Shown: one piece after another, positions 1 to 10,839 of the stretch | Layout of the letters: the number at the start of each line of letters is the position of its first letter | Position numbering within the stretch: position 1 is the first letter of the stretch | NCBI GenBank assembly: GCA_947259815.1 | Contig: CAMYNO010000018.1 | Location: forward strand, 1 to 10,839 | Source: an uncultured Parvularculaceae bacterium | GTDB lineage: Bacteria; Pseudomonadota; Alphaproteobacteria; Caulobacterales; Parvularculaceae | Length of the DNA stretch: 10,839 nt | Direction of reading: 5' to 3' | Notes under the pieces: model-generated | Seen by the model: the letters and a program-made list of their open reading frames with translations, nothing else | The model's database searches: none | Told to the model about the DNA's origin: nothing | Translations under genes and position numbers: made by a program

Positions 1-459
1 AATATTCTGCGCTTTAGACGCAATTTTTTTTCGTCCGTCTTCGGCGCCGTCCGATGCAGCGATTAAAACCGCCGCCTTTTTCGACTTCAGCGCCGACAGG
101 ACTTTCTCAAAGCCAAGAACTACATCACCGCACCGCCGCGCCAGCCCCAGCGCTGAAAGCGCCGCCTTCGCCAGCCCTGCATCGACCACGGCGCCGAGAT
201 CGTCGCCGACCTGAACCGGCGCCTTGAACGCCCGCGAAAACAGACGCCGTCCCACCGCCGCATCGACCATATCGCGGCGCGCCGTCACCCATGCGCCGCG
301 TCCCGGCAACTTGCCGGAGAAATCCGGCGCCACGACGCCGTCAGGCGAAAGCGCAAACCGGATCAGCCCATCGGGCGAACCGCTTGTCCCGGCGACAATA
401 CATCGCCGCTCGCGCGGATCGTCAGCAGACGCCGTATTCTGTTCAAGCGCTTGCGCCAG
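1..459 (-). CDS. ylxR: YlxR/DUF448 RNA-binding protein (3' end outside window)
   Basis: This is the DUF448 (YlxR) nucleic-acid-binding protein found between nusA and infB in many bacteria; its exact role is poorly defined, with links to translation and transcription. My translation of the minus strand shows the family hallmarks: the DPRERRCIV segment (residues 14-22) and the GRGAW motif (53-57), followed by a long-form C-terminal part (about 93-153) resembling an L7Ae-like domain, as in alphaproteobacterial members. The gene runs off the left edge after 153 codons. No ATG, GTG or TTG exists in frame before the conserved core. The best start is CTG at 459-457, six bases after a perfect AGGAGG (471-466) inside the end of nusA, giving a 17-base overlap with nusA. 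An indel error in the sequence is the alternative. Family call is confident, start is not. Confidence 0.85.
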   Translation of the reverse strand, partial: MAQALEQNTASADDPRERRCIVAGTSGSPDGLIRFALSPDGVVAPDFSGKLPGRGAWVTARRDMVDAAVGRRLFSRAFKAPVQVGDDLGAVVDAGLAKAALSALGLARRCGDVVLGFEKVLSALKSKKAAVLIAASDGAEDGRKKIASKAQNI

Positions 460-2083
460 CGACCGCCTCCTCAGTTTCCGCAGCTGCCGCCGCCGCCGCG
501 GCCTCTTCTTCGGCGCGCATAGCGGCGAGCTCTTCTTCTGTTACCCAGCCCGCTTTGACGCGGGCTTTCATGATCATGTCTTCCGCGACTTCCGCCGACA
601 TGCCGAAAGATTCAAGAATACCGTCGAAATGTTTGCGTTCGCCATCGACCCGCTCGGTCCACCCGACCAGATCGTCCGTGACACAACCAGCGAAATCTTC
701 CAGTGACTTCACGTCGTTTTCGCCAAGCGCAACGACCATCTTCAGATCAAGCCCTTCGACCTCAAGAATATCATCCGAAACGCCCATTTCCTTACGTTTT
801 TCATCGAGCTTTTTATTTTCTTCCTCGATGAAGTCCTTCGCCCGGGCCTGAAGCTCTTCCGCTGTTTCCTCATCGAGTCCGTCAATATCAACGAGTTCAT
901 CAAGGTTGACGAAAGCAATTTCCTCGATGCGAGAAAAACCCTCTGAAACCAGAAGGCCAGCCATCATATCATCGACATCGAGACCTTCCATGAAACGTTC
1001 CGACCGCCGCTTGAATTCTTCCTGGCGTTTGGCGCTTTCTTCTTCCTCGGTCATGATGTCGATTTCATAACCGGAAAGCTGCGAGGCAAGACGCACATTC
1101 TGGCCGCGACGACCGATTGCAAGCGAAAGCTGCTCATCAGGCACCACGACTTCAATACGCTCCAGCTCCTCGTCGAGAACGACTTTTGCGACTTCAGCCG
1201 GCGCCAGCGCGTTAACGACAAAGGTTGCATCGTCCGGCGACCAGGGCACGATATCGATCTTTTCCCCGCCCAGTTCATTGACCACAGCCTGAACGCGCGA
1301 GCCGCGCATACCGACGCAAGCGCCGACCGGGTCAATACCGGGATCGTTAGAGAAAACGCCAATCTTGGCGCGGCTACCCGGGTCGCGGGCAACAGCCTTG
1401 ATCTCGATCACGCCATCATAAACTTCCGGCACTTCCTGTTCGAACAGCTTGGCCATGAATTGCGGATGGGCGCGCGACAGGAAGATTTGCGGACCGCGGG
1501 TTTCACGCCGGACATCGACAATATAAGCGCGCACGCGCTCGCCATTGCGATAATTCTCACGCGGCAATTGCTGGTCGCGGCGAATAATCGCCTCCGCCTT
1601 GCCAAGGTCCACGATCACATGGCCATATTCAACGCGCTTGATAATGCCGTTGATGATTTCGCCAATGCGGTCTTTGAAATCTTCATACTGACGGTCTCGC
1701 TCTGCATCGCGGACCTTCTGCGTAATCACCTGTTTTGCAGCCATTGCCGCAACACGGCCAAAGTCGATGGGTGGAAGCGGTTCAGACATGAAATCGCCGA
1801 CTTCGGCTTCCGGATTGCGCTGGCGCGCATCGCTAATCACGATCTCCGCCGCGTCGTTTTCGATTTCCTCAACGACCTCAAGCAAACGCCAGAGTTTGGT
1901 TTCGCCCGTCTGCGGATTAATTTCAGCGCGGACATTTGTCTCATGGCCGTAACGCGAGCGAGCGGCGCGCGCGAGCGCATCCTCCATGGCGTCGATGACA
2001 AGCGATTTGTCGATCGACTTTTCCCGAGCTACCGCATCAGCAATCTGGATGAGTTCCAGCTTATTGGCGCTGACCGCGTTCAT
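443..2083 (-). CDS. nusA: Transcription termination/antitermination protein NusA
   Basis: NusA binds RNA polymerase and nascent RNA and controls pausing, termination and antitermination. The 546-residue product shows the usual order: N-terminal RNAP-binding domain (about 1-125), S1 domain (about 135-200), KH1 with [20 protein letters not shown] (about 254-273), KH2 with [12 protein letters not shown] (about 323-334), then two C-terminal helix-hairpin-helix type acidic repeats (about 365-425 and 435-510). The protein ends in a low-complexity tail with a run of eight alanines. The ATG overlaps the rimP stop by four bases (ATGA), which implies translational coupling. It is the second gene of the rimP-nusA-ylxR operon and probably depends on the promoter and attenuator-like leader ahead of rimP. 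Its length is typical for alphaproteobacteria. Nothing in the coding sequence looks damaged. Confidence 0.97.
466..471 (-). promoter_or_regulatory. Shine-Dalgarno site for ylxR inside nusA
   Basis: AGGAGG on the minus strand lies six bases before a CTG codon in the ylxR frame. It is encoded by the Glu/Ala-rich end of nusA. It decides the proposed CTG start because the frame holds no ATG, GTG or TTG upstream of the conserved DUF448 core. Confidence 0.5.
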
Positions 2084-2637
2084 TGAAGCGTCTCCGTCAT
2101 TTCTTCATCTCCTTCGCCGTCATCTGCGGCGCTTTTCAGCTGGGCGTCGCCTGACTTCAGGCTTTCCCGTATCAATTCTTCTGTGAGCACAAGTTTCGCT
2201 GTCGCAACCCACTCAAGCGGAAAAAGAGCGGTCTCATCCTCACCCTCAATATCGAACGCGACTTTGCCGTCATCGACACCGGCGACAACGCCGGAAAAAC
2301 GTTTGCGGCCCTCGACAAGCCGGTTCAGCTCCAGCTTTGCCGGCCAACCCTGCCACGCGTCGAAATCTTTTAACCGCACCAGCGGCCGGTCAATGCCGGG
2401 AGAAGACACTTCAAGATTGTAATGTCCCTCGATCGGGTCGGCTTCTTCGAGCGCCGGCGACAAGGCGCGCGATAATCGCGCGCAATCTTCCGCTGTCATC
2501 GTGTGATCGGACCGTTCAGCCATGACTTGCAGCGTTTTCGTATTTCCGCCGGTGACACGCACGCGCACAAGCTCGAACCCGGCGGTTTCAACAACCGGCT
2601 CGATCAGGGCTATTAAACGGTCTTCCAGCAGCGCCAA
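2080..2637 (-). CDS. rimP: Ribosome maturation factor RimP
   Basis: RimP assists maturation of the 30S subunit. The product carries the conserved segments EPVVETAGFELVRVRVTGG near the N-terminus and YNLEVSSPGIDRPL (residues 73-86), then the small SH3-like C-terminal domain and an acidic tail. I chose the TTG at 2637 (185 residues), which has AGAGG four bases upstream and starts exactly where family similarity starts. The longer reading from ATG 2712 (210 residues) would add a basic stretch translated from a GC-rich terminator hairpin. That ATG also lies inside a probable -10 box and has no Shine-Dalgarno. The 3' end overlaps nusA by four bases. The gene leads the operon rimP-nusA-ylxR. The family is certain; the start is likely but unproved. 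Confidence 0.93.
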   Translation of the reverse strand: MALLEDRLIALIEPVVETAGFELVRVRVTGGNTKTLQVMAERSDHTMTAEDCARLSRALSPALEEADPIEGHYNLEVSSPGIDRPLVRLKDFDAWQGWPAKLELNRLVEGRKRFSGVVAGVDDGKVAFDIEGEDETALFPLEWVATAKLVLTEELIRESLKSGDAQLKSAADDGEGDEEMTETLQ

Positions 2638-2653
2638 GTGGCCTCTGTTGTAA

Positions 2654-2686
2654 CGAAAAAGCGGGCCCCGCGGGGCCCGCTTCCGA
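2654..2686 (-). terminator. Intrinsic-terminator-like hairpin in the rimP leader (possible attenuator)
   Basis: Positions 2659-2682 form a perfect 24-base palindrome: arms AAGCGGGCCCCG and CGGGGCCCGCTT with almost no loop needed. On the minus strand it is followed by five T (2660-2656), the form of a rho-independent terminator, and CGAAA on the 5' side can extend the stem. It lies between the likely promoter (2738-2710) and the TTG start of rimP at 2637. It therefore does not close a gene but sits in the leader of the rimP-nusA operon. Confidence 0.7.
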
Positions 2687-2709
2687 TTTTTCGAATAGCG
2701 TTTGGGCGT

Positions 2710-2738
2710 CATATAGGGCGCCGTCGCCCGTTTGTCAG
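2710..2738 (-). promoter_or_regulatory. Sigma70-like promoter for rimP-nusA-ylxR
   Basis: On the minus strand CTGACA (2738-2733) and TATATG (2715-2710) are separated by 17 bases, a good -35/-10 pair (five of six and four of six consensus bases). Transcription would start near 2703, downstream of the ATG at 2712, and read into the hairpin at 2686-2654. A small inverted repeat GGGCG-4-CGCCC (2716-2729) fills most of the spacer. Confidence 0.5.
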
Positions 2739-2757
2739 CCCCGCGCCCTGTCTTTCC

Positions 2758-2793
2758 GGTGGATTTTCGCGGGCATTTCGGTCACAATCCACC
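2758..2793. repeat. Inverted repeat GGTGGATT/AATCCACC between divergent genes
   Basis: Eight-base perfect arms (2758-2765 and 2786-2793) are separated by 20 bases. The repeat lies in the shared upstream region of rimP (minus) and the DUF2937-like gene (plus). It could be a regulator site or chance; nothing else in the sequence decides. Confidence 0.3.
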
Positions 2794-2834
2794 CGTCATC
2801 GGGGTTCACTGGCGGATTTGAGGGGTCATACGTC

Positions 2835-3323
2835 ATGGGGCGGTTTTTAGCATTCATTCTCGGCATCGCCGGCGCGGTTATCGCGAGCCAGGGGCCGGGC
2901 TTCACACTGCAATATATGCAAAATCTGGAAGGCCGCGTCGACGAGCTGACGTCGATCGTGGAATCACAAGAGGCGGAGATCCGCGACTACGGGTATACGC
3001 GCGAAACAGCGATGGAAGAGTGCCGCACGGCGACCGACCTCCTCGACGCCTTCTGTTCCAATTACCGCATGGCCGTAGAGCGTCTTGAATATCTTGCCGC
3101 CCATCTCAGCGAAATGAACACTGCAACGGACTATGTTCGACCATTGATCCTTGCGCGGACCTATGATCGCGATATCGCCATGTCTGTGCGCGAACAGTTC
3201 GAGCCGGCCGTGCCGACAACCCTGCATGGCGCTGCATATGCGGGCGGCGGTTTCATTGTCGCCTGGGGCCTGCCGCTCTTGATCTTCTCAATCCTTGGCG
3301 GAATGTTCGGCGGTCGGCGCTAG
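2835..3323 (+). CDS. DUF2937-like small membrane protein
   Basis: This 162-residue protein is of unknown function. It has an N-terminal hydrophobic segment (about 3-20), a charged middle that looks helical (about 30-125), and a C-terminal membrane segment (about 133-157) after FEPAVP, ending in Gly/Arg. The overall plan, the SQ..F..QY..L.GRVDEL start and the FxPAVP...G..F...GxxxxWGL end match what I know of the DUF2937 family of alphaproteobacteria; that match is from memory. A GAGGGG ribosome site precedes the ATG. The gene is divergent from rimP, and its 3' end overlaps the 3' end of the convergent ttcA by 36 bases. It ends in TAG, which shows that TAG is used as a stop here. Confidence 0.8.
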
Positions 3324-4187
3324 GCTTTTTTCAAGCCCGGCAAAATTCCAGATCCGATCATCGGCAAGATGACTGGGGCGCACATTCTGTAGCGCCCGAA
3401 ACATCACTTCCCGCCGTCCGGGCGAGCGCGCTTCCCATTGGTCGAGCAGTTCCTTCATGGCAACGCGCTGCAACCCGTCCTGCGATCCGCAAAGATTGCA
3501 GGGGATAATCGGAAACGCCATGGCGGCGGCGAATTTCTCAATGTCCCTTTCGGCACATTGCAACAACGGGCGATACACAAAAACATCGCCTTCGTCGTTG
3601 AGCAGTTTGGGCGGCATCGCCGCGAGCCGTCCGCCGTGAAACAAGTTCATCATGAAGGTCTCAAGAGCATCATCGCGATGATGACCGAGGACGATAGCAT
3701 CACAGCTTTCCTCACGGGCGACACGATAAAGAATCCCCCGGCGCAATCGCGAACATAGCGAACAGAATGTCCGGCCTTCCGGCACCTTATCCGTGACAAT
3801 TGAATAGGTGTCCTCGGTGATGATGCGATGCGCGACCCCGAGGCCGTCCAGATAGTCCGGCAAAACATGCTTGGGAAATCCAGGCTGCCCCTGATCGAGG
3901 TTGCACGCGATCAGTTCCGCCTTCAAAGCGCCTTGCCACTTCATATCCATCAGCGCGGCGAGCAACGTATAGCTATCCTTGCCGCCGGAAAGGCAAACCA
4001 GCCAGCGTTGCGGCGCGCCATCCGCTCGCGCGGTGTCCAACCCAAAACGCTGGACCGTATCCAGTGTCTGGCGCAGAAGACGCTTGCGGAGCTTGCGAAA
4101 AGAAACGCTGTCAGGCGCGCCCGCATAGATATGCGGCAGGTTAGCGCTCGCCTGTTTTTCGTCGTCGATGATATCTGCTGCGGTCAT
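3288..4187 (-). CDS. ttcA: tRNA 2-thiocytidine(32) synthetase TtcA
   Basis: TtcA thiolates cytidine 32 in tRNA, using ATP to activate the base and an oxygen-sensitive iron-sulfur cluster. The product (299 residues from this ATG) shows the PP-loop SGGKDS (67-72), the [10 protein letters not shown] segment with Cys142 and Cys145, [20 protein letters not shown], and the CNLCGSQ segment with Cys230 and Cys233. CxxC plus a downstream Cys is the cluster-binding pattern of the family. A GTG at 4208 gives seven more residues and an eight-base overlap with the upstream esterase gene. I prefer the ATG at 4187, but neither start has a clear Shine-Dalgarno. It is probably cotranscribed with the esterase. 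Its 3' end overlaps the convergent DUF2937-like gene. Confidence 0.95.
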
Positions 4188-4200
4188 AATTGCCGGCAGA

Positions 4201-5511
4201 TCAACCACGAACGGCGGCGCTTGTCACGGGCCCAAAGTGAGCATCGAGGAATTCAAGAAACGCCGGCCAATCTTCTTCGACAACGCCGTGGGTTCCCGGC
4301 CTTATCCAGAACGCAATATCAGCGTGGGGTTTCCAGATATCGAGCCGCGCCTGCGATAAACCGTCGGCGCCATACATTTCCCATACCGGATCGGCGCCCA
4401 TGGCGGCGCGAAAGGCGCCGTTGGGATCTGACCAAACATCGCGCCGCGCATTGCCAAGCATGATCGGGCGCGGCGCGATCAGGGCCAATAAATGGTGCTG
4501 GTCCACCGGTATTTCAGTCTCTCCGCCGGCAAGGTCGGCATAAGCGCGCGCGAACCAATGCGGATATTGTTTCGTCATGCCGGCAATGCTTTCCCCCGGC
4601 TTATTGCGGTTCAAGGATGCGCCGCCCGTGCCTGACTGGTGTGCGATAACGGCGTCAATTCGCTCATCAAAGGCGGCGGCGTAAAGCGCCGCTTTGCCGT
4701 AGCGCGAATGGCCCCAAACGATAAATGCGTCCCTGTCGAAACGGTCATCCGTTTCGAATGCGTCAGTCATGCGCCCATAAAGCCAGGCCCAGGCACCGAT
4801 GGCCCCCCACCGGGTTTCGTTGTCATCGTAACCGGCGGAAAGCCGCGCAAGTTCCGCAAGTCCTTCTTCCGCGCTGTCCGGCACAACCGAGCTTGGATAA
4901 AATGAAGCCACCGCATAGCCGCGCCGCAAAATTTCTTCGTAAGGCGGCGTGCAGATAAAACGTCCGAATACGTATGTTGCAACGCCGCCGAAAAAACCGC
5001 CGCTCATCGAGCGCGCATCTTCCGGTTTTGTCACGCCCAAATGGGGCATGGCGTCCCACGATGGACAGAATGTTTCCATCATAATAATGGGAACAGGGCC
5101 AGACGCTCCATTTGGCGTGACGAGTTGGACCAAAAACCCATCGCCACCCAAGACTGGCGAGGTCTCTACAGCGACGCCGTTGAACGTCGCGGTCGCTGAA
5201 ATCCTCCACTCTTCCAGACGCCCCGCGCCATTGAAAGCCGCCTCGTCTATCGTTCGCTTACTCAGCACCTGCGTCGATGAGGCGTCGGGCATCGCGCCAA
5301 TAATATGGCGCTCAAGCAGACTGCGAATTTGCACTGTCCTTTCAGTGTTCCACAAATCCTTATCCGGATTTTCGCCCGCAAAGATTGCCGGCGTCGCGGC
5401 GGCGCCGCGCGGCTCAAGGCCCGCCCAGGCGAGGGTCAATTGCACACACCCGGTTGTGAGCGCGGCGCCAACAAGAACCGCCAGAAATTTTTGCACCCGC
5501 AAGGCCGGCAT
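4201..5511 (-). CDS. CE15-like glucuronoyl esterase, probable lipoprotein
   Basis: This 436-residue alpha/beta hydrolase resembles bacterial carbohydrate esterase family 15, which cleaves esters between 4-O-methylglucuronic acid of xylan and lignin alcohols. Visible marks are the nucleophile elbow [17 protein letters not shown] with Ser269, the following [10 protein letters not shown] (293-302), [17 protein letters not shown] (337-353) and a late GTHG with His408 as likely catalytic base. The N-terminus is a signal peptide with a weak lipobox ending in Cys22 (ALTTGC), so export and lipid anchoring are likely. The ATG at 5511 is chosen because AAGGA lies just before it; a GTG at 5538 is the longer option. 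The true substrate may be another uronate ester. It follows trmB after 79 bases and runs into ttcA, with no polysaccharide-use genes nearby. Confidence 0.85.
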
Positions 5512-5590
5512 ACGGTTTCCTTCGCAACGTCTGCTCACACGAAACTCGTTTTGTATTAGACCATCAAGTCACATTACGATTAGCGGAACG

Positions 5591-6277
5591 CTATATCCGT
5601 CGAAATTTGAGATACGCAGGTGCACGGCCCTCACGAGCGGCTTTTGCTTCGTACCGCGTCTGCGGCCAGTCAGCGGGCCGCACATTCCAGTCGTCTGCAC
5701 AGATTGCGGCCCATTCAAACGAAGGCGCGTTCTGTCCGTGCATCAACGTCCAGCGAATATAGTCGGGAATGTCTGAGGCGACGCGCAATTCACCGCCGGA
5801 GCGCAGCAACCGGGATGCTTCCTTAAAAAACCACGGGCTAATGATGCGGCGTTTGAAGTGACGTTTCTTCGGCCAGGGGTCAGGATGCAACACGAATATT
5901 TTGGTCAGCGATCCAGTAGACAACGCCTCCATGAGGGGGCGGGCGTCGCCGAAATGGATGCGGATATTTTCAAGGCCGCCTTCGTCAACCTTTGACAAGA
6001 GTTTTGCAACGCCATTGACGAAGGGTTCCGCACCTATCAAGCCGACATCGGGGTTCTGCGCCGCCTGCCAGGCGATATGTTCGCCGCCGCCAAAACCCAC
6101 CTCGAACCAGATTTCCCGTTTCCCAGAAAACATTGTCGCGGGATCGATTTCTCCCACGCCGGGGTCCGGCGTCGCAACGCGCGGCAGAAACTCCTCCATC
6201 AAGCGCGCCGGGCGCGCTCGCAAAGGCTTGTCTTGCCGTCGTCCATAGAGATTGGAAATGTAGCCTTGCTCGTCCAT
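5591..6277 (-). CDS. trmB: tRNA (guanine-N7-)-methyltransferase TrmB
   Basis: TrmB makes m7G46 in the variable loop of tRNAs using S-adenosylmethionine. The 228-residue product has the SAM-binding motif EVGFGGGEH (59-67), the family signature HPDPWPKKRHFKRR (131-144) and the late TRYEAKA segment (207-213). The open frame continues upstream to 6691, but that extension is the antisense of the next gene. The ATG at 6277 begins MDEQGYISNLYGRR, a typical family start. No Shine-Dalgarno precedes it; a TATAGA lies six bases upstream, so a leaderless message is possible. It stops with TAG. The gene belongs to the conserved metK-trmB-rimP neighbourhood but is separated here from both partners by extra genes. 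Confidence 0.96.
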   Translation of the reverse strand: MDEQGYISNLYGRRQDKPLRARPARLMEEFLPRVATPDPGVGEIDPATMFSGKREIWFEVGFGGGEHIAWQAAQNPDVGLIGAEPFVNGVAKLLSKVDEGGLENIRIHFGDARPLMEALSTGSLTKIFVLHPDPWPKKRHFKRRIISPWFFKEASRLLRSGGELRVASDIPDYIRWTLMHGQNAPSFEWAAICADDWNVRPADWPQTRYEAKAAREGRAPAYLKFRRI

Positions 6278-6283
6278 GACCGG

Positions 6284-6312
6284 TCTATAACGCCGACAAT
6301 GCGGGCAACCAA
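6284..6312 (-). promoter_or_regulatory. trmB: Possible promoter for a leaderless trmB message
   Basis: On the minus strand TTGGTT (6312-6307) and TATAGA (6289-6284) are 17 bases apart. The -10 ends six bases before the trmB ATG, so transcription would begin at or near the start codon, which agrees with the lack of a ribosome site. The -35 match is weak (three of six). Confidence 0.3.
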
Positions 6313-6367
6313 GCTTGCATGGCGTCAATGTTCGCGCCAATTGTGGTCCGGACAGGGGGCATACGAG

Positions 6368-8707
6368 ATGACGAAGCGACGATACTGGACTGGTGCGAAA
6401 AAAGTGCCCGCACAGGACAAATTCTTTATCGGCGCGCTCGATCCCGATTTGTGGACCGCAGGGGACGAAACGAACTGGGACGCCTGTTGGCATACGGGCA
6501 TGCCGGCGCGCAGCATTTACAAAAACATGCGCCCCGGTCAGTGGGTCAATCACATGCCGGGCAATCACGCGCTGACGGTGAAATCCAAGCTGTTTGAAAC
6601 GCTGGATACGGCGCGCCGTCGCGCGCCCGCTGAATTGCAGGAAAAATATCAATTCTTCCCGCGCAGCTACCTGATGCCTGAAGGATATCACGCATTACAG
6701 AAAGACGCTTTCGCAGACCCGGAAAAACGCTGGATCTTCAAACCAAAAAGTCTCTCGCGCGGACGGGGCATATCTGTTTCAGCCGATGCGGGCACAGCGC
6801 CCATCGACGAAAAGATGCTCGTTCAGGAATATCTCAAACGCCCGCATCTTTATGACGGGCGCAAATATGTCCTGCGGTGTTATCTGGCGATCATGTCGGC
6901 TGAACCGCTGCGGGTTTATCTCTACAAGGAAGGGTTCGTAAAACTCGCGTCCGAACCATATAGCGATGGCGACTTCGGCAATCTCTACGCCCATCTGACG
7001 AACCCCGATGTGAATGCGCTCAACGAAGCCGTCGACGATTCGGTCGTCTTTCATAGCTTTGCCGATTATCGCCGATGGCTTGAGCAAAACGGCGCCGATC
7101 CCGCGCCTCTTTTTGACGCCTTGCGCGACATCGCCGTAATCACCGCGATCGCTGCACGAGATACGTTGCGCGAACGCACTACTGCAAGCGGCGCCTGGGC
7201 GCCGGGTTGTTGTGAATTGATCGGCATGGACTGCATGATCGATGCGGATCTCAAGCCCTGGCTTCTTGAATGCAATCTCAGCCCGTCACTCGGCGTCTGC
7301 GCAGCGCCGGAAACTGGCGGCATTATGGAGGAAGAAATCAAGCGCGCCGTTGTCGCTGATTTTGTCGCCATGTCCGGTTTGAATAATGGGGACGCCTTAT
7401 CGGCGGAACCCGACAATCTTGCCTCGCTTATCGCCGCCAGCGAGCAAGAAAGAGAACATGCCGGCGGTTTTGAATGTGTTTATCCGGGAGCGGCGCCCGA
7501 TGAATTTTTTCCATTTTTCCCGGCGCCGCGTCACGCCGATATTGCGCTTGCCGACACCGTATCGCCAACGGCAAGCAACGGATATATTCTTGCCGCAAAC
7601 GACACCAGCGAATACGCATTCGACGACAAGATTGCTTTGCATAAGGACGGCATGGCGCAGCCGATGTCGCCATCAACGGCTGGCGCCTATATATGGCTAC
7701 GCGCCACAGGTGGTGACGCGCCAGAAACAATCGCTAACGATCTCGCGGCGTTTGCCGGCGATGAGCCAGTTTCCAAAGATGCAGCCCTTAAGACGGTATG
7801 GGATACGCTCGCGGACTGGGGCGCCGCGGGGCTCTTGCGGCCCGCCAATATGTCGCCGCTCTCGGATGCGCCCATTTTCGCGCGGCCGGCCAATGAAGAG
7901 ATAGAACTCTTTTTCAAGTTCTCCGATCATGCGTATCGGCTTCGTCTCTCCTCGCCCGAAATCGCGCCACGGATCGAAGGCGTGATCGGTCCCTTGCGCA
8001 TCGACTCGCCCGATCAGGCAAAACCCACAGAGATTGTCGTGCTTACTGAGACTGCCGGTTATGCGATTGCCCTCAACTCACAGCTCTTGCGCACACGATT
8101 ACGCCTGGCGGAGATTGCGCCGGCGCTAGCCGATATCCTGGTGTCCGAATATGCGCGTACGCGCCTTGCAGCCCCAGTTCTGAACGCCAGCCTCTGGCGT
8201 ATGGATGGGAAGACCGTATTAATCGCGAGCACAAAAACCACGAGGTGGGATGGAATTGGCGCCGCCCTTTCCGCAGAGGGTAAAGCCGAGCTACTCGCAG
8301 GCGGCGTTTTATTGGGCGAGACGCCAGGCCTGGCTCACGCGGCGCCGGCGCCAGCCAGGGTAAAGATGGAAGATGCGCCGCAACCATCGCAGTTTATTAG
8401 TCAGTGGGCCAATGAAAGCGATGGGGTGCTTCTCGCTCTTCCGTCGCACCCTGAAGAATTACAATCAGTCGATGTGGTCGTGATTCCAAAATTACAAAAA
8501 AATGCGTCCGCGCAAGAGATCGCCCAGCTAAACGGGCGCGATGCATTTAATGCGCTCACCAATCTTTGCGCAGGCCCAGCAGTATCTGCAACGACTGCGG
8601 CGCGGTTGGCGCAATGGGCGGAGGAAATTCCCTGCTTCGCCGTCCCGTTCGCCGATTGCGCTGGCGGCGCGCGCGCAGTGGAGGCGGCAGTTTCAGCACT
8701 GAAATAA
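6368..8707 (+). CDS. Tubulin-tyrosine-ligase-like ATP-grasp / PqqD-like / degenerate HprK-like fusion protein
   Basis: The 779-residue product joins three parts. Residues about 60-335 are a TTL-type ATP-grasp ligase: WIFKPKS (122-128), RGRGI (131-135), VQEYLKRPHLYDGRKYVLRC (152-171), PLRVYLYKEGFVKLA (180-194), HLTN (209-212) and the metal-binding PWLLECNLSPSLG (297-309, Glu301 and Asn303). Such enzymes add amino acids to protein carboxyls in eukaryotes. Residues about 405-495 resemble PqqD, a peptide-recognition fold (MSPSTAGAYIWL, then a helical part). Residues about 505-779 follow the plan of HprK-like proteins, but the P-loop is absent: DGKTVLIASTKTTRW stands where GxxGxGKS/T is expected. 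AGGGGG eight bases before the ATG supports the start. It is divergent from trmB and convergent with the acidic lipoprotein gene. The substrate is unknown; peptide or protein tagging is an inference. Confidence 0.85.
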   Translation: MTKRRYWTGAKKVPAQDKFFIGALDPDLWTAGDETNWDACWHTGMPARSIYKNMRPGQWVNHMPGNHALTVKSKLFETLDTARRRAPAELQEKYQFFPRSYLMPEGYHALQKDAFADPEKRWIFKPKSLSRGRGISVSADAGTAPIDEKMLVQEYLKRPHLYDGRKYVLRCYLAIMSAEPLRVYLYKEGFVKLASEPYSDGDFGNLYAHLTNPDVNALNEAVDDSVVFHSFADYRRWLEQNGADPAPLFDALRDIAVITAIAARDTLRERTTASGAWAPGCCELIGMDCMIDADLKPWLLECNLSPSLGVCAAPETGGIMEEEIKRAVVADFVAMSGLNNGDALSAEPDNLASLIAASEQEREHAGGFECVYPGAAPDEFFPFFPAPRHADIALADTVSPTASNGYILAANDTSEYAFDDKIALHKDGMAQPMSPSTAGAYIWLRATGGDAPETIANDLAAFAGDEPVSKDAALKTVWDTLADWGAAGLLRPANMSPLSDAPIFARPANEEIELFFKFSDHAYRLRLSSPEIAPRIEGVIGPLRIDSPDQAKPTEIVVLTETAGYAIALNSQLLRTRLRLAEIAPALADILVSEYARTRLAAPVLNASLWRMDGKTVLIASTKTTRWDGIGAALSAEGKAELLAGGVLLGETPGLAHAAPAPARVKMEDAPQPSQFISQWANESDGVLLALPSHPEELQSVDVVVIPKLQKNASAQEIAQLNGRDAFNALTNLCAGPAVSATTAARLAQWAEEIPCFAVPFADCAGGARAVEAAVSALK

Positions 8708-8736
8708 AAAAAGGCGCTTCCCGAAGGAAACGCCTT
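8706..8736 (-). terminator. Intrinsic terminator, strongest for the minus-strand lipoprotein gene
   Basis: Stem AAGGCG/CGCCTT (8711-8716 and 8731-8736) continues, after one mismatch, into TTCC/GGAA (8718-8721 and 8726-8729) with loop CGAA. On the minus strand seven T follow (8712-8706). On the plus strand only a broken T-rich stretch follows, so it may serve the TTL-like gene less well. Confidence 0.8.
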
Positions 8737-8767
8737 CTTCAAAATCTTTTAAGCCAAACGACGTCGA

Positions 8768-9082
8768 TTACTGATCGTCTTCAGCGGCTTCTTCTGCTTC
8801 CTCGACAGCTTCTTCCGCTGCCTCTTCAAGGTCGTCATAAGCTTCTTCAGCAGCTTCTGCGGCGTCATCAATAGCCTCTTCCGCAGCTTCCGTCGCATCG
8901 TCGGCTGCTTCTTCAACAGCGTCTACGGCTTCCTCGACTTCCTCAGCTACGGTTTCTTCAGCCGCGCCTTCGTTGTCCGCCTGCGAACAACCAGCCAGCA
9001 AAAGCGCCGCTGGCGCGCCGACCATCAGCGCACGAGAGAGTCGCGCCAACATTTTTTCGCGTTCGTTTTTCAATTCCGTCAT
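8768..9082 (-). CDS. Small acidic lipoprotein with 11-residue Glu/Ala repeats
   Basis: The 104-residue product has a signal peptide ending in a good lipobox LLAGC (Cys32). The rest is low-complexity: 34 of residues 33-104 are Glu or Asp and none is Lys or Arg. From residue 44 it falls into 11-residue units starting at 44, 55, 66, 77 and 88, with a partial sixth at 99; the core form is AAEEA(I/Y/V)(D/E)(D/E)xxE. An 11-residue period suits a long amphipathic helix, as in apolipoprotein-like or LEA-like repeats. The ATG at 9082 lacks a strong ribosome site; an inner Met at residue 11 (9052) would give a more usual signal peptide. The function is not recognised. The gene faces the TTL-like gene across a terminator, and a palindromic operator-like site lies upstream. 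Confidence 0.8.
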   Translation of the reverse strand: MTELKNEREKMLARLSRALMVGAPAALLLAGCSQADNEGAAEETVAEEVEEAVDAVEEAADDATEAAEEAIDDAAEAAEEAYDDLEEAAEEAVEEAEEAAEDDQ

Positions 9083-9210
9083 TTCTTGCCCCGTTTAAAT
9101 TTTAATGGACGCTTTCACGCACTCGGAAACACATTCCAAGCTTCAGCGATTTTTACCGACCGTATCAAGCCTTACCATATTGCTCCGCCGAATTAACGGC
9201 AATTTCAGGC

Positions 9211-9230
9211 TTGTGACGCTTTTGTCACAA
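9211..9230. promoter_or_regulatory. Palindrome TTGTGAC-N6-GTCACAA, operator-like
   Basis: Perfect seven-base arms are separated by six bases. It lies in the 189-base gap between the acidic lipoprotein start (9082) and the metK end (9272), about 130 bases upstream of the lipoprotein ATG. A further GTGAC half-site occurs at 9248-9252. The arms resemble CRP/FNR-type half-sites, but TGTGA and TCACA are eight rather than six bases apart. No T-run follows on either strand, so a terminator is unlikely. The rest of the gap shows no gene. Confidence 0.45.
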
Positions 9231-9271
9231 ATTATTATCCGAAATTCGTGACACTTTGCCGCAGGCGACCG

Positions 9272-10489
9272 TCAAAGCGCCGATTTCAGCGCTTCAACGA
9301 GATCGGTTCGTTCCCACGAAAAGCCGCCTTCATTGTCGGGCGCGCGTCCAAAATGGCCGTATGCGGCGGTTCTTGCGTAAACCGGCCGATTAAGGTCAAG
9401 CGTTCGGCGGATGCCAGAGGGTGACAAATCCATCGCCTCGCGCACAGCGCGCTCAAGACGTTCCTCATCAGCTTGGCCAGTGCCGTGAGTATCGACATAA
9501 ACCGATAGAGGCTGGGCGACGCCGATCGCGTAGGAAAGCTGGATCGTGCAACGCTCCGCCAGGTCAGCAGCAACAATGTTTTTGGCAAGGTAGCGCGCCG
9601 CATAAGCTGCCGAACGATCAACCTTCGTCGTGTCTTTTCCGGAAAAAGCACCGCCGCCATGGGGCGCCGCACCGCCATAAGTATCGACGATAATCTTACG
9701 GCCAGTGAGCCCGGCGTCGCCGTCCGGACCGCCAATGACAAACTTTCCGGTTGGGTTGATATGCCAAGCGCAGTCTCTCGAAATCTCGATCTCATTCAGA
9801 GCGCCGCGAATATAGGGCTAGACGACCGCGCGCACCTTTGCGGAATCCCAGGAAGGATCAAGATGCTGCGTAGACAGAACAATAGACGTGACTTCTGTCG
9901 GGCGCCCGTTTTCATAACGCACAGTTACCTGGCTTTTTGCGTCGGGCCCAAGGCTGCCGGCATCGCCAGCGCCCGCGTGGCGCGCGTCCGCCAGGTCTTT
10001 TAGAATGCGATGGCTATAATAAATTGGCGCCGGCATCAGCGCTTCGGTTTCCCGACAGGCAAAGCCAAACATAATACCCTGATCGCCTGCGCCCTCTGCA
10101 TTTGCGTCCGCAGCCTGGTCAACGCCTTGAGCAATGTCCGCAGATTGACCATGCAAAAGGACATCGATCTCTGCGGTTTCCCAGTGAAAGCCGTCCTGCT
10201 CATATCCGATGTCACGGATGGCGTTGCGCGCCGCATCAACGAAGGGCGCAGGCTCAACGCCGCCATTGGCCATGAGCGCTTCAGGCGCGCGCACCTCGCC
10301 GGCGATGACAACTTTATTGGTCGTCGTCAGCGTCTCACACGCAACCCGCACATCCCAGGGGCTCATGCCGGCCTTACCAGCCTCTCGATAAATCAGATCG
10401 ACGATTTCATCGGAGATCCGATCGCAAACCTTGTCCGGATGTCCCTCCGAGACGCTTTCGCTGGTGAATTGATAGGACTGACGCGCCAT
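9272..10489 (-). pseudogene. metK: S-adenosylmethionine synthetase MetK with one in-frame TAG
   Basis: MetK makes S-adenosylmethionine from methionine and ATP and is normally essential. Read through, the frame gives 405 codons of full family length, starting [20 protein letters not shown] (ATP-binding HPDK at 17-20), with [10 protein letters not shown] (about 133-142) and, after the stop, [21 protein letters not shown] (253-273), [12 protein letters not shown] (275-286), a complete C-terminal domain, and a normal TGA at 9274-9272. Codon 224 is TAG (9820-9818), just before PYI, where related proteins have an ordinary residue; GAG to TAG is a simple one-base change. The frame is unbroken on both sides, so this is a single nonsense change, not decay. 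Options are a base-call error, a fresh mutation with another metK elsewhere, or suppression. A 223-residue product would lack half the active site. Confidence 0.9.
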
Positions 10490-10498
10490 AAATGCCGG

Positions 10499-10534
10499 GG
10501 CCTTTCATATAAAGAAAAGTTTATATGATGGGCC
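10499..10534 (-). promoter_or_regulatory. Hairpin in the leader just upstream of metK
   Basis: TCATATAAA (10505-10513) and TTTATATGA (10520-10528) are perfect nine-base arms with a six-base loop. Outside, after two unpaired bases on each side, GGCC (10499-10502) pairs with GGCC (10531-10534). The structure ends ten bases before the metK ATG and covers the only purine-rich AAAGG. A weak promoter TTGGAC-18-TATAGG lies just upstream on the minus strand. It does not match a SAM riboswitch form that I can recall. Confidence 0.5.
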
Positions 10535-10569
10535 TATAGCCAATGGCCGCCCCGCTGTCCAATGCCGCG

Positions 10570-10839
10570 TCAGCTATTGGCGCCGGTTGCCGTGGTTTCT
10601 GTTTCCGCGATGGATCGGACAAGCTCGAGCACGCGTTTGCGGACGGTCGGATCATCGATAGACGCATAGTAGCGACAAAGCTCAACGCCCTCCTGCGAAT
10701 GCAGCAGCTCCATGAACGGATCGCCGGGGCTATTTTCAGCGAATCCGAGGGCCCCTGTCTGCTCGTCGTAATCGTCGTAGAAAAACTGGATCGGGACTTC
10801 GAGCAGCTCCGAAAGCTGCATCAACCGACCGGCGCCAAT
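10570..10839 (-). CDS. XRE-family HTH regulator, C-terminal part (5' end outside window)
   Basis: Only the last 89 residues are present. They start IGAGRLMQLSELLEVPIQFFYDD, the end of an XRE/Cro-CI type helix-turn-helix domain as found in the regulator encoded directly upstream of metK in many alphaproteobacteria. They go on into a helical C-terminal tail (GVELCRYYASIDDPTVRKRVLELVRSIAE) typical of that group. The DNA-binding helices lie beyond the right edge. The gene stops with TGA 80 bases before the metK ATG on the same strand, so both may be cotranscribed. Its target is not shown by the sequence. Confidence 0.88.
   Translation of the reverse strand: MGAGRLMQLSELLEVPIQFFYDDYDEQTGALGFAENSPGDPFMELLHSQEGVELCRYYASIDDPTVRKRVLELVRSIAETETTATGANS

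Follow-up and report, generated by a model that had tools for sequence, protein, structure and literature searches.

The window, that is the whole stretch of 10,839 nucleotides analysed here, encodes a fusion protein (6368..8707, + strand; 779 aa) in which a TTL/TTLL-type ligase is joined to a PqqD-like domain and a presumed HprK pseudokinase, together with a convergent gene for an acidic lipoprotein (8768..9082, - strand; 104 aa), its proposed substrate. The two genes probably make up a two-gene system with the logic of RiPP pathways, in which the PqqD-like domain would bind the leader of the partner and the TTL domain would ligate an amino acid, likely glutamate, onto Glu residues of the partner's tail. 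This reading is built on computed results, namely domain content, catalytic residues, the lost P-loop, the leader and tail family, linkage and co-occurrence. An earlier note, made from the sequence alone, had suggested a one-protein peptide or protein ligase acting on a carboxyl end or a side chain; the co-occurrence of the partner supports such a ligase, ligation itself being predicted from sequence, and a C-terminus now appears the less likely target.

Domain organization of the fusion protein

The reading frame of the fusion is open and has full-length homologues. A longer reading that starts at 6077 is available, and most of 26 aligned homologues support a start at or near residue 1. Compared with NCBIfam, the window fusion protein had no match at E up to 10. 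Several database homologues carry the label “amylase”, which is without support in domain scans, and other family entries are named “tubulin polyglutamylase TTLL5”. A terminator-like hairpin with a T-run, read by eye, lies between the convergent fusion and lipoprotein genes (8705..8740, - strand).

The TTL/TTLL-type ATP-grasp ligase domain occupies residues 1-385 (6368..7522, + strand), and Pfam TTL matches the window protein with 174.7 bits against a curated cut-off of 20.1. The earlier note had recognised TTL in the N-terminal third; the identity stands, while the extent has to be corrected to about half of the protein. Structure prediction, set beforehand as a refuting test, returned the TTL ATP-grasp fold for the N-terminal domain. 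By sequence and by fold, the polyglutamylases TTLL6 (1.4e-40) and TTLL7 (1e-32) match best, and weaker matches are found to TTL (1.1e-13) and to chain 5vlq (5.3e-10), which we take to be the glycylase TTLL3. In a set of 118 sequences at least 700 aa long, K125, K166, R170, N212, D288, E301 and N303 are unchanged throughout (118 of 118), and these include the three residues (Lys125, Glu301 and Asn303) whose conservation was to be checked. K125 (6740..6742, + strand) is presumably the ATP-binding Lys, judged from TTL structures, and the equally invariant E301-C302-N303 (7268..7276, + strand; 118 of 118) contains what we take to be Mg/ATP ligands. With its catalytic residues intact, the TTL domain is predicted to be active.

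Besides, residue 131 is Arg or Lys and residue 304 is Leu in all 118 sequences. The counterparts of these two residues are Gln and His in TTLL6, and Arg and Ile in an engineered TTLL6 (6vzq-6vzs), whose engineering reportedly favoured branch initiation and gave a branch initiase. Because residues 131 and 304 resemble those of the engineered TTLL6, branch initiation may be predicted for the fusion enzyme by analogy, which is the weakest inference of this report.

The PqqD-like (RRE) domain is of the lasso-B1 type and covers about residues 405-495 (7580..7852, + strand). In the window protein itself, the Pfam PqqD model gave no match at E up to 10. Among the 26 aligned homologues, PF05402 (PqqD) matches 18 at E up to 1, the best at 3.8e-10, and NF033530 lasso_PqqD matches 12 at E up to 1. 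When a profile of the C-terminal half was compared with the PDB, only TbiB1 (6.4e-4) and TfuB1 (8.5e-3) were retrieved, which we take to be lasso-peptide B1 proteins; in the C-terminal model, the fold matches that were listed span residues 86-382 of that model, with the PqqD part outside. The PqqD-like domain that had been read by eye at this place is thus borne out by homologue matches and B1 structures, the window member itself being unmatched by Pfam. Because the domain is B1-type, a lasso-peptide gene cluster was considered, and it was rejected since neither a cyclase nor a B2-like protease was seen by eye among the shared neighbour clusters.

Residues 505-779 (7880..8704, + strand) have an HprK/PEPCK fold, in agreement with the earlier reading of an HprK-like region, which needs refinement in two respects: the P-loop is lost, and natural short forms of the fusion exist without this domain. 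No Walker A P-loop was found at the aligned position in 120 sequences; in the window the site of the lost motif reads ASTKTTRWD (8225..8251, + strand), aligned to the intact motif of PqqD-HprK relatives. HprK-like kinases phosphorylate in some lasso systems, and PqqD-HprK proteins whose P-loop is intact are homologues of this region, so the domain could be imagined as the active part that phosphorylates the partner. This is extremely unlikely in view of the missing Walker A motif and of the short forms, and we rejected HprK activity because the P-loop is lost; the domain would probably be a scaffold.

The PqqD-HprK relatives match TIGR04352 below its cut-off. L136 (G666:C175:2175-2909) is a 677-aa open frame in which a part that is glycosyltransferase-like by eye is joined to PqqD-HprK with an intact P-loop; it carries the same PqqD-HprK module on another modifying enzyme. 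At L116 (1393-3539), the gene after that of a stand-alone PqqD-HprK protein encodes 333 aa and had no NCBIfam match at E up to 0.1.

A partner family with a conserved leader and a Glu-rich tail

The partners are a family of small exported proteins with a conserved leader of about 30 residues, RxxLLxxLSRxLxYxAPxL, and a Glu-rich repeat tail. In the largest neighbour cluster the leader opens with RxxLLxxLSRxLxYxAPxLxxxAG and Glu-rich repeats come after it; the repeats in the tails are of the types GEAEGEAEG or TPEA. In the window lipoprotein, the leader NEREKMLARLSRALMVGAPAALLLAGC occupies residues 6-32 (8987..9067, - strand) and ends in what we take to be a lipobox, and a whole-genome search recovered the lipoprotein at 8957-9067. 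The acidic tail behind the leader (8771..8986, - strand) is 72 residues long and contains 24 E, 10 D and 23 A but no K/R. Both parts are atypical, with V where most leaders have Y, and with E-E and D-D pairs in place of spaced GEAEG.

To describe the family, we used the best 80 of 126 stretches from public genomes that encode a relative of the fusion. In these best 80 of 126 loci, the Glu content of the tail is 22-44% in all 101 leader proteins. For the 71 small partners of the same best 80 of 126 loci, the tail medians are 35% Glu, 23% Ala, 21% Gly and 0% Lys/Arg; these small tails hold a median of 2 Ser+Thr, and 46 of the 71 are without Lys. Ala or Gly comes after 93% of tail Glu, so most tail acids are spaced and not in runs. 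Short-form species carry TPEA/MPEA repeats that keep one Glu per repeat, and their tails are less acidic, with the lowest Glu contents (12-20% in the stretch measured) among 67 matches.

A CxxCH motif lies behind the tail in 30 of the 101 leader proteins (best 80 of 126 loci), and a SoxA/TsdA-type cytochrome c domain was above the Pfam cut-off after leader and tail in both of the two proteins scanned. Since leader and tail stand ahead of different haem domains, they look like a module placed on different proteins. At L131 (1489-2403), a leader and a GEAEG tail precede a weak cytochrome P460 match (23.7 bits against a cut-off of 27); this protein belongs to the L028 genome and lies on a different contig stretch from the fusion locus.

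Within the best 80 of 126 loci, 97 of the 101 leaders fit the motif-scan pattern, and of these 97 the residue at -3 of the conserved Pro is Y in 69 and the residue at +2 is L/M in 81, which gives YxxPxL. According to excerpts of a review (PMC6784204), YxxPxL is the leader motif of actinobacterial lasso peptides and proteobacterial lasso leaders have I/V/LxxxA instead. Because Proteobacteria are assigned I/V/LxxxA in this review, YxxPxL was unexpected from taxonomy. The leader also overlaps a signal peptide in part, so some of its conservation could serve export, and removal of the leader by signal peptidase cleavage is plausible.

Linkage and co-occurrence of leader and fusion

A leader protein was found in 77 of the best 80 of 126 loci, 76 of them at E<0.01, to which L030 is added. 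The nearest leader gene lies within 1 kb of the fusion in 75 of 76 loci, and it is 4.8 kb away in L054. When neighbouring genes were clustered by BLAST, the leader genes formed the largest group, with 58 genes in 50 of 97 loci, the next group having 39. The three loci without a leader gene are L011, L028 and L045. L011 is close to a contig edge, and two leader genes were found elsewhere in its genome; the L028 genome has one elsewhere; in the L045 genome (G588), which has the fusion and is outside the 410 genomes counted below, no leader was found.

For a held-out test, a leader model was built from 75 leaders of 52 loci taken as gammaproteobacterial. With training rows that had been chosen by a model which had seen all loci, it retrieves 26 of the remaining 28 loci at E<0.1, and 23 at E<1e-3. 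The matches amount to one ORF per locus out of 3397 ORFs, and they adjoin the fusion gene in all 25 loci with a computed distance. For the window, the lipoprotein is matched at 2.1e-6 and the next ORF at 0.53; the neighbouring lipoprotein, named in the earlier note as a candidate, therefore belongs to the leader family according to a model trained on other loci.

The survey for a co-occurring small gene that had been proposed was extended to 410 genomes, and it turned out that the leader is present in 55 of 55 fusion-positive genomes and in 3 of 355 fusion-negative ones; the whole-genome leader model includes sequences from some of the searched genomes, and the held-out test answers for the loci only. 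Among 60 relatives of the window, the leader occurs in 13 of 13 genomes with the fusion and 0 of 47 without it. The corresponding counts are 24 of 24 and 1 of 127 in 151 genomes of the G441 family (including the L020 genome, Franzmannia), 1 of 1 and 0 of 144 in 145 genomes of the G194 order, and 17 of 17 and 2 of 37 in 54 genomes of the G589 order. Because the genomes within each group are related, these counts are not independent events. Four genomes were counted as fusion-negative in spite of partial matches, namely G445 and G478 (short ATP-grasp matches), G459 (a 285-aa fragment) and G666 (no TTL), and no leader was found in any of them. Three of the 17 fusions of the G589 order (G760, G764 and G766) are interrupted by a single stop within the matched stretch.

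Linkage as the sole cause of co-occurrence is excluded, because the leader co-occurs though unlinked in four short-form genomes (G757, G762, G764 and G766), where the partner is 176 kb away, 141 kb away and, twice, on another contig. The leader protein is present with no fusion detected in G555, G758 and G767, for which possible explanations are that the fusion was lost recently, that the genomes are incomplete or that a different enzyme does the modifying.

We also looked at the site between trmB and metK in 8 of 11 fusion-negative congeners. In all 8, trmB and metK are present and the fusion gene is absent at the site, and no leader was found in these 8 genomes at E up to 0.001. Other DNA is found at the empty site in L186 (about 3.2 kb) and in L189 (about 1.6 kb). 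At empty sites the leader model gave either no match or values from 0.014 to 0.89, the lowest being one ORF in G014 (L183; E=0.014), compared with 7.8e-15 to 9.1e-9 for positive controls. A tblastn search with the window lipoprotein is uninformative at the empty sites, as it missed the positive controls L003, L005 and L008 too. These results fit gain and loss of fusion and leader as a unit.

Proposed mechanism and alternative explanations

We propose that the PqqD-like domain would bind the leader of the partner in the cytoplasm through RxxLLxxLSRxLxYxAPxL, a step suggested by the similarity to lasso B1 and by YxxPxL, and that this binding would bring the tail, flexible and rich in Glu, into the active site of the TTL domain. 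There the gamma carboxylates of spaced Glu would be activated with ATP and a free amino acid would be ligated to them, which would lead to branched mono- or polyglutamyl tails. The added residue and the target carboxylate are suggested by the similarity to TTLLs: glutamate is most likely added because the nearest solved relatives are glutamylases, and the Glu side chain is most likely the target because the tail is internal in haem-bearing proteins. Modification should precede export, since ATP is cytoplasmic. Export would follow. In the window clade the modified protein would be exported as a lipoprotein; other lineages probably send theirs to the periplasm, and these proteins often carry a haem domain after the tail. 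As for the role of the tail, our guess is that it provides charge or binds cations around proteins of the envelope in marine and halophilic bacteria.

The same enzyme-partner pair could instead attach glycine, tyrosine or another amine, or act on a C-terminal carboxylate. TTL-fold enzymes include a tyrosine ligase and the glycylases TTLL8 and TTLL10 (excerpts of PMC12340829), TTLL11 is able to add Glu at a C-terminus (excerpts of PMC11574253), and 19 of the 71 small partners (best 80 of 126 loci) end in AEG, the most frequent ending among them. We regard these variants as rather unlikely: the closest structures are glutamylases, which speaks against another residue, and the endings vary, with 25 different last three residues listed, while the CxxCH found behind 30 of 101 tails makes them internal, which speaks against the C-terminus. 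Intramolecular ester or amide cross-links, of the kind made by graspetide ATP-grasp ligases, are very unlikely. An ATP-grasp enzyme with a precursor does follow graspetide logic (excerpts of PMC8939145), and the assumption that the tails are free of nucleophiles is contradicted by the tail counts: a tail with neither Ser, Thr nor Lys occurs in just 2 of the 71 small partners and in none of the 30 haem-bearing proteins. Because tail nucleophiles are rarely absent, we raised this alternative slightly from a still lower estimate and lowered the main reading by a very small amount. However, the best Pfam family of the enzyme is TTL and not a graspetide-type ATP-grasp, and in most tails the nucleophiles are few and outside the repeats, against a median of 35% Glu.

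It is also quite unlikely that the leader is an export signal only, with the genes co-inherited for another reason and the fusion modifying something else. The overlap of the leader with a signal peptide would fit such a case, as would the three genomes that have a leader protein and no detected fusion. Against it, the conserved part covers the n-region (R, LL, LSR), Pro is present in 33 of 33 rows of alignment A2, co-occurrence holds without linkage, and the leader genes are the largest neighbour group. Leader-guided ligation of glutamate onto the tail is the reading that we prefer.

Comparison with known systems

The fusion system has its catalytic fold and acidic repeat tails in common with TTLL6/TTLL7 and TTLL5-RPGR. 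As described in excerpts of PMC13052805, a separate domain of TTLL5 holds a distant RPGR helix while the Glu-Gly repeats are glutamylated, and TTLL5-RPGR is the nearest mechanistic parallel. Unlike the TTLLs, the fusion is bacterial, it has a PqqD-like domain and an N-terminal leader where they use microtubule-binding or CID domains, and its proposed substrates are exported. The lasso-peptide B1 (RRE) proteins are the nearest solved relatives of the PqqD domain, and their leaders share YxxPxL; B1 has nanomolar affinity for the leader, which it presents to a partner enzyme (excerpts of PMC5067487). In contrast to lasso systems, no cyclase is proposed here, and a long repeat tail takes the place of the knotted core peptide.

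RimK, in which we know of no leader-recognition domain, resembles the fusion in the ATP-grasp ligation of glutamates to a protein, whereas the fusion belongs to a different ATP-grasp family (Pfam TTL). On S6, RimK adds up to 15 glutamates (excerpts of PMC4431377). SidJ of Legionella is another case of bacterial protein glutamylation (excerpts of PMC6858067), but it is an unrelated enzyme with a kinase-like fold and other targets (excerpts of PMC6858067 and PMC8548325). As to HprK-related kinase A/PqqD systems (TIGR04352, TIGR04353), the C-terminal half of the fusion is homologous to PqqD-HprK proteins, and the fusion differs by having no P-loop and a TTL ligase in front.

Bacterial TTL-family proteins were reportedly discussed by Iyer and co-workers (2009). 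We found no description of a bacterial TTL with PqqD in the literature searched, in a search that could miss spelling variants and most subscription journals, and the main text of two RRE surveys (PMC12710340, PMC7470986) contains nothing on tubulin or TTL. The known kinds, a TTLL ligase and RRE-guided modification, are here in a combination that is absent from the literature searched. Somewhat short of an even chance, in our estimate, is the wider proposal that this is a new class of leader-guided modification, which would put branched polyglutamyl on exported repeat-tail proteins and cytochromes, as a counterpart of the tubulin code, by a clade related to the ancestors of eukaryotic glutamylases.

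The TTLL literature that we found concerns tubulin and a few other eukaryotic proteins, and a compact bacterial enzyme with a leader-addressed substrate would give a simple system for TTL chemistry. If the proposal is true, a ligase class is added to the RiPP toolbox, and addition of the leader might mark a chosen protein for glutamylation. It would also mean that bacteria use an unexpected, polymer-like tag on proteins of the envelope, cytochromes among them, and would inform the question of where the eukaryotic TTL family came from.

Other genes around the fusion

Several other genes recur near the fusion. A DinB-like gene is present in 37 loci, often near the fusion and the leader gene (for instance L078, 12583-13203), and Pfam DinB matches the one example scanned at 1.8e-5. 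Besides, what we take to be an ECF-type sigma factor occurs in 39 loci (for instance L049, 8105-8737), and a small zf-HC2 protein in 17. These genes recur in many gammaproteobacterial loci, and we rejected them as core genes because in the window-type loci L002-L008 their clusters are missing around the fusion.

The genes that flank the pair in the window are presumably nusA, rimP, ttcA, trmB, metK and an esterase, and for several of them tblastn found relatives in the same order in congeners. The window metK (9275-10486, - strand) has a full-length match with one in-frame TAG, which is probably an assembly error in the draft genome; the 28 other genomes with a match are free of stops there.
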